From assembly GCF_000308815.1 (NCBI RefSeq), contig NZ_BAFX01000150.1:1-64000 (forward strand): 64,000 nt of DNA. Direction: 5' to 3'. The DNA comes from Nocardia concava NBRC 100430. Its GTDB lineage: Bacteria > Actinomycetota > Actinomycetes > Mycobacteriales > Mycobacteriaceae. The notes under the pieces were generated by a model that worked only from the letters and a program-made list of their open reading frames with translations, searched no databases and had not been told where the DNA came from. Within the stretch, counting starts at the first letter, position 1, and each line of letters starts with the position of its first letter. Position numbers and translations under genes: made by a program. Below, piece after piece: positions 1 to 64,000 of this stretch.

Positions 1-814
<814 letters not shown>

Positions 815-981
815 GCGGCACGAACAAGATCGGGTAAATCCGGCGAAAACCGGTACGTCCCAGACAATTACGACAAGGGCCCTTGGCAAGGATGCCGGGG
901 GCTCTTGCCATTCCGGCTATTCCTGTCGGTGGTATCCGTCATGCTTTCGAGTACACGACGGATGCGGCGGAGGTGCCTGAA

Positions 982-1155
982 ATGGCAATCACTCGAATCT
1001 ATCTCGATGACGACGCGCTGCGCCGGGCCATGGCCATCTCGGGTGTGTACACCGAGCAGGACGCGGTGAACCTAGCACTGCGATTCTTCAGCACACATGC
1101 CACGGCCGAGGATTTCGACCATCCCTTTCAGGCGCGGACGGCCACGGCCTCATAG
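982..1155 (+). CDS. VapB-like antitoxin-type small protein (orphan)
   Basis: A 57-aa protein starting MAITRIYLDDDALRRAM and continuing with the segment GVYTEQDAVNLALRFF. This is the ribbon-helix-helix-like N-terminus of VapB-family (type II toxin-antitoxin) proteins, where a short beta strand is followed by (T)KxxAVxxAL. The ATG at 982 is preferred over an upstream in-frame GTG-type extension because the extra residues look like non-coding sequence and the homology begins here. No PIN-domain (VapC) gene follows: the next gene is PKS-like, so if this is an antitoxin it is an orphan or a stand-alone regulator. Function is inferred from the motif only. Confidence 0.6.
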   Translation: MAITRIYLDDDALRRAMAISGVYTEQDAVNLALRFFSTHATAEDFDHPFQARTATAS

Positions 1156-1317
1156 CTCCAGGCAGCGGTGAACCGGAACCCCGGGCGGCGCTGAACCGGA
1201 CCTTCCGGTCGAACTCATCGCGCCCCTCTCGCGAAAGCCCTTCTGGCCGCGGCGAAATCTTGGCAGAATCGCCGGAGGTACCTCGACGGCCGACCGCGGA
1301 CACGGGAGGGCATCCCT

Positions 1318-4038
1318 GTGCGGCAGAGTACGAGAGCATCGACCGATCCCACCCCCTTCACGCGGGTGTCGATCGTCGGTGTCGGCTGCCGGACGACAGG
1401 TACGGAATTCGACCACGAGTGGTTCGGCATGGACCGGCTCGAGGCCGCCGGGCTCACCCCACGCCAGCGCGCCACCCTGGAAGTGGCCGTGGAGGCCCTC
1501 GACGACTCCGGATTGGGTTGCCTGGCACCGGGTTCCCAGGCCGCGGTGGTCTTCGGCGCGGTGGGCGGCACCAACAGCGCCCACCACCTCTCCCGCGCCC
1601 TCGACCTGCGCGGCCCCAGCCTCACCGTGGACAGCCAGCGCGCCTCACCCCTGGTGGCGGTCGACATGGGCGTCCGCCTGCTGGCCGACGAATCCGTCCC
1701 CTTCGTCATCTGCGGCGGCGTGGATCTGGCTCTCCTACCGGATATTTCAGATCTCCGCCTCCCGGGCCCCCGCACCGGCCCCGGCCTCTGCACCGTCCTG
1801 ATCCTCCAGCGCACCACCGACGCCACCCGCACCCGCACCCGCGGCTATGCCGAAATCGGCGGGCCGGGCCTCGGCTTCCAGGAAGCGGACGGAATCGACC
1901 CGCATATCGCCCTCCACGACCCCGCGAACAACCGCGAGGCGACGGCCGACCGCGGTGACGAACCCCCGGTGCTGATCCCGATCACGGGCCGCGACCCGGC
2001 CACCGTCCACGCGCTGGCGCTGCGCTGGGCGGTGGCGGTCGGCTCCTATCGCTCGATTCGCGAATTCGCCGCCACCACCGCCCGACTGGTCCCCGAAGAC
2101 ACCCGCGCCGCCGTCCTGGCGCGCGACGCCACCGAAGCCGCTGCCCGATTGCGCACGCTGGCCCGTCGCATCGGGGCCGCTGGCGCGAATGCCCCTGCCG
2201 CCCAGTTGATCACGTCCGCCATGGCGACATCGGGCCCACTCGAGATATTCGAACCGCCCCGCGCGCAGCGCACCGGTGAACTCCTCTTCCTGTTCCCGGG
2301 AACCGGCGACCACCCGCGCATGGGCCGCGCCCTGGCCGCCCGCTACCCGGTCTTCGCCACCGCCCTCACCGCGGCCGCGGACACCGTGGTCGACGCCGGC
2401 GGGCCCCGAGTGTGGACGCCGCGCAACGGATTCCGCCCGCCCGCCCAGGCCGCCGCGGCACCGACCCGTGGACCGACCTGCAGCGTGGGAGCCGTACCGA
2501 CGGGCATCGGCCACCCCGCGGACCCGGTCGGCGGCGCCGCCCTCGGAGACGGTCGCGGCACCGATGCGGACGATGGAAACGGCTCGGGTGAACTGGTTTT
2601 CGCGCATGCGTCGCTCTTCGTGTTCCAGGTGGCGCTGGCCCAGCTGCTGGAATCCTGGGGAGTCCGCGCCGATGCGGTCGCCGGGCACGGTATGGGAGAG
2701 GTGGCAGCGGCCGTCTGCTCCGGCGCCCTGCCGGTGCGGGCCGGGGCGCGGGTGGTGGTGGCGCGAGCGCGGCTGCTGGAGCGAGCGGGTGGGGCGGGGG
2801 CCGCCGCCCGGCTGGAGGCGACGCCCGCCGAGGTGGCGCGCCTGGTCGAACCCATGCGCGCGGATGTCGCGGTGGCGGCGGTGGACGGGCCGACCACCGT
2901 CACCGTCTCGGGGGAGCCGCGCTATATCGACGCGCTGGTGCGGCGGGCGCATCGGCGCGCGATCTTCGCTCAGCGCCTGGCGCCCGACGCCGTACCGCAG
3001 CCCTCGCATCTGCCCTCGATCCGTGCTCGCGCCGACGAATTGCGCTGTGCGCTCGCCGATCTCGAACCGGTCGCCGCGGATCGACGGCTCTACTCGACCA
3101 CCCGGCGCGGGGCGGTATTGCGGGCGGCCGGCTCGGACGGCACAGAACCGGCGGCATCCGGCCCACCCGGCGCCGATACGGCCGCCGACCCCGATCTCCG
3201 CCTGGACGGCGACTACTGGTCGGCCAACGCCACGGGTGCGGTCGAGCTGTCCGCGGCCTTGGATCGCGCTGCCGCCGAGGGGATTTCGACTGTGCTCGAA
3301 ATCGGCCCGGCCGCGGTGCTCACCTCGACCGTCCGCGAGCGCGCGGCGTTCCGGGGCGGTGCGCACCCCGCGCTCGCGCGTGACGACGAGGCCGCGAGCC
3401 TGCTGCGGACCTTGGCGCTGTTGTATCTCGAAGGACGGCAGGTGGATTGGACGGCGCTGGGGCCGCACACGGCCGCGCCGCCGCAACGGCAGTGGCGCAG
3501 GGAGCATTCGGGGAGCGAGCGGCGGTGGTCGGAGGGCGGTGCGGAGCTGTCGGGTGGGCCGGCGGGCGCACCGGTCTTCCCGGTGGTCGAGGTGCGGCCC
3601 GAGGGGACGTATGTGGTCGCGGGTGGGTTGGGAGTGCAGGGGCAGGCGGCGGTGCGGTGGCTGTTGGAGGCGGGGGCACGGGATGTCGTGGTGCTGACGC
3701 GGACACCGCGGCCGCTGCCGGTGGGGTTGGCGGGGATGGAGGATCGGATCGTGGTGGTGCGCTGCGACTGTGCGGATCGGATGGATCTGGCGACGGCGTT
3801 GCAGGATGTTCGCGAGTGCGGGTCGGCGATCCGGGGCGTGGTGCACGCGTCGGGGGAGTCGCGACTGACGGCGGCGGCCAATCTGCTGGAATTGACGGCC
3901 GCGGATCCGGCGGACTTCACCGTGCTGCTGACCCCGGTGCCCGGCGCCGCGGATCCCGGCTCGGTGCGGGAATTGGCGGCGGCGCAGGTGGATCGGCGCG
4001 TCATCTGTGTGGAATGGGAGGTCGGGCCCGCCGCCTAG
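1318..4038 (+). CDS. polyketide synthase-like protein with degenerate KS, AT and KR domains
   Basis: A 906-aa protein with modular type I PKS order. Residues about 15-165 resemble a ketosynthase N-terminal half, but the active-site Cys context VDTACSS is replaced by VDSQRAS (Arg108), and the C-terminal KS half with the two catalytic His residues is absent. Residues 217-285 match the KS-AT linker. Residues 320-700 resemble an acyltransferase: the GHSxGE nucleophile motif reads GHGMGE (Gly458 instead of Ser), FPGQGSQ reads FPGTGDH, and the catalytic His appears to be Gln561. Residues 755-906 resemble a short ketoreductase with an intact GGLGVQG nucleotide-binding loop but no Ser/Tyr pair. There is no ACP. 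The GTG start has GGAGGG about 8 bases upstream. One uninterrupted frame argues against ordinary decay. Role unknown; catalysis is unlikely. Confidence 0.75.
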   Translation: MRQSTRASTDPTPFTRVSIVGVGCRTTGTEFDHEWFGMDRLEAAGLTPRQRATLEVAVEALDDSGLGCLAPGSQAAVVFGAVGGTNSAHHLSRALDLRGPSLTVDSQRASPLVAVDMGVRLLADESVPFVICGGVDLALLPDISDLRLPGPRTGPGLCTVLILQRTTDATRTRTRGYAEIGGPGLGFQEADGIDPHIALHDPANNREATADRGDEPPVLIPITGRDPATVHALALRWAVAVGSYRSIREFAATTARLVPEDTRAAVLARDATEAAARLRTLARRIGAAGANAPAAQLITSAMATSGPLEIFEPPRAQRTGELLFLFPGTGDHPRMGRALAARYPVFATALTAAADTVVDAGGPRVWTPRNGFRPPAQAAAAPTRGPTCSVGAVPTGIGHPADPVGGAALGDGRGTDADDGNGSGELVFAHASLFVFQVALAQLLESWGVRADAVAGHGMGEVAAAVCSGALPVRAGARVVVARARLLERAGGAGAAARLEATPAEVARLVEPMRADVAVAAVDGPTTVTVSGEPRYIDALVRRAHRRAIFAQRLAPDAVPQPSHLPSIRARADELRCALADLEPVAADRRLYSTTRRGAVLRAAGSDGTEPAASGPPGADTAADPDLRLDGDYWSANATGAVELSAALDRAAAEGISTVLEIGPAAVLTSTVRERAAFRGGAHPALARDDEAASLLRTLALLYLEGRQVDWTALGPHTAAPPQRQWRREHSGSERRWSEGGAELSGGPAGAPVFPVVEVRPEGTYVVAGGLGVQGQAAVRWLLEAGARDVVVLTRTPRPLPVGLAGMEDRIVVVRCDCADRMDLATALQDVRECGSAIRGVVHASGESRLTAAANLLELTAADPADFTVLLTPVPGAADPGSVRELAAAQVDRRVICVEWEVGPAA

Positions 4039-4052
4039 GGCAGGATGACGCC

Positions 4053-4442
4053 ATGGCGGACCCCGTGATCGAGGTGAAGTGGAAGAAGGTGCCGGACGAG
4101 CACGACTATCCGGCCGCCGCGGACTACCTGGAGATGCTGGCCGAGCCGGAGGTCGTCGACACGGTGGTCCAGGAGCTGCGGGACGCGCCGCTGACCCACA
4201 AGAAGGCCAAGGACCTGCTGCGCGCTGCGCAGCTGGACGCGCTGCCCACCTCCAACCCGTACGTGCGCCGCGATCTGCAGAAGATCGTGGCGGGCAAGGC
4301 GCTCTCGCCGATCCTGGTGGTGCGCGGCGACTTCCGCCGGAATGTGCCCATGGTGATCGCGGACGGCTATCACCGGGTCTGCGCCATCTATTACACCGAC
4401 GAGAACATCGCCATCCCGGTGAAGATCGCGTCCCTGCCCTGA
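4053..4442 (+). CDS. hypothetical protein with ParB/sulfiredoxin-like segment
   Basis: A 129-aa cytoplasmic protein, MADPVIEVKWKKVP onward. The second half (LSPILVVRGDF, then PMVIADGYHRVCA) resembles the ParB/sulfiredoxin fold, in which a conserved DGxHR loop follows a short strand; the N-terminal half is helical with no recognised motif. The start is the ATG at 4053, 14 bases after the stop of the PKS-like gene; the frame is open far upstream but those residues are a shadow of the PKS gene. It lies 12 bases before the antiporter gene, so the two are likely co-transcribed. No partition partner or parS-like repeat is visible. Biological role unknown. Confidence 0.7.
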   Translation: MADPVIEVKWKKVPDEHDYPAAADYLEMLAEPEVVDTVVQELRDAPLTHKKAKDLLRAAQLDALPTSNPYVRRDLQKIVAGKALSPILVVRGDFRRNVPMVIADGYHRVCAIYYTDENIAIPVKIASLP

Positions 4443-4454
4443 ACGCGTGACGCC

Positions 4455-5585
4455 GTGAACTTCCAAACCCTCACCCTCATCACCGTCCTCGGCCTGGCCG
4501 GACCCTGGCTGGCCTGGCGGCGGTCCTGGCACCTGCCTGTCATCCTGGGCGAGCTGGTGGCCGGAATCGTGTTCGGCGCCACCGGTTTCGGACTACTGCA
4601 TCCGGAGGACCCGACCTTCACCTTCCTCGCGGACGTCGGCTTCGCGGTGGTCATGTTCGTGGCCGGCACCCATGTCCCGGTGCGGGACGCCTCCATCCGC
4701 TCCGCACTGGGCGAGGGCGCGGTGCGCGCCGTGGTGGTGGGCGTGCTGGCGGTATTCGCCGGGGAGGGCATCGCGGCCTGGTTCGGCACCGGGCACGGGC
4801 TGCTCTACGCCGTGCTGATCGCCTCCTCCTCGGCGGCCATCGTGCTGCCCATCCTGGATTCCCAAGGGCTGGGCGGAAAGCCGGTGCTGGAGTTGACCGC
4901 CCAGGTCGCCATCGCGGACGCGGCCGCGGTGGTCGCGCTGCCGCTGGTGATCGATCCGGGCCATGCGGGGCGGGCGGCGCTGGGCGCGCTGCTGGTGGCC
5001 GTGGCGGCGGTCGGGGTGTACGTCTTCCTGCGCTGGCTCGAGGATTCCGGCATCCGGCATCGGATGCACAAGGTGTCCGAGGAACGGCAGTTCGCGCTCG
5101 AACTGCGGGTCAGCCTGGCGCTGCTGTTCGCGCTGGGCGCGCTCGCCACCCGCAGCCATGTCTCGATCATGTTGGCGGGCTTCGCCCTCGGGCTGGCGGT
5201 CGCGGCCGTCGGTGAGCCGCGCCGGGTCGCCAAGCAGCTGTTCGCGATCAGTGACGGCTTCCTGGCGCCGCTGTTCTTCGTCTGGCTGGGCGCGCGCCTG
5301 AACCTGCGCGAGTTCGGCGACCACCCGTATCTGATCCTGCTGGGCCTGGCCCTCGGTCTGGCCGCCGTGCTCGCCCACATACTCATGCGTCTACTGGGAC
5401 AACCGATTCCATTGGGCGCGCTCGCCTCCGCGCAGATCGGGGTGCCGGTCGCGGCCGTCACGGTCGGCACCCAGTTGCATGTCCTGAAGCCCGGCGAACC
5501 TGCGGCACTCATGCTCGGCGCGCTGATCACGATCGCGGCCGCGGCGTGGGGAACCCGGCGATCAGTCGCCTTCTCGTCCCAATAG
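4455..5585 (+). CDS. monovalent cation:proton antiporter (CPA2-like)
   Basis: A 376-aa polytopic membrane protein with 10-12 hydrophobic segments and the organisation of the Na+/H+ or K+/H+ exchanger family (CPA2, KefB/NapA-like): HLPVILGELVAGIVFGATG near the N-terminus, SSSAAIVLPILDS in the middle, and a QVAIADAAAVVAL helix carrying the Asp expected in the ion-binding core. There is no C-terminal TrkA-N/NAD-binding domain, so it is a short, transport-only form. The GTG start follows the previous stop by 12 bases. Its last 24 bases overlap the convergent S4-domain gene. Exchanges Na+ or K+ for protons at the plasma membrane; ion specificity cannot be read from the sequence. Confidence 0.82.
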   Translation: MNFQTLTLITVLGLAGPWLAWRRSWHLPVILGELVAGIVFGATGFGLLHPEDPTFTFLADVGFAVVMFVAGTHVPVRDASIRSALGEGAVRAVVVGVLAVFAGEGIAAWFGTGHGLLYAVLIASSSAAIVLPILDSQGLGGKPVLELTAQVAIADAAAVVALPLVIDPGHAGRAALGALLVAVAAVGVYVFLRWLEDSGIRHRMHKVSEERQFALELRVSLALLFALGALATRSHVSIMLAGFALGLAVAAVGEPRRVAKQLFAISDGFLAPLFFVWLGARLNLREFGDHPYLILLGLALGLAAVLAHILMRLLGQPIPLGALASAQIGVPVAAVTVGTQLHVLKPGEPAALMLGALITIAAAAWGTRRSVAFSSQ

Positions 5586-5957
5586 CCGATCGGTCTCGCG
5601 ACGCTCGCGCTTCGTCGGACGACCGGCGCCACGGTCCCGGCGGGGCATGAGGGCGGCCAGCTGCGGATCGGGCGGCGGCGGGCTCTTGTCGATCATGATC
5701 TGGGCGACCACACCGGCGCCGACGCGCTTGGTGATGAGCTGCTCGACGATGACGATGCGCTCCAAACCATTGACCCGTACGCGGATCTCGTCGCCACGCT
5801 TCACATTGTGCGCGGGCTTCACAGGTACGCCATTGACCTTTACATGCCCCGCGCGACACGCCGCCGCGGCGGCCGAGCGGGTTTTGAAAATGCGGACGGC
5901 CCAGGTCCAAGAATCAACTCGGGCCTGGGCCGTGGTGCTCAGTGGAGCAGAGGTCAC
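5562..5957 (-). CDS. RNA-binding S4 domain protein (Hsp15-like)
   Basis: A 131-aa basic protein. Residues about 12-75 form an S4 domain: RVDSWTWAVRIFKTRSAA, then CRAGHVKVNGVPVKP and VKRGDEIRVRV, the pattern shared with heat-shock protein Hsp15 (HslR), which binds free 50S subunits carrying stalled nascent chains. The tail (RRDRGAGRPTKRERRETDRL) is highly charged, as in actinobacterial homologues. The GTG start is at 5957. The gene converges on the antiporter and overlaps it by 24 bases. It has its own transcription unit as far as can be seen. No heat-shock operator was seen in the short upstream gap. Confidence 0.85.
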   Translation of the reverse strand: MTSAPLSTTAQARVDSWTWAVRIFKTRSAAAAACRAGHVKVNGVPVKPAHNVKRGDEIRVRVNGLERIVIVEQLITKRVGAGVVAQIMIDKSPPPPDPQLAALMPRRDRGAGRPTKRERRETDRLLGREGD

Positions 5958-5995
5958 GCATCGACCATACTTCGTCGCGCGATGACCCTGTGTTG

Positions 5996-6643
5996 CTAGG
6001 CGGCGATACGCCGCGCGGTGACGACCTGGCTGGGGTGCAGGTTGGTGTAGGACACCGGGGTGCCGGTCTGCACGGCGTTCAGCAGCTTGCCGTCGCCGGC
6101 GTAGATGCCGACGTGGCCGCCGCCGTTGGTGATGACGATGTCACCGGGCTGCAGGTCCTCGAAGGCGACCGGAGCGCCGACGTTGGACTGCTCGAAGCTG
6201 GTGCGGGGCAACTCGACTCCGGCCTGCTTGTAGGCCCACTGCACGAGGCCGGAGCAGTCGAAGGAGTAGGGGCCGGTCGCGCCCCAGGAGTACTGGGCGC
6301 CGACCTTGGTCTCGGCGGCGTGCAGGGCGATGTCGCCGACGCTGGACTTCTGCTGGAACAGGGAGGGCAGCTGGAACTGCGGCGCGGCGGGCGCGGGTGC
6401 GGCGGGCGGAGCCACCTGCAGCGCCGACGCGGCGTCCTTGGCCGCCTGGTTGAACTGCTGGACCTGGGGCGCGAAATCGTCCGGCACGTCGAACTTTCCG
6501 ATGCCCGGGATATCGACGGTGGCGGCGGTGGCGGTGATCGCCGGGAACGCGCCAGTAGTCGTCGCGGCCATCGCACCCATGACGATGGCACCCTTCACGG
6601 AACTCGGAATCCGAGATTCCCGCTGCAAGCTGTGCTTACCCAC
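5996..6643 (-). CDS. secreted NlpC/P60 family peptidoglycan endopeptidase
   Basis: A 215-aa exported protein. The N-terminal hydrophobic stretch (about residues 15-42, GAIVMGAMAATTTGAFPAITATA) is a signal peptide. A Pro/Ala-rich linker is followed by a C-terminal NlpC/P60 domain with the catalytic Cys in FDCSGLVQWAY, the His in GGGHVGIYAGDG and a final polar residue near LLNA. These D,L-endopeptidases cut peptide stems of peptidoglycan, like mycobacterial RipB/RipD. The start is GTG at 6643. It is monocistronic: the S4 gene begins 38 bases beyond its stop on the same strand. The 222-base upstream gap was checked for a c-di-AMP riboswitch, common before such genes in actinobacteria, and none was convincing. 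Confidence 0.88.
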   Translation of the reverse strand: MGKHSLQRESRIPSSVKGAIVMGAMAATTTGAFPAITATAATVDIPGIGKFDVPDDFAPQVQQFNQAAKDAASALQVAPPAAPAPAAPQFQLPSLFQQKSSVGDIALHAAETKVGAQYSWGATGPYSFDCSGLVQWAYKQAGVELPRTSFEQSNVGAPVAFEDLQPGDIVITNGGGHVGIYAGDGKLLNAVQTGTPVSYTNLHPSQVVTARRIAA

Positions 6644-6865
6644 TGAGCCGCATCTCCGATCTTGCTGCTGTGTAACGTCGCGGGCTGCCTCTCCGATGAA
6701 GCAACAGACTCCGCTAAGTCACGAGAAGATTACGACTAGGCCGTCGCGTTGTCCACCCGACGCGAGGGGTGTGTCGCACCTTTTCCAAAACGCCCCGCTG
6801 AAGGGGCAATTCGGTGTATAGGGCGCCTGATCACGAGATGGTATAGGTGATCGACTGGGCCGTTA

Positions 6866-7117
6866 TCAACCCTTCGCCTCCACCACCCGCTCCAGCTCCG
6901 CAATCCTGCGGCGAGCGTCGGCGAGATCCACCTCGAGCTGTCCCAGCGCCATCACCAACGGACCCACCGCGAGGTCCGCCACCAGTTGCGGATCGTCGTA
7001 CCCGCGCTCGATGGCCACCAGAATGTTGTTGCGTATGCGCGCGGCGACAATCGCCTCGGCGGGCACGTTCCAGGATTCGACCACCTCCGCGACGGTGGGT
7101 ACGACTTCTTCCGACAT
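6866..7117 (-). CDS. hypothetical 83-aa protein with C-terminal coiled coil
   Basis: Begins MSEEVVPTVAEVVESWN and ends in a heptad-like helix, DLADARRRIAELERVVEAKG, suggesting oligomerisation. The ATG at 7117 is chosen because AGGAGGG lies 3-4 bases upstream; a longer in-frame version to 7186 would place this Shine-Dalgarno inside the coding region. No enzyme motif. It is divergent from the AAA ATPase gene with about 160 bases between the starts, so the two may share a promoter region. Function unknown. Confidence 0.7.
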   Translation of the reverse strand: MSEEVVPTVAEVVESWNVPAEAIVAARIRNNILVAIERGYDDPQLVADLAVGPLVMALGQLEVDLADARRRIAELERVVEAKG

Positions 7118-7280
7118 GAACCCTCCTGCGCTGGATCCCAACGAATCAGGCATAAGGGTAGAGACATCGGCGGACACCTCGGGCACGAACCACGTCGCTC
7201 CGGTATGCCGATCGATAGCTGCGTCTAGGGCCTTCGATAGATGCCCGGATAATCGTCGATTCCCGCGCTACCGTGGCCGC

Positions 7281-8465
7281 GTGGACCCCGTCAGGAATCC
7301 CTACGCACCCGGCGCGGGACAGCGGCCGCCCGAGCTCGCGGGCCGCGACCGGCAACTCGACGCCTTCGACATCGTGCTCGAGCGCGTGGCGCGGGGCCGG
7401 CCCGAGCGCAGCGTCATGCTCACCGGACTGCGCGGGGTCGGAAAGACCGTGCTGCTCAATCAGCTTCGCTCGGCCGCCCGCGGCCGCGGCTGGGGCACCG
7501 GCAAGCTGGAGGCGCGCCCCGATCAGGAACTGCGCCGGCCGCTGGCCTCGGCGCTGCACATGGCGGTGCGCTCCATCGCTGTGGCACACCGCAATCCGGA
7601 GCAGGTCGACGATTTCCTGGGGATTCTCAAGGCCTTCGCGCTGCGTTCCACCGCCGACAAGGGCATGCGGGACCGCTGGAATCCGGGCATCGACGTGCCC
7701 GCGGTGACCGGCCGCGCGGACTCCGGCGATATCGAGATCGATCTGGTGGAGCTGCTCATGGAGGCGGCGGCACTGGTGCGCGATCTCGGCATCGGGATCG
7801 CGGTGTTCATCGACGAGATGCAGGATCTCGGGGCCGCCGACATCTCGGCCATCTGCGGGGCCTGCCACGAATTGAGCCAGGACGCCGCGCCTTTGATCGT
7901 GGTGGGTGCGGGGCTGCCGCATCTGCCCGCGGTGCTGACCGCGTCCAAGAGCTATTCCGAGCGGTTGTTCTCGTATCACCGCATCGATCGGCTGGATCGG
8001 GAGTCGGCGGATCAGGCGCTGATCGCGCCCGCCGATCGGGAGAGCGTGAAGTACTCCGAGGAGGCCCTGGACGCGCTGTACCGCAAGGCCGACGGCTACC
8101 CGTATTTCGTGCAGGCCTACGGCAAGGCGACCTGGGACGCGGCGGCGCAGAGTCCGATCACGGCCGAGGATGTGGCGGTGGCCGCGCCCGCCGCCGAAGA
8201 AGAGCTGGCGGTCGGTTTCTTTGGCTCCCGCTACGAGCGAGCGACCCCGACGGAGCGAGAATATATGCGCGCCATGGCCGATTTGTCCGGAGACGAGGGG
8301 CCGGTGTCCACCTCCGCGGTCGCGAGCGAGCTCGGACGCAAGCCGGCCTCGCTGTCTCCGGCGCGCGACGGGTTGATCAAGAAGGGCCTCATCTACTCGG
8401 CCGAGCGCGGCAGCATCGGTTTCACCGTCCCGCATTTCGGCCGATATCTCCGCAGCGTGCAGTAG
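7281..8465 (+). CDS. AAA/ORC-like ATP-binding protein with C-terminal winged helix
   Basis: A 394-aa cytoplasmic ATPase. Walker A is GLRGVGKT (residues about 49-56), Walker B is AVFIDEMQD, and the fold is the STAND/archaeal-ATPase-like clade of AAA proteins. The C-terminal 80 residues (TEREYMRAMADLSGDE, SELGRKPASLSPARDGLIKKGLIY) resemble a winged helix-turn-helix. The GTG at 7281 is selected over a longer upstream frame because it gives VDPVRNPYAPGAGQRP, the conserved start of this actinobacterial family. Followed by a strong hairpin at 8482-8510. The family is widespread in actinobacteria, but its substrate or DNA target is not established. Confidence 0.82.
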   Translation: MDPVRNPYAPGAGQRPPELAGRDRQLDAFDIVLERVARGRPERSVMLTGLRGVGKTVLLNQLRSAARGRGWGTGKLEARPDQELRRPLASALHMAVRSIAVAHRNPEQVDDFLGILKAFALRSTADKGMRDRWNPGIDVPAVTGRADSGDIEIDLVELLMEAAALVRDLGIGIAVFIDEMQDLGAADISAICGACHELSQDAAPLIVVGAGLPHLPAVLTASKSYSERLFSYHRIDRLDRESADQALIAPADRESVKYSEEALDALYRKADGYPYFVQAYGKATWDAAAQSPITAEDVAVAAPAAEEELAVGFFGSRYERATPTEREYMRAMADLSGDEGPVSTSAVASELGRKPASLSPARDGLIKKGLIYSAERGSIGFTVPHFGRYLRSVQ

Positions 8466-8481
8466 CCCCTCAAGTTTCCCT

Positions 8482-8510
8482 GTGCCCGCCGCCCACCGGG
8501 CGGCGGGCAC
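8482..8510 (+). terminator. GC-rich hairpin after the AAA ATPase gene
   Basis: A perfect 13-bp stem (GTGCCCGCCGCCC paired with its complement) with a 3-base loop lies 16 bases after the AAA ATPase stop. It is not followed by a T-run, as is usual for strong hairpins in high-GC actinobacteria. Confidence 0.7.
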
Positions 8511-8578
8511 GAGAGCTGGAGAGTTGCTGAAGTTTCAAGATCATTGCCTGACAAGCGTTTTCGATCATTGCGGACCCC

Positions 8579-8590
8579 TACCGGTGGGTA
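8579..8590. promoter_or_regulatory. possible operator upstream of acyl-CoA dehydrogenase
   Basis: TACC-N4-GGTA-type arms (TACC GGTG GGTA) 53 bases before the acyl-CoA dehydrogenase start, near a TACACT -10-like hexamer at 8602. The arms are short, so this is only a candidate TetR/FadR-type site. Confidence 0.25.
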
Positions 8591-8642
8591 ACAAAGGCTC
8601 CTACACTCGAATGTGATTCTCATCACGGTCGAGGAGGACATC

Positions 8643-10598
8643 ATGGCGACTGCCGCCAAAGTTCACGCCACCGAGGAACAAGCCCGGGCACTGGTCGAGG
8701 AATCCCGCGAAACCACCTGGGCCAAGCCGTCCTTCGCCAAGGAGATGTTCCTCGGCCGGTTCCGGCTCGACCTCATCCACCCGTTCCCGCACCCGGATGC
8801 CGCCGACAGCGCCAAGACCGAGGCCTACCTGACGCGGCTGCGCGCGTTCTGCGAGACCATCGACGGCCAGCGCATCGAGGCCGAGGGTCGCATTCCGGAC
8901 GAATACGTCAAGGGGCTGGCCGAACTCGGCTGCTTCGGGCTCAAGATTCCGGAGGAGTACGGCGGCGTCGGGCTGTCCCAGGTCGGCTACAACCGCTCGC
9001 TCATGCTGGTCGGCTCCGCGCACGCCAGCCTCGGCGTGCTGCTCTCGGCGCACCAGTCCATCGGCGTGCCCGAGCCGCTCAAGCTGGCCGGCACCCCGGA
9101 GCAGAAGCGAGAGTTCCTGCCGCGCTGCGCCAAAGGCGCGGTGAGCGCCTTCCTGCTCACCGAACCCGATGTGGGTTCCGACCCGGCGCGCATGGCCTCC
9201 ACCGCCACCCCGACCGAGGACGGCGAGGCCTACGAGATCAATGGCGTGAAGCTGTGGACCACCAACGGCGTGGTCGCCGAACTGCTCGTCGTGATGGCGC
9301 GCGTGCCCAAGAGCGAGGGCCATCGCGGCGGCATCTCCGCGTTCATCGTGGAGGCCGACAGCCCGGGCATCACCGTGGAGCGGCGCAACGCTTTCATGGG
9401 CCTGCGCGGCATCGAAAACGGCGTCACCCGCATGCACAATGTCCGCGTCCCGAAACGGAATCTGGTCGGCCGCGAGGGCGACGGCCTCAAGATCGCGCTC
9501 ACCACGCTGAACGCGGGCCGCCTCGCGATTCCGGCCATGTGCACCGCCGCGGCCAAATGGTCGCTGAAGATCGCGCGGGAATGGTCGGCCACCCGCGTGC
9601 AGTGGGGCCGCCCGGTCGGCGAGCACGCCGCGGTCGGCGAGAAGCTCTCCTACATCGCCGCAACGACTTTCGCGCTGGAGTCGGTGCTCGACCTCTCGGC
9701 CACCATGTGCGACGAGAACCGCAACGACATCCGCATCGAGGCGGCGCTGGCCAAGCTGTGGGCCTCCGAACAGGCCTGCGAGATCGCTGACGAGCTGGTG
9801 CAGATCCGCGGCGGCCGCGGCTACGAGACCGCCGCCTCGCTGCAGGCGCGCGGCGAAAGAGCCGTCGGGGCCGAGCAATTGGTGCGCGACCTGCGCATCA
9901 ACCGCATCTTCGAGGGCTCCAGCGAGATCATGCGGCTGCTCATCGCCCGCGAGATGGCCGATGCCCACATGTCCGCCGCGGGTGCGCTGGTCGACCGCAA
10001 TGCCGAACTCAAGGACAAGGCCAAGGCTGCCGTCGGCGCGAGCGGCTTCTACGCCAAGTGGTTCCCGCAACTGACCGTCGGCGCGGGCACCACCCCGGTC
10101 ACCTACGGCGAATTCGGCCCGCTCGCACGGCATATGCGCTTCGTGGAACGGACGTCGCGCAAGCAGGCCCGCGCCCTCATGTACGGCATGGCGCGCTGGC
10201 AGGCCAAGCTCGAATACAAGCAGGGCTTCCTCGGCCGCATCGTCGACATCGGCGCGGAACTGTTCGCCATGGCCGCGTCGTGCGTGCACGCCCAATCCCT
10301 GCGTGTGGCGGGCGATCCCGACGGCGTGGCCGCCGAGGAACTGGCCGACGTCTTCTGCCGCCAGGCCCGCCTGCGCGTCGAGAACCTCCTCAACTCCCTG
10401 TGGTCCAACACCGACGACGCCAATACCGACCTGGCCCGCGGCATCCTCGACGGCCGCTATCGCTTCCTCGAGGCCGGCGCACTCGACCCGAGCGAGGGCA
10501 CCGGACCGTGGATCGCGGAATGGCAGTTCGGCGAGACCACGGAAAAGAACCTGCTCCGGCCGTTCCTACCGTCCACCAAGACGGGGGCCGGCACCTAA
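8643..10598 (+). CDS. acyl-CoA dehydrogenase family protein (long, VLCAD-like)
   Basis: A 651-aa flavoprotein catalysing alpha,beta-dehydrogenation of acyl-CoA, the first step of beta-oxidation. Motifs: the FAD/substrate-binding LLTEPDVGSDPARM, the helical GERAVGAEQLVRDLRINRIFEGSSEIMRL with the likely catalytic Glu in FEGSSE, and QIRGGRGYE. Beyond the roughly 400-residue core there is a C-terminal helical extension (about residues 460-651) as in VLCAD/ACAD9-type proteins and long FadE proteins. The start is ATG at 8643 with GAGGAGG about 5 bases upstream; a longer frame from 8613 is disfavoured. Monocistronic: a bidirectional hairpin follows its stop. Chain-length preference cannot be read from the sequence, though the extension suggests long or membrane-associated substrates. 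Confidence 0.9.
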   Translation: MATAAKVHATEEQARALVEESRETTWAKPSFAKEMFLGRFRLDLIHPFPHPDAADSAKTEAYLTRLRAFCETIDGQRIEAEGRIPDEYVKGLAELGCFGLKIPEEYGGVGLSQVGYNRSLMLVGSAHASLGVLLSAHQSIGVPEPLKLAGTPEQKREFLPRCAKGAVSAFLLTEPDVGSDPARMASTATPTEDGEAYEINGVKLWTTNGVVAELLVVMARVPKSEGHRGGISAFIVEADSPGITVERRNAFMGLRGIENGVTRMHNVRVPKRNLVGREGDGLKIALTTLNAGRLAIPAMCTAAAKWSLKIAREWSATRVQWGRPVGEHAAVGEKLSYIAATTFALESVLDLSATMCDENRNDIRIEAALAKLWASEQACEIADELVQIRGGRGYETAASLQARGERAVGAEQLVRDLRINRIFEGSSEIMRLLIAREMADAHMSAAGALVDRNAELKDKAKAAVGASGFYAKWFPQLTVGAGTTPVTYGEFGPLARHMRFVERTSRKQARALMYGMARWQAKLEYKQGFLGRIVDIGAELFAMAASCVHAQSLRVAGDPDGVAAEELADVFCRQARLRVENLLNSLWSNTDDANTDLARGILDGRYRFLEAGALDPSEGTGPWIAEWQFGETTEKNLLRPFLPSTKTGAGT

Positions 10599-10615
10599 CC
10601 CCCGGACAGCAATAG

Positions 10616-10659
10616 AATTCTGCCGCTATCTAATGAATTCACTAGATAGCGGCAGAATT
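10616..10659. terminator. perfect 17-bp bidirectional hairpin between convergent genes
   Basis: Arms 10616-10632 and 10643-10659 are perfectly complementary (AATTCTGCCGCTATCTA and its reverse complement), with a 10-base loop that itself contains GAATTC. It lies between the acyl-CoA dehydrogenase stop and the last base of the convergent membrane-protein gene, so it probably ends transcription from both sides. Confidence 0.85.
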
Positions 10660-11145
10660 TCATGACGGAGGCAATGAGGACAGCGAGGGCGTGTAGTACC
10701 GCGCCCAGATTTCCCGGGCGGCTATGGCGAGGAGGATGATCGCGAGCGAGGACACGGTCACACTCGAACGAATCCCACAGGGGTCGGGGACCACCTGCCA
10801 GATCGCGAGCCCGGCGAACAGCGGCACGGCCACCGTGATGAACCCTTGCGTCTGCCGGCGCATCAGCACCGCCTCCACGACTGCGGCGATCACCACCAGC
10901 GCGAAGGCAAGGATCGCCAGTGGTCTGCCGATACAGAACCCGTCCGACGGGGCGTAGTCGTTAGACGCGACGTGGACGATGGACCCGTTGAGCGTATCGG
11001 TGAGCGGCTGGTAGGCCCCGTTGTAGACCACCTCACTGCGGCCCGAGCCGTCGGAGATCGCCGGGAACATGACGGCGACGACGAAGACCCACCAGAACAC
11101 GTGCCCGCTGACATGGGCAATACGGAACTTTCGGTCTCTGGTCAC
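10660..11145 (-). CDS. hypothetical membrane protein
   Basis: A 161-aa protein with about four hydrophobic segments: VFWWVFVVAVMFPAI, PLAILAFALVVIAAVVEAVL, FITVAVPLFAGLAIWQVV and TVSSLAIILLAIAAREIW. An extracytoplasmic loop after the first segment contains SNDYAPSDGFC; single Cys residues in the two predicted outer loops might pair. The GTG start is at 11145. No family recognised. It is convergent with the acyl-CoA dehydrogenase and divergent from a hydrolase, so it appears to be a single-gene unit. Confidence 0.6.
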   Translation of the reverse strand: MTRDRKFRIAHVSGHVFWWVFVVAVMFPAISDGSGRSEVVYNGAYQPLTDTLNGSIVHVASNDYAPSDGFCIGRPLAILAFALVVIAAVVEAVLMRRQTQGFITVAVPLFAGLAIWQVVPDPCGIRSSVTVSSLAIILLAIAAREIWARYYTPSLSSLPPS

Positions 11146-11408
11146 GTGCTGGAGCTTATCGATTGCCCTATCTATGTCTCTCTAGTTGATCCTCTAGATT
11201 TCGCTAGATTTTCTGCTCTCGAGCCGATCGACAGTGATCTCTTGGCGGGTCTAGCAAGTTGCCGAGAGTCCTGTAGATCCTCCGACAGTGCTGCATAGAT
11301 CGGCGGCTTCAGTTGGACAACTTGTGCATAACGCCTGGTGTGAGGGGTTAACGCGGGGGTTATGTCTATCGACAACCGGGCAAAAGGCGAACTCTTCAGG
11401 AGCACGTC

Positions 11409-12392
11409 ATGTCCACGATCGACAGCGCCGCCAACGCCGACGGCCGCCATGTCACCGTCTCCGCCGATGACGGTGTGCCACTCGCGGTGCGCGAGTTCGG
11501 CAACACCGATGCGCCCGTCACCGTCGTGTTCGTCCACGGGCACTGTTTGCGGGCCGAATCCTGGGCGTTCATGCGCGGGCATCTGCTGCAGGCCTGGGGC
11601 GATGACACCCACATGGTGTTCTACGACCATCGCGGGCACGGGGATTCGGGGAATGCCGATCCCTCGACCTACACCATCGAGCAGCTGGCCCGCGATCTCG
11701 ACGCGGTGCTGCGGGCCGTGGTGCCGACCGGACCGGTTGTGCTGGTGGGGCATTCGATGGGCGCCATGACCGTGCTAGCCTATGCGCGGCTGTACCCGGA
11801 GACCATCGGGACGCGGGTGGTGGCCGTCGGGCTGTTCTCCAGCGCCGCCAGCGGGGTGACCCGGGTGGGGCTGGGGCGGCTGCTCAGCGCACCGGCGGTG
11901 AGCTCGCTGCGGGTGGCGGTGCGCAAGGCCCCGCGCGCCATGCAGGCCTCGAAGCACCTGAGCCGCCGCATCTTCGAGCCCATCATGCGCGACGCCACCC
12001 TCGGCACCCGCAAGGTGAGCCCGCGCATGCTGGCGGTGGCCACGGCCATGCTCAACGACACCTCGCTGCTGACCATGGCCAGCTTCCTCGAATCCCTCAT
12101 GAGCTTCGACGAATCCGCGACCCTGCACCGGCTGGGCACGATTCCGGTGCTGGTGCTGGCGGGTTCGGCCGACATCATGATCCCGTTCGCGCATTCGGTG
12201 GTGCTGGCCTCGCAGGTCGATCACGCCGAGCTGGTGCGGCTGGACGGGGCCGGGCACAGCGTGATTCTGGAGCGCGCCGAGGAGGCGGCCGCGGCGGTGG
12301 TGGCGCTGGTCGCCCGCGCCATCGCGGCGGCCCGCGGTGAGGAGCCCGATTGCGGGCCGGATTGCGGGCCCGAGTTGGCGATCGCGGGGTAG
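11409..12392 (+). CDS. alpha/beta hydrolase
   Basis: A 327-aa alpha/beta-hydrolase fold protein. Oxyanion-hole region VVFVHGHCLRAESW, nucleophile elbow VGHSMGAM (Ser), an acid after strand 7 in VLAGSADIMIPF, and the catalytic His in GAGHSVILE, so the triad looks complete. ATG start at 11409 with AGGAGC 7 bases upstream. The final 30 residues carry a short C-terminal repeat (DCGPDCGPE). The substrate is unknown; peroxidase, esterase and lactonase members of the fold share this layout. Stands alone, divergent from the membrane protein with a 263-base gap that contains AGTTG-GA-CAACT at 11311-11322. Confidence 0.85.
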   Translation: MSTIDSAANADGRHVTVSADDGVPLAVREFGNTDAPVTVVFVHGHCLRAESWAFMRGHLLQAWGDDTHMVFYDHRGHGDSGNADPSTYTIEQLARDLDAVLRAVVPTGPVVLVGHSMGAMTVLAYARLYPETIGTRVVAVGLFSSAASGVTRVGLGRLLSAPAVSSLRVAVRKAPRAMQASKHLSRRIFEPIMRDATLGTRKVSPRMLAVATAMLNDTSLLTMASFLESLMSFDESATLHRLGTIPVLVLAGSADIMIPFAHSVVLASQVDHAELVRLDGAGHSVILERAEEAAAAVVALVARAIAAARGEEPDCGPDCGPELAIAG

Positions 12393-12522
12393 CCGGAAGG
12401 CCGTCCGCGACGGGCGGATGCGACGGTTTGAAACACCTTCGCGCCCAATTCGTGACTCCGCGACAGGCCTCTGAGCAGGTAATATTCACGCCGCACGAGA
12501 CGGATCCCACATGATCACGTAC

Positions 12523-12538
12523 TGTGTTGTAGATCACG
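12523..12538. promoter_or_regulatory. CRP-like site (TGTGT-N6-TCACG)
   Basis: TGTGT TGTAGA TCACG matches the spacing of the mycobacterial/corynebacterial CRP/GlxR consensus (TGTGA-N6-TCACA). A second, more symmetric inverted repeat, GTGTG-N6-CACAC, lies at 12541-12556, directly before the Shine-Dalgarno of the 95-aa protein gene. Confidence 0.4.
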
Positions 12539-12574
12539 ATGTGTGGTCTGTCACACGGCTCGAGGAGGGTTTCG

Positions 12575-12862
12575 ATGACACGCAGCGAAATTGCGGAACT
12601 CCGCTACGCGGTCGGCCAGCTCCGGCAGTGCGTCAGCGCATTGCGTTCCCACTACGGAGACGCGGGCACGGTTCGCCGGCTGGAGAACGATCTGGAAAGG
12701 CTCGTCATCGACGCCGATGAGTTCGAGCAGGCCCCGCCCCCGGAATCCCCGGGCGCCAAGCAGGAGACGATCTACGTCCCCGACGCCAAGCACGATGAGG
12801 CAGCTTGGATGGGCGCACAGGACGAGGGTCTCGGCTTCCACTCCCGCCCCCGCACGAAGTAA
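12575..12862 (+). CDS. conserved hypothetical 95-aa protein
   Basis: Starts MTRSEIAELRYAVGQLRQCVSAL: the first 55 residues are predicted helical and amphipathic (a small helical hairpin), followed by an acidic, Pro-rich tail (FEQAPPPESPG) and a Gly/Arg-rich end. ATG at 12575 has GAGGAGG 7 bases upstream; an in-frame GTG at 12539 lies upstream of this ribosome-binding site and is less likely. No enzyme motif. The gene has its own promoter region with two inverted repeats that resemble a CRP-type site. Function unknown. Confidence 0.65.
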   Translation: MTRSEIAELRYAVGQLRQCVSALRSHYGDAGTVRRLENDLERLVIDADEFEQAPPPESPGAKQETIYVPDAKHDEAAWMGAQDEGLGFHSRPRTK

Positions 12863-13144
12863 CTAACTCCGTCTTTCGAACAGCGGCAGAGCCACCTCGA
12901 CAATGACGTCGGGGCTCGGCAATTCGACGAGCGCGTCGGGTGGACTCAGCTGCCGCTGCAGCGCGCGCTGATGAGCCGCGCCGACCAGCAACAGGGCCGG
13001 TGCGCGCAGCTGCTCGGCCGCCACACCCCGGGCGGACAGATAGGCGACCACGCCGTCGACCGCGCGGTGCGGGCCGAGGTCCAGGTCGCGGCTGCGCTCC
13101 TGGTAGATCGCGCGCAATTCGCCGTCCGACTGCACCGCCGCCAT
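12863..13144 (-). CDS. hypothetical 93-aa protein
   Basis: A possible small acidic protein, MAAVQSDGELRAIYQERSRDL onward, with no recognised motif and no hydrophobic segment. Its stop directly abuts the preceding gene's stop (convergent). No clear Shine-Dalgarno precedes the ATG at 13144, and only 23 bases separate it from the divergent start at 13168, so the start may be wrong. Codon positions look normal for a high-GC gene. Kept at low confidence. Confidence 0.4.
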   Translation of the reverse strand: MAAVQSDGELRAIYQERSRDLDLGPHRAVDGVVAYLSARGVAAEQLRAPALLLVGAAHQRALQRQLSPPDALVELPSPDVIVEVALPLFERRS

Positions 13145-13167
13145 GACCGGCAGCGCGGATCGGGCGG

Positions 13168-13485
13168 GTGTACGACAATCCGGTCGCCTACGCCGAGCAC
13201 GAGGGCACGCTGCTGATCGGCAGCGCGGCCACGTGGCGGCGGAATCTGCGGCCAGGCGAGCCGGTGCGGATCACCTTGCGGCGCAGGGTGATCGAGGCCG
13301 ATTGGGCGGTGATCACCGATGTGGACGAGGCGGCCGAGCTGTATCGGGTGATCCTCACGCACAATCCGACGCACGGGAAATACGCGGGCATCAGCCTGAA
13401 TTCGGATGGCAGCATCAATCGCGAGGAGCTGGCCGCGGCCTTCGCCAAGGGGACTGCCGTCGTCCGGCTCTGGCCGCTCTTTTGA
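13168..13485 (+). CDS. deazaflavin-dependent nitroreductase/FMN-binding split-barrel-like protein, N-terminally short
   Basis: A 105-aa protein: VYDNPVAYAEHEGTLLIGSAATWRRNLRPGEPVRI, a pattern of the nitroreductase/quinone-reductase (F420-binding split-barrel) family, where a strand-loop WxRNLR segment precedes a strand and RVIEADWAVITD. Family members are usually 130-150 aa and begin about 25 residues earlier; here the frame is closed by a TGA at 13144-13146, so only the GTG at 13168 can start it. Either this is a naturally short form or the 5' end has been lost. Cofactor binding is inferred from the family. Confidence 0.55.
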   Translation: MYDNPVAYAEHEGTLLIGSAATWRRNLRPGEPVRITLRRRVIEADWAVITDVDEAAELYRVILTHNPTHGKYAGISLNSDGSINREELAAAFAKGTAVVRLWPLF

Positions 13486-13509
13486 ACTTCGGTGCCGAAC
13501 CTCTGAGCC

Positions 13510-14802
13510 TCAGTGCCGGTGCCGACCCCGCACGCGCTTGGTTCCCGCGCCGCGGAAGCGGGCGCCGAGCGGGGCCTGCGAGACCGGCTCGAGGTTGGGC
13601 GATTCGAACAGGGCCGCCACGGCGGAGGTCGGACCGGCGGGCGTGACGGCCAGGCCGAGACCGCCGTCGCGGCGGGCGAGTTCGTTGAGCAGGCCGGTCA
13701 CCATGCGCAGACCCGCGGCACCGCCCGGATCGCCGAGGGCGATCGCGCCGCCGTGGACGTTCACCAGGTCCGGGTCGTAGTCGGCGAGGCCGAGGGTGCG
13801 GGTCACCGCGAGCACGTCGACGGCGGAGGTCTCCTCGATCTCGAGCAGTTCCAGATCGCCGAGCTCGAAACCGCTGCGCCACAGGGTCTTCGCCACCGCG
13901 TGCGTGGCGGCGGCGACCTCGGCATCGGCGGTCGTACCCGCCGATGTCCATTCGACCAGGTAGCCCATGGGTTCCAGGCCCAGGTCGACCAGCCGCTCCT
14001 CGGCGACCACCAGGCAGGCGGAGGCGGCGAGGCTGCGGGTGCTGCTGTTCCCGGAGGTGGTGGTGCCGCCGGGCAGGTCGGGGGCCAGGGCGGCGAAGGC
14101 GCGGGCGGAGACGTCGTCGCGCAGTCCCTCGTCGCGGTCGACCAGTTGCACTACGGCGGAATTCGGGTCGTACGGGTCCGCGCAGACCACCACCGGTGCG
14201 ATCTCCGCGCCGAAGACGCCCTGGCGATGGGCGCGGGCGGCGCGGCGATGGCTGGCGGCGGCGAAGTCGTCCGCCGCGCCGCGGGTCAGGCCGAGATCGT
14301 AGGCCAGCTGTTCGGTCCGCAGCGAATCCGCTTGCCCGCGAGTGGATTCGGCGGTGGCCCAGATCGCGATCTGCTCATCGGTGGACGGTGCGTCGTCCGG
14401 CTCGGAACGCGGCCGCGGCCGCGGTGCGCTGGGTGATTGCGCCTCGGATCCGATTGGGGTGCGCGAGTATTCGGCGCCGAGCGCCACCACCACGTCGGCC
14501 GCGCCGGTGCGCACCATCATGGCGGCGGTGATCAGCGCGCGCAGGCCGCCGCCGGGACCGTCGCCGAGCGCGAATTCGCCCAATTCCGAAGACAATCCGC
14601 ACTGCGGCAGGGCGAGGCGCAGCGCTTCGGTGTCGGGGACCGCGGTGACGAGCTGTTCGACTCGCCCCGGAGCCAGGCCACAGCGCCCCAGCACGGCCGA
14701 TAACACCGTGGCTATCAGCCGTTCCGGCGGCACCTTCGCGAGCGCGCCGCCCGGCAGACCCAGTGGCGTGCGCATCGGCATGACGATCGCCGCTCGTCTC
14801 AT
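13510..14802 (-). CDS. thiolase-fold protein lacking catalytic residues
   Basis: A 430-aa protein with thiolase layout. The start ATG at 14802 gives MRRAAIVMPMRTPLG, the typical thiolase opening; a longer frame to 15003 is rejected because the extra residues lack homology, and AAGGGAG lies 8 bases upstream of 14802. The nucleophile Cys motif (CGSGLQA) reads PGGGLRA at residue 83; the NEAFA motif reads EETSA at about 320; the GHP motif reads GDP with Asp357 in place of His; the CxGGG motif reads PAGPT at 387. All four active-site motifs are altered, so Claisen condensation or thiolysis is not expected. It probably binds CoA esters or partners rather than catalysing. Monocistronic, divergent from the sdh genes. 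Confidence 0.8.
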   Translation of the reverse strand: MRRAAIVMPMRTPLGLPGGALAKVPPERLIATVLSAVLGRCGLAPGRVEQLVTAVPDTEALRLALPQCGLSSELGEFALGDGPGGGLRALITAAMMVRTGAADVVVALGAEYSRTPIGSEAQSPSAPRPRPRSEPDDAPSTDEQIAIWATAESTRGQADSLRTEQLAYDLGLTRGAADDFAAASHRRAARAHRQGVFGAEIAPVVVCADPYDPNSAVVQLVDRDEGLRDDVSARAFAALAPDLPGGTTTSGNSSTRSLAASACLVVAEERLVDLGLEPMGYLVEWTSAGTTADAEVAAATHAVAKTLWRSGFELGDLELLEIEETSAVDVLAVTRTLGLADYDPDLVNVHGGAIALGDPGGAAGLRMVTGLLNELARRDGGLGLAVTPAGPTSAVAALFESPNLEPVSQAPLGARFRGAGTKRVRGRHRH

Positions 14803-15129
14803 CACCGGCTCCCTTCGAACCCTCATCACCGGCTGCCCCGAGGGGTTTGTCCAGCCCAGGGGACAGGCCACCACAGAGTTGTTGCTGCCGTGTGACGGTG
14901 TGTAACCGGAAAAATAGACCGCGCCGACCACCCCGATGCCCGAAATACGAATCTCTCTGACACACCGTCTAGTTCGCAAGATTGCCCTTTGTTCACCAAG
15001 CAAACGAATCGCTGGTCGAACCAGGAAATGTGGCGCAAATCACTGGGTCACGAAATGGCTGTTGCGAGCTCGAGTGATAGCGCGGCTGTCGTAGGGTGCT
15101 CACCATCACATTCGATGCCGGAGGTAACG
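14803..15129. other. divergent intergenic region, no gene seen
   Basis: This 327-base gap separates the thiolase-like gene from the sdh leader ORF. Nothing coding was found in either strand; it is moderately AT-rich compared with flanking genes and must hold the promoters of both units, but no clear operator repeat was recognised. Confidence 0.5.
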
Positions 15130-15171
15130 ATGACGTTCCACGGGATAGATGAGCGAGGCATCCACCAGTGA
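15130..15171 (+). CDS. candidate 13-codon leader peptide upstream of sdhC
   Basis: ATG at 15130 with a very strong Shine-Dalgarno, GGAGGT, about 5 bases upstream encodes MTFHGIDERGIHQ and ends with TGA at 15169-15171, which overlaps the sdhC GTG start (15168-15170) as GTGA. The sdhC frame itself has no other usable start, since a TGA lies at 15150-15152, and no comparably strong ribosome-binding site. Translation of the leader would bring ribosomes onto the sdhC start. No similarity assigned; function as a coupling leader is inferred. Confidence 0.5.
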   Translation: MTFHGIDERGIHQ

Positions 15172-15998
15172 GCGCCGCACCAGTCAAGGCTCCTGAATCA
15201 GGTACTACCGGGGTTTTCGGTCGAGGTCGCGCCGCCATCGCGGCACGCACGCTCCGCAGCGATCGCTGGTGGCTGCCGCCGCTGGTGACGGTGGCGGGGT
15301 TCGCGACCTTCATCATCTACGCGACCGTCAGATCCTTTCAGCACGACTACTATTGGGTCGGGCAATACCACTATCTGACGCCGTTCTACTCACCGTGCCT
15401 GAGCGCGGGCTGCGTCGAGGGCTCGAGCCATTTCGGAACGCCGATTCCCGATCTGCCGCACTGGATTCCGCTGGGTTTCCTGGTGCTGCCGTTCCTGCTG
15501 CTGTTCCGGCTCACCTGCTACTACTACCGCAAGGCCTACTACCGGTCGGTGTGGATGTCCCCGCCGGCCTGCGCGGTGGCCGAACCGCACGCGAAATACA
15601 CCGGCGAGACGCGACTTCCGCTGATCATCCAGAACGCGCACCGCTACTTCTTCTACGCGGCGGTGATCATCTCGGTGATCAACACCTACGACGCGGTGAT
15701 CTCCTTCCACTCCGGGAGCGGATTCGGGATCGGCCTGGGCACCCTCATCATCACCGTGAACGCGCTGCTGCTGTGGGCGTACACATTGTCGTGCCATTCC
15801 TGCCGCCACATCGCGGGTGGTCGCCTCAAGCACTTCTCGCAGCATCCGGTGCGGTACCGCTTCTGGACCGTGGTGTCGAAGCTGAACACCCGGCACATGC
15901 AGCTGGCCTGGACGACGCTCGGCACGCTGATGCTCACCGATCTCTATGTCGCCCTGGTCGCGGCCGGCAAGGTCACCGATCTCCGGATCGTCGGCTAG
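15168..15998 (+). CDS. sdhC: succinate dehydrogenase cytochrome b subunit (SdhC, Sdh1 type)
   Basis: A 276-aa membrane protein with five hydrophobic segments, the single-polypeptide type of cytochrome b subunit found in Mycobacterium Sdh1 (Rv0249c) and fumarate reductase complexes. Segments: WWLPPLVTVAGFATFIIYA, LPHWIPLGFLVLPFLLLF, YFFYAAVIISVINTY, LGTLIITVNALLLWAYTLS, then QLAWTTLGTLMLTDLYVAL. His residues near these segments are candidate heme ligands. It anchors SdhAB at the membrane and passes electrons to menaquinone. The start GTG at 15168 is the only possible one and overlaps the leader stop. The next gene, sdhA, starts 36 bases downstream. Confidence 0.85.
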   Translation: MSAAPVKAPESGTTGVFGRGRAAIAARTLRSDRWWLPPLVTVAGFATFIIYATVRSFQHDYYWVGQYHYLTPFYSPCLSAGCVEGSSHFGTPIPDLPHWIPLGFLVLPFLLLFRLTCYYYRKAYYRSVWMSPPACAVAEPHAKYTGETRLPLIIQNAHRYFFYAAVIISVINTYDAVISFHSGSGFGIGLGTLIITVNALLLWAYTLSCHSCRHIAGGRLKHFSQHPVRYRFWTVVSKLNTRHMQLAWTTLGTLMLTDLYVALVAAGKVTDLRIVG

Positions 15999-16034
15999 TC
16001 CTAATCCTCAAGTCTCCCAGGAGTATTCGGTTCA

Positions 16035-17981
16035 ATGCCTGAAGTCGAGCGGCACAAGTACGACGTGGTCGTGATCGGCGCCGGTGGCGCGGGTCTGCGT
16101 GCGGTGATCGAGGCCCGCGAACACGGGCTGTCGGTGGCGGTGGTGTGCAAGTCCCTGTTCGGCAAGGCGCACACCGTCATGGCCGAGGGCGGCTGCGCGG
16201 CCGCCATGGGCAATGCCAACGAGAAGGACAGCTGGCAGACCCATTTCAAGGACACCATGCGCGGGGGCAAGTTCCTCAATAACTGGCGCATGGCCGAGTT
16301 GCACGCCCAGGAGGCGCCGGACCGGGTCTGGGAGCTGGAAACCTATGGCGCGCTGTTCGATCGGACCCCGGACGGGCGGATCAGCCAGCGCAACTTCGGC
16401 GGCCACACCTATCCGCGGCTGGCGCACGTCGGCGACCGCACCGGGCTCGAGATCATCCGCACCATGCAGCAGAAGATCGTCGCGCTGCAGCAGGAGGACT
16501 TCGCGCAGACCGGCGACTACGAGGCGCGGATCAAGATCTTCGCCGAGTGCACCATCACCGAACTGCTCAAGGACGGCGACAAGATCGCCGGGGCCTTCGG
16601 GTACTGGCGGGAATCGGGACGCTTCATCCTGTTCGAGACCCCGGCGGTGGTCATCGCCACCGGCGGTGTCGGCAAGTCCTACAAGGTGACCTCGAACTCC
16701 TGGGAGTACACCGGCGACGGGCACGCGCTCGCGCTGCGCGCCGGGGCCTCGCTGATCAATATGGAGTTCCTGCAGTTCCATCCGACCGGCATGGTCTGGC
16801 CGCCGTCGGTGAAGGGCATCCTGGTCACCGAGGGCGTGCGCGGTGACGGCGGCGTGCTCAAGAACTCCGACGGCAAGCGCTTCATGTTCGACTACATCCC
16901 GCCGGTGTTCAAGGGCCAGTACGCCGAGAGCATCGAGGAGGCGGACCAGTGGCTGAAGGACAACGACTCCGCCCGGCGCACACCGGATCTGCTGCCACGT
17001 GACGAGGTGGCGCGCGCCATCAACGAAGAGGTGAAGGCCGGGCGCGGCACCCCGCACGGCGGTGTGTACCTGGACATCGCCTCACGCCTGCCCGCCGACC
17101 AGATCGTCAAGCGGCTGCCGTCCATGCACCACCAGTTCAAAGAGCTGGCGGACGTGGACATCACGAAGGAGCCCATGGAGGTCGGACCGACCTGTCACTA
17201 CGTGATGGGCGGCATCGAGGTCGATCCGGATACCCAGGCGGCCACGGTGCCCGGGCTGTTCGCGGCCGGTGAATGCGCGGGCGGTCTGCACGGATCGAAC
17301 CGGCTCGGCGGCAACTCGCTGTCGGATCTGCTGGTATTCGGGCGACGGGCCGGACTGGGTGCGGCGTCGTATGTGGAGCAGCTGGCCGGGCGGCCCAAGA
17401 TCTCCGATACGGATCTGGCCGCGGCCGCGAAAGCCGCTGTGACACCGTTCGATCCGCCCAGTGAGGGCGGGCCGGGGGAGAACCCGTACACCCTGCACAT
17501 GGACCTGCAGCAGATCATGAACGATCTGGTCGGCATCATCCGCAAGGAACACGAGCTGAAGCAGGCCATCGACAAGCTGTCCGAGCTGCGCGACCGCTAC
17601 GACCACGTGATGGTCGAGGGGCACCGGCAGTTCAATCCGGGCTGGCACCTGGCGCTCGACCTGCGCAATATGCTGCTGATCAGCGAATGTGTCGCGCAGG
17701 GCGCGCTTTTGCGCACCGAGAGCCGCGGCGGCCACACCCGCGACGACCATCCGGGCATGGATCCGGCCTGGCGCAACAAGCTGCTGGTCTGCACCGTCGA
17801 TCCCGACGATGTCGGCTTCTCGGTGCCCTCGGTCACCGTGACGCCCCAGGATCAGGTGCCCATGCGCGAGGATCTGCTCCGGCTGTTCGACCGTGCCGAG
17901 CTCGAAAAGTATTACAGCCCCGCCGATCTCGCAGCGCTGCGGGACACGGAGTCGCCGAACGAGGCAGGAAAGGCGGAATAG
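16035..17981 (+). CDS. sdhA: succinate dehydrogenase/fumarate reductase flavoprotein subunit
   Basis: A 648-aa FAD-binding catalytic subunit. N-terminal dinucleotide-binding loop VVIGAGGAGLRAV; KAHTVMAEGG carries the His expected for covalent FAD attachment; FHPTGMVWPPSVKGILVTEGVRGDGG holds substrate-binding residues; GGIEVDPDTQ and AGECAGGLHGSNRLGGNS form the conserved active-site and FAD floor; the C-terminal SRGGHTRDDHP is typical. It oxidises succinate to fumarate, feeding FADH2 electrons to SdhB. ATG at 16035. It sits 36 bases after sdhC, and 2 bases separate its stop from the sdhB start, giving the sdhC-A-B order of the Sdh1 complex of mycobacteria (Rv0249c-Rv0247c). Confidence 0.95.
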   Translation: MPEVERHKYDVVVIGAGGAGLRAVIEAREHGLSVAVVCKSLFGKAHTVMAEGGCAAAMGNANEKDSWQTHFKDTMRGGKFLNNWRMAELHAQEAPDRVWELETYGALFDRTPDGRISQRNFGGHTYPRLAHVGDRTGLEIIRTMQQKIVALQQEDFAQTGDYEARIKIFAECTITELLKDGDKIAGAFGYWRESGRFILFETPAVVIATGGVGKSYKVTSNSWEYTGDGHALALRAGASLINMEFLQFHPTGMVWPPSVKGILVTEGVRGDGGVLKNSDGKRFMFDYIPPVFKGQYAESIEEADQWLKDNDSARRTPDLLPRDEVARAINEEVKAGRGTPHGGVYLDIASRLPADQIVKRLPSMHHQFKELADVDITKEPMEVGPTCHYVMGGIEVDPDTQAATVPGLFAAGECAGGLHGSNRLGGNSLSDLLVFGRRAGLGAASYVEQLAGRPKISDTDLAAAAKAAVTPFDPPSEGGPGENPYTLHMDLQQIMNDLVGIIRKEHELKQAIDKLSELRDRYDHVMVEGHRQFNPGWHLALDLRNMLLISECVAQGALLRTESRGGHTRDDHPGMDPAWRNKLLVCTVDPDDVGFSVPSVTVTPQDQVPMREDLLRLFDRAELEKYYSPADLAALRDTESPNEAGKAE

Positions 17982-17983
17982 CC

Positions 17984-18730
17984 GTGGGTTACGAAGCGAA
18001 GTTCAAGGTGTGGCGCGGCGACACCGAGGGCGGCGGCCTGCAGGACTTCACCGTGCTGGTGAACGAGGGCGAGGTGGTGCTCGACATCATCCACCGGCTG
18101 CAGGCCACCCAGGCCCCGGATCTGGCGGTGCGCTGGAACTGCAAGGCGGGCAAGTGCGGTTCGTGCTCGGCCGAGGTGAACGGGCGGCCGCGACTGCTGT
18201 GCATGACGCGCATGTCGACCTTCACCCAGGACGAGGTGGTGACGGTGACGCCGATGCGCACCTTCCCCGTCATTCGCGACCTGGTGACCGATGTGTCGTT
18301 CAACTACCAGAAGGCGCGCGAGGTTCCGTCCTTCACGCCACCGGTGGATCTCAAGCCCGGCGACTACCGGATGCAGCAGGCCGATGTGGAACGGTCGCAG
18401 GAATTCCGCAAGTGCATCGAATGCTTCCTGTGCCAGAACACCTGTCACGTGGTGCGCGATCACGAGGACAACAAGCACGCTTTCTCGGGCCCGCGATACC
18501 TGATGCGTATTGCCGAACTCGAAATGCATCCCCTCGATGTGGCGGACCGCCGTGACCTGGCACAAGAAGAAGCCGGGCTCGGATTCTGCAACATCACCAA
18601 ATGTTGCACCGAAGTTTGCCCAGAACACATCAAGATCACAGATAACGCACTCATTCCGCTGAAGGAACGGGTCGTGGACAGGAAGTACGATCCGATCGTC
18701 TGGCTCGGGAACAAGCTTTTCCGCCGCTGA
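17984..18730 (+). CDS. sdhB: succinate dehydrogenase/fumarate reductase iron-sulfur subunit
   Basis: A 248-aa ferredoxin-type subunit. The [2Fe-2S] site uses Cys53, Cys58, Cys61 and Cys73 (CKAGKCGSC). The C-terminal domain has CIECFLCQNTC (residues 144-154, one [4Fe-4S] ligand set) and FCNITKCCTEVCPEH (202-212, the second cluster), passing electrons to the quinone site. The start is GTG at 17984, giving VGYEAKFKVW; the longer in-frame extension lies inside sdhA and is a shadow. Terminator-like hairpin at 18754-18785 ends the operon. Confidence 0.94.
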   Translation: MGYEAKFKVWRGDTEGGGLQDFTVLVNEGEVVLDIIHRLQATQAPDLAVRWNCKAGKCGSCSAEVNGRPRLLCMTRMSTFTQDEVVTVTPMRTFPVIRDLVTDVSFNYQKAREVPSFTPPVDLKPGDYRMQQADVERSQEFRKCIECFLCQNTCHVVRDHEDNKHAFSGPRYLMRIAELEMHPLDVADRRDLAQEEAGLGFCNITKCCTEVCPEHIKITDNALIPLKERVVDRKYDPIVWLGNKLFRR

Positions 18731-18753
18731 CGAAACGTTTGCTACCTCTTGCA

Positions 18754-18785
18754 CCGTGGCCCCGCGCAGCAGCGCGGGGCCACGG
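18754..18785 (+). terminator. terminator after sdhCAB
   Basis: A 14-bp perfect stem, CCGTGGCCCCGCGC with its complement, loop AGCA, 23 bases after the sdhB stop. No T-run follows, but the stem is very GC-rich. Confidence 0.8.
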
Positions 18786-18858
18786 GAGTTACAGAGTTGG
18801 TTCTTGATCACGAAACGGCGACTGTTCAGCAACAGAAGCATGTTTGCGACGGCTAAGC

Positions 18859-19074
18859 ATGGGTATCCAACTATTCGTGGACCGTGGACTGAAGAATGCT
18901 CGTCCCCGGTACCGGAAAATGGGTCCCGATGACTGGGTCGAACGGCTGATCGTAGGGATGCTCTTCGCGGTATCGGCGATGGGCGTATACGTACTCACCG
19001 GCGCATTGATGCCCGCATTGGCGATCGGCGTACTGGTCGCCGCCGTGGCAATCGGCGTGGTCGCAATCCTGTAA
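18859..19074 (+). CDS. small membrane protein
   Basis: A 71-aa protein. A charged N-terminus (MGIQLFVDRGLKNARPRYRK) is followed by two hydrophobic segments, IVGMLFAVSAMGVYVLTGAL and IGVLVAAVAIGVVAIL, suggesting a two-helix membrane protein. ATG at 18859 is the best start, but no good Shine-Dalgarno is visible, which keeps confidence moderate. It is separated from sdhB by the terminator and from the convergent DUF397 gene by a second hairpin, so it is a single unit. Function unknown. Confidence 0.45.
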   Translation: MGIQLFVDRGLKNARPRYRKMGPDDWVERLIVGMLFAVSAMGVYVLTGALMPALAIGVLVAAVAIGVVAIL

Positions 19075-19096
19075 GACGAGAGTTCGCAAGAGGACT

Positions 19097-19133
19097 CGGG
19101 GGTTCACGGGAGCTCGGGGCCCGTGAACCCCCG
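19097..19133. terminator. bidirectional hairpin between convergent genes
   Basis: Perfect 14-bp stem (CGGGGGTTCACGGG and its complement at 19120-19133) with a 9-base loop, between the small membrane protein gene and the convergent DUF397 gene. Confidence 0.8.
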
Positions 19134-19140
19134 ATCAGCG

Positions 19141-19344
19141 TCAGCTGTCGAACACCCCGTTTTCGAGGCCGGCGGTGAACGACCGCCACTCCGCCGCACC
19201 GAACACCAGCGCCGGACCGAGCGGATTCTTGCTGTCCCGCACGCCGACTCGGCCCGCGGTCAGGAACGCCACCTCGACGCATTCCTTACCGGCCCCGCTG
19301 CGGCTGCTCTTGAACCAGCGGGCCCCGGAAAGCTCCACACTCAT
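19141..19344 (-). CDS. DUF397 domain-containing protein
   Basis: A 67-aa protein with the DUF397 signature: WFKSSRSGAGKECVEVA near the N-terminus, then VGVRDSKNPLGPALVF and AEWRSFTAGL. DUF397 proteins are actinobacterial, usually encoded next to an XRE regulator, and some act with it in developmental or antibiotic regulation in Streptomyces. The ATG at 19344 overlaps the stop of the regulator gene as ATGA, so translation is coupled. Part of the two-gene regulator unit with the next entry. Confidence 0.88.
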   Translation of the reverse strand: MSVELSGARWFKSSRSGAGKECVEVAFLTAGRVGVRDSKNPLGPALVFGAAEWRSFTAGLENGVFDS

Positions 19345-20237
19345 GCCGAATACTCCTTCGCCACCTGTCTGAGCAGGTTTCTGCTGTCCTGGACGTCCAG
19401 CGCGCAGCGTTCCAGACCGTCGCGCGCCCGGCGATAGCGCTGCACGTCGCCCTGTCTCTCGAGATACAGATCGCCGGTGAACCCCTCCACGTACACCACC
19501 GGGGGCTCCACCGGCTGCCCCTTGCCGTCGGTTCCGAACTCCAGAATCACGAACGGGCCGGTCGAAAGTCCCAGGGGGACACCGGCGGTGAAGGGCAGGA
19601 TGCGCAGGCCGACATTGGGCCGGGTACTCACCTCCGCCAAGTGCCGCACCTGCGCCGCCATCACCCTTGCACCTCCCACCAGGCGGCGCAATACCGATTC
19701 GTGCAACACCATGGCGATCCGTGCCGGGCTGCGGCGGGTGATCATGGCCTGCCGCTGCAGGCGCAGCTGAACGCGCCGATCCACCTCCGCCACAGTTTCT
19801 TCCGGATAGCCGAGCCGGTTCAGGGCCCTTGCGTAGTCGGCGGTCTGCAGCAGCCCGGGCACCAATTCCGATTGGTAGCAGGACAACTGCTGCGCGGATG
19901 CCTCGAGGCCCACGTAGACGTCGAAGTTCTCCGGAATCAGATCGCCGTAGGAGTGCCACCAGCTCTTGACGGCCGCCTGCTGCGCCAAACCCTTGAGCCC
20001 CTCGGCGATTTCGGCCGGTATGCCGTAGATCCGGCACAGCTCCTGGATGTCGATGGTGCGGATGCGATCGGCATTGCCCTTCTCGAGCCGTTGTAAGGTG
20101 CTCGCGCCCCACTCCATCAGCTTCGCCGCCTCGGCGATGGTGAGTCCGGCCTGGATACGCCAGTCGCGCAGATAACGACCGAGCTGGCGGCGGGGCAGGG
20201 TGGATGACGCGGGGCCTTCGGACACAACACGCTCCAT
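19341..20237 (-). CDS. XRE-family regulator with DUF5753-like C-terminus (Scr1/WhiJ type)
   Basis: A 298-aa protein. Residues about 18-70 contain a helix-turn-helix: LGRYLRDWRIQAGLTIAEAAKLMEWGASTLQRLEKGNA. The C-terminal part (SYGDLIPENFDVYVGLEASAQQLSCYQSELVPGLLQTADYARAL) is the DUF5753 domain typical of Streptomyces WhiJ-like regulators, which are encoded with DUF397 partners. It is the promoter-proximal gene and is followed without gap by the DUF397 gene. These pairs are commonly described as a DNA-binding regulator plus antagonist; that role is inferred here. Upstream gap 20238-20509 holds its promoter. Confidence 0.88.
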   Translation of the reverse strand: MERVVSEGPASSTLPRRQLGRYLRDWRIQAGLTIAEAAKLMEWGASTLQRLEKGNADRIRTIDIQELCRIYGIPAEIAEGLKGLAQQAAVKSWWHSYGDLIPENFDVYVGLEASAQQLSCYQSELVPGLLQTADYARALNRLGYPEETVAEVDRRVQLRLQRQAMITRRSPARIAMVLHESVLRRLVGGARVMAAQVRHLAEVSTRPNVGLRILPFTAGVPLGLSTGPFVILEFGTDGKGQPVEPPVVYVEGFTGDLYLERQGDVQRYRRARDGLERCALDVQDSRNLLRQVAKEYSA

Positions 20238-20509
20238 TCGCGGTCGCGGGCATGGATCGGGGGGTCGGGTGCGCGGATTCGGGGCCGCCGGCGGGCGGGC
20301 GCCTCGTCCACTATGGAGAATCGTCCTCCCCCAGGTGGATTCGCTGCTGGGAATTCGCGCAATTTTGCGTTCTCCTTGTCGAAATTCGCCCGCTTGGCGT
20401 CTGCTCGTGGTGTGCTAGATGTGTGCCCGGAGCGATGTAGCTAGGCCCCTTTCCTTTCCTGAACCTCCGGGCACTTCAGGAACCAGTGGGAACAAGGAGT
20501 GGTCTGGAC

Positions 20510-20713
20510 ATGCAACTGACGTCCCTCAATATGCACATCGCCGGTCTCTCACGCTGCCGCCGTGATCCGGGTGTGATGTCCGCCGAAGAGGCCCACGCCG
20601 CAATGCAATTGCACCTCGATTGCACGGTGCAGACGTGCAAGGTGCGCAGGCGCGCGCGGGCGACGCTGGTGGAGGAGGGACGGTGCGTGCTCGACGAGCG
20701 CGCCCTGCCATGA
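20510..20713 (+). CDS. small Cys-containing hypothetical protein
   Basis: A 67-aa protein, MQLTSLNMHIAGLSRCRRDPGV onward, with three Cys residues including a CTVQTCK segment and a strongly basic KVRRRARATL stretch. ATG at 20510 is chosen; AAGGAG lies about 10 bases upstream, and a GTG at 20486 precedes that site and is less likely. It is divergent from the XRE regulator. Its TGA overlaps the ATG of the following small ORF. No recognised domain; metal or nucleic-acid binding is only suggested by composition. Confidence 0.55.
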   Translation: MQLTSLNMHIAGLSRCRRDPGVMSAEEAHAAMQLHLDCTVQTCKVRRRARATLVEEGRCVLDERALP

Positions 20714-20910
20714 CCGGGCAGCCAGAGATGACCGGACAAATCAAACCGACCGGTTACGACCGATTGGTGTATCGGCTGCTGTGGCTCGCGCTCGACGCTC
20801 GCGCCGCACTGCGCCGAACAGGGAAGGTTTCGCGACCGGGGGTGGACCGGGGAAGGCCCCCCGCCGCGATGAACGCTGCCGCACAGCGCTTTCGAACGCC
20901 CCGCGCCTAA
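20710..20910 (+). CDS. hypothetical 66-aa basic protein
   Basis: Starts MTGQPEMTGQIKPTGYDRLVYRLLWLALDARAAL: the repeated TGQ motif at the head is followed by one short amphipathic or hydrophobic helix and a basic C-terminus. The ATG overlaps the stop of the previous gene (ATGA), so it is expected to be translationally coupled. No recognised family and nothing further downstream in the 170-base gap before the acetyltransferase. Confidence 0.4.
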   Translation: MTGQPEMTGQIKPTGYDRLVYRLLWLALDARAALRRTGKVSRPGVDRGRPPAAMNAAAQRFRTPRA

Positions 20911-21082
20911 CCTCCGGGTTGCGGAGGCGCAGTCCCCTTCGCGTGCTGCAGCGCGGTTCGGCCCGCCCGTTCCACAGACGGCGGGCGGGTCGAACCGCAC
21001 CCAATCTCGGGCGTGACGCCTACCCTGGAATCCACCGCGCTTTCTTCCGGCAGCGCGGCGCCCGGGGTGGAGGGGAACACCG

Positions 21083-21553
21083 TTGTTGGCCTTCGAACAC
21101 TCGCCTGTTCCGGCGTGCCGGACCGCGTCCGTGGCGGACCTGGATGCGATCCGCGCCCTCGAGGTGATCGAATTCGAGCATCTCGCCTATCCGTATTTCG
21201 TTCTGCGCCAATTATTCGAATTACACGGAGCAAACTGGACGGTTGCCGAAGAGGCGGGGGAGCTCTGCGGCTACGTCCTCACCGCCCTCGACGGCGCGGG
21301 CAGCGCGTGGTTTCTCGGATTTGCTGTCGCCGCCGACCGCCAGGGCCGCGGCTACGGCCGCACCCTGCTGGAAGCCGCACTGGCACAGTGCCGCCGGGCC
21401 CGCGCCGAACAGGTCTTCGTCACCGTGAAGCCCGGCAATCGCGCCGCCTACCACCTCTACAAGGAGGTCGGATTCGTGTGGACCGACCACGAGCCGGCCT
21501 ACTTCGGGGCCGATGAGCCCCGAGATGTGCTGGTACACAGGATTTATCATTGA
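21083..21553 (+). CDS. GNAT family N-acetyltransferase
   Basis: A 156-aa GNAT-fold enzyme that transfers acetyl from acetyl-CoA. The CoA-binding loop is seen in GFAVAADRQGRGYGRTLLEAAL (Q/RxxGxG/A pattern: RQGRGYG), and the fourth-strand region AEQVFVTVKPGNRAAYHLYKEVGFVW matches the family's beta5-alpha4 motif. The start is TTG at 21083 with GGAGGGG 7-8 bases upstream. Ends 2 bases before the ATG of the next gene (TGA-TC-ATG), suggesting co-transcription with the membrane protein. Acceptor substrate unknown. Confidence 0.85.
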   Translation: MLAFEHSPVPACRTASVADLDAIRALEVIEFEHLAYPYFVLRQLFELHGANWTVAEEAGELCGYVLTALDGAGSAWFLGFAVAADRQGRGYGRTLLEAALAQCRRARAEQVFVTVKPGNRAAYHLYKEVGFVWTDHEPAYFGADEPRDVLVHRIYH

Positions 21554-21555
21554 TC

Positions 21556-22416
21556 ATGCTCGAGAAAAGCGCTCCCTCTTCACCATTCGTGGCGGATATG
21601 AGCATGCGCATCGAGCGGCATGCCGACACCTACGCCGAGAGCGTCACCGAATTCCTCGACCAGCCGCACCGCCAGCGCCGCCGCACCACCGAACAACCGC
21701 TGCTGGATCTGTTCACCCGGCACACCGAGGCGGTGGTCGCCACCTATGATCCGCCCGGAATCCGCAGGGCCGGTGACAGTCTCGTCTTCTCCCACATCTA
21801 CGCCCCCGTGCTCGAGCACACCGCCACGGCGGCGTCCCGGCCCCTCTCGGTCAATCAGCTGCTGGCCGCGCTCATCGCGGCCGAGGTGGAGTTCCGCGGG
21901 CCATTGCGCCTGAGCCGCACCCAGAATCGGCTGCTGGCCGAGGCCTACGAGCGGCTGGGCCCGCCGCTGACCCAGGCCGGACTGCCCGCGCACGCCGCGC
22001 TCGCCTATCGGCGCGCGGGCAGTCTCTACCGCATCGACGAGGACACCGATGCCGAGGACCGGTGCGGTCTGGCGCTGGCCCGGGCCCGGCGCGCGGCCCA
22101 GCCGGTGGGCTGGAAGCGGATCGGCGGCTGGTTCCCGGATCTCATCTGCGGCTACGGATATCGGCCCTTCCGCATGCTGTGGTTCGTGGCGGCCCAGCTG
22201 GTGGTCTTCCTCGTGGCGGTACTGCTGCGGTCGGATCAGTCGGTGGCGGTGACCGTCTTCCAGGTGCTGATGAACTATCTGAATCCGCTGGGCATCGGCG
22301 ATACCGAGCATCTGCGCGTGGGCGGGCGGGCCATTCTCGTGATCGAGAGCTATCTGGGCGCGGTCACCATGTCGGTGTTCTTCGCCCTGCTGGTGCGCCG
22401 CTGGTTCCGGTTGTGA
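21556..22416 (+). CDS. two-helix membrane protein with pore-loop-like segment
   Basis: A 286-aa protein. The N-terminal 200 residues are soluble and helical with Arg/Glu-rich stretches. The C-terminus has one hydrophobic helix (residues 206-224), then a loop VFQVLMNYLNPLGIGDTEHL and a second helix (258-280). This helix, pore-loop, helix arrangement resembles a potassium-channel module, with NPLGIGD in place of the TVGYGD filter; the Thr and Tyr are missing, so K+ selectivity is not expected. It follows the GNAT gene by 2 bases and ends one base before the stop codon of the convergent SCO2521-type gene. No Shine-Dalgarno is obvious before the chosen ATG. Confidence 0.6.
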   Translation: MLEKSAPSSPFVADMSMRIERHADTYAESVTEFLDQPHRQRRRTTEQPLLDLFTRHTEAVVATYDPPGIRRAGDSLVFSHIYAPVLEHTATAASRPLSVNQLLAALIAAEVEFRGPLRLSRTQNRLLAEAYERLGPPLTQAGLPAHAALAYRRAGSLYRIDEDTDAEDRCGLALARARRAAQPVGWKRIGGWFPDLICGYGYRPFRMLWFVAAQLVVFLVAVLLRSDQSVAVTVFQVLMNYLNPLGIGDTEHLRVGGRAILVIESYLGAVTMSVFFALLVRRWFRL

Positions 22417-23400
22417 TCACCACTGGATGGTGCTGATCTTGGAGCTGCGCAGGGCCGCCAGGGTCGCCACCGCCAGACGGTCGCGCAACTGCCCCACCTG
22501 CGCGGTCCACTGCCGGGTGAAACCCGGATCGGATTCCAGCCGGGTCCACAGTTCCCGCAGCCGGGGCGGCGTGTGCGCGCCGGGCATCCACAGGTGCACC
22601 AGCTGTTCGAGCAGCGGCGACAGGCGCGCGGACGAATCCTGTTCGGGCGCTTCCCGATCGGCCTCCGCCAGGGCGGCACCCAGGATGGACAGCAACCAGT
22701 CGTGGACCGCCAGATCCTCGCAGAAGCGCTGCACCCCGGCCAGATCCCGGGCGGTCGGCACCATGATCCGCACCGATCGGGTGGTCTCGTCCTCGAGCCG
22801 GAAGGCGAACAGGGTGCGGGCGCGGGTGCTGCCGTCCACCGGCGGCGCGACTCGCGCGGCCCAGCGCAGCCGGGTGGCGCTGGAGCGCACCGGCGGATCC
22901 TGATCCAGCCGGGCATCGGTGCGCACCCGGGTGAGCAGCCGGTCGCTGATCGAGCCCAGATCCAGAGTGGTGGCGCTGGAGCCCTCGAGGAAGCCCTCGG
23001 TGAGATCGACCGCGGCCGTGGTGTCGTCGCCGATCCGGTGCAGCAGTTCGATGGTGCCGACCTGGTTCAGATAGTGCGACCAGGGCCGCCGGTTCCGATC
23101 CTCCGCCCGGACCACGGTCGAGCACGCCGAACTCTGGATCACCCGGCCGCCCACCAGCACCGCGTGCGCGGCCACCGTCCCGATGGCGCGGCTGTCCGAG
23201 CGCGACACCGTCGCCAGCCGGCAGTCCACGCCGACCGCCGAGCTCGGCGAAACCGCCAGCGCCAGTGGGCGTTCCCGCATCAGTACGCGCTGCCCGGGCA
23301 GCAGCGACAACAGCGCCGACGCCTCGCGCGCGGCCAGCCCCCCGGAGTTCGGCAGCAGTGCGGTGCGCACTTCCCCCAGCAGCACCAGCGGATCGTTCAT
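22417..23400 (-). CDS. SCO2521 family protein
   Basis: A 327-aa protein, the fourth gene of a conserved actinobacterial cluster known from Streptomyces coelicolor as SCO2521-2524. It begins MNDPLVLLGEVRTALLPNSGG and includes RVLMRERPLALAVSPSSAVGVDCRLATVSRSDSRAIGTVAAHAVLVGG, a barrel-like beta-rich stretch. No catalytic motif was recognised. It lies 3 bases after the SCO2522-type gene on the same strand and stops directly against the convergent membrane-protein gene. The family name reflects order and overall similarity; the assignment is from memory of the family names and cannot be checked here. Confidence 0.7.
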   Translation of the reverse strand: MNDPLVLLGEVRTALLPNSGGLAAREASALLSLLPGQRVLMRERPLALAVSPSSAVGVDCRLATVSRSDSRAIGTVAAHAVLVGGRVIQSSACSTVVRAEDRNRRPWSHYLNQVGTIELLHRIGDDTTAAVDLTEGFLEGSSATTLDLGSISDRLLTRVRTDARLDQDPPVRSSATRLRWAARVAPPVDGSTRARTLFAFRLEDETTRSVRIMVPTARDLAGVQRFCEDLAVHDWLLSILGAALAEADREAPEQDSSARLSPLLEQLVHLWMPGAHTPPRLRELWTRLESDPGFTRQWTAQVGQLRDRLAVATLAALRSSKISTIQW

Positions 23401-23403
23401 GCC

Positions 23404-24456
23404 TCAGACGTCCCCGAGGAAGATGTGGTTCAAACGCCGGGTGGCCTGGCGCGGGACCTCCACCGGAATTCGCTCGCCCGCACCGCGTTCGGCCAGTTTG
23501 GCCTGCACATCGTCGTCGAGCTGCAGATGGTCGAGGATGACCCGGACCGCGTGCTCGATGCCCAGGTAGCTGTAGGGCAGCACGGACAGCGCCCGATAGG
23601 CCGCGAAGGGTTTGGCCCGCGGGTTCAGCTGCACCACCGCGGGCAACCGCGACCAGTCGCCGGGCCACGGGTCGTCCCACGGCACCGGCGCGGCCACCAT
23701 GGCGCCCTCGTCGCGAATCATGCCCAGCCGCAACAACTGCCAGATGGCGGCCAGGAACGGGCAGGACCACAGGATGCTCTCCACCTCCTGCCCGGCCACC
23801 TCCTCGAGCTGGCGGCTCCACAGCTGCACATCCAGGAAGATCGAGTGATTGCGCGCGCCGAACTCCTCCGGCGGCCGGTAGCGGGCGATCCGCATGGCCT
23901 GCCCCGCATCGAATTCCGAGGAGCGGCGGCCATTGCACAGCCAGCCGGACTCCACCGTCGGCGGGCGGCGGCCGGTGCTGTCGCGCGCGGGTTCGGCGAC
24001 GATGCGGGCGGCCATCATCTCGGCCAGGCGGACCGGCTCGCCGACGGGTTCACCGTCGAGGAAGCCGGGCACCTCCGCGCAGCCCGCCTCGCGGGCGAGA
24101 TAGTCGATGCGCACCCCGCATTCCGCCGCCGCGGCGAGCAGTTTCTCGAGCACCTCGCGCGGATCGGACTTGCGGCGCGCGTCCCGGGACCGCGAGGACG
24201 CGGTGCGGGTCCAGAAGTAGTCGTCCACCAGGAAGCAGGTGCTCACCCGCGCGCCGGGGCCGAATTCCTTTTCGGCGGCGTCCATCTGGGCCTCGACGAT
24301 GGGCGCCACCTTACGCAGCTGCGCGTGGATGCGGTCGACCCCGTTGACGAGCTCGTCCATGTAGAAGTGCCCGACCTCGATGGATAGATGCGAGAGCGGC
24401 TGTCCGGCCACGCGATTGCGTTCACCTGCCTCGCTGTAGTCGGTCGCGGAGCTCAT
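23404..24456 (-). CDS. SCO2522 family protein
   Basis: A 350-aa protein starting MSSATDYSEAGERNRVAG, chosen because GGAGGT lies 6-7 bases upstream and the ATG overlaps the previous stop as ATGA; a longer frame to 24588 has no support. Central features are FLVDDYFWTRTASSRSR and SILWSCPFLAAIWQLLRLGM (a Cys-containing buried helix), and the C-terminal NHIFLGDV. No recognised enzymatic domain. Part of the same four-gene operon as the SCO2521, SCO2523 and SCO2524 type proteins. Confidence 0.7.
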   Translation of the reverse strand: MSSATDYSEAGERNRVAGQPLSHLSIEVGHFYMDELVNGVDRIHAQLRKVAPIVEAQMDAAEKEFGPGARVSTCFLVDDYFWTRTASSRSRDARRKSDPREVLEKLLAAAAECGVRIDYLAREAGCAEVPGFLDGEPVGEPVRLAEMMAARIVAEPARDSTGRRPPTVESGWLCNGRRSSEFDAGQAMRIARYRPPEEFGARNHSIFLDVQLWSRQLEEVAGQEVESILWSCPFLAAIWQLLRLGMIRDEGAMVAAPVPWDDPWPGDWSRLPAVVQLNPRAKPFAAYRALSVLPYSYLGIEHAVRVILDHLQLDDDVQAKLAERGAGERIPVEVPRQATRRLNHIFLGDV

Positions 24457-25385
24457 CGGCGCACCTCCACCTGTTCCCAGACGGCGTCGTTCATGAGTTT
24501 CTCGGTGAGCGAGCGGAACGCCTCCACGGTCGCGGCATTGGCCACGTGTGCGGCCACGTCCACGTCCAGGATCACCTGTTCCCGGCACTGCAGCATCGGT
24601 TCCACCGGGATTCTGCCCAGTATCCCGCTCTCGCCCATGCCGTGGCGATTGGCCGCGCGGGTCAGGGTGTTGTGCTGTTCCTGCAACCAGGCCGCCTGGG
24701 CCGGGCGCAGCCCGCCGCTCGCGCCGAGTTCGGGCACGGCGGTGCGGATGTAGCGCAGCGAACCGAGCAGTTCGACGCGGTCGTGTCCCCAGGCCTCACC
24801 GGTCTCGAGCACGCCGTGCTGATCGTGCACCAGACCGTGCGCGGCCGCGATGTGCTGGCGGGTCCAGCGGTGGAAGATGAGCCAGCGGCACACCGCCCGG
24901 GCCAGCTGCGGCTGTTTGGTGGCGCTCAGCGCCAGGGCCAGCGCGATGGACCGGCCCGCGCTCAGATCTACGAAGGTGACGTCGTATTCCTGTTCGCAGG
25001 TGAGGAACAGCGCCGCGCAGCGGTTGATCATGCGTTCGTCGAGGGTGGTGAACTCGGATCCGCCGAGGTCGCCGGGAAACAGCACCAGGCGGCCCGAGGG
25101 GTGCCGGGACCGGCTCAGTTCCGGCCGGTCGGTCTCGGAGCGCACGCTGAGCCGGGCGGGCGTGCCGTTCTCGTCGAGCAGATAGGCGTGCAGCCCACTG
25201 CCGTCGGTGATGCCGTTGTCGATCCGGCTGATCTCGAAAGTGCCTCCGGCGGTGGGTGATCCGAAGTCGAAGTCCAGGTACGCGACCTTGAGACCCTTCA
25301 TGCTCAGCCAGTAGGCCATATTGCAGCTGGTCACCGAGCGGCCGGTGCCGCCCTTGTCGGAGGCCGAGAACACCAGCACGGTCAT
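24453..25385 (-). CDS. SCO2523 family variant P-loop protein (ParA/MinD-like)
   Basis: A 310-aa P-loop ATPase of the ParA/MinD superfamily. The deviant Walker A motif reads KGGTGRS at residues 11-17: the signature Lys11 is present but the canonical Lys before Ser is Arg16, the feature that gives the family its 'variant P-loop' name. VAYLDFDFGSPTAGGTFE follows (Walker A' with acidic cluster), and YDVTFVDLSAGRSIA carries the Walker B Asp. The start overlaps the stop of the SCO2524-type gene (ATGA). It could still bind nucleotide, but hydrolysis may be altered. Likely the membrane- or surface-organising factor of this cluster, by analogy with ParA/MinD; that role is inferred. Confidence 0.75.
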   Translation of the reverse strand: MTVLVFSASDKGGTGRSVTSCNMAYWLSMKGLKVAYLDFDFGSPTAGGTFEISRIDNGITDGSGLHAYLLDENGTPARLSVRSETDRPELSRSRHPSGRLVLFPGDLGGSEFTTLDERMINRCAALFLTCEQEYDVTFVDLSAGRSIALALALSATKQPQLARAVCRWLIFHRWTRQHIAAAHGLVHDQHGVLETGEAWGHDRVELLGSLRYIRTAVPELGASGGLRPAQAAWLQEQHNTLTRAANRHGMGESGILGRIPVEPMLQCREQVILDVDVAAHVANAATVEAFRSLTEKLMNDAVWEQVEVRR

Positions 25386-27262
25386 TCGCTCCTGGTCGCG
25401 TCGGAGCGGGCATAGGCCAGCTCATCCAGTTCCAGCAGGGCCTGCGAGGCCAGGCTCACCGCGGTGCCGGGACGCTCGTCCACCAGTTCGCGGGCGCGTT
25501 CGAGCCGCTGCTCGGCCAGGATCAGGGCGGTGCGGCCGGCCGACACGTCGGTTTCGCTGAGCTCCAGCATCTCTCGATTGAGCAGGTGCTCGGCCTCGGT
25601 CAGCAGCTCCATGGCCCGGGTCACCGAGGTCGGCGAGCGCAGCGGCGGTTCCCGGTACATGCGCGCGGCGGTCACCATGCACTCCACCACCCGCTCGGTG
25701 AGATACCAGGAGGGCAGCTCGACCTCGGGGCCGCCGAAGATCCGGCTCGGGTCGTCCCAGAGGCCGGTGGCCGGGCCGCCCCGGAAGGCGCGCAGGTCCA
25801 GATGATCCATGGTGGCCTGGGCCAGCGCCATCAGCTGATCGCGGGTCTCGACCGTGCCCGAGAGCCGCGCCGCCTGCAGCGTGCGCTTCAAAAGCACTGT
25901 GGCGTAATCGGATACCGTCCACCGCAGCAGCGGACCGTCCAGGTCCTCGCTACCGTGCAGGCGCAGGCTCACGCCCGGGGTGTGCATGGTGCGGGCCGGA
26001 TCGTCCTCGGTGAAGCGGCGGATGATGCGGCCGCGCCGGGCCAGTTCGTCGAAAATCGTTGCGGCGCGGTCCAGATCGTCGTCATTGGCCTCGCGGTTGA
26101 GCAGATCCTGCATGAGCACCGCGGACACGATGAGACTGAAGTAGTCCGACTCCTCGCCGTCGGAGGTGCGCCACGGAATGTCCTCGAGCGGCCAGCGCCC
26201 GGAACCGAAGCGCGCCACCGCCGCCCAGTAGCGCTGGGCCAGATCCCAGCGCAGCTGCAGCGCCTCGGCCAGGCGGCGCTGCTGGCTGTTGAGCAGGTCC
26301 AGCTCGCGGGTGCGCACCGAGGTGAGGTCGTTGATGCCGTCCAACGCCACCACGGTGAAATGCAGGTAGGGACGGGCGACCGCATGGCCGGGCTGGTCCG
26401 CGATCGGCATGTTCACGAAGTCGATGGTCGCGGCCTTGCGCACAATGCCCCAGCTCCAACCGCATTCGAAGAGCAGGCCCTCGGTATCGAGGTCCACGCC
26501 CTCGACCTGGCTCAGGGTGGCATCGTTGCGTAGTCGGATGCGCACCCGGTCCAGGCGGTTGCGGACCGCGGCGACCACCGTCTCCGGGGCGCTGCCGGTC
26601 TGATTGAGCATGGACAGCATCGCGCGCCCGGCCTCGGACTTGGGCTTGACGGTATTGACCACGAAACTGCGGATCAGGCCGACCATGGCGGCCGTGAGCC
26701 GAACATTGATGCGGGCGTCGAGAGCCTCGATGCGCGGGCCCAGCTCCACCGCGAGCCGGGTGCGCCGCGCCACCGCCTGCTCGGCGACCGGACCGCTGAA
26801 GCCGCGCAGGAACTTCAGCGCCGCCAGGCACAGGGTGAGTGACATCGAATAGGAGTCGACCACGTCGAGCTTGCGCTGGTCGGCGGTCGGCTCGGTGCCG
26901 TCGGAGGCGGCCAGGTAGCTGCCCGCGGCGAAGACCGGCAGTTCGGTATTCGTTTCCGGATCGCGCTCGGTGTAGCGCTCGACGTACTGCTCGAGCAGCC
27001 AGACCACCCGCTCGCCGATGGACAGCCCGTTGTCGCCCAGGGGCGCGAGCACCTCGCGGATATCGTCGGCGATCTCGTCCGGGCGCTCCAGCCCGAACCC
27101 GTCGATCTCGGTGGCCGGATAGAGCAGGCACAGCAGCTGCTCCGCGTCGCTGATGGAGTTGGAACCGTTGCGACCGTCCCAGACCCACTGTTCATCGCGG
27201 TAGCACGCGGTCAACATGGACCGCCAGACTCCGAGGATCTGTTCCCGTGGCTTGATTCTCAT
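25382..27262 (-). CDS. SCO2524 family protein
   Basis: A 626-aa cytoplasmic protein, first gene of the cluster. It begins MRIKPREQILGVWRSMLTACYRDEQWVWDGRNGSNSISDAEQLLCLLYP, the typical opening of this family, and is predicted to be largely helical with many Arg/Glu residues and no transmembrane segment. No catalytic motif was recognised. Its stop overlaps the next gene by 4 bases. The 209-base gap upstream is shared with a divergent ABC transporter gene. Its size and helical content suggest a scaffold or partner protein; the function is not known. Confidence 0.72.
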   Translation of the reverse strand: MRIKPREQILGVWRSMLTACYRDEQWVWDGRNGSNSISDAEQLLCLLYPATEIDGFGLERPDEIADDIREVLAPLGDNGLSIGERVVWLLEQYVERYTERDPETNTELPVFAAGSYLAASDGTEPTADQRKLDVVDSYSMSLTLCLAALKFLRGFSGPVAEQAVARRTRLAVELGPRIEALDARINVRLTAAMVGLIRSFVVNTVKPKSEAGRAMLSMLNQTGSAPETVVAAVRNRLDRVRIRLRNDATLSQVEGVDLDTEGLLFECGWSWGIVRKAATIDFVNMPIADQPGHAVARPYLHFTVVALDGINDLTSVRTRELDLLNSQQRRLAEALQLRWDLAQRYWAAVARFGSGRWPLEDIPWRTSDGEESDYFSLIVSAVLMQDLLNREANDDDLDRAATIFDELARRGRIIRRFTEDDPARTMHTPGVSLRLHGSEDLDGPLLRWTVSDYATVLLKRTLQAARLSGTVETRDQLMALAQATMDHLDLRAFRGGPATGLWDDPSRIFGGPEVELPSWYLTERVVECMVTAARMYREPPLRSPTSVTRAMELLTEAEHLLNREMLELSETDVSAGRTALILAEQRLERARELVDERPGTAVSLASQALLELDELAYARSDATRSE

Positions 27263-27471
27263 CGACGCCGTCCCCTGCCCTGTCGTGGCCAGCCTCGCCG
27301 TTGTAGCTCTGAACGCGCGCGGCTGAAACTATCATGCGCCAGGCGCGCGCACCGGGTGGAAGGCAGGCCCGAAATCGCGTCGGGCACAGGGCAATATCGG
27401 GCAGATCGGGCGTGGGAAAGCGAGTGTCGCTTATGCCGCCGGTAGCGTCGCCGATCGTGAATGGTCTCAGC

Positions 27472-28362
27472 ATGGACCGGACGGTTCGCCACCGGATGAC
27501 CGCACGACGCCGACATGCCGCGGTCGGCTACGCCCTGCTGTTGCCGAGCCTCATCGGGGTGGGGTGCTTTCTGCTGCTGCCGGTCGCGGTGGTGCTGTGG
27601 CTGAGCGTGCACAGCTGGAATCTGTTGGGGCCCATCGAGTTCACCGGGTGGGAGAACTGGCGGTCGGTGCTGACCGATCGGGAGTTCGGGCATTCGATTC
27701 TGGTGACGCTGGGGCTGACGGCCATCGTGGTGCCGGTGCAGACGGCGCTCGGGTTCGCGGTGGCGGCCATGCTGGCGCGGCGCGGGCGGGGTGGGACCGT
27801 GTTGCGGGTGGTGTACGCGCTGCCGTGGATGTGTGCGCCAGTGGCGGTGGGCGTGGTGTGGCAGTGGATTTTCGCGCCGAGCGATGGGGCGTTGAACGCG
27901 CTGCTGGGGCGGCGGGTGGAGTGGCTGAGTTCGCCGACGCTGGCGCTGCCGGCGGTGGCGTCGGTGATCGTCTGGATGAATGTCGGTTATGTGGCTTTGT
28001 TCTTCGTCGCGGGGATCCGGGCCATTCCGGGGGAGATCCTCGATGCGGGCGCTCTCGACGGGGCCACCGGGTGGCGGCGGGTGCGGTGGCTGATCCTGCC
28101 GCTGCTGCGGCCGACCATGTTCTTCGTGCTGGTCACCGGGGTGCTGACCGTGTTCCAGACCTTCGACGCGGTATATGCGCTGACCAAGGGCGGGCCGGAC
28201 CATCACACGGATGTGGTTGCCATGCGGCTGTATTCGGAGGCGTTCGAGGCGGCGCATCCGGGGCGGGCGGCGGTCATGGCGGTGGTGGTGTTCGCGGTCA
28301 TGTTCGTGATCACCGTGGGGCAGCACCGGTACCTCCGGGATCGGACCAGCTATGAGTACTGA
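27472..28362 (+). CDS. ABC transporter permease, sugar-type (MalF-like)
   Basis: A 296-aa inner-membrane permease with about six hydrophobic segments. The EAA motif region EILDAGALDGATGWRRVRWLILPLLRP is typical of carbohydrate uptake (CUT1) permeases of the MalF/UgpA type. ATG at 27472 is chosen; other in-frame starts at 27457 (GTG) and 27496 exist, and no strong Shine-Dalgarno decides. Its stop overlaps the second permease start by 11 bases. Imports a sugar or similar small substrate with the partner permease and the binding protein that follow. Confidence 0.85.
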   Translation: MDRTVRHRMTARRRHAAVGYALLLPSLIGVGCFLLLPVAVVLWLSVHSWNLLGPIEFTGWENWRSVLTDREFGHSILVTLGLTAIVVPVQTALGFAVAAMLARRGRGGTVLRVVYALPWMCAPVAVGVVWQWIFAPSDGALNALLGRRVEWLSSPTLALPAVASVIVWMNVGYVALFFVAGIRAIPGEILDAGALDGATGWRRVRWLILPLLRPTMFFVLVTGVLTVFQTFDAVYALTKGGPDHHTDVVAMRLYSEAFEAAHPGRAAVMAVVVFAVMFVITVGQHRYLRDRTSYEY

Positions 28363-29176
28363 GCGGGCGGTGCGGGCGGGGGCGGCCTACGCGCTGTTGA
28401 TCCTCGGGGCGCTGGTGACGGTCGCGCCGCTGGTGTTGAGCGCCATGACCGCGGTCAAGACGCCGCGACAGCTCGCGAACGAATCCGCCTTGGCTGCACC
28501 GCATCCCGCGACGCTGGACAATTTCCGGACCGTGCTCGACCAGGGGGTCGGGCGGGCGGTGGCGGTGACGGCGCTGATGACGGTGTGTATCACCTGCGGA
28601 CAGCTGGTCGTGTCGATCATGGCCGCGTACGCGTTCGCGCGCATGGAGTTTCCCGGACGCGATGTGCTGTTCTGGATCTATCTGGGGACCATGATGGTGC
28701 CGACCGCGGTCACGCTGGTGCCGCTGTATCTGATGTTCGCGAAGCTGGGGTGGCTCAATACCTTCTGGGCGCTGGTGCTGCCGTTCCTGTTCGGCTCGCC
28801 CTACGCGATCTTCCTGCTGCGCCAGTACTTCCGGGCGATTCCCGGCGAGATCATCGACGCGGCGCGGGTGGACGGGGCCACGGCGCTGGACATTCTGGTG
28901 AGCGTCGTGGTGCCGATGAGCCGGCCGATCCTGGCCACGCTCACGATCATCACCGTTGTCGCGCAATGGAACAACTTCATGTGGCCGCTGGTGGCGGCGT
29001 CCGGGCGCAGGTGGCAGGTGCTGACCGTGGCGACGGCGAACATGCAGACGCAGTACGACGCGCAATGGACGCTGATCATGGCGGCCACGACGCTGGCCAT
29101 CGCGCCGCTGGTGGTGCTGTTCGTGGTGTTCCAGCGGCAGGTGCTGCGGTCCGTCGCGGTGACGGGGCTCAAATGA
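28352..29176 (+). CDS. ABC transporter permease, sugar-type (MalG-like)
   Basis: A 274-aa inner-membrane permease, the MalG/UgpE-type partner. It has about six hydrophobic segments and the EAA loop GEIIDAARVDGATALDILVSVVVPMSRP. The ATG start at 28352 overlaps the previous gene by 11 bases, and its TGA overlaps the binding-protein ATG (ATGA), so the three genes form one tight operon. No ATPase gene is adjacent; in actinobacteria a shared MsiK-type ATPase often energises such importers. Longer in-frame upstream extension is shadow sequence. Confidence 0.85.
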   Translation: MSTERAVRAGAAYALLILGALVTVAPLVLSAMTAVKTPRQLANESALAAPHPATLDNFRTVLDQGVGRAVAVTALMTVCITCGQLVVSIMAAYAFARMEFPGRDVLFWIYLGTMMVPTAVTLVPLYLMFAKLGWLNTFWALVLPFLFGSPYAIFLLRQYFRAIPGEIIDAARVDGATALDILVSVVVPMSRPILATLTIITVVAQWNNFMWPLVAASGRRWQVLTVATANMQTQYDAQWTLIMAATTLAIAPLVVLFVVFQRQVLRSVAVTGLK

Positions 29177-30462
29177 GCGGGCCGCGAATGAAGGATTCAA
29201 CCCGGGCCGTGCTCGGGATTCTCGCGGTCGCTCTACTGCTGGTGGCCGCGGCGGTATGGCTCGGACGCGATACCGAGGGCGGCGGTCGCACGGTGGTGCG
29301 GCTGCGGATCTGGGATCAGAGCTTCGTGTCGGCGTACCGGGCCTCGCTGGACGAGTTCCAGCGGGTCAATCCGGATGTCGAGGTGCGAATCACGGTGGTG
29401 CCGTGGGCTTCCTACGCGCAGAAGCTGCGGCTGGATGTCGCGGGCGGGATCGCCGACGATCTGTTCTGGACGAATCTCTACGAGGATTACGCCGACAGTG
29501 GGCACCTGGTGGATATCGCGAAGGCCCTGGGGCCGGAGGCCGCGCGGATCTGGGATCCCCGGGCCGTGGCTCAGTACACGCGCGATGGGAAGCTCTGGGC
29601 GGTACCGCAGTTCGTCGACGCGGGCACCGCCGTCTACTACAACCGGGAGCTGCTGGAGAAGGCCGGGGTCGATGCCGTCGAACTGGCCGCGGCACGGTGG
29701 AGTCCGGATGCCGGGCGGGATACGTTCCGGCCGTTGCTGCGGCGGCTGGCTCCGGTGTCGGGGTGGCCGTACAACGCCGCCAACGACTTTCAATCCATCT
29801 CGCTGCCCTATCTGGGGTCGGCGGGCGGACAGTTGCAGCGGGACGGTCGCTTCGATTTCGACTCACCGCAGGGGCGCGACGCCTTCGGATACACCGCCGC
29901 GCTGGTCGCGGACGGATTGTCCCCGTCCGCCGCGGACACCAATACCAGCGGCGATTTCGCCAAGAACGCCTTTCTCCAGGGCCGCATGGCGCTGTTCCAG
30001 TCCGGGACCTTCAATCTCGCCACCATTGCGAAGAATGCCGGATTCCGCTGGGGGCTGGCCATGATTCCCGAAGGGCCTGACGGTCGGGTGAGCGCGGACA
30101 ACGCGATCGGTGTCGCGGGTAATACGGCCTCCGCGCATCCGGAGGCGGTGCGGCGGGTGCTGGCGTGGCTGGGCAGCGCCGACGGGAACCGGTATCTCGG
30201 CGCCGAGGGGGCCACCATTCCCGCCGTGGTGTCCGACCAGCAGGTCTACCGCGATTACTGGGCGCGGCACGGGGTGGATGTCTCGCCGTTCTTCGATGTG
30301 CTGCAGGGCAAGACGATCGCGGCCGGCGGGGGTGCCGGATTCCCGGCGGCCTTGCGGGCCATCACGCCGATTCTCGACGAGATGTACCTGGGCCGGATTC
30401 CGGTACCCGACGCGCTGGCCCGCGCGCAGCGCGAGGCGAATGCCGCTGTAGCGCAACGGTGA
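29173..30462 (+). CDS. extracellular solute-binding protein (sugar-type) without lipobox
   Basis: A 429-aa binding protein of the CUT1 sugar importer. Hydrophobic N-terminal stretch VLGILAVALLLVAAAVWLG (residues about 13-31) is followed directly by acidic, Gly-rich linker sequence, and VRLRIWDQSFVSAYRASLDEFQRVNPDVEV is the typical binding-protein opening. Later segments WAVPQFVDAGTAVYYNRELLEKAG and QGRMALFQSGTFNLATI fit the family. There is no Cys after the hydrophobic segment, so the usual lipoprotein lipobox is absent and it is probably membrane-anchored by the N-terminal helix or secreted. ATG overlaps the upstream stop. Binds sugar or polyol outside the membrane. Confidence 0.82.
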   Translation: MSGPRMKDSTRAVLGILAVALLLVAAAVWLGRDTEGGGRTVVRLRIWDQSFVSAYRASLDEFQRVNPDVEVRITVVPWASYAQKLRLDVAGGIADDLFWTNLYEDYADSGHLVDIAKALGPEAARIWDPRAVAQYTRDGKLWAVPQFVDAGTAVYYNRELLEKAGVDAVELAAARWSPDAGRDTFRPLLRRLAPVSGWPYNAANDFQSISLPYLGSAGGQLQRDGRFDFDSPQGRDAFGYTAALVADGLSPSAADTNTSGDFAKNAFLQGRMALFQSGTFNLATIAKNAGFRWGLAMIPEGPDGRVSADNAIGVAGNTASAHPEAVRRVLAWLGSADGNRYLGAEGATIPAVVSDQQVYRDYWARHGVDVSPFFDVLQGKTIAAGGGAGFPAALRAITPILDEMYLGRIPVPDALARAQREANAAVAQR

Positions 30463-30469
30463 TCGACGC

Positions 30470-31420
30470 TCAGATGCGGCTGTGATCGGTGTAGGGCGTG
30501 CGCGGACCGAACTTGGGCTTGCGCGCGAAACCCGCGAGACCCAGCAGGCGCACGGCGCGATAGCGGTGCGGGCGTAGGGGTTCCAGGTATTCGACCATGG
30601 CGTCGTCGTCGATGGGCTTGCCCAACAGGGTCCAGCCGACGATGGATGCCAGGTGGAAGTCGCCCACCGACAGCGCATCCGAATCCCCGAAGGCGCGCTG
30701 GGCGATCTCCGCGGCGGTCCAGACGCCGATCCCGGGCACGGTGCGCAGCCGTTTCGCGGCGTCGGCGTGACTCAGGGTCGCCGCCTCCTCCAATTTCGGC
30801 GCGATACGGGAGGCCAGCACAATGGTTTTCGACCGCTGCGGCCCGACATTGGCGCGGTGGTAGACCCACGAGGGGATGTGCCGCCAGGTCTCGGCGTCCG
30901 GCATGATCCGCAGCCCCTGCGGCGCCGGGCCGGGCGCGGGAGTTCCATAGCGCCACACCAGTTTCCGCCACGAGTCATGGGCGGTCTTGGTGTGCACCTT
31001 CTGTTCCAGCACCGCCGGGACCAGTGCCTCCCAGACCAGGCCGGTGCGCAGCATGCGCAGGCCCGGATTGAGCCGGTGCGCCTCGGCGACCTTGGGGTGC
31101 TCGGGCGCGAAATCGCTGACGTCCTCGTCCAGACACAGCATGGCTGGGAGCCGCTCCAGGAATTCCTCCGCGCCCGGACCCCACGCCCGCGCGTCGACCG
31201 TGTGCCGGTCGGCCTGCCGGAGCCGGTAGGTGACCGCGCCGGACGGCAGGCGCGAGGCGTGCCAATGTGAGCCGTCGGGGGTTTCGCGGTGGCAGGGATC
31301 ACCGAAGCCGCGGCGCAGCGGAGAGACGGTGGCGGCCAGATCGATCGGCCGCTCGGAGCGGAGGGTGCGGCTGCGCTCGCTCGCGACCGGGGCGGTCCGG
31401 GCGGGCGGCGCTGAAGTCAC
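30470..31420 (-). CDS. DNA-3-methyladenine glycosylase (AlkA-type)
   Basis: A 316-aa base-excision repair glycosylase. The HhH-GPD motif is clear in VPGIGVWTAAEIAQRAFGDSDALSVGDFHLA: the helix-hairpin-helix GIG, followed by the catalytic Asp in VGDFHL. It removes alkylated bases from DNA. The GTG start at 31420 overlaps the stop of the D-lactate-type dehydrogenase upstream (GTGA). N-terminal region lacks an Ada domain. The neighbour operon suggests co-transcription with the FAD-linked dehydrogenase, without an obvious functional link. Confidence 0.88.
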   Translation of the reverse strand: MTSAPPARTAPVASERSRTLRSERPIDLAATVSPLRRGFGDPCHRETPDGSHWHASRLPSGAVTYRLRQADRHTVDARAWGPGAEEFLERLPAMLCLDEDVSDFAPEHPKVAEAHRLNPGLRMLRTGLVWEALVPAVLEQKVHTKTAHDSWRKLVWRYGTPAPGPAPQGLRIMPDAETWRHIPSWVYHRANVGPQRSKTIVLASRIAPKLEEAATLSHADAAKRLRTVPGIGVWTAAEIAQRAFGDSDALSVGDFHLASIVGWTLLGKPIDDDAMVEYLEPLRPHRYRAVRLLGLAGFARKPKFGPRTPYTDHSRI

Positions 31421-34197
31421 CGCGCCATTCTATTGGTCAGGAACTGGGCGAGATGCAGGGATGAGCGACCCGCCAGCTGCGCGGCCTGGGTGCGGCAGGA
31501 GAAGCCGTCGGCGATCAGGATCGAATCGTCCGGCGCCGCGCGCAGGGCCGGGAGCAGGCCGTTCTCCGCGACGGCGACCGAGACGTCGTAGTGCCCGCGC
31601 TGCATGCCGAAGTTGCCCGCAAGCCCGCAGCAGCCGGTGATCTCGATCACCGCCGCGCCGGTGCCGCGCAGAATCCGGCGGTCGGCGGCGAAGCCGAGCA
31701 CGGCGTGCTGATGACAATGCGGCTGGACCAGGACGGTGTGGCCGGTGCGATCGGGGGGCTGCCAGCCGGGGTGGGACTCCAGGAATTCGGAGAGGGTGCG
31801 GACCGCTCCCGCCACGGCGGCGGCGCGCGGATCGCCGGGCAGCAATCGGGGGAGGTCGTCACGGAGTGCGGCGGTGCAGGAGGGCTCCAGGCCGACGACC
31901 AGACCGCTGGATACGGCATGGTCGGCGAGGGCATCGACGGTGGCGCGCAGGTGTTTTCGCGCGCCGTCGAGTTGACCGGTGCTGATCCAGGTGAGGCCGC
32001 AGCAGACGCGGGTGTCGGGAATGCGTACGCGATGACCGAGGGATTCGATCAATTCGATGGCGGCGCTGGCGATTTCGGGATCGAAGGCGTCGGTGAAGGT
32101 GTCGATCCACAGCAGCACAGTCGATTCGGCGTCCGGGTTCGCGCTCGACGGGGTCCAGGATCGACGAAAGCTCTTGTCCGCCAATGTGGGCACCGCGCGT
32201 CGCGCGTCCATACCGGCCAGGCGCAGTCCGAGGCGGCGCAGCGGCCGCACGGCGCTCAACTTGTTCACCAGCCGCGGTGAGCGCGTCGCCGCGCCGAGCC
32301 AGCGCGGCAGCCCGCCCAGCGAGTAGTGATCGATCGGGCGCGGCCGACGCCGGTAGCGGCGGTACAGCGTCTCGGACTTGTAGGTCGCCATATCGACGCC
32401 CGCCGGGCAGTCGGAGTGACAGGCCTTGCAGGACAGGCAGAGATCCAGCGATTCCGCGACGGCCTCGGAACGCCAATCCAGCGCTCCCCGAACGACTTCC
32501 TGCAGCACGCGGGCGCGACCGCGGGTGCTGTCCTTCTCATCGGCGGTGGCCAGATACGACGGGCACATGAAGCCGCCGGCGGCGCGGGTATCGGCCCGGC
32601 ATTTGCCGACCCCGACACAGCGGTGCACGGCCGTGGCCAGATCGCCGTCGTCCGGGAAGGCGAAGCCGCCGACCGTGGGCAGCGGGCGCAGACCGGCCAG
32701 CCGCAGGTCGGCGTCGATCGGGCGCGGGGCCACCAGCACACCGGGATTCAGGACGGCATCGGGATCGAACAGGGCCTTGAATCCGGCGAAGGCGTCCAGG
32801 GCCTCACCGGAGTACATGAACCGCAGCAGATCCGAGCGCGCCCGGCCGTCGCCGTGCTCGCCCGACAGCGAGCCGCCGAACTTCACCACCTGGCGGGCCG
32901 CGTCCTCCAGGAAGCTCCGGAAGCGTTGCGGCGCATCGGCTATCGGCAGATCCAGGCGGACGTGGATGCAGCCGTCGCCGAAGTGGCCGTAGAGCAGGCC
33001 GTCGAGACCGTGCTCACGCATGAGCGCGTCGAATTCGCGCAGGTAGTCGCCGAGACGCTCGGGCGGCACCGCGGCGTCCTCCCAGCCGGGCCAGGCGGGG
33101 TGGCCGTCGGGCGTGCGGCCCGCCAGGCCCGCACCGTCGGCACGGATGGCCCACAGTGCCTGGGCTTCCGCCCTGTCGATGACCACCCGGGAGTCCAGGG
33201 CGTGCGCGTTCGTACGGAGCAGCTCCGCCCGGTCGCGGGCGTGTTCGGTGGTGTCGCCCTCGATTTCGATCAGCAGCCAGCCGCCACCGCGCGGTAGCTC
33301 GGGAACCGCGCCGCCGCGATGCGTGCGCACCACATCGACCAGGCGGGCGTCCATGCCCTCCACCGCGATCGGCCGCGCGGCCATGACGGCGGCGATATCG
33401 TCGGCGGCCGTGGGCATGTCCGGATAGCCGAGCACCACGAGCACCGTCGCGGCGGGTATCGGGACCAGATCGACGGTGGCCTCCAGCAACAGTCCACAGG
33501 TGCCCTCGGTGCCGACGAAGGCCTTGGCGATCGACGAACCGCGTTCCGGCAGCAGGTGTTCCAGCGCGTACCCGGACGCCTGCCGTTCGAAGCGACCCAG
33601 TTCGGTGCGGATGAGCGCCAGGTTCGACCGGGTGAACTCGGGCAGGCCCGCGATGACGGACAGGTCGTCGCGCAGGGTCCGCTCCAGGCCCAGTCCGTCG
33701 AGAATCCGCAACTCCCGCACCGTATCCGAGGTGCGGCCCCAGGCCACCGCACGCGGACCGCAGGCATTGTTGCCGATCATCCCGCCCAGCGTGCAGCGGT
33801 TCTGCGTGGAGGGATCGGGTCCGAAGCGCAACCCGTGCGCCCCCGCCTGCCGCTGCAGCGCGGCCAGGACCACACCGGGCTGCACCCGGGCGATCCGACG
33901 CTCGGGGTCGAGTTCGAGGACGGTGTTCATGTGGCGGCTGAAGTCCAGCACCAGCCCGGGTCCGATGGCATTGCCCGCCACCGAGGTTCCGGCCCCGCGC
34001 GCGGTCACGGTCAGGCCCTCGGCGCGCGCCACGTCCAGGGCGGCCTGGACATCGGCCGCATCACGCGGGAAGACCACACCGCGCGGCGACACCCGATAGT
34101 TCGAGGCATCCGAGGAGTACTCGGCACGCCGCCGGGGATCGGTGTCGACCTCACCGGTGATCGCACCGCGCAACGCTCGCTCCCACGCCTCGCTCAC
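31417..34197 (-). CDS. FAD- and Fe-S-containing dehydrogenase (D-lactate/glycolate or D-2-hydroxyglutarate type)
   Basis: A 926-aa fusion of a GlcD-type FAD domain and a GlcF-type iron-sulfur domain. The FAD-binding PCMH domain shows VTARGAGTSVAGNAIG and GGMIGNNACGPRAVAWG; YGHFGDGCIHVRLD and SLSGEHGDGRARSDLL are the FAD-oxidase C-terminal motifs. In the C-terminal half, CVGVGKCRADT and CLSCKACHSDCPAGVD carry Cys sets for [4Fe-4S] clusters, followed by CCG-type motifs (CCGLTW, GCCGLAGNFG). It oxidises a 2-hydroxyacid and passes electrons to the quinone pool. GTG at 34197 is chosen; an open frame much further upstream is an antisense artefact of the ABC gene. Confidence 0.88.
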   Translation of the reverse strand: MSEAWERALRGAITGEVDTDPRRRAEYSSDASNYRVSPRGVVFPRDAADVQAALDVARAEGLTVTARGAGTSVAGNAIGPGLVLDFSRHMNTVLELDPERRIARVQPGVVLAALQRQAGAHGLRFGPDPSTQNRCTLGGMIGNNACGPRAVAWGRTSDTVRELRILDGLGLERTLRDDLSVIAGLPEFTRSNLALIRTELGRFERQASGYALEHLLPERGSSIAKAFVGTEGTCGLLLEATVDLVPIPAATVLVVLGYPDMPTAADDIAAVMAARPIAVEGMDARLVDVVRTHRGGAVPELPRGGGWLLIEIEGDTTEHARDRAELLRTNAHALDSRVVIDRAEAQALWAIRADGAGLAGRTPDGHPAWPGWEDAAVPPERLGDYLREFDALMREHGLDGLLYGHFGDGCIHVRLDLPIADAPQRFRSFLEDAARQVVKFGGSLSGEHGDGRARSDLLRFMYSGEALDAFAGFKALFDPDAVLNPGVLVAPRPIDADLRLAGLRPLPTVGGFAFPDDGDLATAVHRCVGVGKCRADTRAAGGFMCPSYLATADEKDSTRGRARVLQEVVRGALDWRSEAVAESLDLCLSCKACHSDCPAGVDMATYKSETLYRRYRRRPRPIDHYSLGGLPRWLGAATRSPRLVNKLSAVRPLRRLGLRLAGMDARRAVPTLADKSFRRSWTPSSANPDAESTVLLWIDTFTDAFDPEIASAAIELIESLGHRVRIPDTRVCCGLTWISTGQLDGARKHLRATVDALADHAVSSGLVVGLEPSCTAALRDDLPRLLPGDPRAAAVAGAVRTLSEFLESHPGWQPPDRTGHTVLVQPHCHQHAVLGFAADRRILRGTGAAVIEITGCCGLAGNFGMQRGHYDVSVAVAENGLLPALRAAPDDSILIADGFSCRTQAAQLAGRSSLHLAQFLTNRMAR

Positions 34198-34278
34198 GAC
34201 ACCAACCCTATGCGCGGCCCTGCCGCGTCCGGGTATTTCGCCCAGCGCGAACGAGCGACCTGGGCGGAAGCCCTTGAT

Positions 34279-34294
34279 CTCAACCATTGTTGAG
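34279..34294. promoter_or_regulatory. operator-like inverted repeat between divergent genes
   Basis: CTCAAC-CATT-GTTGAG, a perfect 6-bp inverted repeat with 4-base spacer (extended imperfectly to GAxCTCAAC...GTTGAGxTC), lies between the divergent dehydrogenase and ABC exporter starts. It fits a TetR- or MarR-type dimer site. The regulator is not known. Confidence 0.45.
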
Positions 34295-34347
34295 GTCTTA
34301 ATGTCGGTGCCGTGGGGTTCGATGGAACCCGGACGTGAGGAGCGGGG

Positions 34348-36231
34348 ATGAGTATCGAATCCGTGGCGTGGAGCCAGCTGTACCGGCAGATGAACGCGCC
34401 CACCGAGCAGCGGCCGCTGCGGTTGGCGACGGCGCGCCGGATTCTGGCCTTCGCGCGCCCGCACCATCGGCGGTTGGTGGCGTTCCTGGTGTTCTCCATC
34501 GTCTCGGCGCTGCTGGCCGTGGCCACGCCGGTGCTGGCCGGGCGGGTGGTCGACGCCATCGTCGGGCACGGCGCACCGCGCACGGTGATCACGCTGGCGG
34601 TGATCATCGCGGCGGTGGCGGTGCTGGACGCCGGGCTCGGGCTGGTCATCCGCCTGCTGTCGGCGCGGATCGGGGAGGGGCTCATCTTCGATCTGCGCAC
34701 CGCGGTGTTCGACCACGTCCAGAAGATGCCCATCGCCTTCTTCACGCGCACCCGGACCGGCGCATTGGTGAGCCGGTTGAACAATGACGTCATCGGGGCG
34801 CAACGGGCGTTCAGCACCACCCTGTCCGGCGTGGTCACCAATGTGGTGACGCTGGCTCTCACCCTCGCGGTGATGCTCAGCCTGTCTTGGCAGATCACCC
34901 TGCTCGCGCTGGTCCTGCTGCCGGTGTTCGTGCTGCCCGCGCGGCGCATGGGCGATCGGCTGGCCGGGATCTCGCGTGAGGCGGCCGGGCTCAACGCGGC
35001 CATGAGCACCCAGATGACCGAGCGGTTCTCCGCGCCGGGCGCGACGCTGGTGAAGCTGTTCGGGCGGCCGCGGCAGGAGTCCTCGGAGTTCGGGCTGCGG
35101 GCCGGGCGGGTGCGCGACATCGGCGTCCGCACCGCCATGCTGCAGACGGTCTTCGTCACCGCGCTCACCCTGGTGTCGGCGCTGGCGCTGGCCCTGGTCT
35201 ACGGGCTCGGCGGTTACCTCGCCCTGCAGGGTTCCCTGGAACCCGGTGCGGTGGTGGCGCTTTCGCTGCTGCTGACCCGGCTGTACACCCCGCTCACCGC
35301 GCTGGCCAGCGCCCGGGTGGACGTGATGTCGGCGCTGGTGAGCTTCGAGCGGGTCTTCGAGATCCTGGATCTGAAGCCGCTCATCCAGGATTCGCCGCTG
35401 GCCGTGCCGGTGCCCGACGGGCCGGTGGCGGTGGAGTTCGACGACGTCAGCTTCGGCTACCCGGCGGCGGACAAGGTCTCGCTGGCCTCGCTCGAGGATG
35501 TCGCCACGCTGGACACCCGCGGCGGTGAGGAAGTGCTGCACGGCATTTCGCTGCGCGCCGAGCCCGGGCAGATGGTGGCGCTGGTCGGGTCCTCCGGGGC
35601 CGGTAAATCCACCATCGCGCAACTGGTTTCGCGGCTCTACGACGTGGACTCCGGTGCGGTGCTGCTGGGCGGCCGGGATGTGCGCGAACTGCGGGGCCAG
35701 TCGATTCAGGACACGGTCGGCCTGGTCACCCAGGACGGGCACCTGTTCCACGACAGCATTCGCGCGAATCTGCTGCTGGCCCGGCCCGAGGCCACCGAGG
35801 CGGAGCTCTGGGACGCGCTGGGGCGCGCCCGCTTGCGCGATCTCATCGAATCCCTGCCCGACGGCCTGGACACCGTGGTCGGCGAGCGCGGCTACCGCCT
35901 CTCCGGCGGCGAGCGCCAGCGGCTCACCATTGCCCGCCTGCTGCTCAAGCAGCCGCGCGTGGTGATCCTGGACGAGGCCACCGCCTCACTGGACTCCACC
36001 TCGGAGGCGGCAGTGCAGGAGGCGCTGGCCGAGGCGCTCGAGGGCCGCACCGCGCTGGTCATCGCGCACCGGCTGTCCACCATCCGCAATGCCGATCAGA
36101 TCCTGGTGCTCGAGCACGGCCGGATCGTGGAGCGCGGCACGCACACCGAACTGCTCGCCGCCGAGGGCCGCTACACCGAGCTGTACCGCACCCAGTTCGC
36201 CGACACGAGCGCACCGGTCGCGGCGGCCTAG
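34348..36231 (+). CDS. ABC transporter, fused permease and ATP-binding (exporter type)
   Basis: A 627-aa ABC half-exporter with an N-terminal six-helix membrane domain (residues about 40-320) and a C-terminal ATPase. Walker A GSSGAGKS, signature LSGGERQRL, Walker B VVILDEAT, and H-loop region LVIAHRLSTI are all intact. It presumably works as a homodimer or with a partner to extrude lipids, drugs or peptides. The start is ATG at 34348 with GAGGAGCGGGG just upstream. It is monocistronic in practice: a methyltransferase gene follows after 62 bases. An inverted repeat in the upstream divergent gap may control it. Confidence 0.88.
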   Translation: MSIESVAWSQLYRQMNAPTEQRPLRLATARRILAFARPHHRRLVAFLVFSIVSALLAVATPVLAGRVVDAIVGHGAPRTVITLAVIIAAVAVLDAGLGLVIRLLSARIGEGLIFDLRTAVFDHVQKMPIAFFTRTRTGALVSRLNNDVIGAQRAFSTTLSGVVTNVVTLALTLAVMLSLSWQITLLALVLLPVFVLPARRMGDRLAGISREAAGLNAAMSTQMTERFSAPGATLVKLFGRPRQESSEFGLRAGRVRDIGVRTAMLQTVFVTALTLVSALALALVYGLGGYLALQGSLEPGAVVALSLLLTRLYTPLTALASARVDVMSALVSFERVFEILDLKPLIQDSPLAVPVPDGPVAVEFDDVSFGYPAADKVSLASLEDVATLDTRGGEEVLHGISLRAEPGQMVALVGSSGAGKSTIAQLVSRLYDVDSGAVLLGGRDVRELRGQSIQDTVGLVTQDGHLFHDSIRANLLLARPEATEAELWDALGRARLRDLIESLPDGLDTVVGERGYRLSGGERQRLTIARLLLKQPRVVILDEATASLDSTSEAAVQEALAEALEGRTALVIAHRLSTIRNADQILVLEHGRIVERGTHTELLAAEGRYTELYRTQFADTSAPVAAA

Positions 36232-36293
36232 CGGCTTGCCGGATCGGCAAAAGGAGTGGGGCTCCCGGCGCGTGTGCGGTTAGCGTCGGGAGC

Positions 36294-37253
36294 ATGGGCT
36301 CTCATTCACACGGACAGGCAGACACGCACGGCCATCAGCACTCCCACGGTCACGGACACGGGCACTCCCATGGACACGGCCACACCCACGACAAGATCGA
36401 TTGGGCGACCATGATCCCGGATCTGCAGCGGGACGACGCCATGTCGGCCGAGGCCAGTGCCGAGATCGCGCGCCGATTGATCGGATTGATTCCGGCCCGG
36501 ACCGAGCCTGTCGTGCTCGATATCGGAGCGGGGGCGGGTGGCCAGAGTGTGGCCTTCGCGCACGAACTGCTCGCGCGTGGCGGCGGTCGCCTCGTCCTCG
36601 TGGACGCGGTGCCGGAATTGCTCGAGGTGGCCCAGCAGGCCGTGAAGGTCGCGACCGCCGGTGACGATCGGGTCCGGGTGGAGACCGTGCTGGCCGATGC
36701 CGCCGCACCGGACTTCGGTGCGGAGTTGCCCGCCGCGGATCTGGTGTGGGCCTCGCGCTCGGTGCATCACCTGCCCGATCAGCAGGCGGGCACCACCCGC
36801 CTGGCCGGGCTGCTGCGCCCGGGCGGCTGGCTGGCATTGGCCGAGGGCGGCCTGCCGGTGCGTTGCCTGCCTTGGGATCTCGGTGTCGGCGCGCCCGGCC
36901 TGCAGGATCGGCTGCTGGGACTCCGCGACGCGGGCTTCGCCCAGATGCGCGCCGAGATCACCGATTCCACGCCGATGCCCTACGGCTGGAATGTGGCGCT
37001 CGGCAATGCGGGGCTCGAGGCGGTGACCTCCTTCAGCGTGCTCACCGATCACCCCGCACCGCCGGCCCCGGCCGTGCGGGACAGTGTCGTCGCGTGGCTG
37101 ACCGGATTGAGCGAGCGGGTCGGCGACCGCCTCGGCGAGGAGGATCGCGCCACCCTGGCGGCACTGCTGGATGCCGACGCCGAGACGTATGTCGGTGCGC
37201 GCGAAGACATTTACATTCTGGGCGCGACCACGGTTTTCCTGGGCCACCGCTAG
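36294..37253 (+). CDS. class I SAM-dependent methyltransferase with His-rich N-terminus
   Basis: A 319-aa protein. Residues 4-32 are extremely His-rich (alternating His with Gly/Ser, about 14 His residues), an expected metal-binding head. Then a Rossmann methyltransferase domain: VVLDIGAGAGGQSVAFA (motif I), LVLVDAVPELLEVA (motif II with acidic end) and DLVWASRSVHHLPDQQ (motif IV). ATG at 36294. No metal transporter or metal-regulated repeat was seen nearby. Substrate unknown; the head could bind Ni or Zn, or simply buffer metal, which is inferred from composition only. Confidence 0.82.
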   Translation: MGSHSHGQADTHGHQHSHGHGHGHSHGHGHTHDKIDWATMIPDLQRDDAMSAEASAEIARRLIGLIPARTEPVVLDIGAGAGGQSVAFAHELLARGGGRLVLVDAVPELLEVAQQAVKVATAGDDRVRVETVLADAAAPDFGAELPAADLVWASRSVHHLPDQQAGTTRLAGLLRPGGWLALAEGGLPVRCLPWDLGVGAPGLQDRLLGLRDAGFAQMRAEITDSTPMPYGWNVALGNAGLEAVTSFSVLTDHPAPPAPAVRDSVVAWLTGLSERVGDRLGEEDRATLAALLDADAETYVGAREDIYILGATTVFLGHR

Positions 37254-37421
37254 CCGCTTGGCATGGTTCGGCACGGCCGTGATCCGACCGTGCCCGAACC
37301 GACACCGTGTTGTGGCCCCCGAGGCCGCTCTGACGTCCCGAAATGCCCTGCCGTACGGCATAATTCGAGCTCCCATGGCATAACCCACATGATCGTTTCA
37401 CATGCCGGGGGAGGAGTTTCG

Positions 37422-37892
37422 GTGACCCGTACCAAGGTGCAGCGGCAGACGCCCGCGACCCGTGTCGACGATATCGAGCGCATGTTCGGCGCCCGGCGAT
37501 ATCAGCCCGCCGCGGAAGCGCCGCCCATGGAGATACGGGTGACGGGCGGGACCCGGCGCACCGACGAGGACTGGACGGTTCCGAAAAAACTGGTGGCCGA
37601 CTGTGTTTCGGGCAAGCTGGTCGTCGACTTCACCCGGGCCCGGTGCTCCCGGCGCGAGATCGACATCCAGGTCACCGCGGGCGCGGGGGCGATCGTGCTG
37701 ATCGTTCCGCGCGGCTGGCGGGTCGACATGGACGGGGTGACGCCCGGTGAGGGCACCGTGGCGAATCGGGTGAAGCTGCCGCGGTTTCCGGGCGCTCCGC
37801 TCATCCGGGTCACCGGTACGGTGGACACCGGCGTGGTGAAGGCGCGCTATGCCTATCGCTCGCCGCTGCGCTGGCTGCGCCGTTCCCGGTAG
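37422..37892 (+). CDS. DUF1707/LiaF-like hypothetical protein
   Basis: A 156-aa protein. The C-terminal half (ADCVSGKLVVDFTRARCSRREIDIQVTAGAGAIVLIVPRGWRVDMDGVTPGEGTVANRV) is the beta-helical repeat typical of the LiaF/cell-wall-active response family, seen with DUF1707 proteins in actinobacteria. There is no transmembrane segment, so it is probably a cytoplasmic sensor or regulatory partner. The GTG at 37422 is preferred because GGGGGAGGAG lies about 6 bases upstream; an upstream ATG at 37389 would put this site inside the gene. The dinB gene starts 53 bases downstream. Confidence 0.75.
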   Translation: MTRTKVQRQTPATRVDDIERMFGARRYQPAAEAPPMEIRVTGGTRRTDEDWTVPKKLVADCVSGKLVVDFTRARCSRREIDIQVTAGAGAIVLIVPRGWRVDMDGVTPGEGTVANRVKLPRFPGAPLIRVTGTVDTGVVKARYAYRSPLRWLRRSR

Positions 37893-37944
37893 CACCGGCC
37901 GTTCCGGCTGACCGTTCCCGCAGATCCCCGCATTTCTGGAGACC

Positions 37945-39027
37945 ATGCGGTATGACGGAGGGGTGACGCGCTGGCTGCTGCACGTCGACCTCGACCAATT
38001 CCAGGCCGCGGTCGAGTTTCGGCGGCATCCTGAGCTGCGCGGACAGCCGGTCATCGTGGGCGGCAACGGCGATCCGGCCGAGCCTCGCAAGGTGGTGTCC
38101 TGCGCGTCGTATCCGGCGCGCGGCTTCGGCGTGCGGGCGGGCATGCCGCTGCGCACGGCCGCGCGGGTCTGCCCGGAGGGCGTATTCCTACCGCAGGATC
38201 TGCCGTTCTACGCCGAGGCGTCCGAGGAGATCATGGCGCTGCTGCGTACCTTTCCGGGGCGCGTGGAGGTGCTCGGCTTCGACGAGGCGTTCCTCGCGGT
38301 GGATACCGACGATCCCGAAGAGCTGGCGCGCGAGATCCGCTCGGCCATCGAGGAATTGGACCTGACCTGCGCGGTCGGTATCGGGGACAACAAGACCAGG
38401 GCCAAGCTGGCCACCGGGTTCGCCAAGGCGGTGGGCAAGTCCGCGGAAGCGCCGCCCGAGCAGGACGCCGGGACCGGAATCTTTCGGCTCACCGCCGAGA
38501 ACTGGGACGAGCTGATGGCGCATCGGCCGACCAGCGCGCTGTGGGGCATCGGCGCACGGATCGCGAAGCGCCTGAGCGGCTTGGGGATCGAGACCGTCGC
38601 GGATCTGGCCGCGGCCGACCGAAAGGAACTGGCGGCCGAGTTCGGGCCGACTACCGGGCCGTATCTGTGGGTACTCGGGCACGGTGCGGGTGACACGGAC
38701 ATCGCGGAGCCGCGAGAACCGGTGGGACACAGCCGATCCGAGACTTTTCCACAGGACCTCACAGAGCGCGAGGAATTCGACGCCGCGGTGGTTCGGCTGG
38801 CCACCCAGGTCGCCGAGGAGACCGTGGCCGAGGGCCGGGGCATCGGGCGGGTCAGTGTCACGGTGCGGACCAAGACCTTCTTCACCCGGAGCAAACAGCG
38901 GAAACTGCCCGCGCCCACGGCCGATGTGGATGAGGTCGTGCAGACGGCCCTGGAGGTCTTGCATTCCTTCGAGCTGGACCGCCCCATCCGGTTGCTCGGG
39001 GTCCGCGTCGAATACGCCATGCTGTGA
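37945..39027 (+). CDS. dinB: DNA polymerase IV (DinB2/Rv3056 type)
   Basis: A Y-family DNA polymerase of 360 aa. LHVDLDQFQAAVE carries the first catalytic Asp; GFDEAFLAVD holds the second metal-ligand Asp-Glu pair; VGGNGDPAEPRKVVSCASYPARGFGVRAGM is the palm/finger signature; GIGARIAKRLSGLGIETVADLA is the thumb HhH. It closely matches mycobacterial Rv3056 (DinB2) in length and motif order, including the short C-terminal little finger. ATG at 37945 has CTGGAG 3-5 bases upstream; a GTG at 37963 is a plausible alternative, as in the mycobacterial start. Translesion synthesis and ribonucleotide incorporation are known for DinB2. Confidence 0.9.
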   Translation: MRYDGGVTRWLLHVDLDQFQAAVEFRRHPELRGQPVIVGGNGDPAEPRKVVSCASYPARGFGVRAGMPLRTAARVCPEGVFLPQDLPFYAEASEEIMALLRTFPGRVEVLGFDEAFLAVDTDDPEELAREIRSAIEELDLTCAVGIGDNKTRAKLATGFAKAVGKSAEAPPEQDAGTGIFRLTAENWDELMAHRPTSALWGIGARIAKRLSGLGIETVADLAAADRKELAAEFGPTTGPYLWVLGHGAGDTDIAEPREPVGHSRSETFPQDLTEREEFDAAVVRLATQVAEETVAEGRGIGRVSVTVRTKTFFTRSKQRKLPAPTADVDEVVQTALEVLHSFELDRPIRLLGVRVEYAML

Positions 39028-39059
39028 TGAGGTTCCACCCGACGGAAGGCATTCTCGCG

Positions 39060-39842
39060 ATGAGCGACTACGAGAACATCCTGTTCGAGCACGACGGCCC
39101 GATCGCCCGCATCACGCTGAACCGGCCCAACGCCGCCAATGGCATCGATCAGGCCCTCGCCGACGAGCTCGAGCGCGCGGCCTCGTACTGCTCGGAGGAT
39201 CCGACCGTCAAGGTCGTGGTGCTGACCGGCGCCGGACGGTTCTTCTCCGCGGGCGGCGATGTGCGGGCCATGGCGGCCAGCGCGGACACCGGCGCGTTCA
39301 TCGAGCAGCTGGCGGGCACCCTGCATCGCGCGGTCTCGGCGCTGGCCCGGATGGACGCGCTGCTCATCGTGGGCGTGAACGGCACCGCGGCGGGCGCGGG
39401 CATGAGCCTCGCGGTGGCCGGTGACCTGGTGGTCGCCGCCGAATCCGCCTCCTTCACCATGGCCTACACCAAGGTCGGCCTGAGCCCCGACGGCGGCGCG
39501 TCCTACTACCTGCCGCGCCTGATCGGCCTGCGCAAGACCCAGGAGCTCATGCTCACCAACCGCACCCTGTCGGCGGCCGAGGCCCTGGAGTGGGGCCTGC
39601 TGCACCGGGTGGTGCGGGATGTGGAACTGGCCGACGCCGTCGACTCGCTCGCGCAGGAGTTCGCGACCGGGCCCAAGGGCTCGAACGCGAATGTGAAGAA
39701 GCTGCTGCTGGTCTCGTCCCAGCACACCCTCGAGGAGCAGCTCAATACCGAGGCCGCGTTCATCACCCGCTGCGCCGAATCCGCCGACGGCCAGGAGGGC
39801 ATTGCCGCCTTCACCGGCAAGCGCGCCCCGAAATTCGCCTGA
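39060..39842 (+). CDS. enoyl-CoA hydratase/isomerase family protein
   Basis: A 260-aa crotonase-fold protein that hydrates or isomerises enoyl-CoA. Motifs: ITLNRPNAANGID (fold opening), LTGAGRFFSAGGDVRAMA (oxyanion-hole Gly), VAGDLVVAAESASFTMAYTKVGLSPDGGASYYLPRLIG with the family's conserved Gly and acidic positions. ATG at 39060 is chosen because GAAGG sits about 10 bases upstream; an earlier ATG lies at 39027 near the dinB stop. It follows dinB by 32 bases and is probably in a separate beta-oxidation-type context. Substrate chain length not determined. Confidence 0.88.
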   Translation: MSDYENILFEHDGPIARITLNRPNAANGIDQALADELERAASYCSEDPTVKVVVLTGAGRFFSAGGDVRAMAASADTGAFIEQLAGTLHRAVSALARMDALLIVGVNGTAAGAGMSLAVAGDLVVAAESASFTMAYTKVGLSPDGGASYYLPRLIGLRKTQELMLTNRTLSAAEALEWGLLHRVVRDVELADAVDSLAQEFATGPKGSNANVKKLLLVSSQHTLEEQLNTEAAFITRCAESADGQEGIAAFTGKRAPKFA

Positions 39843-39894
39843 GCTCGGCCGCTTTCACCGACTTGACCAGCGCCGGGAGTCCTATGCTCAGGGC

Positions 39895-40887
39895 ATGGAG
39901 TTCCAGGCGATGGTGGCACACGAAACGAAGGACGGGATCTCCCTCATCCGCGAGGAGGTCGGCGACGACTTCCTCATGCCGGGTGAAGTGACGATCAAGG
40001 TGCAGTACTCGAGCGCCAACTACAAGGACGGACTGGCCATCACCCCGCGCGGCGGCGTGGTGCGCCAGTACCCCCTCATCCCCGGCATCGACCTCGCGGG
40101 CGAGGTATTCGCCTCCACCGATCCGGAATTCGCGCCCGGCGACCAGGTCGTCGCGCACGGCTACGACATCGGCGTGGCGCACCACGGCGGGTTCGCCGAA
40201 TACGCGCGCGTCCCCGCCGGGTGGGTGGTGAAGCTGGACGGGCTGACCCCGCGCGAGGCGGCGGCCATCGGCACCGCGGGCTACACCGCCGCCATGAGCG
40301 TGCAGGCGCTGCTGGATCGGGGTCTCACCCCCGATTCCGGCCCGGTCCTGGTCACCGGCGCGACCGGCGGCGTCGGCAGCGTGGCCGTCGATATCCTGGC
40401 CGGGCTCGGCTTCGAGGTGATCGCGTCCACCGGCAAACTCGGTGCGGGCGAACTGCTCTCGACGCTGGGCGCGAGTTCGGTGATCGGCCGGCTGCCCGGC
40501 GAGGGCGAGAAGCTGCGCGCGCTCGGCAAGGCGCAGTGGGCCGCCGCGGTGGACAGCGTCGGCGGCACCTCCCTGGCCCATGTGCTGAGCTCCATCAAAT
40601 ACGGTGGTGCGGTGGCGGTTTCGGGTCTGACCGGCGGCTCCGATCTGCCCACCACGGTCATGCCGTTCATTCTGCGCGGGGTGTCCCTGCTCGGTATCGA
40701 CTCCGCGCACTTCCCGATCGCGCAACGCCGGGATCTGTGGGCCCGGCTGGCCAAAGACTTGAAGCCCCAGCATCTCTCGCTGCTGGAGAACTACGCGCCC
40801 ATTACCGAGGCCGAGGCTGTCCTGCACTCCATCCTGGATGGAACGCACTCCGGCCGAACGGTGCTCGGGGTGGCGGGCGAGTTCTAG
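39895..40887 (+). CDS. NADPH-dependent quinone/acrylyl-CoA reductase (AcuI/YhdH-type MDR)
   Basis: A 330-aa MDR-superfamily enzyme without zinc. It begins MEFQAMVAHETKDGIS and shows YSSANYKDGLAITPRGGVVRQYPLIPGIDLAGEV and VTGATGGVGSVAVDILAGLGFEVIASTGK (the Rossmann nucleotide loop). The AcuI family reduces acrylyl-CoA with NADPH to propionyl-CoA. ATG at 39895. It follows the enoyl-CoA hydratase by 52 bases and its 3' end overlaps the convergent endonuclease-like gene by 4 bases. An upstream in-frame extension (39802) is a shadow. Confidence 0.87.
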   Translation: MEFQAMVAHETKDGISLIREEVGDDFLMPGEVTIKVQYSSANYKDGLAITPRGGVVRQYPLIPGIDLAGEVFASTDPEFAPGDQVVAHGYDIGVAHHGGFAEYARVPAGWVVKLDGLTPREAAAIGTAGYTAAMSVQALLDRGLTPDSGPVLVTGATGGVGSVAVDILAGLGFEVIASTGKLGAGELLSTLGASSVIGRLPGEGEKLRALGKAQWAAAVDSVGGTSLAHVLSSIKYGGAVAVSGLTGGSDLPTTVMPFILRGVSLLGIDSAHFPIAQRRDLWARLAKDLKPQHLSLLENYAPITEAEAVLHSILDGTHSGRTVLGVAGEF

Positions 40888-41588
40888 CCGACGACGGCGC
40901 GGACGAGGTTGTGGTCGGAGGCCCCGGCCACATCCTCGACGGCCAGGTCGCGCACCGGGATTCCGCGCCCGACCACGTGGTCGATGAACTGGGATTTCGA
41001 GCCGGAGTCCCGGGGGCGGGTCGGAATGGAATCCGGCGGGAAATCGGCGACGGAGTATTCCGGCCCCAGGGCCGCGGCCAGAGTGTCCCGGTCGATATTG
41101 AAGTCGCCCAGCAGGATTGCCGGATCGGAGGCGGTGAGCAGGCGCAGGCGTTCCAGCTGATCGGCGCGGCGCTCGTCACCGGTCACATGGGTGGCGACGA
41201 TCAGCAGTCCGTCGAGTTCGATGGCCAGCGCGCCCTTGCCCGGGTCGAAGAGGAAGGATTCGGCCGCGACATCCCGCGCGGTGCCATCGACAATGAGCAC
41301 GAGGTGCTCGGTCCGCGTATCCAGGACATTCGGCAGGCGGCGGGGCCGCGGTACCCGCGGATAGTCGAGGACGTGGAACTCCCTGCCCGGCAATGCCTTC
41401 CGCAGACTTGCCAGCTGGTCGCCACTGACCTCCATGAGCGCGATGACCGTCTCGGTGCGGGCCGCCACCGTGGCCGTCACGGCCGCGATGCGCTTGGCTT
41501 CCTCCGGCCAGCGGGCCGCGACATCGCTGGTCCAGTTATCGGCGTGCACACGGTGCAGGACATTCCAGCTGGCGACGGTGATCACCAC
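40884..41588 (-). CDS. endonuclease/exonuclease/phosphatase family protein
   Basis: A 234-aa EEP-fold protein. The metal-binding N-terminal SWNV (about residue 8), central LLGDFNID with catalytic Asp-Asn, and the C-terminal SDHN are the diagnostic triad of motifs. It hydrolyses phosphodiester or phosphoester bonds, but whether the substrate is DNA, lipid or a sugar phosphate is not readable. GTG start at 41588. Monocistronic, convergent with the AcuI-type gene. Confidence 0.85.
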   Translation of the reverse strand: MVITVASWNVLHRVHADNWTSDVAARWPEEAKRIAAVTATVAARTETVIALMEVSGDQLASLRKALPGREFHVLDYPRVPRPRRLPNVLDTRTEHLVLIVDGTARDVAAESFLFDPGKGALAIELDGLLIVATHVTGDERRADQLERLRLLTASDPAILLGDFNIDRDTLAAALGPEYSVADFPPDSIPTRPRDSGSKSQFIDHVVGRGIPVRDLAVEDVAGASDHNLVRAVVG

Positions 41589-41685
41589 AGCACCCTATGA
41601 GATCCGAACGGACCGTGTCGCTTTCGTTCGTCGAATCAACGCGGGTTTCATGTGAAACATCAACGGTTACTGGCTGATTGCCGCC

Positions 41686-42057
41686 TCAACCCGCTCCGGC
41701 CAGTACCTCCAGCGCGGCCGACAGGTGCGGCAGCGCGGGCGCACCGTAGGAGGTGGCGATCTCGGCCAGCGCCCGGGCCAGGTGCGGCGCGATCCCGGCG
41801 GCCGGGAGCACCTCCTCGGCCAGCACGATTCCGCCGACGATGTGGTCGGCCTTGATGCGGTCGTCGCGGGTGAGCTCGTAACGCCAGGAACCGATCTGGA
41901 CCCGCTCCGGCTCGGAGCGGAACATCGATTTGCGCGGCGGGGTCCGGGTAACTCCGGGGACGCCGGCGAAGACATTGAAGACCAGACCCAGCCCACCGGG
42001 CCCGTCGAGGGCCGCGTTGATGGCGCGGGTGGCGGTGTCGATATCGAAGTCGGTCAC
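41686..42057 (-). CDS. hypothetical 123-aa protein coupled to a YbjQ-type gene
   Basis: Starts VTDFDIDTATRAINAALDGPGG (GTG at 42057) and includes LVFNVFAGVPGVTRTPPRKSMF and RADHIVGGIVLAEEVL-like sequence; no recognised motif. The start overlaps the YbjQ gene stop as GTGA, so it is translated with it. The pairing with YbjQ repeats hints at a heavy-metal- or stress-related accessory, but this is only guilt by association. Confidence 0.6.
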   Translation of the reverse strand: MTDFDIDTATRAINAALDGPGGLGLVFNVFAGVPGVTRTPPRKSMFRSEPERVQIGSWRYELTRDDRIKADHIVGGIVLAEEVLPAAGIAPHLARALAEIATSYGAPALPHLSAALEVLAGAG

Positions 42058-42860
42058 GAATTCATCCCGAGGGTGAACGTCGGCGTGATGGGATCGCCCT
42101 CGCCCATGCGGCGGATGGCGGTGCCGGAGGCGTAGAACTCCACCGTGTGATATCCCCAGGCGTAGTTGGAGATATCGACGCTCACGCCGGTGACACCGGT
42201 CGCGCCATCGCGTTCCGCCTCCGCCTGCATGCGGGACATGGCCAGCTCGCGGGCCTGGTAATTGCCCTGGGTCCACTGCGGCATTTCCATATTGCGGCCC
42301 ATCTGACTGAGCATCTGGCGGAAGCCCTGGACGGCCACGTGGAAAACGCAATTGCCCATGACGAACGCGACGGGCGCGTAGCCGGTGCGCATGAGCGTCA
42401 CCAGATCCTGACCGGAGAGGTGACTGGTGAAGGCCTGACCGTTCGGACGCCGGTAGCTGCCAGGGGATTTCGCGTACCGGACCGCGGTGCCGACGGCGAT
42501 GAACTCCAGATGCTCCATGGATTCGCCGTGCTGCCGCCATTCCAGGCGCACGCCCACCACCCCGTCGGCCTTGAGCGCGTCGGCCTCGGCCTGCATGCGG
42601 GACATGGCATTCCAGCGCGCCCGGTAGGTGGCCTCGGTCAGGACCGGGAGCTCCTGCTGCTGGCGCATGCCGGTGAACTGGAAGCCGACGTGATAGACGG
42701 ACACGCCCATCACCAGATCGATCGGGTCGAAGCCCGCGCCGTGCAGCAGTGCGAATTCGTTGACCGACAGGTCGGAAGTGAAGATGCGGTTCGCGTGCGA
42801 GAGACGCTCGCCCGCGACTTGATCGAGCTGGCCGGGCTGTGCCGGATCGTTCGGCTGCAT
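42054..42860 (-). CDS. YbjQ/DUF74 heavy-metal-binding domain protein, duplicated domain
   Basis: A 268-aa protein with two YbjQ-type repeats, each resembling the heavy-metal-binding domain fold: FDPIDLVMGVSVYHVGFQ with AMSRMQAEADALKADGVVGVRLEW in the first, and APVAFVMGNCVFHVAVQGF with AMSRMQAEAERDGATGVTGVSVDI in the second. The ATG at 42860 is preferred over 42875 because GGAGGG lies 7 bases upstream of it and would fall inside the longer version. Cytoplasmic. Function unknown; metal binding is inferred from the family. Operon with the downstream 123-aa protein. Confidence 0.78.
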   Translation of the reverse strand: MQPNDPAQPGQLDQVAGERLSHANRIFTSDLSVNEFALLHGAGFDPIDLVMGVSVYHVGFQFTGMRQQQELPVLTEATYRARWNAMSRMQAEADALKADGVVGVRLEWRQHGESMEHLEFIAVGTAVRYAKSPGSYRRPNGQAFTSHLSGQDLVTLMRTGYAPVAFVMGNCVFHVAVQGFRQMLSQMGRNMEMPQWTQGNYQARELAMSRMQAEAERDGATGVTGVSVDISNYAWGYHTVEFYASGTAIRRMGEGDPITPTFTLGMNS

Positions 42861-42909
42861 GGGTCCGCCCTCCATCGGAAGTCACTCCGACTTTACGACC
42901 TGAATATGC

Positions 42910-42948
42910 CGAGAGCCGTGCGTCTTCACGGAAGACGCACGGCTCTCG
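42910..42948 (-). terminator. terminator of lon
   Basis: A perfect 18-bp stem (CGAGAGCCGTGCGTCTTC with complement) and 3-base loop, 12 bases beyond the lon stop codon on the minus strand. It separates lon from the YbjQ gene. Confidence 0.85.
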
Positions 42949-42960
42949 ATCATTCGGCCG

Positions 42961-45405
<2,445 letters not shown>

Positions 45406-45424
45406 GTCTTCGACCCCTTCCAAG

Positions 45425-45445
45425 GTTGAGCGTTACCTACTCAAC
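45425..45445. promoter_or_regulatory. HAIR-like operator for HspR upstream of lon
   Basis: GTTGAGC-N7-ACTCAAC (arms 45425-45431 and 45439-45445), against the HspR-binding HAIR consensus CTTGAGT-N7-ACTCAAG. The arms differ from consensus only at the outer bases and one inner position. It sits 20 bases upstream of the lon GTG and is the site through which HspR represses lon in Streptomyces; heat-shock control is inferred here. Confidence 0.75.
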
Positions 45446-45544
45446 CCAAGGGGTATACCGATTGTTCCGCGACCTTGTTCGCCGGGGGCGAACATGAGAA
45501 GGGCCAGGTCGAGACCGAATTCAGATTGGGTGTTGACGAGCTAG

Positions 45545-45580
45545 GCTAAAGCGATTAGCTTTATGGCTATCGCAGTTAGC
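45545..45580. promoter_or_regulatory. two tandem TetR-type operators before the hydrolase-regulator operon
   Basis: GCTAA-N5-TTAGC at 45545-45559 and GCTAT-N5-TTAGC at 45566-45580: two copies with the same arm-spacer-arm architecture, starting 21 bp apart (two helical turns). They lie 24-59 bases before the start of the alpha/beta hydrolase, whose operon also encodes a TetR protein, so they are the probable autoregulatory sites of that regulator. Confidence 0.65.
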
Positions 45581-45603
45581 TACTCCCAGAGAGTGTAAAG
45601 ACC

Positions 45604-46455
45604 ATGACGCAGTACGTGGACATCGACGGTGGACGGATCGCCTACGACGAGACGGGTGAGGGCCCGCTGGTCGTGCTGTCGCACGGCATGGGTATCGACC
45701 GGAACGTGAACAAGCATCTGGTGCCGCTGCTGGTGGCCGCCGGGTACCGGGTGGTCAACACCGATATGCGCGGCCACGGCGAGTCGAGCATGGAGTGGGC
45801 GTCGGAGACCGGCAAGGAGGCGATCAGCCGGACCGATGTGGCCAATGATCTGCTGGCGGTCATCGAGCAGCTGGGCGGCGGGCCCGCCATCGTGATCGGG
45901 CACTCGCTCTCCGGCGGCTCGGCGACCATCGCGGCGGCGCTGCGGCCCGATCTGGTGCGGGCCATCGTGGAGATCAACCCGTTCACGCTCACCCAGAAGG
46001 CGGACATCGCAGCGCTTTTCACCAATGCGCGCCACCGCGGCGGGATGATCCCGCTGATGGGCACCATGATCTTCAAGAGCCTCGGGCAGTGGCTGAAGTA
46101 CCTGAAGGTGGCCATGCCGTCCGACCCGGCCGACCGCGACGAGTACCTGGCCGAGGTCGAGGCCAAGCTGCGCGAGCCCGGCCGGTTCGCCGAGTTCATG
46201 AAGACCGGTAAGTCGACCCCCGCGGACGCGGAAGCCCAGGTGCCCAACGTGACCCGGCCCGCGCTCATCATCATGGGCACCGCCGATCCCGACTTCCCGA
46301 GCCCCGAGGCCGAGGGCAAGCGCATCGTCGCCGCGCTGCCGGAGGGTCTGGGCAGCCTGGGCCTGGTCGAGGGCACCGGCCACTACCCGCAGTTCGAACA
46401 GCCCGAGCGGGTGGCCGAGCTGGTGCTGCCGTTCCTGAAGGAACACCATGCCTAG
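45604..46455 (+). CDS. alpha/beta hydrolase (operon with TetR regulator)
   Basis: A 283-aa alpha/beta-hydrolase. The oxyanion loop is VVLSHGMGIDRN, the nucleophile elbow is VIGHSLSGGS (Ser), the acid lies near LIIMGTADPDFPSPEAEG, and the His is in VEGTGHYPQFEQPE, so the triad appears complete. It probably hydrolyses an ester, lactone or epoxide; no substrate clue. ATG at 45604. The gene overlaps the downstream tetR start by 8 bases. Expression is probably set by the TetR protein acting on the tandem repeats before this gene. Confidence 0.88.
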   Translation: MTQYVDIDGGRIAYDETGEGPLVVLSHGMGIDRNVNKHLVPLLVAAGYRVVNTDMRGHGESSMEWASETGKEAISRTDVANDLLAVIEQLGGGPAIVIGHSLSGGSATIAAALRPDLVRAIVEINPFTLTQKADIAALFTNARHRGGMIPLMGTMIFKSLGQWLKYLKVAMPSDPADRDEYLAEVEAKLREPGRFAEFMKTGKSTPADAEAQVPNVTRPALIIMGTADPDFPSPEAEGKRIVAALPEGLGSLGLVEGTGHYPQFEQPERVAELVLPFLKEHHA

Positions 46456-47020
46456 GGTCGGGCTGAGCAAGACCGACGTCGTCGCCGCGGGGGCCGCCCT
46501 CGCCGACGAGGTCGGTTTCGCGAATCTGTCGCTGGGCGCGCTCGCGCAGCGGGTCGGCGTGCGAACGCCCTCGCTGTACAAGCACATCGAGAGCCTGGCC
46601 GATCTGCGGCACGGTATCGCCGTGCTCGCCATGACCGAACTCGATCAGCGGGTCCGCGACGCCATGCACGGCAAGACGGGCAGCGCGGCACTGGCGGCCT
46701 TCGCCAATACCTTCCGCGAGTATGTCGTTCAGCATCCCGGCCGCTATGCCGCCACGGTCGGCGAACCGCTCGGCGGGCCGGATGATCCACTGCTGCAATC
46801 CAGTTCGCGCATGCTCGATTCCATGCAGGTGGTGCTGCGCGGCTACGGCGTCGCCGAGGACGACATGGTGCATGCCCTGCGGACACTACGGTGCACCTTC
46901 CATGGCTTCGCCACCCTGCAATCCTCCGACGGCTTCCAGTGGAGCGGCGACTCCGAGGACAGTTTCGACTGGATGATCCGCTTCCTCGACCGCGGGCTCA
47001 GCGAAATCGGCTCACGCTGA
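46448..47020 (+). CDS. TetR/AcrR family transcriptional regulator
   Basis: A 190-aa regulator. N-terminal helix-turn-helix (residues about 10-55): DVVAAGAALADEVGFANLSLGALAQRVGVRTPSLYKHIESLADL. The C-terminal ligand domain has the TetR_C-like CTFHGFATLQ segment (WHG-type). It binds DNA as a dimer and releases on ligand. Coupled by an 8-base overlap to the hydrolase gene, so hydrolase and regulator are one operon; the tandem inverted repeats at 45545-45580 are its likely operators. Confidence 0.88.
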   Translation: MPRVGLSKTDVVAAGAALADEVGFANLSLGALAQRVGVRTPSLYKHIESLADLRHGIAVLAMTELDQRVRDAMHGKTGSAALAAFANTFREYVVQHPGRYAATVGEPLGGPDDPLLQSSSRMLDSMQVVLRGYGVAEDDMVHALRTLRCTFHGFATLQSSDGFQWSGDSEDSFDWMIRFLDRGLSEIGSR

Positions 47021-47073
47021 ACCGGATTGCGGGACCATGAAAACAACACTGGCAACGAAGGTGTTGGAGTGTC

Positions 47074-47916
47074 ATGGAGCAGTTCATATTCGACGGGACC
47101 CGCCTGGCCTTCGTGCGGCAAGGTGAGACCGGGCCGCCCGTGGTCATGCTGCACAGTGCGGGGTCCTCGCATCTCATCTGGACGCCGCTCATGGCGGCGC
47201 TGTCGCGCGATTACCGCTGTTACGCAGTCGATCTGCCGGGATACGGCGAATCGGATCGGCCCGCGGACGGGTACACGCTGGAGCGCTATACCGAGTTGAT
47301 CTGTGCGTTTCTCATGCAGCACGGGCTCACGGATGCGGGGTTGGTCGGTAATTGCGTCGGGTCGGCGATCAGTCTCACGCTCGCTCGGCGGTATCCGGAA
47401 TTGTTCCGGGCGGTGGTCGCGATCAATCCGCTGACCGAATCGACTGCCATGCAGGGGGATTGGCGGCGGGCCGCACGCTTGGTGCGGGGCGCGCCCGACG
47501 GCACCGTGCGGGCGCTGAGCGGGTGGCACACGCCGCGCTGGTTCGCCCGAAGGACCGCACGGTCCTGGTTCACCACCCGGCGCGCCTATCGGGAAAGCCC
47601 CTATGTCGCGCCGCTGGCGGCGACCGGGTTCCCGGCGCGGGCGCTCGTCCAGCTGGTGCGCGATCTTTCCGCCTTTGCGGCCCTGGATGATTGGCCCGAT
47701 CGGGGCGAGCTGCCACCGCTCTGCGTGATCTGGGGTAATCAGAATCGGGTGCTGTCGGCGGCGGCCGGGCGCATCGTGAACGAGAAGCTGCGGCCCGATC
47801 GCGCCGAATACCTCGACGGGTGCGGGCACGTGCCGATGCTGGAACGATCGGCCGCGGTGACCGAGATCGTCAGCGACTTCCTCGCCGCGCACCTCCCGGC
47901 GGACCACGTCCACTGA
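47074..47916 (+). CDS. alpha/beta hydrolase with Cys at the nucleophile position
   Basis: A 280-aa alpha/beta-fold protein. Oxyanion region VVMLHSAGSSHLIW. The nucleophile elbow reads VGNCVGS, Cys94 where Ser is usual. The acid residue is near VIWGNQNRVLS, and the His is in LDGCGHVPMLE. Cys nucleophiles are known in dienelactone hydrolase and PHA synthase branches of the fold. ATG at 47074 with TTGGAG 5 bases upstream. It follows the tetR by 53 bases and may still belong to its regulon. Ser-to-Cys might change the reaction or only lower the rate. Confidence 0.82.
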   Translation: MEQFIFDGTRLAFVRQGETGPPVVMLHSAGSSHLIWTPLMAALSRDYRCYAVDLPGYGESDRPADGYTLERYTELICAFLMQHGLTDAGLVGNCVGSAISLTLARRYPELFRAVVAINPLTESTAMQGDWRRAARLVRGAPDGTVRALSGWHTPRWFARRTARSWFTTRRAYRESPYVAPLAATGFPARALVQLVRDLSAFAALDDWPDRGELPPLCVIWGNQNRVLSAAAGRIVNEKLRPDRAEYLDGCGHVPMLERSAAVTEIVSDFLAAHLPADHVH

Positions 47917-47943
47917 GCGCTCGCCCGGCCTAGCATGAGGCCC

Positions 47944-48975
47944 ATGACCGACACCATGCTGGCAGCCCGACTACACCTGGGACCGCGCTCGGAATCCCCG
48001 CGCTCACGGCGACTGGAATTGAACGAGGTGCCGATCCCGCAGCCGGGACCGGATCATGTGCTGGTCAAGGTGGAGGCCGCGGGCGTGTGCCTGTCGGATG
48101 TGCACCTGATCGACGGGACGCTCACGCCGCTGTTCCTGAAGGACGACGTGGTGACGCTCGGGCACGAGGTGGCGGGCACGGTGCATGCGCTGGGTCCCGG
48201 GGTGACCAGCGCGAAGGTGGGGGATCGAGTCGTATTGCAGGCGGGTGAGCTTCGTGATGGAGCAACCTTCACCCGGGGTGTGGACTACGACGGCGGCTGG
48301 GCCGAGTACACGCTGGCGCGGGTGGACACGCTGGTGCCGCTCCCCGATGAACTGCCGTTCGAGCAGGCCTGCTTCATTCCCGATGCGGTGTCCACGCCGT
48401 GGGCCGCCATCACCGCCACCGCCGAGGTGAAAGCCGGTGAGGCCGTGGGCGTCTGGGGTGTGGGCGGGCTGGGCGCGCACGGGGTGCAGTTGCTGCGCCT
48501 GGTCGGCGCCGCGCCGATCATCGCGGTGGATCCGCTGCCCGCGGCCCGCGAGCGGGCGCTGGAGTTCGGCGCGGACCTGGCCCTCGACCCGGCCGATCCG
48601 GACCTGCGCGCCAAGGTTTTCCAGGCGACCGGCACCGGTCTGGCGGCCGCCTTCGACTTCGCGGGCGTGGCCCCGGTCCGCGAGCAGGCCGTGGTCTGCC
48701 TCGCCCCGCAGGGCCGCCTGGTCCTGGTCGGCCTCACCGACAAGCCCATCACCATCACCGGCGGCACCGCCTTCAGCTTCTTCCAGCAGCAGGTCCGCGG
48801 CCACTACGGCTCCGCCCCCGAGGACGTCAGCAAACTGGTGAAACTCCAAGGCCTGCAACGGGTCGACTTCTCCCGCTCGGTCAGCGCCGTCGTCCCCCTC
48901 GCCGACGCCCCCAAGGCCGTCCACGCCCTGGAGGCGAAGGAAGGCAACCCGATCCGGATCGTCCTGAAGCCCTGA
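47944..48975 (+). CDS. zinc-type alcohol dehydrogenase (MDR), no structural zinc
   Basis: A 343-aa MDR enzyme. Catalytic zinc ligands are visible at GVCLSDVH (Cys) and GHEVAG (His, Glu); the NAD(P)-binding Rossmann loop is VWGVGGLGAHGVQLL. The four-Cys structural-zinc loop is missing: the segment after VVLQAGELRDG has no Cys cluster. Oxidises an alcohol to an aldehyde with NAD(P)+. ATG at 47944 (an ATG at 47935 is also in frame). The convergent fragment behind it overlaps by no bases but ends one base after its stop. Confidence 0.85.
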   Translation: MTDTMLAARLHLGPRSESPRSRRLELNEVPIPQPGPDHVLVKVEAAGVCLSDVHLIDGTLTPLFLKDDVVTLGHEVAGTVHALGPGVTSAKVGDRVVLQAGELRDGATFTRGVDYDGGWAEYTLARVDTLVPLPDELPFEQACFIPDAVSTPWAAITATAEVKAGEAVGVWGVGGLGAHGVQLLRLVGAAPIIAVDPLPAARERALEFGADLALDPADPDLRAKVFQATGTGLAAAFDFAGVAPVREQAVVCLAPQGRLVLVGLTDKPITITGGTAFSFFQQQVRGHYGSAPEDVSKLVKLQGLQRVDFSRSVSAVVPLADAPKAVHALEAKEGNPIRIVLKP

Positions 48976-49305
48976 TCAGCCCAGCCGACGCTGAAAAGCG
49001 TTGGCGCACTGACCGTTCGAGAGATCAACGGTGTAGACCCCCAGGTCCGCGGACGTGGGGGTCAGCTCCAGCACCATGAACCCCAGATCGGTGTAGTTCT
49101 CGTACAGCGCACCATTCGCCGTGTGCTTGCCACCCGGCGACGGCTCCCCGTGCACCGACTTCGCGGCCGCCCCGGAAATGATCTGCCGGGTCCCCTTCGA
49201 CGCGACATTGGGTTCCAGCACCTGCAACGAATGGTCATGCCCCGACAGCAGGAACTGACACCGCCCCACCACATGCGCCTCGAAGAAGTCCTTCAAAGCG
49301 CCCAT
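48976..49305 (-). pseudogene. remnant of metallophosphoesterase (purple acid phosphatase-like)
   Basis: A 109-residue open frame matches only the C-terminal end of a metallophosphoesterase: FLLSGHDHSLQVLEPN contains the GHDH metal motif, then an ending typical of acid phosphatases (TDLGFMVLELTP). The full family is about three to four times longer. Immediately upstream in frame is a TGA, and no other part of the enzyme is visible, so the rest of the gene has been lost. Probably a non-functional remnant; start at 49305 is only the first ATG. Confidence 0.7.
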
Positions 49306-49360
49306 TGATCGGCTCGACGCTCAACCCCTCGTATTCCCCGGCATTCCCGAGCGTCGGTGA

Positions 49361-49687
49361 TCAAGCCGTTGCGCGCAGGCTGGACAAGACTCGGATGGCG
49401 TCGGAGAGCGGGATCATGCGCCCGGGTTGTTCGGAGGCCAGGCCCATTTCGATGTATTGGCGGATCAGCATGCTCGCGGTGATGCAGTGCTCTGCGGCCG
49501 TCTCCCGGATGCGGTCCCGTAGTTCAGCGGGAAGCTTCAGGGAGGTAGTGACCATTCCGGTCTCGATCTCGTCGGTGGTCGGCGGCAGCGGCGGCACAGC
49601 GGCGCTGTCGTCGAACGTCAGGCCGCCCAGAAACTCGGCGGCTTCATCAGGGCTGCGCGGGTAGCCGGGTTCTGTCGGATCGCTCAT
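49361..49687 (-). CDS. ribbon-helix-helix antitoxin-like protein (BrnA-like)
   Basis: A 108-aa protein. Residues about 45-90, VTTSLKLPAELRDRIRETAAEHCITASMLIRQYIEMGL, form a ribbon-helix-helix (CopG/Arc-like) DNA-binding motif with the strand TTSLKLP. The N-terminal half is acidic and Pro-rich, as in antitoxins that wrap their toxins. ATG at 49687 is selected because GGGAGG lies 7 bases upstream; the longer 49702 start is inside that site. It overlaps the stop of the BrnT-like gene (ATGA), so the two are coupled. Confidence 0.78.
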   Translation of the reverse strand: MSDPTEPGYPRSPDEAAEFLGGLTFDDSAAVPPLPPTTDEIETGMVTTSLKLPAELRDRIRETAAEHCITASMLIRQYIEMGLASEQPGRMIPLSDAIRVLSSLRATA

Positions 49688-49971
49688 TGGTTGGCCTCCC
49701 ATGCGTTGTACTCGGTGAGCTGGTGCGGTCCCATCGGCACGGCCATCAGGATTTCCCAGCGTGTGGAGGGTGAAGGCAGCTGCCGCAGCATAACTACCAA
49801 CGGACGGCCCTCATCGCTGCGACCCCACACCGTCAGCACTGGTAGGCCCTGGTCGGTGCGGGCCGACCGTGGCCACCGGTGAGACGAATACAGGACTTCC
49901 ATCACCTCCCAGGTGCGAACCTGAAATCGCTGGAGGAACTGTTTGGCTGTCGGTGACCATACGTACTCCAC
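49684..49971 (-). CDS. BrnT-like toxin candidate
   Basis: A 95-aa protein starting VEYVWSPTAKQFLQRFQVRTWEVMEVLYSSHRW (GTG at 49971). A strand starting with W-x-P, then a helix, a second strand GLPVLTVWGRSDEGRPLVVML and the C-terminal WEILMAVPMGPHQLTEYNAW match the layout of BrnT-family RNase toxins (strand, helix, conserved Arg, strand pair, YE-type ending), but the match is distant. A longer upstream frame to 50133 is unlikely, as it covers the palindromic promoter region. First gene of the pair with the RHH antitoxin. Toxin activity not shown. Confidence 0.55.
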   Translation of the reverse strand: MEYVWSPTAKQFLQRFQVRTWEVMEVLYSSHRWPRSARTDQGLPVLTVWGRSDEGRPLVVMLRQLPSPSTRWEILMAVPMGPHQLTEYNAWEANQ

Positions 49972-49981
49972 CGCGCCACCA

Positions 49982-49997
49982 TAATACCTTGGTATTA
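49982..49997. promoter_or_regulatory. palindromic operator of the toxin-antitoxin pair
   Basis: TAATACC-TT-GGTATTA: two 7-bp arms separated by 2 bases, 11 bases upstream of the BrnT-like start. A single RHH-dimer-sized site with an AT-rich core, as expected for antitoxin autoregulation. Confidence 0.65.
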
Positions 49998-50159
49998 CCC
50001 AATGGTGGCGTTTGCTGGTCGGCGGTTGCAGCACCGCTCTTGGACACCGGCGACACGAGAGGTTCTTCCAGGTCGGGAGCTTTTGACAGGGGTCCGGAGC
50101 GGTGAGAGTGTTGGGAGTCCGTTTTCTCACCATCAGCTCGGCAGTAGGGGGACGCTGGT

Positions 50160-51515
50160 ATGGCGACAGTGGCTTCGGGAGTGTTCCTCGATTGGGAGGA
50201 GCTGACGGGGCAGTCGAAGCTTGTCGTTGATTTGATCAGCTTTCCGATTTTCAGTGCTATCGCGGGGTGGTTGACCAACTGGACCGGTGTGTTGATGTTG
50301 TTCTGGCCGGTCTATTTCAAGGGTTTCCGGGTGCCGGGGCTGGAGATTCTGTATCCGTATCTGCCGCGGCGGGTGCAGGTGTTGCCGACGTTTTCGGGGG
50401 ACGGGCGGCGGCTGGGGTTTCAGGGGTTCATTCCGGCTCGGGCCGAGAAGATGGCCAGCATCTGTGTGGACAAGGCGCTGATGCGGATCGGGAGTCCGCG
50501 GGATTTCATTCATGAGCTCGATCTCGAGGGAATCGCGGACTATATCGCCGAGGTGGGGCGCAAGCAGGTGCCGGCCATGGTCGACGAGATCATGATGCAG
50601 GAGAACCCGGATCTGTGGGGCGCGGTGCCCAAGGCCGTGCGGAATGTGCTCTACCAGCGGATCGAGCGGGAGCTGCCGACCTTGGCGCGCACCGCGTTCG
50701 AGCGGCTCGGCGACAATGTCGACCAGCTGATCGACATCAAGGACTTCGTCATCCGGTACCTGCGGGAGAACCCGACCATCCTCAAGGACCTGACCACCAC
50801 CATCGCCGCGCCGGAGCTGAAGTTCATGGTGCGCGTCGGCCTGCTCGGCGCGCCGTTCGGCCTGCTGCTGGCGCTGTATATGCAGGTGCACCACCGGATT
50901 CCGGTGCTGGGCTGGCTGCCGGGCTGGTTCGTGATCCTGTCGGCGGCCGCGGCCATCGGCGTCATCGTCAATGTCATCGCCATCAAGATGGTGTTCGAGC
51001 CGGGCGATCCGCAGCCGCGCTACAAGTACCTGTGGAAGCAGGCGCTGCTGGCCAAGCGGCAGCCCGAGGCCGCCGCCGATCTCGCCAATATCCTGGCCTA
51101 CCAGGTGCTCACGCTGCCGAACCTGGCCCGCGAACTGCTGGACGGACCCAATGGCGACAAGACCCGGCAGCTGCTGGAACGGCTCATCTCCCAGGAGATC
51201 CACCGCCAGCTCGGGCCCACCCATTCGGTGGTGCGAACCGTATTCGGCAAGCGGCAGTTCGACAATCTGAAGATCGGCGCGACCACGGCCGCGGTCGGAC
51301 TGGCCCCGAGCCTGGCCGACGATCCGGAATTCGCGGCCACCCAGGCCAAGAAGATCGACGAGTTCGCCGCGCGCAAACTCCAGCACCTGACGCCGGGCGA
51401 GTTCATGGAGATGTTCTACGCCTCGGTGGAGCAGGACGCGTGGCTGCTGTATCTGCACGGCGCCGCGCTGGGCCTGGTGGTCGGGGCCGTGCATTTGATC
51501 CTTTTCGGCTGGTAG
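50160..51515 (+). CDS. DUF445 family membrane protein
   Basis: A 451-aa protein with hydrophobic segments at both ends (LVVDLISFPIFSAIAGWLTNWTGVLML near the N-terminus, LPGWFVILSAAAAIGVIVNVIAIKMVF mid-protein, YLHGAALGLVVGAVHLILFGW at the end) around a long helical, soluble middle, the layout of the DUF445/YheB family. ATG at 50160 directly follows the upstream spacer, with a strong start context. Function of the family is unknown. It is monocistronic, divergent from the toxin-antitoxin pair. Confidence 0.85.
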   Translation: MATVASGVFLDWEELTGQSKLVVDLISFPIFSAIAGWLTNWTGVLMLFWPVYFKGFRVPGLEILYPYLPRRVQVLPTFSGDGRRLGFQGFIPARAEKMASICVDKALMRIGSPRDFIHELDLEGIADYIAEVGRKQVPAMVDEIMMQENPDLWGAVPKAVRNVLYQRIERELPTLARTAFERLGDNVDQLIDIKDFVIRYLRENPTILKDLTTTIAAPELKFMVRVGLLGAPFGLLLALYMQVHHRIPVLGWLPGWFVILSAAAAIGVIVNVIAIKMVFEPGDPQPRYKYLWKQALLAKRQPEAAADLANILAYQVLTLPNLARELLDGPNGDKTRQLLERLISQEIHRQLGPTHSVVRTVFGKRQFDNLKIGATTAAVGLAPSLADDPEFAATQAKKIDEFAARKLQHLTPGEFMEMFYASVEQDAWLLYLHGAALGLVVGAVHLILFGW

Positions 51516-51532
51516 CAGACCGATTCGGAAAT

Positions 51533-51548
51533 CAAGCACGCGTGCTTG
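51533..51548. promoter_or_regulatory. 16-bp perfect palindrome, operator or weak terminator
   Basis: CAAGCACGCGTGCTTG, fully palindromic, between the DUF445 stop and the TIGR03084-family start, followed by CATTTTTC. It may be a TetR-type operator for the downstream gene or a 6-bp-stem terminator of the upstream one. Confidence 0.5.
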
Positions 51549-51580
51549 CATTTTTCTGACGGTGCTGCGATGCTCGTCCG

Positions 51581-52372
51581 GTGGCCGATCTCGAGGCATT
51601 GCTCGCCGACTTCACCGCCGAATGCGCCGCGCTGGACGCACTGATCGCGGATCTCGATCCGGCCGAATGGCAGCGCGATACACCTGCCGCGGGCTGGACC
51701 ATCGCCCACCAGATCGCCCACCTGAACTGGACCGATCAGGTCGCCGCGGTCGCGGCCACCGATCCCGCCGAGTTCGACCGGCAAGTGCAGGAAGCCCTGC
51801 CCAAGATGCTCACCTTCGTGGACGAGGCCGCCGCGGAGGGCGCGAAAACCCCAGCGCCGCAATTGCTCGCTGCCTGGCGGCGCGACCGTGCCGCGCTCGT
51901 CGAGGCGCTGCGCACGGTTCCGGCGGGCACCAAGCTGCCGTGGTTCGGGCCGCCCATGAGCCCGGCCTCGATGGTCACCGCGCGGCTCATGGAGACGTGG
52001 GCACACGGCCAGGACGTGGCCGACACGCTGGGCATCAAGCGCGAACCAACCGCCCGCCTGCGGCATATCGCGCATATCGGTGTGCGGACCCGCAATTTCG
52101 CTTATCTGACGCACGGCAAGGACGTGCCCGCCGAGGAGTTCCGTGTCGAGCTGACCGCGCCCGACGGCAGCGAGTGGAGCTGGGGACCCGAGAACGCCGC
52201 GCAGCGAATCACCGGTCCGGCCTTGGATTTCTGCCTGCTGGTGACTCAGCGGCGGCACTTCGATGATCTCGCGCTGCAGGTCGATGGCGATGACGCCCGC
52301 GAATGGCTAGGCCTGGCACAGGCTTTCGCCGGTCCCCCCGGAAGCGGCCGAGCGGCGGGTCAGTTCAACTGA
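51581..52372 (+). CDS. TIGR03084 family protein (DinB/mycothiol-dependent maleylpyruvate isomerase-like)
   Basis: A 263-aa protein. The N-terminal part contains GWTIAHQIAHLNWTDQVAA, the DinB-type helix with metal-ligand His positions, and METWAHGQDVADTLGI holds a second His; together they form the expected three-His metal site of the mycothiol-dependent isomerase family. The C-terminal 120 residues are beta-rich. GTG at 51581. It sits 32 bases after a perfect palindrome that could be its operator. Exact reaction not known. Confidence 0.82.
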   Translation: MADLEALLADFTAECAALDALIADLDPAEWQRDTPAAGWTIAHQIAHLNWTDQVAAVAATDPAEFDRQVQEALPKMLTFVDEAAAEGAKTPAPQLLAAWRRDRAALVEALRTVPAGTKLPWFGPPMSPASMVTARLMETWAHGQDVADTLGIKREPTARLRHIAHIGVRTRNFAYLTHGKDVPAEEFRVELTAPDGSEWSWGPENAAQRITGPALDFCLLVTQRRHFDDLALQVDGDDAREWLGLAQAFAGPPGSGRAAGQFN

Positions 52373-52764
52373 CCCGCCGCCCATCCCGGCCTCCGACCAG
52401 AAATCCCCAATTCCCACAGGGGCATGTGTTCTCTCGTGGAACCACGTTCCCGGAGAGGGAGCGAACGAGCGCCAGCCTGGGTGCGCCGTGCCTGGTGCCG
52501 ACCGGACGCCGTTGGCCGGAGGTCTCTTCGATGGCAGTCGAGTTGGCGCTCGCCGCTAATGAACTTTTTACCCAGGCTTACGCCGGGGAAAACATGTTGA
52601 TGTCCAACCTTTCCGTTCTGTGATCCTGCTCTCAATGGAGGGTCGGTTTACCTCGGGTTACCTTCGCCCCCGTAACCTGGACGCGCGTACGACTTTCAAT
52701 GGTGCGGGTCGCTGCGTCGTTCAGACGCAGGGGGACCAGGGGAGAGGGAAAGGACGCACCAGTC
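52373..52764. other. 392-base gap with one candidate small ORF
   Basis: Apart from the 30-codon ORF listed below, no coding sequence is supported. The region has some AT-rich stretches, and no clear repeat or operator was identified. Confidence 0.5.
52531..52623 (+). CDS. candidate 30-codon small protein
   Basis: ATG at 52531 has GGAGGT 7 bases upstream, one of the best ribosome-binding sites in this part of the window, and encodes MAVELALAANELFTQAYAGEN followed by MLMSNLSVL. One short amphipathic helix, no recognised motif. It sits in a 392-base gap between the TIGR03084-family gene and a secreted protein gene. Confidence 0.35.
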   Translation: MAVELALAANELFTQAYAGENMLMSNLSVL

Positions 52765-53421
52765 ATGTCGCACAAACGGCGCACGGCCCAGGCGTTCCGC
52801 TTCAGCGCCATTGTCACCGCGAGCATGGCCAGCATCGGGCTGACCGTCGCGGCCGGATCGTATATCGCCAACCAGATCGCCCACGAACCCGGCAAACTCG
52901 CCACCACACCGCCGGCCGACCGACCGGCCTCGATCGCCCTCGGCGGCGGCGCGGATCAGCCGGATGTCCAGGCCGCCGCACCAATTTCCGAAAAGATCGG
53001 TCTGACTTCGTTTTTCGCCGGCGCCCCGCAGGAACCGGCCACGCGGCTGACGATTCCGGCCCGCGTCCCGGGCACCGGCGCCGCCACGGCCGCCGAGGCA
53101 CCGCATCCGCTGGGCGCGCAGCTGAAGCTCGGCACCACCTATCTCGGCGCGCAAGTGGCGGCGGCCCAACATGATTCGCTGACACTCACCGTCGACACCA
53201 ATGTCTTCGCCGCGATCGCCGACGTGCTGCTGCACACCCCGCTGGGGGAGCAGCTCGGCATCAACGCCGATCCGACGGCGAACACGCAGCTGCGCACCGA
53301 CGTGGACGTCCACGGCGACGTGACGCTGACGCTCTCGGATCCGGGCCTGGGACGCTACGGCGTGCAGATCGTGCGCCATCCGGTCCCGGCTCCTGTGGAA
53401 GGCGCGTCCAGCGCTGTGTGA
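52765..53421 (+). CDS. membrane-anchored or secreted hypothetical protein
   Basis: A 218-aa protein. The basic head MSHKRRTAQAFR is followed by a hydrophobic stretch FSAIVTASMASIGLTVAAGSYIANQIA (a signal peptide or anchor), then a low-complexity Ala/Pro-rich stretch and a beta-rich C-terminal half (LKLGTTYLGAQVAAAQHDSLTLTVDTNVF). No catalytic motif. ATG at 52765 is selected over the 52699 start because the signal-like region begins here. Its stop overlaps the next gene's start (GTGA). Confidence 0.65.
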   Translation: MSHKRRTAQAFRFSAIVTASMASIGLTVAAGSYIANQIAHEPGKLATTPPADRPASIALGGGADQPDVQAAAPISEKIGLTSFFAGAPQEPATRLTIPARVPGTGAATAAEAPHPLGAQLKLGTTYLGAQVAAAQHDSLTLTVDTNVFAAIADVLLHTPLGEQLGINADPTANTQLRTDVDVHGDVTLTLSDPGLGRYGVQIVRHPVPAPVEGASSAV

Positions 53422-54644
53422 GACTTCCCGGTGTGTACGACTACTGCGTGATCGGCGGCGGCATCGTCGGGGTGGCCACCGCGCACCGCATTCTCGAACG
53501 CCATCCGGGGGCGAGCCTGCTGCTGGTGGAGAAGGCCGCGCAACTGGGCCTCCATCAGACCGGGCACAACAGCGGTGTCATCCACTCGGGCATCTATTAC
53601 GAGCCGGGCAGCCTGAAGGCACGGCTGTGCGTGCGCGGCGCGGAGCTCACCAAGGAATTCGCCGCGGCACACGATATTCCGTTCCGAGTGTGCGGAAAAC
53701 TGCTGGTGGCCACGGATGCCGCCGAGCACGCGCGCATGATGGCGCTCTACGAGCGGTCGGTCGCCAATGGCGTCGAGGTGGAACTGCTCGACGCCGCCGA
53801 GCTGGTGCGGCGCGAACCGCGGATCACCGGTGTGGGGGCGCTGTTCGTGGCGAGCACCGGCATCATCGACTACGGCCGGGTCACCCGGGCGCTGGCCGAC
53901 GAGGTCCGGGCCGCCGGGGGTGAGATCGTGCTCGGCGCGGAGATCGCGAGCATCATCGAAACAGACTCCGCGGTCGCGATTTCGGGGCCGACCGGACGCT
54001 GGCAAGCTCGGAATCTGGTCGTATGCGCGGGCTTGCAGGCCGATCGGATGGCGCGACTGGCGGGCCTGGGGATCGACCTGCGCATCGTGCCGTTCCGCGG
54101 CGAGTACTACCGGCTGCCGCCCGAGCGCGCGAATCTGGTGAGCACCCTCATCTATCCGATCCCGGATCCCGAATTGCCGTTCCTGGGCGTGCATTTGAGC
54201 CCCACCATCGACGGCGAGCTGACCGTCGGGCCGAACGCGGTGCTGGGCCTGGCCCGCGAGGGCTACCGCAAGGGCAGTGTGAACCTGCGCGACGCCCGGG
54301 AGATCCTGGGCTACCGCGGTTTTCACAAGGTCGCCGCCGCCAATGTCCGCACCGGGGTGCGGGAAATGCGCAATTCCCTGTTCAAGGGCGGCTATCTGGC
54401 CGAGTGCCGCCGCTACTGTCCCGAGCTGACCCGCTCCGATCTGCTGCCCCGCGAGGCCGGCATCCGCGCGCAGGCCGTGCTGCGTGACGGCACCCTGGCC
54501 CACGACTTCCTGCTCGAGCGCACGCCGCGCTCGGTGCACGTGCTCAATGCCCCGTCCCCGGCGGCCACCTCCGCCCTGCCCATCGCCGAGTACATAGCGG
54601 ATCGATTGGATGCCGCGTTCGATCCGGATCCGTCCAATAAATAG
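53418..54644 (+). CDS. lhgO: L-2-hydroxyglutarate oxidase (LhgO-type)
   Basis: A 408-aa FAD enzyme of the DAO family. CVIGGGIVGVATAHRIL is the FAD Rossmann motif, TGHNSGVIHSGIYYEPGSLKARLCV the highly conserved LhgO substrate region, VPFRGEYYRLP and PFLGVHLSPTIDGELTVGPNAVL the C-terminal signature. It oxidises L-2-hydroxyglutarate to 2-oxoglutarate and passes electrons to the quinone pool or oxygen. The GTG at 53418 overlaps the upstream stop (GTGA); GTG at 53433 gives VYDYCV and is an equally plausible start. Confidence 0.88.
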   Translation: MRLPGVYDYCVIGGGIVGVATAHRILERHPGASLLLVEKAAQLGLHQTGHNSGVIHSGIYYEPGSLKARLCVRGAELTKEFAAAHDIPFRVCGKLLVATDAAEHARMMALYERSVANGVEVELLDAAELVRREPRITGVGALFVASTGIIDYGRVTRALADEVRAAGGEIVLGAEIASIIETDSAVAISGPTGRWQARNLVVCAGLQADRMARLAGLGIDLRIVPFRGEYYRLPPERANLVSTLIYPIPDPELPFLGVHLSPTIDGELTVGPNAVLGLAREGYRKGSVNLRDAREILGYRGFHKVAAANVRTGVREMRNSLFKGGYLAECRRYCPELTRSDLLPREAGIRAQAVLRDGTLAHDFLLERTPRSVHVLNAPSPAATSALPIAEYIADRLDAAFDPDPSNK

Positions 54645-54690
54645 GATTGCTGTAGTACTTTTAAGGCAGCCGTGGGACAGGGAGCAGCCT

Positions 54691-55191
54691 ATGGGCCATT
54701 TCAAGTACGCGAGTGATGTCGGCGCACCGGTGGAAGTCGCGTTCACATACACGGACAACCACCAGTTCGTGCCGGACTGGGCCTTCGGCGTTGCCGCCTT
54801 CGAACCGGTCGGGGATTCCGACCACGGTGCCGGAGCCGTCTTCGCCGCGACCCTGCGCGTCGGCCTGTGGCATCCCACCATCGAGTGTGAGATCTCCGAC
54901 TACCGCCGCAACGCGGTCATCGAGTACACACTGCGCCGACGTCGGACGGGGAAGCCGACGTCGGCGTGCGCCAACTTCTGTGTCATCACCCTGCGTTTCG
55001 ACCCGCTGGGCTACGGTCGCGCGGTGCTGACCTCGGAGACCGAGTACTGGGTGCCGCGCGGACTCACCGGCAAGTTGCTCTCCAAGCTGGCCGCCGCATT
55101 GGTGCAGGCCACGGTCCGGCGGACCGAGTCGCAATTGCGTAGGGAGATAGAGGAATTCCACGGCACCGATCTTGTCGGCCGGATCGCGTAG
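54691..55191 (+). CDS. SRPBCC family protein
   Basis: A 166-aa protein. The fold signature is seen in MGHFKYASDVGAPVEVAFTYTDNHQFVPDWAFGV at the N-terminus and CEISDYRRNAVIEYTLRRR mid-protein, a beta-rich cradle for a hydrophobic ligand. These proteins bind lipids, polyketides or other hydrophobic molecules and a few act as cyclases or aromatases; no catalytic residues were recognised. ATG at 54691 with GGGAG 6 bases upstream. The RNase H gene starts 10 bases after its stop. Confidence 0.78.
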   Translation: MGHFKYASDVGAPVEVAFTYTDNHQFVPDWAFGVAAFEPVGDSDHGAGAVFAATLRVGLWHPTIECEISDYRRNAVIEYTLRRRRTGKPTSACANFCVITLRFDPLGYGRAVLTSETEYWVPRGLTGKLLSKLAAALVQATVRRTESQLRREIEEFHGTDLVGRIA

Positions 55192-55201
55192 GGTAGGCCG
55201 C

Positions 55202-55882
55202 ATGATCATCGTGAGCACCGACGGATCATGCCTGCGCAATCCGGGCGGCGCGATCGGCTGGGCCTGGGTCAATCACGCGGGCGGCTCGGCGAGCGGCGGT
55301 GCGCCTTCGGGTACCAACCAGATCGCCGAGTTGCGCGCGCTGCTGGAAGCGGTGCGCGCGCATCCCAGCGCCGAACCCCTGCTCATCGAGAGTGATTCGC
55401 TCTACGCGATCAAGTGCGCGTCGGAATGGATCAACGGGTGGCGCAACAACGGCTGGAAGACCTCCACCGGCGGTGCGGTCAAGAATGTCGAGCTGATCCA
55501 GCAGATCGACAGCGCCATCGCCGGCCGCCCCGGCCCGGTCCGGTTCCGCTGGGTGCGCGGACACGTGGGCAACTACTTCAACGAGCAGGCCGACACGCTG
55601 GCCGGTCAGGCGGCCCGCCAGGTGGCCGCCAGCGGCGTCGCCATCGAGCCGGAGGATCCGGCCCCGGCCGATCCGATCACCGAGCCGTTACCGGTGACCG
55701 AGCCCAAGACCGAGCCGCTGCCCATCACCCGGCCCGCCGAACACGGCGAAATGGTCACCGCCACCGCGCATTCCGCGGCGCCGACCCCGCGCCACCGGGC
55801 CGCGACCACCAAAACCGCAGCGACCACCAAGACCGCAGCGCCCGCCAAGGCCGTTGCGCCCGAGGCACTCACCCTCTTCTGA
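55202..55882 (+). CDS. ribonuclease H family protein with low-complexity C-terminus
   Basis: A 226-aa protein: IIVSTDGSCLRNPGGAIGW carries the first catalytic Asp, IAELRALLEAV a Glu, IESDSLYAIKC the next Asp, and FNEQADTLAGQAA the last acidic residue, so the RNase H active site is complete. It degrades RNA in RNA-DNA hybrids. The C-terminal 80 residues are low complexity, Thr/Pro/Ala-rich with imperfect TEPLP and KTAA repeats. ATG at 55202 follows the SRPBCC stop by 10 bases. The gene is followed by a REP-like hairpin and a terminator. Confidence 0.85.
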   Translation: MIIVSTDGSCLRNPGGAIGWAWVNHAGGSASGGAPSGTNQIAELRALLEAVRAHPSAEPLLIESDSLYAIKCASEWINGWRNNGWKTSTGGAVKNVELIQQIDSAIAGRPGPVRFRWVRGHVGNYFNEQADTLAGQAARQVAASGVAIEPEDPAPADPITEPLPVTEPKTEPLPITRPAEHGEMVTATAHSAAPTPRHRAATTKTAATTKTAAPAKAVAPEALTLF

Positions 55883-55892
55883 ACCTATACCC

Positions 55893-55967
55893 CGTCATTC
55901 CGGCGTGCTTTTGGCCGGAATCCACCCTGTCTCTATGGATCCCGGCCAAAAGCACGCCGGGATGACG
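55893..55967. repeat. REP-like paired inverted repeat
   Basis: Two 32-base arms (55893-55924 and 55936-55967) are 30/32 complementary, with an 11-base loop. Each arm carries short CCGG ends around CGTGCTTTTGG and the outer CGTCAT/ATGACG termini, the pattern of palindromic repeats that recur between genes in many bacteria. Likely a genomic repeat family rather than a gene-specific site. Confidence 0.7.
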
Positions 55968-55969
55968 AA

Positions 55970-56007
55970 AAGGGCCTGTCCCAGGTGTAATCCGAGGACA
56001 GGCCCTT
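55970..56007. terminator. terminator between RNase H and the mce operon
   Basis: A 12-bp stem, AAGGGCCTGTCC with complement at 55996-56007 and a 14-base loop, just after the REP-like repeat and 13 bases before the Mce-associated gene end. It can serve both convergent units. Confidence 0.75.
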
Positions 56008-56020
56008 GTTCGTCTGCGCG

Positions 56021-56932
56021 TCAGCTACCCGGCTTGGGCGCCGCGCTGGTCGGCGCGGGCGTGGCTTGGCCGGAGGGCTGGACACCCTGCTGGTTGTCGC
56101 CGCCCGGGGTCGCACCCGGGATGGCGCCGCCCGCATCGTTGCTGTAGATCGCGCGGAAGTCGGACACCAGCCACTTGCCGTCCTTCTTCTCGAGGTCGAC
56201 GAAGGCCGGGATCGGCAGCACCAGCGGCTGGTTGTGGAGATCGTTGCTGGCGGTCTGGAGGGCGTTCACCAGGACGGTCGCCTTGTCGGCGTCACCGGTC
56301 TCGTAGCCGCAGTGCAGGAAGTTCAGCGTCGCCTTCGCGTGCTGCTTGATCAGCAGCTCCTGCAGCTCGGTGGCCGCGGGTTCGAAGCTCTTCTTGAACT
56401 GACCGTCGGTGATCCGCGCCTTCACCTGTTCGGCGAAGTTGGGCATGGACTTGTCGTCGTAGGCGGTGAAGGTGCGCATGAAGTCACAGGCCGCCTGGGT
56501 GGGGGCCTCGCGCTCGTCGAGCTGGTTGGCGCGGGTGTGGGACTGCCACGCGAACCCGGCCGCCGCCGCGATGGCTCCGACCAGCAGCACGCCGAGCGCG
56601 ACCAGCGCGATCAGCGGCACGCCAACGGCCGACATCAGGGCCGACTTTCCGCCGGACGCCGATTCCGCTGCCGGTTCCGGCTTTTCGTCGGATTCCTTCG
56701 CCGAATCCGCGGTCTCGGCCTCGGCGTTGGCCTTGGGCTTGGCCTCGGCTGCAGACTCCGGCTCGGCGGCCTTCGGCTCGTCCTTGGACACCGTCACCTT
56801 CGGCTCGTCGGCCGTGCTCGGTTCGGCGTCCTTGCTCGGCGCCTCGGCGGCGGTCTCGGCGCTGCCCTGGGCATCGGCCTCGGCGATGGAATCGTCTTCG
56901 GTTTTCTTGTCCTGGGCAGCGTCGTCCGTCAT
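56021..56932 (-). CDS. Mce-associated membrane protein
   Basis: A 303-aa protein. A long, very acidic, Ala/Glu/Lys-rich N-terminal region (to about residue 95) precedes one hydrophobic helix, LIALVALGVLLVGAIAAAAGFAW, and an extracytoplasmic domain ending in DFRAIYSNDAGG. This is the layout of the Mce-associated (Mas/Mam) proteins found downstream of mceF, which stabilise Mce complexes in mycobacteria. It follows mceF by 90 bases on the same strand and probably belongs to the operon. The acidic head is unusually long. Confidence 0.85.
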   Translation of the reverse strand: MTDDAAQDKKTEDDSIAEADAQGSAETAAEAPSKDAEPSTADEPKVTVSKDEPKAAEPESAAEAKPKANAEAETADSAKESDEKPEPAAESASGGKSALMSAVGVPLIALVALGVLLVGAIAAAAGFAWQSHTRANQLDEREAPTQAACDFMRTFTAYDDKSMPNFAEQVKARITDGQFKKSFEPAATELQELLIKQHAKATLNFLHCGYETGDADKATVLVNALQTASNDLHNQPLVLPIPAFVDLEKKDGKWLVSDFRAIYSNDAGGAIPGATPGGDNQQGVQPSGQATPAPTSAAPKPGS

Positions 56933-57022
56933 GTATCGATCACTTTCCCGGTGCGCTGCGGACGCACCGTCTAGGTTTCGTCAGCGAGTATGCCTGTCGC
57001 ACACAAGAGCCGCGACGGCCAC

Positions 57023-58198
57023 TCACTTGATCGGGGGCAGGGTCCGTTCGTTCGGATCCGACCCCGCGGGCGGGAGCGCGCCATTGTTCGGCACGTCCGG
57101 TCGCGGGGCATTGCCCGAGCCGCGGATCTGCTGATCCGCAGGCGGATTCTGGCAGTAGCCCGCCCACCTCGGGAAGGTGTTCTCGGTGGCCACATCGGGT
57201 CGCACCTTCTTGGTGACGTAGTCACAGAAGGGCCGCATCGCGAGAGCGTCGACGACGGTGTAGAACTCGCCGTCGTGCGCCGGGACGCCGATGGCGGAGC
57301 TGCCGACCACCAGCGACGGGAACAGTGCGCGCAGCGCGGGGGTGCGCAGCTGCGCGGCCCTGGTGATGGCCGCGAAGTTGGCGGCCAGGCTGGTCATCGG
57401 ATCGGCGGTCTTGTCGAGCACCGCACCGAGTTCCTGCATCTGGCCGGGAGCCTGCTCCAGGATCTTCTGGAGTTCGGCATTCGCGTCGTTGAACTGAGTG
57501 AACAACACACCCGAATTACGGGTCAGCGTACCCAGATCCGGCTGGGCGAGCGAGGTGGTCCCGGAGATGGTCTGCAGATTCTTCAGCAGATTGGTGGTCT
57601 GCGGCAGCAGATTATCCAGGCCCGTGGTGGCCAGGCTGATGGCATTGATCATGGACCGCAGCTGATCCGGGCCGCCGGACAGCGCGGTGTCGAGCTCGGA
57701 GAGGATGACACCGAACTTGTCCGGATCCACCTGTGCGATCAGGGCACTGGAGTTGTCGAGCACCGACCACACCGGGGTCGGTGTCTTCACCTTGTTCACG
57801 TCGAACTGCACCACGGAACCGTTGTGCAGGTACGGAGCCTGATCGACATTGGGGCGGAAGTCGATGTACTGCTCGCCCGCGCCGGACAGCGCGCCGACCG
57901 CCACCAGCGTGTCGGAGGGAATGGAGTACTTCTTGTCGATCTCGGCGGTGGCCGCGATGGCCCCGCCGTTGTCGACCAGTTTGATCTCGGTGACCTTGCC
58001 GACCCGGTAGCCGCGCAGGGTCACATCGTTGCCCGCCTGCAGACCGCCGGAACGGTCGAGATTGACCGTCACCTTGTAGGTTTCGCGCAGCGGGTTCACC
58101 CGCATCACGCTGATCGCCAGGTAGGACGCGCCGAGCAGCAGGATGATCACCAGCGCGGTGTTGGAGACCAGGTTCTTGTGGCTCTTCACCCAGTTCAT
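57023..58198 (-). CDS. mceF: MceF family protein
   Basis: A 391-aa substrate-binding-type subunit of the Mce lipid transporter. An N-terminal anchor (NTALVIILLLGASYLAISVM) is followed by the MCE domain VTVNLDRSGGLQAGNDVTLRGYRVGKVTEIKL and a long helical region, with a C-terminal Cys pair (PFCDYV, GYCQNP). Lacks a lipobox. ATG at 58198 overlaps the mceE stop (ATGA). It forms the hexameric tunnel for lipid or sterol import together with MceA-E. Confidence 0.9.
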   Translation of the reverse strand: MNWVKSHKNLVSNTALVIILLLGASYLAISVMRVNPLRETYKVTVNLDRSGGLQAGNDVTLRGYRVGKVTEIKLVDNGGAIAATAEIDKKYSIPSDTLVAVGALSGAGEQYIDFRPNVDQAPYLHNGSVVQFDVNKVKTPTPVWSVLDNSSALIAQVDPDKFGVILSELDTALSGGPDQLRSMINAISLATTGLDNLLPQTTNLLKNLQTISGTTSLAQPDLGTLTRNSGVLFTQFNDANAELQKILEQAPGQMQELGAVLDKTADPMTSLAANFAAITRAAQLRTPALRALFPSLVVGSSAIGVPAHDGEFYTVVDALAMRPFCDYVTKKVRPDVATENTFPRWAGYCQNPPADQQIRGSGNAPRPDVPNNGALPPAGSDPNERTLPPIK

Positions 58199-59310
58199 CG
58201 GTGTCCCCCGTTGATCCGGCCGTAGATGATCTGCAGGACCTGGATCAGGCTGCCCCCGAAGTCGTTGAGGTCCTTGAGATCGAAGAACTTGCTGTTGGCC
58301 GGGTCGGTGAGCAGGCCGACATCGAGCAGCGTCAGTGTGCCCGCGACGGCGAGCGTGTCGCCCTTGAACGAGGCGTCGGCCTTGGGCCGAATCTCGTGCA
58401 GCGCGTCCAGCGCGGGTCCCAGGGTCTGGTCGGTGCGCGCCAGCGCGTTCATCAGCTGCGCCACATTGTCGAGCAGGCTGGCCAGGGCGTCGGAGGTGGT
58501 GTTGGCGTAATCGCCCAGGGCCGCACTGGTTGTCGAGACCTTGGTGAGCAGATCGCCGAGCGCCTGGTTGTTCTCGGCGATGGCGCCGATCATGCCGGGC
58601 AGGCTGTCGGCCACCGAACCGAGCTGCTGGTGGTTGGCCTCGATGGTGTTCGCCAGCGCGCTGAAACCGGCCAACGTGCCGTCGATGCGGCTGCTGTTGT
58701 TGTTGAGACTGGTCATGACGCTGGTCATCTGGGTGAGCACATGCGCCAGCTGGTCGCCGCGGCCGCCCACGATGGAGTCCAGCTCGGAGGTGAGCTTGGA
58801 CAGGTTGGCGATGCCGCCGCCGTTGAACAGCAACGAGATCGACATGAGCAGTTCCTCGACGGTCGCGCCCGCCGAGGTGTCGGTGAGCTTGCCGCCGTCC
58901 TTGATCATGGTCGCGCCGGGCGCGGTCTTGGGCTTGGACACCGCCACGAAGACGTCGCCGAGCGGGGTGGCCTGGCGCAGTTCCGCGGTACTGCCCTCGG
59001 GCAGCTCGATGTCCTTGCGGATGGACAGGTCGACATTGGCCTTGAAGTCCTTGGTGGTGATCTTGGTGACCACGCCGACGTCGGAGCCGCCGATCTTGAC
59101 CTTGGCCTGATCGGGCAGGTTCAGGGCATTGTCGAAAACCGCGTGCACGGTATAGGTTTCGCCGCCCGCGCCCGGCTTGGGCAGCGGCAGGCTCTCCACC
59201 GTCACACCGCAACCGGTTCCGACCAGGGCCGTCGCGGACACCGCGAGCATGATGACGGCGCGCCGGGCGCGCTTGCCGGAGCGAAGATCTCGCAGCAGAC
59301 GATTACTCAT
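58195..59310 (-). CDS. mceE: MceE family lipoprotein
   Basis: A 371-aa Mce subunit with a lipoprotein signal: AVSATALVGTGCGVTVESLPLP, the lipobox GTGC near residue 34, and the LPLP motif that marks MceE (LprK-type) proteins. MCE domain: DNALNLPDQAKVKIGGSDVGVVTKI, then coil-rich helices. Anchored by the lipid to the outer face of the membrane. ATG at 59310 overlaps the mceD stop. Confidence 0.9.
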   Translation of the reverse strand: MSNRLLRDLRSGKRARRAVIMLAVSATALVGTGCGVTVESLPLPKPGAGGETYTVHAVFDNALNLPDQAKVKIGGSDVGVVTKITTKDFKANVDLSIRKDIELPEGSTAELRQATPLGDVFVAVSKPKTAPGATMIKDGGKLTDTSAGATVEELLMSISLLFNGGGIANLSKLTSELDSIVGGRGDQLAHVLTQMTSVMTSLNNNSSRIDGTLAGFSALANTIEANHQQLGSVADSLPGMIGAIAENNQALGDLLTKVSTTSAALGDYANTTSDALASLLDNVAQLMNALARTDQTLGPALDALHEIRPKADASFKGDTLAVAGTLTLLDVGLLTDPANSKFFDLKDLNDFGGSLIQVLQIIYGRINGGHR

Positions 59311-60413
59311 TTGGTCATCCCCAGCACCGCCGCCATGAGCCCGAAGTCGGGTCCGAAATCTTCCATCTTCCCGGTGCGGCAGCCGTCCGACTTCATCTGG
59401 ATGCGCTCGCAGAACAGACTGACGATCTCACCCGACAGGGTGGTGCCGAGCAGCCCGTGCAGGCGGATGAAGTTCTTGTCCCGGTTCACCGACTTGTCGA
59501 GGTTCTGCATGAGCAGCGGCGCCACGTCGACGATCTCGGTGACGCCCGCGGCGTTGTCGCGCAGCTGCTTGGTCACCGCGGTCAGCCCGGTCAGGGTGCC
59601 GTTGAGCTGATCGGAGTACTGCGAGAACGCGCCACTGGTGTTGGCCAGGAAGGCGTTCAGCTGATCCAGCGTGGCCTGCAGGCCCGGCGCCTGGTCGGCG
59701 AGCAGCCCGGTCATCTGAGTGATCTTGTTGCTGAACCCGCGCACCGAATCGTCGTTCTCGGCGAGCATGGTGGTCAGCTCGTTGAGCTTGATGATGATGG
59801 TGGAGATGGCGTCCTTGTTGTCGACGCCGGTCTTCAGCGCGCCCGAGAGCGCATTGAGCACATCACGCATCTTGTCGCCGTTGCCGTTCAGCATCGGGTA
59901 CAGCACCCGGCCCGACAGCGGGCCGATACCCTCCTGCCCCGGTTGGGGTTTCAGCGCGGCGGCGAAGCTGTCGATGGTCTTGATCATGGTGTCCAGCTCG
60001 ACCGGGGTCTTGGTCTGCTGGGTGGTCAGGTGCGCGCCGTCGGGCAGCTTGTCGCCGCCGGTGTAGCGCGGGGTGAGCTCGATGTGCCGGTCGGTCACGA
60101 TGGATGGCGAAACCAGCGCGGCCTGAACGTTCTTCGGGATGTCGACGCCCTTGTCCACGGTCATGTGGACCTCGACGTACTGACCCTTCGGAATGATCTT
60201 GTCGACCCGGCCCACCTCGAGCCCGAGCACGGTGATCGGGTTGCCCTCGAACATGCCCGCGATATTCAAGAAGTCCGCGGTGATGTGCTTGGTCTGCCCG
60301 GCCGCGTCCTTGACTCCGAGCGGGATGATCGAGCAGGAGCCCACCGCGAGGGCGGCCGCACCGATCATGGCCGCCTTGGTGATTCGACCGAGCAGCTGCT
60401 TCTTCTCTGTCAT
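59307..60413 (-). CDS. mceD: MceD family protein with a lipobox-like signal
   Basis: A 368-aa Mce subunit. The MCE domain reads GMFEGNPITVLGLEVGRVDKI, with SPSIVTDRHIELTPRYTGGDKLPDGA just after it, as in MceD. Unusually, the N-terminal signal AAALAVGSCSIIP contains a plausible lipobox, VGSC, with the Cys near residue 27; MceD normally has no lipid anchor. ATG at 60413 overlaps the mceC stop. Part of the hexameric Mce tunnel. Confidence 0.88.
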   Translation of the reverse strand: MTEKKQLLGRITKAAMIGAAALAVGSCSIIPLGVKDAAGQTKHITADFLNIAGMFEGNPITVLGLEVGRVDKIIPKGQYVEVHMTVDKGVDIPKNVQAALVSPSIVTDRHIELTPRYTGGDKLPDGAHLTTQQTKTPVELDTMIKTIDSFAAALKPQPGQEGIGPLSGRVLYPMLNGNGDKMRDVLNALSGALKTGVDNKDAISTIIIKLNELTTMLAENDDSVRGFSNKITQMTGLLADQAPGLQATLDQLNAFLANTSGAFSQYSDQLNGTLTGLTAVTKQLRDNAAGVTEIVDVAPLLMQNLDKSVNRDKNFIRLHGLLGTTLSGEIVSLFCERIQMKSDGCRTGKMEDFGPDFGLMAAVLGMTK

Positions 60414-61408
60414 TGGTGGCACCCCTCGTTCACCTGCGCGAAGCACAACCAGTTGTCCGGGAACAGCCAGGGCAGCGCGACCTCACCGTAGTTGCCGTTG
60501 CCGAAGGCGTTGTTGAACTGCCGGATCGACGGCGGCATGATCGACAGCAGCCGATCCAGATTGTCCTTGTTCTTCTGCAGACCCTCGGCCATGGTGTTGA
60601 GCTGCTGCAGCGTCGGCCCGAACTTGTTGTCGTTGGCCGCGCCGATCGCCTGCAGCTGTCCGCTGAGCGTGGCGATATTGTCCAGCAGGTTCTTGAGCAG
60701 GCCCTGGCGCTCCATCACCCGGTTGGCGATGGCCTCGCCCTGGGTGATCACCAGCAGCAGGCTGTTCCGGTTGTCACCGAGGATCTTGGTGACCCGGTCC
60801 AGATCCTTGAGCAGCTGGTCGACCTGGTCCTTGCGGTTGTTCATGGTCTTGGCCAGCGCGCCGATGGAGTCGAGCGCCTGCACCGTCATCTGCGGGGTGT
60901 CGCCCATCTGCTGGTTGATCACATTCAGCGACTCCGCCAGCTTCTTGGTGTCGAGCTCCTCGAACTTGGGCGTGCCCTCCTGCACCACATCGGCCAGGTT
61001 GTAGGGAACCACGGTGTTGTTCTTGGGGATTCGGTTCCCCTTCAGGCCGGAGCCGTCGCCGGGAGTGAGGTCGATGTAGCGCGCGCCGAGCAGCGTCGCC
61101 ATCTTGATCGCGGCCTTGGCGTCCGGACCGAGCTTCACATTGTCGTCGACCTTCAGCGTGATCAGCACATGGTCACCCTCGAGCTCCGCGCCCGAGACCG
61201 AGCCGACGGGCACGCCGGCGACGTCCACCTTGTCGCCGACCTTGATGCCCGCGGTCTGCACGAATTCGGCCTTGATGCTGTTCTTTCCGAGGCCGACCTG
61301 TTTGTAGGCGGTCGAGCCGAGCAGCAGCGCGGCGATCAGCGCCACGCCGAGCACACCGAGCCAGAAGTTGCGATTGGCGTTGAAGCGGGACTTGAGTTTC
61401 GTCATCAT
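60410..61408 (-). CDS. mceC: MceC family protein
   Basis: A 332-aa Mce subunit. The membrane anchor FWLGVLGVALIAALLLGSTAY is followed by the MCE domain VQTAGIKVGDKVDVAGVPVGSVSGAEL and helical coils, ending with a Cys pair. The ATG at 61408 overlaps the mceB stop (the ATG at 61405 is also possible). A longer frame to 61501 lies in mceB and is a shadow. Confidence 0.9.
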   Translation of the reverse strand: MMTKLKSRFNANRNFWLGVLGVALIAALLLGSTAYKQVGLGKNSIKAEFVQTAGIKVGDKVDVAGVPVGSVSGAELEGDHVLITLKVDDNVKLGPDAKAAIKMATLLGARYIDLTPGDGSGLKGNRIPKNNTVVPYNLADVVQEGTPKFEELDTKKLAESLNVINQQMGDTPQMTVQALDSIGALAKTMNNRKDQVDQLLKDLDRVTKILGDNRNSLLLVITQGEAIANRVMERQGLLKNLLDNIATLSGQLQAIGAANDNKFGPTLQQLNTMAEGLQKNKDNLDRLLSIMPPSIRQFNNAFGNGNYGEVALPWLFPDNWLCFAQVNEGCHQ

Positions 61409-62448
61409 GGCCGGCACACCGCCGAGTGGGAGTTGCCGCCGATCTGCGAGAACAGACCGCGCGGGAAGAGGACACCGTACAGCGAGACGTCCAGGCTGCA
61501 CATGTAGGCGTTGGCGTAGGCGCCGTTCTGGGTGAACTTGCCGACGTTGGCCAGGATGGCGGGCAGGTCGACCGCCGCCTGGTCCAGCTTGGCGCCATTG
61601 GCCAGCAGCAGCGCCAGCGCGGCCTGGGTGGAGTCCTGCGCCGTGATCAGCTTGGGCTGGATGGAACCGAACATGCCCACCAGAGCCGTTGTGGCATCGG
61701 CGATCTGGACCGTCGAGGACTGCAGCGACTGCCCCTGCGCGTACAGGCCGCCGATCAGGGAGCGGGTCTGGGTGACCAGCGTCTCCAGCTCGTCGCCGCG
61801 CTTGGCCAGGCCCTGCATCACGCCGGACAGGTTGGTGATGACATCGGAGAGGATGCCGTCACGGCGTTCGAAGTCCGAGGCCACCGAGGCGGCCTGGGTG
61901 ATGAACGCGCTCAACGAGACTCCGTCACCCTGCAGCGCCTGGATGAAGGTGTTGGACAGATTGTTCACCTGCTCGGGCTGCAGCACCTGGAACAGCGGCT
62001 GGAAACCGTTGAGCAGACCCGAGATATCGAACGACGGCTCGGTGCGCTCGAGCGGGATCGAGGCATTGTTCTTCAGCGCGACGTGATCACCGGTGTGCGG
62101 CTTCTTCGGATCCGGCGGGGCCAGCGCGACATAGCGCTGCCCGATCAGGTTCTGGTAGCGCACCAGCGCCTTGGTGTCGCCGAACAGCGTCTGGTCACGC
62201 TGCACGATGAAGGTCACCTTCGCCTGGTTCTTCTTGTCCAGCTCGATCTTCTCGACCTTGCCGACGCGCACGCCGGCCATCCGGACGTCGTCGCCCTCGC
62301 GCAGGCCGAGCACGTCGCTGAAGGTCGCGGAGTAGGAGTTGGTATCGCCTTTCACGGTGCGGGCGAGCGTATTCCAGATGACCGCGGTCACCAGGACCGA
62401 CACGATCGCGAAGATGGTGAAGCCGATCAGCGGTTTGCGGACACTCAT
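61405..62448 (-). CDS. mceB: MceB family protein
   Basis: A 347-aa Mce subunit. N-terminal anchor ITTFAIVSVLVTAVIW-like region (FTIFAIVSVLVTAVIWNTLA), MCE domain FSDVLGLREGDDVRMAGVRVGKVEKIELDKK, then VRYQNLIGQRYVALAPPDP, characteristic of MceB. ATG at 62448 overlaps the mceA stop (ATGA). Confidence 0.9.
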   Translation of the reverse strand: MSVRKPLIGFTIFAIVSVLVTAVIWNTLARTVKGDTNSYSATFSDVLGLREGDDVRMAGVRVGKVEKIELDKKNQAKVTFIVQRDQTLFGDTKALVRYQNLIGQRYVALAPPDPKKPHTGDHVALKNNASIPLERTEPSFDISGLLNGFQPLFQVLQPEQVNNLSNTFIQALQGDGVSLSAFITQAASVASDFERRDGILSDVITNLSGVMQGLAKRGDELETLVTQTRSLIGGLYAQGQSLQSSTVQIADATTALVGMFGSIQPKLITAQDSTQAALALLLANGAKLDQAAVDLPAILANVGKFTQNGAYANAYMCSLDVSLYGVLFPRGLFSQIGGNSHSAVCRP

Positions 62449-63929
62449 CGGCCGCCCCCGCTCTGACTCAGTTGCACGGTCGCACCCTTCAGAATCGGGC
62501 TCAACAGCAGGTATTCGGCCGCGGTCGGACGCCGGCCCAGCAGGGCGGTGATGGCGTCGTCACCGGTGAAGACGATGTCCTTGCCCGTGGGCGTGCCCGG
62601 CGTGCCCGGCGTGCCCGGCTGACTGGCCGGAGCGGCCGGAGCCGCCGGGGCCAGATTCGGGAACATGCCCTGCAGCGGGGTGCCCGCCAGCGGGTCGGTG
62701 CCCGGCTTCGGGGCGTCGGCCTTCGGCGCCTCGGGCGTGCCGATGACGGTCACGCCGGGAATGAGCGGGAAGCCCGGCGGCGGTGACGACATCAGCGGCA
62801 GGTCCTTGGCGGCGTCGATGGCCTTGGGCCGCATGGATTCCGGCAGCGTGCCCGGATCCGAGGTGAGCGGCGCGGTGCCGCAGCTGGGCGCGGCGAGCTC
62901 GCCGTAGCGCGGGCAGTCGTCGCGGGTGTAGGGCTTGTACGGCGTGAAGGTGATGCCGACGTTCCACTTCATCTGCTGCTGCGGACCCCAGCCGAACGCA
63001 CCGCTGAGCTTGCGCACCGAGTCGTTCAGATTGGCGATCGACAGCGGGATGGCGTCCGGGTTGTCCGACAGCGCGCCGAACAGGGCGCTGGTGCCGGTGG
63101 TGACGTCCTTGCCGACATTGGGGTTGCGGGCGAAGAGCCCGTTCACCTTGTCGATGGTGGTCGAGGTGCCCGCCAGCAGCGCGGTCAGCTCGGCCCGGCG
63201 GTCGGAGATGGTCTTGGCCGTCTCGACCGAATCCCGCAGCACGCCCATGAGTTCGGGCGCGGACTGGTTGAGCGCGTGCATGGAGGCGGTGAGGTCGTCG
63301 AGGAAGCCGCCGACGTTCGGCACCGAACCGCGCACCCCGTCGAGCCAGCGGTCGATGCGCTCGACGCTGGAGCCGGGCATGCGCCCGCTGCCGTCGAGGG
63401 CGTAGGACAGCGTGCCGAGCACCCGGCCGAACTGCACCGGATCGATCTTGGTGAAGACCTCGCGGACCTTGGTGAGGGTGTCCTGCAGGGCGATGGTGCC
63501 CGTTGAGGTGTCCTCGGCGATCTGCGAGCCCTCCTTCAGATGCGTGGCATCGGGCCCGTTGTAGACCAGTTCGACGGCGGTGACGGCGAACAGGTTGGAG
63601 GGCACCACGCGCGCGGTGACATTGGCCGGGATGCCGTCGGTGTACTCGGGTTTCATCTCGATGTGCACCTCCTGCTTCTCGCCCTTGGCCGCCACCGACA
63701 CGTCCTTGACCGCGCCGACCAGCACGCCGCGGTACTTCACGTCCGCCTGGGCGGGCAGGCCGTCACCGGTGGTGGTGAGATTCGCGGTGACATTGACCTT
63801 TTCGACGAAGTAGCCGCGATAGCGCGCGAACAGGAAACCCAGCACGATGGCCAGCACGGTGAGGCCGCAGACCCCGGCGATGAGCAGCTGCCGCATCGTC
63901 GGTCCGCGTCCACTCGGATCGATAAGCAT
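62445..63929 (-). CDS. mceA: MceA family protein with Pro-rich C-terminus
   Basis: A 494-aa protein, the largest Mce subunit here. The anchor LLIAGVCGLTVLAIVLGFLFARY is followed by the MCE domain LTTTGDGLPAQADVKYRGVLVGAVKDV and VPSNLFAVTAVELVYNG. The C-terminal 120 residues are Pro/Gly-rich with three tandem GTP repeats (a 9-base DNA repeat near 62591-62619). ATG at 63929 lies 12 bases after the yrbEB stop. It is the first tunnel subunit after the permease genes. Confidence 0.9.
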   Translation of the reverse strand: MLIDPSGRGPTMRQLLIAGVCGLTVLAIVLGFLFARYRGYFVEKVNVTANLTTTGDGLPAQADVKYRGVLVGAVKDVSVAAKGEKQEVHIEMKPEYTDGIPANVTARVVPSNLFAVTAVELVYNGPDATHLKEGSQIAEDTSTGTIALQDTLTKVREVFTKIDPVQFGRVLGTLSYALDGSGRMPGSSVERIDRWLDGVRGSVPNVGGFLDDLTASMHALNQSAPELMGVLRDSVETAKTISDRRAELTALLAGTSTTIDKVNGLFARNPNVGKDVTTGTSALFGALSDNPDAIPLSIANLNDSVRKLSGAFGWGPQQQMKWNVGITFTPYKPYTRDDCPRYGELAAPSCGTAPLTSDPGTLPESMRPKAIDAAKDLPLMSSPPPGFPLIPGVTVIGTPEAPKADAPKPGTDPLAGTPLQGMFPNLAPAAPAAPASQPGTPGTPGTPTGKDIVFTGDDAITALLGRRPTAAEYLLLSPILKGATVQLSQSGGGR

Positions 63930-63941
63930 CGGTGTCGCCCC

Positions 63942-64000
63942 CTATCCCGAGATCCGGATGCCGGGGTTGACGCCCCAGATCGCCAAGGTCATGAACAGGT
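63942..64000 (-). CDS. yrbEB: YrbEB/MlaE family permease (3' end only)
   Basis: Only the last 18 codons are in the window, reading LFMTLAIWGVNPGIRISG and a stop (TAG at 63942-63944). This matches the C-terminus of the YrbE/MlaE-type permeases that precede mceA in mce operons. The rest of the gene, and yrbEA, lie beyond the window end. Its presence supports a complete mce operon. Confidence 0.85.
   Translation of the reverse strand, partial: LFMTLAIWGVNPGIRISG

What the first reader, a model, noticed from the sequence alone, without database searches (positions are those of the whole stretch)
22417..27262. SCO2521-SCO2524 type operon with a variant-P-loop ATPase of unknown function
Four tightly packed genes (two ATGA overlaps and a 3-base gap) carry a 626-aa helical protein, a ParA/MinD-like ATPase whose canonical P-loop Lys is Arg16 (KGGTGRS), and two proteins without known domains. 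The set is conserved in actinobacteria but uncharacterised. A deviant MinD-like ATPase with conserved partners suggests a spatial-organisation or membrane-targeting system.
Basis: partly seen in the sequence, partly recalled or inferred. Interest (0 to 1): 0.75.

Follow-up and report, generated by a model that had tools for sequence, protein, structure and literature searches.

The report
Six-gene variant-ATPase cassette in Nocardia
A block of four conserved, unstudied bacterial genes, including an ATP-binding protein with an altered active-site motif, turns out to travel with a membrane-protein gene and an acetyltransferase gene, and two of its unknown proteins are predicted to have enzyme-like folds, which makes its unknown role testable.

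Summary
In detail: four minus-strand genes (22417-27262), tightly packed, each matching its NCBIfam family (SCO2521, SCO2522, SCO2523 variant P-loop, SCO2524) far above cut-off. The order SCO2524>2523>2522>2521 holds at 81 of 86 ATPase genes in 82 loci. Arg16 of KGGTGRS is invariant in the cassettes. New here: SCO2522 is predicted to have the class I aminoacyl-tRNA-synthetase fold (Z 11.8) without the HIGH motif; SCO2524 is an (alpha/alpha)6 toroid closest to sugar epimerases (Z 20.7). The cassette is patchy (54 of 78 genomes of the genus, 5 of 296 of the phylum), decays gene by gene, and in 6 of 76 genomes lies beside EACC1-type caspase genes. Best reading: a membrane-linked signal-and-effector cassette with an ATP-bound switch, not a MinD-like positioning system. 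This is inference from fold and context; no activity is shown. The four families are catalogued; cassette, folds and EACC1 link were not found in the papers searched.

The parts
25382..27262 (-). SCO2524 family protein, 626 aa; residues 1-540 predicted (alpha/alpha)6 toroid, 541-626 extra helices
   Evidence: NF040567 806.6 bits; model pLDDT 90.8; Z 20.7 to D-mannose isomerase 5x32
24453..25385 (-). SCO2523 family variant P-loop MinD/ParA-like protein, 310 aa, KGGTGRS with Arg16
   Evidence: NF040564 415 bits; AAA_KGGVGR NF047398 39.6 bits, below its cut-off of 90; Arg16 82 of 82
23404..24456 (-). SCO2522 family protein, 350 aa; predicted class I aminoacyl-tRNA-synthetase-like fold, E27-V-G-H30 where HIGH would stand (my motif reading), no KMSKS
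   Evidence: NF040566 385 bits; model pLDDT 81.7; Z 11.8 to ArgRS 1iq0; motif count
22417..23400 (-). SCO2521 family protein, 327 aa, fold not predicted here
   Evidence: NF040565 360.2 bits; best PDB profile match only E 0.47
21550..22416 (+). Membrane partner, up to 288 aa (start codon uncertain; 21598 also possible), soluble N-terminal part and hydrophobic stretches at about 206-237 and 261-282, motif NYLNPLGxGDT between them
   Evidence: No match in NCBIfam or Pfam at E up to 1; hydropathy; relatives in 69 of 82 loci; alignment A4
21083..21553 (+). GNAT acetyltransferase with YPYFVLRQLF motif, 4-base overlap with the longest form of the membrane-protein gene
   Evidence: Acetyltransf_1 60.7 bits; relatives in 67 of 82 loci; copies beside the cassette in an unnamed second genus and in Solihabitans at 39-40% identity

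Best explanation
A chromosomal, membrane-linked signal-and-effector cassette of filamentous actinobacteria. Proposed working: SCO2522 (class I aaRS-like fold) and the GNAT, with the SCO2525 methyltransferase where present, make, modify or bind a small amine-bearing ligand; the SCO2524 toroid binds it; SCO2523, an ATP-bound dimer that turns over slowly or not at all because Arg16 replaces the catalytic Lys, holds the complex in one state; on a trigger the complex acts on a membrane effector, which is the two-segment protein here, a membrane protein of another family (DUF6879 in one member) in an unnamed second genus, or, in some relatives, an adjacent EACC1/caspase-EccC module. Shown: gene set, order, conservation, alternative membrane partners, EACC1 adjacency, predicted folds. 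Inferred: complex formation, ligand, ATP state, effector role, trigger.
For: Order conserved at 81 of 86 ATPase genes in varying flanks, with the cassette inverted between the same flanking families (L068/L070 against L075/L081). Membrane partner in 69 of 82 loci and in 5 of 9 non-Nocardia loci; in 10 of 14 flank groups under a very lax grouping. In the unnamed genus (L006-L008) and in L083 a gene of another membrane-protein family follows SCO2521 instead. EACC1-type caspase matches within 1.5 kb of SCO2521 and in its direction in 6 of 76 genomes, against about 0.035 expected by a crude Poisson estimate; about three independent lineages by my judgement. EACC1 PF19953 is over cut-off in 1 of 4 short neighbours scanned; the NF047832 caspase model in 3 of 3 long neighbours scanned. 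Kaur et al. 2020 (PMC7159879; sections 24 and 33 read, other passages seen) report predicted-inactive MinD/ParA domains and EACC1-caspase pairs in NTP-dependent conflict systems of multicellular bacteria. Enzyme-like invariants of SCO2522: H23, E27, H30, D78, D79, D118, E123, R178, H204, D209 in 76 of 76, R122 in 75. SCO2523 keeps K11, D38, D40 and D140 in every cassette row covering them, so nucleotide binding looks selected, not decayed.
Against: No activity, complex or phenotype was measured. The folds come from AlphaFold2; Foldseek gives no PDB hit at E 0.001 or better for either, and profile comparison gives no sequence link of SCO2522 to CysRS, MshC-type or ArgRS proteins (probabilities 2.0, 0.4 and 0.5%, controls 0.1-0.7). 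The caspase neighbour is rare: 6 of 58 SCO2523 places in those genomes. PADLOC gives only a P-loop hit of SCO2523 (22.4 bits) and a 12.8-bit hit of the membrane protein to a one-TM 'Effector' model; no copy in the plasmid or phage collections for the three pairs tried. Many flanking genes look metabolic. In S. coelicolor the operon is described as HupS-dependent, with SCO2525 needed for normal growth (PMC11472566 passage), which fits a housekeeping or developmental role equally well. Two genomes (G329, G334) keep SCO2522 and SCO2521 without any SCO2523 or SCO2524, so not all parts always work as one complex.
Confidence: 0.38

Rival explanations
1. A small-molecule or peptide modification pathway: SCO2522 activates an amino acid with ATP and ligates it (as MshC does in mycothiol synthesis), the GNAT acetylates (as MshD does), SCO2525 methylates, SCO2524 binds or epimerises a sugar-like substrate, SCO2523 is a scaffold and the membrane protein exports or senses the product.
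For: SCO2522 model matches MshC 8hfm and 3c8z at Z 11.0 and 10.9 among class I aaRS; SCO2524 model is closest to AGE/mannose isomerase/GH76 toroids; the GNAT and, in six of nine non-Nocardia loci, a SCO2525-family methyltransferase sit beside the cassette; 6 of 7 remnant loci that keep SCO2522 without SCO2523/SCO2524 also keep the GNAT, and five orphan SCO2522 genes evolve under constraint (dN/dS 0.16-0.36 over ten pairs). The roles of MshC and MshD are recalled knowledge.
Against: SCO2522 lacks HIGH and the KMSKS pattern in 76 of 76; a pathway does not obviously need a variant ParA protein, a membrane protein or EACC1/caspase neighbours. Four of the seven remnant loci (L087-L090) lie in genomes that hold a cassette elsewhere, so those orphans may lean on it. 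Orphans changed E123 in six of eight and E301 in five of eight, and constraint is relaxed against two intact pairs (0.09-0.10).
Confidence: 0.26
2. One reading: a MinD/ParA-like spatial organiser or membrane-targeting ATPase with dedicated partners.
For: MinD/ParA-type domain with signature Lys11, D38xD40 and D140; Pfam CbiA and MipZ over cut-off; membrane partner gene.
Against: Catalytic Lys replaced by Arg in every cassette row; patchy distribution, duplications and losses; enzyme-like partners; no known positioning partner matched.
Confidence: 0.08
3. An anti-phage defence system proper, protecting by membrane depolarisation through the two-segment protein (pore-like loop NYLNPLGxGDT).
For: Weak in-register profile match of the membrane protein to potassium-channel pores (hhalign 8.3%, controls 0.1-0.8); a 12.8-bit PADLOC 'Effector, 1TM' hit (E 0.021); patchy distribution; EACC1/caspase neighbours.
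Against: No TVGYGD selectivity sequence and no Ion_trans_2 match; no strong PADLOC match; no defence genes recognised among the window's near neighbours, which were only partly annotated.
Confidence: 0.13

Closest known systems
NCBIfam SCO2521, SCO2522, SCO2523, SCO2524 families (NF040565, NF040566, NF040564, NF040567) and SCO2525 (NF040568)
   Same: All four genes are plain members, far above cut-off
   Different: The window copy has ABC-transporter genes, not a SCO2525 gene, next to SCO2524, and has membrane-protein and GNAT genes on the other side; in NCBIfam the membrane protein matches nothing and the GNAT passes no cut-off among the 25 best rows shown
KGGVGR-motif variant AAA ATPases (NF047398) and the predicted-inactive MinD/ParA domains of NTP-dependent conflict systems (Kaur et al. 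2020)
   Same: P-loop with Arg for the catalytic Lys (NF047398 by its name); E 6.7e-10 to NF047398; filamentous hosts
   Different: Below the NF047398 cut-off (39.6 against 90 bits); stand-alone protein with other conserved partners, not described in the sections and passages read. That NF047398 and the domains of Kaur et al. are the same is my inference
EACC1-caspase two-gene conflict module
   Same: Found beside the cassette in 6 of 76 genomes
   Different: Separate module; absent from most cassettes and from this window
Class I aminoacyl-tRNA synthetases and MshC
   Same: Predicted catalytic-domain fold of SCO2522, Z 11.8 over 214 residues
   Different: No HIGH, no KMSKS, no sequence-profile similarity; the 350-aa length leaves no room for a usual anticodon-binding domain (inference)
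AGE / GH76 / GH105 (alpha/alpha)6 toroid proteins
   Same: Predicted fold of SCO2524 residues 1-540, Z up to 20.7
   Different: No sequence relation found; catalytic residues not mapped; extra C-terminal helices

Membership tests
NCBIfam SCO2521-SCO2524 set | Each protein over the curated equivalog cut-off | tested here: met
   360.2/150, 385/200, 415/200, 806.6/300 bits
NCBIfam SCO2521-SCO2524 set | Gene order SCO2524>2523>2522>2521 | tested here: met
   met in the window and at 81 of 86 ATPase genes
MinD/ParA deviant-Walker-A ATPases | Signature Lys at start of the P-loop (K11) and DxD, D140 | tested here: met
   K11 82 of 82; D38, D40, D140 84 of 84
MinD/ParA deviant-Walker-A ATPases | Canonical catalytic P-loop Lys (KGGxGK[ST]) | tested here: not met
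   Arg16 in 82 of 82
KGGVGR variant ATPases (NF047398) | Score over the family cut-off of 90 bits | tested here: not met
   39.6 bits
Class I aminoacyl-tRNA synthetase (SCO2522) | Class I catalytic (HUP/Rossmann) fold | tested here: met
   Predicted model only: the 50 rows shown are class I aaRS or MshC, Z 9.6-11.8, best viral match a CysRS (E 0.064), Foldseek best E 0.028
Class I aminoacyl-tRNA synthetase (SCO2522) | HIGH motif | tested here: not met
   0 of 76. The control sets (15 CysRS, 14 MshC-type, 5 ArgRS) were themselves picked by this motif, so they are no test of the pattern
Class I aminoacyl-tRNA synthetase (SCO2522) | KMSKS motif | tested here: not met
   0 of 76, against 15 of 15 CysRS and 12 of 14 MshC-type; but 0 of 5 ArgRS too, so a weak test
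AGE-type (alpha/alpha)6 sugar epimerases (SCO2524) | (alpha/alpha)6 toroid fold | tested here: met
   Predicted model: Z 20.7, 335 residues, 4.0 A
AGE-type (alpha/alpha)6 sugar epimerases (SCO2524) | Catalytic residues of the epimerase | not tested
   No coordinates at hand to map residues
Ion_trans_2 potassium channels (membrane partner) | Selectivity sequence TVGYGD and family score | tested here: not met
   no Pfam match, loop reads NYLNPLGxGDT; hhalign 8.3%
NTP-dependent conflict systems of Kaur et al. 2020 | One of the core pairs (MoxR-vWA, DO-GTPase-GAP1, EACC1-caspase) in the cassette | tested here: not met
   The window block holds none; an EACC1-caspase pair lies beside 6 of 82 loci; MoxR-vWA and GTPase pairs were not searched for in the other loci

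The most novel reading that the evidence does not exclude
A categorically new prokaryotic signalling or immunity system in which an aminoacyl-tRNA-synthetase-like enzyme without the HIGH motif, a GNAT and an (alpha/alpha)6 toroid receptor make and read a small-molecule signal, an arginine-P-loop ParA homologue serves as an ATP-locked switch, and interchangeable membrane modules (two-segment protein, DUF6879 membrane protein, EACC1-caspase-EccC) execute the response.
Probability: 0.2. Interest if true: 0.88.

Novelty: new variant of a known kind. Interest (0 to 1): 0.57.

Why it matters
Five families named after S. coelicolor genes stand in NCBIfam without a function. Giving two of them a predicted fold, adding two gene partners and showing a non-random link to caspase-bearing conflict modules turns 'four unknown genes' into specific tests: ATP binding by an arginine P-loop, amino-acid activation by a HIGH-less class I fold, ligand binding by a toroid, and a membrane output. 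If the signal-and-effector reading holds, it would add a new core to the NTP-dependent systems of filamentous actinobacteria.

Tried and rejected
Sequence routes that gave nothing: profiles of SCO2522, SCO2524 and SCO2521 against PDB sequences (best E 6.6, 0.21 and 0.47); hhalign of SCO2522 with CysRS, MshC-type and ArgRS sets and one lone ArgRS sequence; PADLOC (a P-loop hit of SCO2523 at 1.4e-5 and a 12.8-bit hit of the membrane protein). The PDB profile search with the membrane protein gave TPR and designed helical proteins at E 0.05 or worse. The two loci of KGGVGR ATPases in the genus (2 of 59 genomes) were opened and show no homologue of the cassette genes within the stretch printed.

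Considered and rejected: phage or plasmid origin, since no match was found for SCO2523 and SCO2524 in plasmids and SCO2522 in phages; the other pairs were not tried. The idea that the GNAT is a random neighbour was rejected. The context grouping is too lax (one group holds 56 of 82 loci through common families), so I lean on it little.

The gene caller was home-made (a first version mis-called antisense frames and was discarded); starts are approximate, families come from single linkage of BLASTP hits, and the counts 69 and 67 of 82 count a relative anywhere in the locus.

The Poisson estimate assumes 8-Mb genomes and a 2-kb reach; I entered 57 cassettes where one search gives 58 SCO2523 places for these 76 genomes (two of them a lone and a partial gene); the six cases were found by comparing the printed tables by eye and are not independent.

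For that I lowered the pathway reading from 0.28 to 0.26.
Full report
What is there. Four minus-strand genes fill 22417-27262 exactly as described: SCO2524 (25382-27262), SCO2523 (24453-25385), SCO2522 (23404-24456) and SCO2521 (22417-23400), with two 4-base overlaps and one 3-base gap. Each passes its NCBIfam equivalog cut-off by a wide margin. SCO2523 reads KGGTGRS, with Arg16 in place of the catalytic Lys.

Conservation. A scan of genome contigs with an alignment of five SCO2523 proteins gave 451 relatives, of which the best 80 (77 loci) were kept, mostly Nocardia. I called genes with a home-made caller and clustered them. The order SCO2524>2523>2522>2521 on one strand holds at 81 of 86 ATPase genes; of the five exceptions two lie at contig ends, in one SCO2522 is split, in one the gene before SCO2523 fell into another cluster, and in one (L083) the right half is broken. 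In 78 genomes of the genus, SCO2523 and SCO2524 occur in the same 54, and SCO2522 and SCO2521 in 56 each. In the family only that genus has SCO2523: 9 of 201 genomes, 1 of 31 genera. In the phylum it is in 5 of 296 genomes, 2 of 198 genera. The second genus is unnamed; I take it to be Streptomyces from genome size and gene set, which is inference. The window's genome is likewise unnamed; its nearest named relatives, at up to 91% identity of SCO2523, are Nocardia.

The block is larger than reported. Two plus-strand genes, convergent with SCO2521, belong to it. The membrane-protein gene (21550-22416; its stop abuts that of SCO2521) has relatives in 69 of 82 loci, and the GNAT gene (21083-21553) in 67 of 82 (anywhere in the locus). 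The membrane gene is directly convergent with SCO2521 at 64 of 85 SCO2521 genes. Both can instead lie upstream in the same direction (L060, L064, L072, L078), and the whole block is inverted between the same flanking families in L068/L070 and L075/L081. The GNAT is one subfamily across genera: the copies beside the cassette in the unnamed second genus (3 of 3 loci, divergent next to the SCO2525 gene) and in Solihabitans are 39-40% identical to the window's and share a YPYFVLRQLF-like motif. In six of the nine non-Nocardia loci a SCO2525-family methyltransferase gene precedes SCO2524, each of the six confirmed by NCBIfam; five of the nine hold the membrane partner. In the unnamed genus and in L083 a different gene, coding for a protein with one or two strongly hydrophobic N-terminal stretches, follows SCO2521; of the two members scanned with Pfam, one matches DUF6879 and one matches nothing.

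Folds. SCO2522 was predicted at pLDDT 81.7 and pTM 0.83; residues 156-167 and 183-206, which hold part of the most conserved loop, are below 50. The 50 structures shown by VIA-align 2 are class I aminoacyl-tRNA synthetases or MshC, Z 9.6 to 11.8 (ArgRS 1iq0: 214 residues, 3.6 A), above the 7-8 that the tool gives as typical. Foldseek alone is weak (best E 0.028), but its best viral match is again a cysteinyl-tRNA synthetase (E 0.064). Against this, hhalign with three class I sets finds nothing, and HIGH and the KMSKS pattern are absent in 76 of 76, E-x-G-H standing where HIGH would be by my motif reading (the KMSKS pattern also missed 5 of 5 ArgRS controls). The conservation is enzyme-like: H23, E27, H30, D78, D79, D118, E123, N175, R178, H204 and D209 in 76 of 76. 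So it has the predicted fold, is not a canonical member, and its activity is unknown. SCO2524 was predicted at pLDDT 90.8 and pTM 0.87; residues 1-540 form an (alpha/alpha)6 toroid, closest to D-mannose isomerase (Z 20.7, 335 residues, 4.0 A), cellobiose and N-acylglucosamine epimerases and GH76 enzymes, with squalene-hopene cyclase and complement C5 at about 17; Foldseek alone reaches E 0.023. The fold is common and shows no function. SCO2521 has no lead; its best PDB profile match is at E 0.47.

The ATPase. K11, G12, G13, G15, R16 and S17 are in 82 of 82 rows that reach them, and D38, D40 and D140 in 84 of 84 (cassette members of 280-330 aa only). Strict retention of the rest of the nucleotide site argues for binding with altered turnover, not decay. 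One lone SCO2523 gene (L174) reads KGGAGRS and has lost the aspartate at position 40. SCO2523 is related to, but well below the cut-off of, the KGGVGR family. Kaur et al. 2020 (PMC7159879; sections 24 and 33 read and passages seen) describe predicted-inactive MinD/ParA domains in conflict systems of multicellular bacteria; the terms KGG and SCO25 do not occur in the main text held. A follow-up paper (PMC8195603, passages only) gave no hit for MinD or SIMIBI.

Link to a conflict module. In six of the 82 loci a 121-122-aa protein and a 1147-1449-aa protein (the shortest cut by a contig end) are encoded beside the cassette. The long ones that I scanned (3 of 6) pass the EACC1-associated caspase model (140.8, 142.6 and 149.2 against 140) and carry EccC-type ATPase domains. 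Of four short ones scanned with Pfam, one passes EACC1 PF19953 (24.6 against 23.6) and three do not. In 76 genomes there are 94 caspase matches; six lie within 1.5 kb of SCO2521 and in its direction, against about 0.035 expected by a rough estimate. Four of the six have almost the same spacing and look like one lineage, so about three independent cases; three or more has a chance of about 7e-6 under that estimate. The two caspase matches of the window's own genome lie on other contigs.

Decay. Seven loci keep SCO2522 but not SCO2523 or SCO2524, most between flanking families that hold a full cassette elsewhere: four with the GNAT, two with SCO2521 and the GNAT, one with SCO2521 only; an eighth orphan SCO2522 lies beside an intact cassette. 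Four of the seven (L087-L090) are in genomes that have a cassette at another place; the other three are in two genomes, G329 and G334, with no SCO2523 or SCO2524 at all. Five of the orphans compared pairwise have dN/dS 0.16-0.36, against 0.09 and 0.10 for two intact pairs. All eight keep H30, D78, D79, D118, R122, N175, R178, H204 and D209, while F81 and E301 changed in five of eight and E123 in six of eight. So SCO2522 can outlast the ATPase, perhaps with the GNAT, which weakens a model in which all parts form one obligate machine; the case rests on few genomes.

The membrane protein. Two hydrophobic stretches end the protein. Between them lies NYLNPLGxGDT. A profile alignment with potassium-channel pores from relatives falls in the right register but is weak (8.3%, controls 0.1-0.8), and the TVGYGD signature is absent. 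A pore is possible, not shown.

Interpretation. MinD-like positioning is the least likely of the readings I carry: the ATPase is altered, the set is dispensable and patchy, and the neighbours are enzyme-like. Two readings remain close: a membrane-linked signal-and-effector cassette (0.38) and a modification pathway of the MshC/MshD type (0.26). They are not exclusive, as the pathway could make the signal. The choice between them needs the experiments listed.

Literature. Searching SCO2521-SCO2524 as terms gave one paper, which names an operon sco2521-sco2526 in the HupS regulon and SCO2525 as needed for normal growth of S. coelicolor (PMC11472566, passages). A search with SCO2519, SCO2520, SCO2525, SCO2526 and SCO2528 listed 11 papers, of which I opened passages of three: one calls SCO2525 morphogenetic (PMC6344877), one cites its mutagenesis (PMC3017869), the third is the HupS paper; the primary report on SCO2525 was not seen. 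Searches for the P-loop wording, for conflict systems and for aaRS-like operons (listings) showed no title or abstract start describing the cassette or these folds. Most subscription papers and all supplements are outside what I could search.

Noticed in passing
window 19141-20237, minus strand: An XRE regulator with DUF5753 (19341-20237) followed by a 67-aa protein of a cluster that I labelled DUF397 by recall lies just beyond the GNAT; relatives of the pair lie near the cassette in close relatives of the window.
   Followed up: partly
window 27334-30462: Two permease-like genes and a solute-binding-protein-like gene of what looks like a sugar ABC transporter (by eye, no family search) adjoin the cassette on the SCO2524 side and are conserved there in close relatives.
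   Followed up: no
L019, L048, L064, L072: Loci with two cassettes or large parts of two, tandem or convergent, in some with duplicated GNAT and membrane genes.
   Followed up: partly
L067:13433-17779, L060:13424-17734, L028:14066-18346: Caspase domain fused to type VII secretion EccCa/EccCb-like ATPase domains, with an EACC1-like gene beside it: an EccC-type part on an EACC1-type caspase.
   Followed up: partly
SCO2522 family, window residues 74, 126, 174, 232: Four nearly invariant cysteines (76, 76, 72 and 74 of 76); a metal or redox site is possible.
   Followed up: no
L174:9308-10222: A lone SCO2523 gene near families that elsewhere flank a full cassette; reads KGGAGRS and has lost the second aspartate of DxD.
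   Followed up: partly
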